Origin: Acidobacteriota bacterium
GTDB lineage: Bacteria > Acidobacteriota > Terriglobia > Bryobacterales > Bryobacteraceae
Direction of reading: 5' to 3'
NCBI GenBank assembly: GCA_021788955.1
Contig: JAJYKC010000188.1
Location: 1 to 5,941 of the forward strand
Length of the DNA stretch: 5,941 nt
In this document: in pieces, positions 1-5,941 of the stretch
Position numbering within the stretch: the first letter of the stretch is position 1
Layout of the letters: each line of letters starts with the position of its first letter
Made by a program: the position numbers and the translations under genes
Notes under the pieces: generated by a model
Database searches by the model: none
What the model was told of the DNA's origin: nothing
Seen by the model: the letters and a program-made list of their open reading frames with translations, nothing else

Positions 1-1515
1 AACATTAAGCAGGCCCGCCGCGCCATGGTCGAACTCCTCCGCTCCTCCGGCGCCCTCATCCGCGACCCCGAACCCATCGAGCACGCCGTCAAATTCTTCG
101 AAAAAGGCGAGCAGCCCCTCGAGTTCGTCACCTCGCGCCAATGGTTCGTCCGCCTGCTCGACAAAAAAGACGCCCTCCTCGAAATGGGCGACCGCATCGA
201 CTGGCACCCGCCTTTCATGCGCGCCCGCTACCGCTCCTGGACCGAAAACCTCAACATGGACTGGTGCATCAGCCGCCAGCGCTACTTCGGCGTCCCCTTC
301 CCTCTCTGGTACCCGGTCCTCGCCAACGGCGAACCCGACTTCTCCAACCCCATCCTCGCCCCCGAGTCCATGCTCCCCGTCGACCCAATGTCCACCCCTC
401 CGCCCGGCTTCGACGAATCCCTGCGCGACACCCCCGGCGGCTTCACCGCCGAATCCGACGTCTTCGACACGTGGTTCACTTCCTCCTTGAGCCCGCAAAT
501 CGTCGCCGGCTGGGGCGAAGATCCGGCCCGCTTCGAGCGCCTCTTCCCCATGGACGTCCGCCCGCAAAGCCACGAAATCATCCGCACCTGGGCCTTCTAC
601 ACCATCGTCAAGGCGATGCTCCACTCCAACACCATCCCCTGGAAACACGTCGCCATCTCCGGCTGGATCCTCGATCCCGACCGCAAGAAAATGTCCAAGA
701 GCAAGGGCAACGTCGTCACTCCCATGCACCTGCTCGACGAGTACGGCTCCGACGCCGTCCGCTACTGGAGCGCCAACGCCCGCCTCGGCGCCGACACCGC
801 CTTCGACCCCAATGTCCTCAAGGTCGGCAAGCGCCTCGTCACCAAACTCTTCAACGCCGGCAAATTCGTCCTCGGCCAAACCGCCGAGCCCGGCCCCATC
901 GTCCGTCCCCTCGACAAAGCTTTCGTCGCCGCCCTGGCCAAAACCGTCGAACGGGCCACCGCCTGCTTTGATGCCTGGGACCACGCCGGCGCCCTCGAAG
1001 CCGCCGAGCAGTTCTTCTGGCGCGGCTTCACCGACAACTACCTCGAACTCGTCAAAGCCCGCGCCCGCTCGGAAAGCGACGCCGAAGGCCGCTCCTCCGC
1101 CGTCTCCACCCTCCGCCTCGCCCTCAGCGTCCTCCTTCGCCTCTTCGCGCCCTTCGTCCCCTTCATCGCCGAGGAAGTCTGGTCCTGGTCCTTCGCCGAA
1201 GAAACCGGCCAACCCAGCATCCACCGCGCCCCTTGGCCCAAACTCGAAGCCACGGCCGGCGCCGGCGAACTCTTTGAGATCGCCATCGCCGCCTACTCCG
1301 CCGTCAACCGCACCAAGAGCGAAGGCAACGTCAGCATCGGCCGCGCCGTCGAAACCCTCTCGCTCGCCATGCACCCCGATACCGCCGCCACGCTCCGCCC
1401 CGCCGTTGACGACCTGCTCGGCGCCATCCGCGGCCGCGAATGCCAGATCGAGCACCGCGACACCCTCGCCCCTGGTGTGATCGAAGTCCTCGCCATCGCC
1501 TTCGCCGCGGCCTGA
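1..1515 (+). CDS. valS: Valyl-tRNA synthetase, type 2, C-terminal part (5' end outside window)
   Basis: This class I aminoacyl-tRNA synthetase charges tRNA-Val with valine in the cytoplasm. The frame is open from base 1, so the visible 504 residues are the C-terminal part. The Met at 25 is internal. The WCISRQRYFG motif lies at 262-291, followed by a VFDTWFTSSLSP segment, the HEIIRTW segment typical of ValRS, and the KMSKS ATP-binding loop at 688-702. The helical anticodon-binding domain begins near 910 and includes FAPFVPFIAEEVW. The order and wording match the archaeal/actinobacterial type 2 ValRS as I know it. The chain ends soon after the anticodon-binding domain, and I see no Lys/Glu-rich C-terminal coiled coil such as type 1 bacterial ValRS carries. 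The N-terminal HIGH motif lies outside the window. Codons end overwhelmingly in C. IleRS is the main alternative and fits less well (YFGVPFPLWY rather than YWGTPIP). Confidence 0.96.
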   Translation, partial: NIKQARRAMVELLRSSGALIRDPEPIEHAVKFFEKGEQPLEFVTSRQWFVRLLDKKDALLEMGDRIDWHPPFMRARYRSWTENLNMDWCISRQRYFGVPFPLWYPVLANGEPDFSNPILAPESMLPVDPMSTPPPGFDESLRDTPGGFTAESDVFDTWFTSSLSPQIVAGWGEDPARFERLFPMDVRPQSHEIIRTWAFYTIVKAMLHSNTIPWKHVAISGWILDPDRKKMSKSKGNVVTPMHLLDEYGSDAVRYWSANARLGADTAFDPNVLKVGKRLVTKLFNAGKFVLGQTAEPGPIVRPLDKAFVAALAKTVERATACFDAWDHAGALEAAEQFFWRGFTDNYLELVKARARSESDAEGRSSAVSTLRLALSVLLRLFAPFVPFIAEEVWSWSFAEETGQPSIHRAPWPKLEATAGAGELFEIAIAAYSAVNRTKSEGNVSIGRAVETLSLAMHPDTAATLRPAVDDLLGAIRGRECQIEHRDTLAPGVIEVLAIAFAAA

Positions 1516-1530
1516 GGCTTCGCCGCGGCC
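1500..1530 (+). repeat. Short direct repeat and potential hairpin across the valS stop
   Basis: A 13-base direct repeat (CTTCGCCGCGGCC) occurs at 1500-1512 and 1518-1530, with a period of 18 bases and the valS TGA (1513-1515) between the copies. The octamer GCCGCGGC inside it is its own reverse complement, so 1504-1511 can also pair with 1522-1529 as an 8-bp GC-only stem with a 10-base loop. No T-run follows, so it is not a standard intrinsic terminator. It ends one base before the hydrolase ribosome binding site and could modulate its access, but the GC bias of this region may produce such pairing by chance. Confidence 0.45.
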
Positions 1531-1534
1531 GGAG
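1531..1534 (+). promoter_or_regulatory. Ribosome binding site for the alpha/beta hydrolase
   Basis: GGAG lies 7 bases before the GTG at 1542. It decides the start: the frame stays open upstream to 1440, but that part overlaps valS in another frame and gives arginine-rich, non-homologous protein, whereas family similarity begins right at this GTG. Confidence 0.6.
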
Positions 1535-1541
1535 AAACCCC

Positions 1542-2366
1542 GTGCCCTATGTAGAAAACGACGGAGCCAGAATCTGGTGGGAAGAACAGGGCTCCGGCGA
1601 ACCCATCCTCCTCATCATGGGCTTGAGCTTCACGCTCGACATGTGGCACCGCACCGCCCCCGCTCTCGCGCCCCGCTATCGCTTAATCCTCTTCGATAAC
1701 CGCGGCGTCGGCCGCAGCGGCGTCCCCCGCGGCCCCTACTGGATCCCCCGCATGGCTCGCGACGCCCGCGCCGTCCTCGACTCGGCCGGAGTTCAAAACG
1801 CCCACCTCATCGGCGCCTCCATGGGCGGCATGATCGCCCAGGAGTTCACCCTCCGCTGGCCCGAACGCGTCCGCTCCCTCGTCCTCGCCTGCTCGACCTG
1901 CGGAGGCCCCCGCGCTCACCTCCCGCGCATCACGGAATTCTTCTCCCGCCCCGAGTGGAACCGCTTCCGCCCCGAAGACCGCATCCGCGCCTTCAACCCC
2001 CTCCTCTACGCCGCCGGCACGCCCGACGACCTCATCGAGGAAGATACAGCCATCCGCCTCCGCTGGGTCCCCACCTTCCGCGGCTACCGCAACCAGATCC
2101 TCGGCCTGATCTGCTGGTCCAGTTACCGCCGCCTCCCCCGCATCTCCTGCCCCACCCTCGTCATCCACGGCGACTCCGACCTCATCCTCCCGCCCCAGAA
2201 CGCCCTCACCCTCGCCCGCCGCATCCCCAACGCCCGCCGCGTCATCCTCCCCAGCGCCGGTCACATGTTTTCCACCGACCAACCCACCCTCGCCCACCGC
2301 GCCCTCTTCGATTTCCTCGACAGCCTCCCCGGCCCAAGCACAAGCCCACGTACAGCGCTCCCCTGA
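1542..2366 (+). CDS. Alpha/beta-fold hydrolase
   Basis: A cytoplasmic alpha/beta hydrolase of 274 residues starting at GTG, the usual length for the family. No signal peptide is visible. It opens MPYVENDGARIWWEEQGSG, the normal first strand of the fold. The oxyanion-hole region is LIMGLSF (about 24-30). FDNRGVGRSG (51-60) is the conserved strand-4 segment. The nucleophile elbow is GASMGG with Ser93. The acid is probably Asp213 in HGDSD, and the catalytic His is His241 in SAGHMF, so the triad is complete. The substrate cannot be told from sequence; esterases, lactonases, C-C hydrolases and haloperoxidase-like enzymes share these motifs. It lies 26 bases after valS on the same strand with the same C-ending codon use, so co-transcription is plausible. 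No functional link to tRNA charging is evident. Confidence 0.93.
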   Translation: MPYVENDGARIWWEEQGSGEPILLIMGLSFTLDMWHRTAPALAPRYRLILFDNRGVGRSGVPRGPYWIPRMARDARAVLDSAGVQNAHLIGASMGGMIAQEFTLRWPERVRSLVLACSTCGGPRAHLPRITEFFSRPEWNRFRPEDRIRAFNPLLYAAGTPDDLIEEDTAIRLRWVPTFRGYRNQILGLICWSSYRRLPRISCPTLVIHGDSDLILPPQNALTLARRIPNARRVILPSAGHMFSTDQPTLAHRALFDFLDSLPGPSTSPRTALP

Positions 2367-2420
2367 CCCAGTTCCTCAGCGTCGGGCCAGGCAAGACATG
2401 TAATCTGAAGGCAAGACCCT

Positions 2421-2621
2421 ATGGACCGCGTTGAACAACTGGAACGGGAGATCGCTGAGTTGGACCCCTCGGAACTGAAGGCGCTCCGCGCTTGGTTCGA
2501 ACGCTACGACGCCGAGGTCTGGGATCGGCAAATCGAATCCGACGCGAAAGGCGGCAAGTTGAGCCGCCTGGCCGAGCAGGCGCTCCGTGACCATGAAGCC
2601 GGGCGCTCAACCAAACTGTGA
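2421..2621 (+). CDS. Antitoxin-like protein of a RelE/ParE-type toxin-antitoxin pair
   Basis: A 66-residue, highly charged protein starting at ATG with GAAGG (2407-2411) nine bases upstream. It begins MDRVEQLEREIAELDPSEL, probably a helix, then has ALRAWFERYDAEVWDRQIESD and KGGKLSRLAEQALRDHEAG. I recognise this layout (LREWF..D...WDRQIE.D...GKLD.L..EAL..H..G) from small proteins that sit directly before RelE-like toxins. They are presumed to bind and neutralise the toxin and may autoregulate the operon. I see no clear separate DNA-binding domain. The stop codon overlaps the GTG start of the next gene (GTGA, 2618-2621), which suggests translational coupling. No convincing promoter is visible in the 54-base gap after the hydrolase. 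The antitoxin role rests on neighbourhood and remembered family resemblance. Confidence 0.82.
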   Translation: MDRVEQLEREIAELDPSELKALRAWFERYDAEVWDRQIESDAKGGKLSRLAEQALRDHEAGRSTKL

Positions 2622-2872
2622 CCCACCACGCGGCGCCCTCGTTCTGGGCCTGCTATCGCAGTTTGCCGGTCGGCGTCCAGCGTATCGCGGACAAGACCTT
2701 TGAGTTGCTGAAAGACGATCCCCGGCACCCCTCAATTCAGCTCAAGAAGCTGGATCAATTCTGGTCCGCGCGAGTCGGGTTACACCACCGCGCTCTTGCC
2801 ATCGAGGCACCCGACGGATTCTTGTGGTTCTGGATCGGCTCACACGCCGACTACGACCGCATTGTCGACTAA
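2618..2872 (+). CDS. RelE/ParE-superfamily toxin
   Basis: An 84-residue protein of RelE/ParE superfamily size, starting at a GTG that overlaps the antitoxin stop by 4 bases. It contains FWACYRSLPVGVQRIADKTFELLKDDP-type helices, then HPSIQLKKL, FWSARVGLHHRALA and the C-terminal WFWIGSHADYDRIV strand, which is characteristic of this toxin group. RelE-type members cut mRNA on the ribosome, while ParE-type members poison gyrase. This one resembles the 'plasmid stabilisation/cytotoxic repressor' kind, and its target cannot be assigned by sight. The gene looks complete with no internal stop. Its last 4 bases overlap the end of a converging gene remnant on the - strand. Confidence 0.85.
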   Translation: MTHHAAPSFWACYRSLPVGVQRIADKTFELLKDDPRHPSIQLKKLDQFWSARVGLHHRALAIEAPDGFLWFWIGSHADYDRIVD

Positions 2873-3027
2873 CCAGTGCCGGCTAATCCCACCGGAGATC
2901 TCGCTCCCGAAGTGCGAAACTCCGTGCATCGTCCTATCCAGGGATGGCGCCACGCCGCACCCTCAGTGCGCCACCACGCACATGCAACGAGAACGGCGAC
3001 GGTAAGTAATCTGGTTACGGGTTTCAT
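2869..3027 (-). pseudogene. Signal-peptide remnant of a second cysteine-rich protein gene
   Basis: Reading leftward from the ATG at 3027, the first 19 residues match the start of the cysteine-rich protein at 4865 (M-K/R-P-V-x-R-L-x-T-x-A-V-L-x-x-C-A-W-W), exactly 1838 bases away. An AGGAG-type ribosome binding site is kept upstream, just after the exported-protein stop at 3049. After CAWW the similarity breaks. There seems to be one extra base near 2965, and the frame then runs into unrelated sequence without the cysteine pattern, ending at a TAG at 2869. The remaining 52-codon frame is probably non-functional. It marks the left edge of the duplicated cassette, abutting the toxin gene. Confidence 0.65.
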
Positions 3028-4103
3028 GCTGCTGCGGCTCCTCTCCTCCTACGGGCGGTACAGCGGCGGTAGATTGCGCCCTCTTGCCCCGGGAAAGTAT
3101 CCGTAGGGAAGTTGCTTGAATTTACCCGGATGCTCCGGATCGGGGACGGAAAAAGTACCGTTCTATCTCATGCCGTCGCTGAAGTAAAAGTCGCTCCGGG
3201 AGAGGTTGACCTGGGTCACCTCCGTTACTGGCATCAGCGTCGTCAAGGCGCTGCGCTCAATCGCATCCATGTGATCGCCAATCCGGACCACGAGCGACTG
3301 CAGCGGCTTCCAATCGAGCGGCAGCATATCGGGGTAGCTGGGCTTGAGAGGCTTGCCGGTGCGGCCGTTGTAGGCGTCGATGGCGGGCATCCTGCCGAAT
3401 TCGATCATCGCCCCGGCGCAGGGAACCGTCCGGCAGTCGCCCGTATCTAGAAAATCCATAATGAGGCTGCCGTAGACGATGGTCTTGTTGGTGCGGTTGA
3501 AGAGCGTAACTGTGGTCTGCCGGAGCCAATCGTCACCCGCCTGAAACGGAGCCAAGGGTTGCATGACGGCGGGCCACTTGATCCACAACCCGCACTCGAT
3601 CGTTTTGCCTGCTACCGAGACATTCGTGGTCATCACCGCATCTGGCACCCTGTCCGCTTCCATCATTCGAAGCAGCTTTTCTCCCGGTCTGAGCTGAGCA
3701 GGAGCCGTGACCACAACGACGCCGAGCAGCGCTACGGCGAAGAACCGCAGCAACGGGCGCGTGAAACGCGCCTTTCCAATTCTGAAGGGAATCGTCTCGA
3801 TCTTTCCTCCTGACTGTCCTAGCCCGGACAGGGCGCCGGAAGCCCCGGCGCTCCGCGCCACACGCGGATAAGCAGTGGCGTCCAGCGCTTCTCTCTCTTT
3901 GTCACTCGTCAGTTTTCCAACCCAGGTCCGCTTGACAACGCCGTCCTGGTCGACCTGAAGCAGGGTCGGCGTCCCCGCCGCCCCAGTCTTCCCGACGGGT
4001 GCCCGCCGCACGTCGTCGAACTGCAGGCCCTCGCCGCTCAGGTACCGCTCCGACTCCGCGACCGGCTGCGGAAATACGGCCAGGACTTTCACGTTACTAC
4101 CGG
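2971..4103 (-). repeat. Left copy of a tandem duplicated cassette (1838-base period)
   Basis: This stretch aligns with 4809-5941 at a constant offset of 1838 bases: exported-protein stops 3049/4887, lost/kept start 3795/5633, lost/kept stop 3811/5649, cysteine-rich starts 3027/4865. No net insertion or deletion is needed across about 1.1 kb. By eye the exported-protein part is about 80% identical at protein level, while the far right end (4005-4103) is identical base for base. Similarity fades left of about 2960. Confidence 0.9.
3049..3795 (-). pseudogene. Left copy of the exported protein: start lost, amber stop inside
   Basis: This is the counterpart of the intact gene at 4887-5633. Three point changes distinguish it. 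The upstream gene's TAA is TCA (3811-3813), the ATG is ACG (3793-3795), and the Trp codon of the DGM(K/R)WNGTF motif is TAG (3163-3165). Beyond that TAG the frame stays open and homologous for 37 codons to its own TAG at 3049, so the tail was coding until recently. The GGAGG ribosome binding site (3806-3810) is still present ten bases before the ACG. Most nucleotide differences that I checked between the copies are silent or conservative, so the copies diverged while both were useful and the lesions look late. ACG or the downstream TTG at Leu140 of the fused frame could initiate weakly. Confidence 0.75.
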
Positions 4104-4170
4104 CCTTTTCTCTTAATCGCCGAAAGAACGGAGCGCTTTCCGTACAAAAGTGGCAACGTGTGGAAAGCAC
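3163..4170 (-). CDS. Read-through fusion of thioredoxin-like domain and exported protein
   Basis: This is a continuous frame of 335 codons from a GTG at 4170. The frame is in fact open from 4230, and the GTG lies inside the first visible beta strand (GWTLVLVLST), so it is unlikely to be a natural start. Residues 1-119 are a thioredoxin fold: redox motif CHFC at 6-9 (4144-4155), the strand VKVLAVFP, and the cis-Pro loop AAGTPTLLQVD with Pro near 68. Ser120 replaces the stop kept in the right copy, and residues 120-126 (SGGKIET) translate the old intergenic region. From 127 onward comes the exported protein with its hydrophobic signal region (about 139-159), now internal, so any product would carry a membrane segment in mid-chain. 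It ends at a premature TAG. It could be a new fusion or a decaying copy; I favour decay. Confidence 0.6.
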   Translation of the reverse strand: MLSTRCHFCTESAPFFRRLREKAGSNVKVLAVFPQPVAESERYLSGEGLQFDDVRRAPVGKTGAAGTPTLLQVDQDGVVKRTWVGKLTSDKEREALDATAYPRVARSAGASGALSGLGQSGGKIETIPFRIGKARFTRPLLRFFAVALLGVVVVTAPAQLRPGEKLLRMMEADRVPDAVMTTNVSVAGKTIECGLWIKWPAVMQPLAPFQAGDDWLRQTTVTLFNRTNKTIVYGSLIMDFLDTGDCRTVPCAGAMIEFGRMPAIDAYNGRTGKPLKPSYPDMLPLDWKPLQSLVVRIGDHMDAIERSALTTLMPVTEVTQVNLSRSDFYFSDGMR

Positions 4171-4295
4171 GAGAACAAGCGTCCACCCGTTCGCGTGCCA
4201 ACATAACGGCGAGGAGTCGCCACACCCACGTCACCGCCGCCAACGCGAACTCCCAATTGAGCGCCTACACCACCAACGCACCGGGCGGGACTCCA
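4171..4295 (-). other. Gene-poor gap: expected N-terminus of left thioredoxin-like gene
   Basis: A thioredoxin of this kind needs about 40 or more residues before CHFC, which should be encoded here. The CHFC frame is open only back to 4230, where a TGA stands at 4231-4233, and it has no ATG, GTG or TTG between 4230 and 4171. In the same frame, an ATG at 4295-4297 overlaps the cysteine-rich stop (TGATG) but meets that TGA. Another frame encodes a hydrophobic stretch, NWEFALAAVTWVWRLLAVM (about 4258-4202), that would suit a membrane anchor; joining it to CHFC needs a one-base shift. Either a frameshift or the junction of the tandem duplication lies here. Confidence 0.5.
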
Positions 4296-4865
4296 TCACT
4301 GGCAGTAACCCCCGAAACACGCGTAGCTGCAGCAATCGGAATCAACCGAGCAATAATCGCCGGACAGACCACAGACCGGCCCACACGTGTTCGAGTCCGA
4401 GTTGCAAAATTCGCTGCAGCAATCCGTGTCGTAATAGCAGGAACTTCCATCCTGGAGACACTGGCCACAACTGTTATTCGATAGGCAGACGAGATCGTCG
4501 CGGCATATACCCTGATTACACGGGGAGCCCTCAGGGAGGCAGCAGTCGGCCGCGTCGTCAACTGCCTGGTTGAAAAACGTCGTGCCGCAATAACCATTCG
4601 GGTTGGGGCCAGGACAGCTTACGGATGTTCCGCAATCCTCGCTATTCTCCACTATGGTCTGCATGCCAGGTCCATTCACAAAGCCATCCGTGACATTTTG
4701 TTGGTAGGTCCCAACGGAGCAGCCGGTGTCGCAGGGATTTTCGTCCTGCCTGTCGTAGGCGTTGCATTCAATTATTTGCGCGTGAACGGCCGGCACGGGC
4801 CTCATGCACCACCACGCGCACGTAGAGAGGACAGCGATGGTGAATAATCTCACCACTGGTCTCAT
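4296..4865 (-). CDS. Secreted cysteine-rich protein with knottin-like repeats
   Basis: A 189-residue protein starting at ATG with AGGAG (4876-4880) ten bases upstream. The N-terminus is a signal peptide: positive start MRPVVR, hydrophobic LFTIAVLSTCAWW, and a likely signal peptidase I cut after VHA at residue 29. The mature chain of about 160 residues holds 24 cysteines, an even number that would allow 12 disulphides, and is rich in Asp, Asn, Ser and Gly. Cys pairs occur at 108-109, 149-150 and 178-179. The last third contains repeated C-x6-C units, two of which have the full cystine-knot spacing. The pattern resembles proteins annotated as Dickkopf N-terminal cysteine-rich domain in bacteria, which I cannot confirm without a profile search. 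It starts 21 bases after the exported-protein stop, so the two are likely one transcript. Its function is unknown; adhesin, secreted inhibitor/effector or structural surface protein are all possible. Confidence 0.85.
   Translation of the reverse strand: MRPVVRLFTIAVLSTCAWWCMRPVPAVHAQIIECNAYDRQDENPCDTGCSVGTYQQNVTDGFVNGPGMQTIVENSEDCGTSVSCPGPNPNGYCGTTFFNQAVDDAADCCLPEGSPCNQGICRDDLVCLSNNSCGQCLQDGSSCYYDTDCCSEFCNSDSNTCGPVCGLSGDYCSVDSDCCSYACFGGYCQ
4302..4373 (-). repeat. Knottin-like cysteine motif, second unit
   Basis: Residues 165-188 of the cysteine-rich protein have the spacing C-x6-C-x5-C-C-x3-C-x4-C with the inner sequence VDSDCCSYAC. This is the framework of inhibitor-cystine-knot peptides. 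The unit ends one residue before the protein's end. Confidence 0.7.
4383..4460 (-). repeat. Knottin-like cysteine motif, first unit
   Basis: Residues 136-161 have the spacing C-x6-C-x5-C-C-x3-C-x6-C with the inner sequence YDTDCCSEFC, parallel to the following unit. A looser relative without the central CC pair precedes it at residues 109-133 (C-x6-C-x4-C-x5-C-x5-C), which suggests expansion by internal duplication. Confidence 0.7.
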
Positions 4866-4886
4866 GACGACGCGACTCCTGTTCCT

Positions 4887-5633
4887 TTACGGGTTGTATC
4901 CCGGCGGCAGGTTGTGCTCTCTCGCGCCGGGAAAGTATCTGTACGGAAGTTCCTTGAATTTACCTGGATGCTCCCTATCGGGCAGCGAAAACGTGCCGTT
5001 CCACTTCATGCCGTCGTTAAAGAAAATGACGCCCCGGGAGAGGTTGACTTGCGTGACCTCTGTCACCGGCATCAACTTCGATAGGTAACTGCGTTCGATG
5101 TCGTCCATGTGGTCGCCGATCCGAACCACGAGCGGTTGGAGGGGCTTCCAATCGAGCGGGGCCATCTCCGGATGGTTGGGCTTGTAAGGCTTGCCCGTCC
5201 GCGCGTCGTAGGCATCCACCACGGGGATCTGCCCGAACTCGATCGTCGCGCCGGCGCAGGGAGCCGTCCGGCAGTCGCCCGTATCTGGAAAATGCATAAT
5301 TAGGCTGCCATAGACGATCGTCTTATTGGTGCGGTTGAAAACGGTAACCGTCGTCTGGCGAAGCCAGTCGTCTCCGGCCTGAAATGGGGCCACGGGCTGT
5401 AAGACCGCGTGAGGCTTGATCCACAGCCCGCACTCAATTGTCCTGCCTGCCACCGAAACATTCGTGGTCATGACCGCGTCCGGGATCCTGTCCGCCTCCA
5501 TCATGCGAAGTAACTTTTCTCCCGGTGCAAGCTGAGCAAGAGCCGCGACTATAACGACGCCGGGCATCGCTACGGCGAAGCACGGCAGCAAGAGGCGCGT
5601 GAAAAGCGCCGTTCCAATTCTGAAGGGAATCAT
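4887..5633 (-). CDS. Exported protein of unknown function, intact copy
   Basis: A 248-residue protein starting at ATG, with a strong GGAGG (5644-5648) ten bases upstream and right after the thioredoxin stop. A signal peptide is visible: Arg5 and Arg13, then the hydrophobic LLLPCFAVAMPGVVIVAALA, with a probable cut after ALA at residue 33. The mature part has three cysteines (68, 121, 126) and strongly kept stretches between the two copies: PDAVMTTNVSVAG, IECGLWIK, APFQAGDDWLRQTTVT, FNRTNKTIVYGSLIM, PLDWKPLQ, VVRIGDHMD, PVTEVTQVNLSR and DGM(K/R)WNGTFS. The pattern suggests a beta-rich domain. It reminds me of an unnamed acidobacterial family ending in a DGMRW..-.-VPDP-HPG motif, but I can give no function. 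It sits between a redox protein and a cysteine-rich secreted protein with short gaps (15 and 21 bases), which points to one operon and shared action outside the cytoplasm. Confidence 0.85.
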   Translation of the reverse strand: MIPFRIGTALFTRLLLPCFAVAMPGVVIVAALAQLAPGEKLLRMMEADRIPDAVMTTNVSVAGRTIECGLWIKPHAVLQPVAPFQAGDDWLRQTTVTVFNRTNKTIVYGSLIMHFPDTGDCRTAPCAGATIEFGQIPVVDAYDARTGKPYKPNHPEMAPLDWKPLQPLVVRIGDHMDDIERSYLSKLMPVTEVTQVNLSRGVIFFNDGMKWNGTFSLPDREHPGKFKELPYRYFPGAREHNLPPGYNP

Positions 5634-5648
5634 GTCGATCCTTCCTCC

Positions 5649-5941
5649 TTACTGTCCTACCCCGGACAGGGCTCCTGAAGTCCCGGTGCTCCGCGCCACG
5701 CGCGGATAAGCAATGGCGTTCCGCGCTTCCCTCTCTTTGTGACTCGTCAGTTTTCCAACCCAAGTCCGTCTGACCACACCGTCGTGATCGACCAGGAGCA
5801 GGGTCGGCGTCCCCGCCGCCCTAGTCTTCCCGACGGGCGCCTGCCGCACGTCGTCGAACTGCAGGCCCTCGCCGCTCAGGTACCGCTCCGACTCCGCGAC
5901 CGGCTGCGGAAATACGGCCAGGACTTTCACGTTACTACCGG
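5649..5941 (-). CDS. Thioredoxin-fold protein, C-terminal part (5' end outside window)
   Basis: The frame is open to the window edge. The GTG at 5928-5930 is an internal Val, because GSN precedes it exactly as in the left copy. The visible 97 residues include the strand VKVLAVFPQP, a helix PVAESERYLSGEG, the cis-Pro loop AAGTPTLLLVD (Pro codon 5805-5807) and the last strand GVVRRTWVGKL, all of thioredoxin/TlpA type. By alignment with the left copy the CHFC redox pair should lie about 40-50 bases beyond the window. Proteins of this type usually sit on the outer face of the cytoplasmic membrane and exchange disulphides. The gene ends in TAA, followed by the next gene's ribosome binding site after no gap, so the pair is probably co-translated. 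I cannot tell whether it oxidises or reduces its partners. Confidence 0.8.
   Translation of the reverse strand, partial: GSNVKVLAVFPQPVAESERYLSGEGLQFDDVRQAPVGKTRAAGTPTLLLVDHDGVVRRTWVGKLTSHKEREARNAIAYPRVARSTGTSGALSGVGQ

Follow-up and report, generated by a model that had tools for sequence, protein, structure and literature searches.

Here, we report a conserved gene set in soil Acidobacteria in which an anchored thioredoxin-like protein (TRX) and an exported protein (EXP) probably build the many disulfide bonds of a third, cysteine-rich secreted protein (CYS). We consider it fairly likely that this Acidobacteriota module is a dedicated periplasmic disulfide-maturation system for variable cysteine-rich proteins, with EXP as an accessory partner of TRX. 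What we observed is a gene set with a conserved order, TRX genes associated with cysteine-rich, secreted-looking ORFs, a TRX-EXP fusion, and the knottin spacing of CYS. In the proposed mechanism, a single N-terminal helix would anchor TRX in the inner membrane and leave its thioredoxin domain and C-x-[F/Y]-C site on the outer side; EXP, a beta-sandwich protein that is exported, would stand next to TRX as a partner that binds the client or acts as a chaperone, in one branch of the TRX family; and CYS would be the client sent out of the cytoplasm, made up of successive knottin-like repeats whose many disulfides would need a private oxidoreductase. We infer that TRX acts chemically on CYS, oxidizing or isomerizing rather than reducing it, that EXP has a binding role, and that the three genes are co-expressed.

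The window, i.e., the whole stretch of 5,941 nucleotides that was analyzed, carries CYS, EXP, and TRX as three minus-strand genes with intergenic gaps of 15 and 21 bases (Table 1), just as the original prediction had described them. Each gene had also been given its own ribosome binding site, which is right for EXP (AGGAGG) and CYS (AGGAG), whereas only the last 96 codons of TRX are in the window; this gene begins beyond the window end, where its ribosome binding site and CxxC also lie. On the plus strand, the remaining window has, by eye, the 3' part of a gene for valyl-tRNA synthetase and a gene for an alpha/beta hydrolase, and in addition a small ParE-like pair. This pair (2421-2872, +) consists of overlapping small ORFs of 66 and 84 aa, a candidate toxin-antitoxin pair adjoining the point where the second CYS copy (CYS') is lost; the second ORF scores 22.9 bits against ParE_like, just below the cut-off of 24.4. 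No match to the PADLOC anti-phage defense profiles was found at E ≤ 0.1 for TRX (taken from L001, see below), EXP, CYS, or the long CYS of locus L062.

Table 1. Features of the gene set and of its second copy in the window.
Feature	Position	Strand	Remark
TRX, C-terminal part of membrane-anchored thioredoxin-like gene	5649..5941	-	cut at window end
EXP, exported 248-aa protein, predicted immunoglobulin-like beta-sandwich	4887..5633	-	
CYS, secreted cysteine-rich protein, 189 aa, 24 cysteines past apparent signal peptide	4296..4865	-	
Knottin-spaced motif 1 of CYS, residues 136-161	4383..4460	-	
Knottin-spaced motif 2 of CYS, residues 165-188; weak alignment with omega-atracotoxin 1hvw	4302..4373	-	
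AGGAGG ahead of EXP start codon	5644..5649	-	sequence
AGGAG ahead of CYS start codon	4876..4880	-	sequence
Second copy, decayed: anchorless TRX' in frame with EXP', EXP' end missing	3163..4170	-	
CYS' remnant, first 21 codons	2961..3027	-	

A near-identical locus (L001, MAG WY3.bin84) shares 96% DNA identity with the window over 2981 bases. Comparison of copy 1, the trio of the window, with L001 gave 10 non-synonymous and 9 synonymous changes in EXP (dN/dS 0.34), 6 and 9 in CYS (dN/dS 0.18), and 13 and 10 in the partial TRX (dN/dS 0.49); few as they are, these changes fit purifying selection. The module was also said to have been duplicated as a whole, and this is true of its past, the two copies aligning at 82.7% over 1143 bases, but not of its present state: copy 2 has lost the TRX anchor, the stop between TRX' and EXP' (now one frame), the end of EXP', and nearly all of CYS'. 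The second copy of L001 has EXP' whole and CYS' broken over two frames. Comparable damage was seen at L002, L014, L059, L063, L070, and L071; part of it may be assembly error in metagenome bins and, if real, it would indicate rapid gain and loss. Local duplication and decay are thus real, and they are what would be expected of chance neighbors, i.e., unrelated genes carried along together. We regard such an explanation as very improbable, because the trio recurs in diverged genomes (e.g., L003, with an EXP identity of 30%) in the same order TRX-EXP-CYS at 13 of 14 loci (in the exception, L078, TRX is on the opposite strand), and because, for the family, both the neighbor statistics of TRX and the EXP table below speak against it.

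The thioredoxin fold assigned to the first gene, for which the window has neither start nor CxxC, is borne out by the full TRX gene of L001 (1974-2609), which encodes a hydrophobic N-terminal helix and a CHFC site. Against Redoxin (PF08534), the full-length L001 protein scores 27.7 bits, above the cut-off of 26.6; TRX of two of the three relatives tested missed this cut-off, and the profile search with the partial TRX of the window gave no PF08534 match. Redoxin gives the best score, and the dsbE and ResA models match weakly (TlpA/ResA-like). C98 and C101 are invariant in an alignment of 15 sequences. The active site, readable by script at 26 of 27 TRX loci, is CRFC at six, CHFC at six, CRYC at five, and others at nine, i.e., mostly C-x-[F/Y]-C. 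TRX therefore resembles the anchored thioredoxins of the Redoxin or TlpA-DsbE-ResA type in its membrane anchor, thioredoxin fold, CxxC, and TP motif at the cis-proline place, but differs from them in its tie to cysteine-rich neighbors and in its mostly C-x-[F/Y]-C site, the active site of that group being CxPC. The CGYC and CPYC sites of the isomerases DsbC and DsbG resemble C-x-[F/Y]-C, which is a lead only for the activity of TRX; a DsbC/DsbG-type N-terminal dimerization domain was not found in TRX, the alignments showing by eye only the hydrophobic helix and a short linker before the thioredoxin domain.

CYS had been described as a knottin-like secreted protein with 24 cysteines, and our analysis agrees as regards the cysteines and their spacing. 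It has 26 cysteines in total, 24 of them past an apparent signal peptide (ending ...VHA before Q30, a cleavage site read by eye), within ~160 mature residues. The mature protein contains two motifs C-x6-C-x5-CC-x3-C-x4-6-C, the spacing of the inhibitor cystine knot, and none of 20,000 shuffles of it (0/20,000) contained two knottin-spaced motifs. A single-sequence search with CYS matched eight database proteins. The structural model reaches a pLDDT of ~86-91 over residues 131-189, and Foldseek ranked spider knottins first with this model (best probability 0.99 but E 0.34, the others higher); matches to the Pfam conotoxin families were below cut-off, and a PDB profile search gave one weak knottin match. 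CYS is like the knottin (inhibitor cystine knot) peptides in its cysteine spacing and unlike them in being bacterial, in having at least two repeats per protein, and in being encoded with its own TRX. Please note that close homologues have cysteines at residues 48 and 122, where CYS of the window has G and R; the loss of these two may reflect early decay of the locus or one jointly lost disulfide, and because of it the window locus may be degrading.

TRX could instead keep CYS or another envelope protein reduced, with the cysteines of CYS binding metal or buffering redox and EXP being an unrelated envelope protein. TlpA- and ResA-like proteins are often reductases, and the Redoxin, dsbE, and ResA scores of TRX are in line with such a role, as is the cysteine-rich protein of L078, which matches a MopE copper-binding motif just above the cut-off (27.5 vs 27 bits). 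We nevertheless consider this unlikely: the knottin spacing of CYS suggests disulfides, the TRX sites are mostly C-x-[F/Y]-C at the 26 loci, and the fusion of TRX with EXP, described next, speaks against an unrelated EXP.

In locus L205 (2365-3660, -), one ORF of 431 aa consists of TRX (CHFC) followed by EXP (E 3e-42 and 2e-39), with a single hydrophobic N-terminal segment and, by eye, no inner (second) signal peptide. A 13-cysteine ORF lies directly downstream, its first ATG 19 bases past the fusion stop. The fusion, which is one case in one genome, places EXP and TRX on the same side of the membrane, presumably the periplasm, and suggests that EXP is a partner working with TRX in the periplasm and not a receptor. 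Together with the recurrence of the trio, in the same order, in diverged genomes, it supports the view of the original prediction that the three genes form one unit.

EXP itself was expected to be an exported protein of no known family. Its N-terminus is signal-like by eye, a lipobox was not seen, and searches of Pfam and NCBIfam gave no match at E ≤ 1; the protein database yielded 35 matching proteins, all of them lacking Pfam domains. The structural model is a beta-sandwich (pLDDT 84.3, pTM 0.78) with no clear relative among solved structures. The EXP profile (A5) matched in at least 13 of 396 phylum genomes, in at least 9 of 150 genomes within one family, and in 5 of 40 within one order, the sets overlapping. 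Where genome counts are given here and below as lower bounds, the scan scored no more than a fixed number of candidates per genome, between 7 and 22, so that some members may have been overlooked. We searched the flanks of EXP, including L001, L003, L004, and L014, for TRX, CYS, and cysteine-rich frames, using flanks of 1.5 kb for ten weak matches. Both a CxxC-containing TRX and a cysteine-rich gene were found beside EXP at 14 acidobacterial loci and neither at 18 EXP-like loci (p 2.1e-09; 9.3e-08 with L002, L070, and L071 counted against the module). These three loci were left out of the table, as were the first copy of L063, L038 (which shares its contig with L034), the second copies in L001 and L014, and a further EXP piece in L014. 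L003 and L004 are rows of the EXP profile itself. Among the 14 module loci, CYS is frame-broken in L059 and L061 and cut by the contig end in L063, and TRX of L060 is interrupted by unknown bases. The 18 partnerless loci, 10 of them seen with 1.5-kb flanks, are mostly weak matches; they include L076, an EXP remnant, and L022, whose 16-cysteine opposite-strand frame we treated as spurious. L004, L064, L068, and L073 score like some module members, i.e., EXP-like proteins also occur alone. In L068 (4629-8372, -), an EXP-like domain ends a 1247-codon frame, and TRX and CYS are absent nearby. The CYS profile gave at least six matches in 150 genomes, five in modules and one a 67-codon fragment elsewhere; this profile is insensitive, since it failed to pick up L059-L062, whose cysteine-rich genes belong to that family but have diverged. 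On the point raised with the original prediction, whether homologues usually stand apart from one another, the counts are thus 14 loci with both partners and 18 with neither for EXP (four of the latter high-scoring), and for CYS five of six matches in modules by this insensitive profile.

The association extends beyond EXP. Searches with the TRX profile (A6) at E 1e-25 matched in at least 15 of 396, at least 11 of 150, and 8 of 40 genomes, and at 1e-40 in at least 15 of 299 (overlapping sets), giving at least 50 distinct loci. Each locus, of at most ~3.6 kb, was tested for an ORF with at least 10 Cys, at least 7% Cys, and a secreted look by our own crude signal-peptide rule. Such an ORF was present at 27 of 50 TRX loci. 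The rows of the TRX profile are module members in 14 of 15 cases (in the remaining one, the L014 second copy, CYS is broken), so we counted separately the loci outside the profile-building and EXP-derived sets, where 17 of 32 have such a neighbor; by eye, all 17 resemble real exported proteins. The controls, drawn from 14 genomes of the phylum sample, gave 1/30 loci each for the thioredoxin-fold sets redoxin, PF13905, and PF13098 and 2/100 for random 3.6-kb windows. For 17 of 32, Fisher p is 9e-6 in comparison with any one of the three thioredoxin-fold sets and 7e-11 in comparison with the random windows. The earlier suggestion that TRX serves a cysteine-rich product is therefore backed by statistics. 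Of the 23 loci that failed the automatic test, L059, L060, L062, L075, L201, and L202 show a cysteine-rich frame in a wider view, and no convincing one was found beside TRX in L100, L105, L107, L110, L177, and L183. At the six TRX loci that were new in the scans of 40 and 299 genomes, the wider view revealed an ORF of 10-31 cysteines adjoining TRX or just past EXP in all six, although the ORF of L202 has less than 7% Cys, that of L201 is broken over two frames, and L203 has a split TRX.

The cysteine-rich neighbors are diverse: those of L204 and L206 are small (77-94 codons), and by eye those of L102, L103, and L108 look alike, together with a frame at L112 that lacks a readable start. The neighbors in L178 (2206-2595) and L188 (2056-2451) are Gly/Cys-rich frames of ~130 codons with 19-20 cysteines beside the TRX gene. 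Since the neighbors differ so widely, TRX appears as the constant part and the supposed client as the variable part, i.e., judged from the sequences the client is strongly lineage-variable while TRX is retained. Most TRX-cysteine-rich pairs are without EXP, and EXP is therefore not essential to them.

Several relatives of CYS carry a further domain. A homologue of the FrpC self-processing module is found at the C-terminus of the cysteine-rich protein in L060, L061, L062, L070, L075, L078, L099, L201, and L202. The calls for L060, L062, L070, L075, and L078 are based on mutual alignment, those for L099, L201, and L202 on the resulting profile, and that for L061 on reading by eye; the C-terminal domain of L070 matches PDB 6sjx and 6sjw with E 2e-17 and 8e-17. 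CYS of the window is a short form that ends in the second knottin motif, and the PDB profile search found no self-processing module in it. FrpC is cut at an Asp-Pro bond (PMC7078468); among six domains examined, those of L060, L061, and L062 keep Asp-Pro at the domain start, and those of L070, L075, and L078 have it replaced. In that source, the module is called exclusive to a subset of RTX proteins, whereas the carriers here are rich in cysteine and look unlike RTX proteins; its occurrence on such proteins is thus shown here.

The lipoprotein FrpD is a binding partner of FrpC (PMC5233953). With this binding as a precedent, and with the FrpC-like module on related CYS proteins, EXP and CYS might form a secreted or surface pair, an adhesin or antagonist with its binding protein, and TRX would serve both. 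This seems improbable to us, given that EXP in L205 is fused behind TRX and a membrane anchor, that it has no visible lipobox, and that CYS of the window lacks the module. We return to the maturation system, of which a broader version can be put forward only tentatively: Acidobacteriota may have a widespread folding system in which anchored TRX, with or without an EXP beta-sandwich subunit, makes many unrelated multi-disulfide secreted proteins, including poly-knottins and cysteine-rich proteins that perhaps cut and cross-link themselves via the FrpC-like calcium-dependent module.

Disulfide systems tied to particular substrates are known already. MauD/MauE act in the maturation of the methylamine dehydrogenase small subunit, a thioredoxin-like protein being encoded beside a disulfide-rich periplasmic client; the TRX-EXP module differs in its partner proteins and in its client, which is a variable cysteine-rich protein and not a conserved enzyme. 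DsbL/DsbI with AssT in uropathogenic E. coli and Salmonella is likewise an extra disulfide system tied to particular substrates, AssT being called a native DsbL substrate (PMC6067686). There, a DsbA homologue (DsbL) is paired with DsbI, whereas here an anchored redoxin-type TRX and a beta-sandwich EXP go with strongly varying clients. In the open-access literature, searched mainly by listings, we found no description of the TRX-EXP-CYS composition, of the breadth of the association, or of the fusion, in line with the original statement that no system of such composition had been described; these features are apparently new.

The gene set gives uncharacterized Acidobacteriota families a testable joint role and offers a rule by which further secreted proteins rich in cysteine can be sought, i.e., to search beside the TRX family. 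If the folding role is true, the TRX-EXP pair could help make knottin-type proteins in bacteria, and the widespread folding system, if true, would correspond, in bacteria, to the dedicated machinery for venom-type cysteine-rich peptides.
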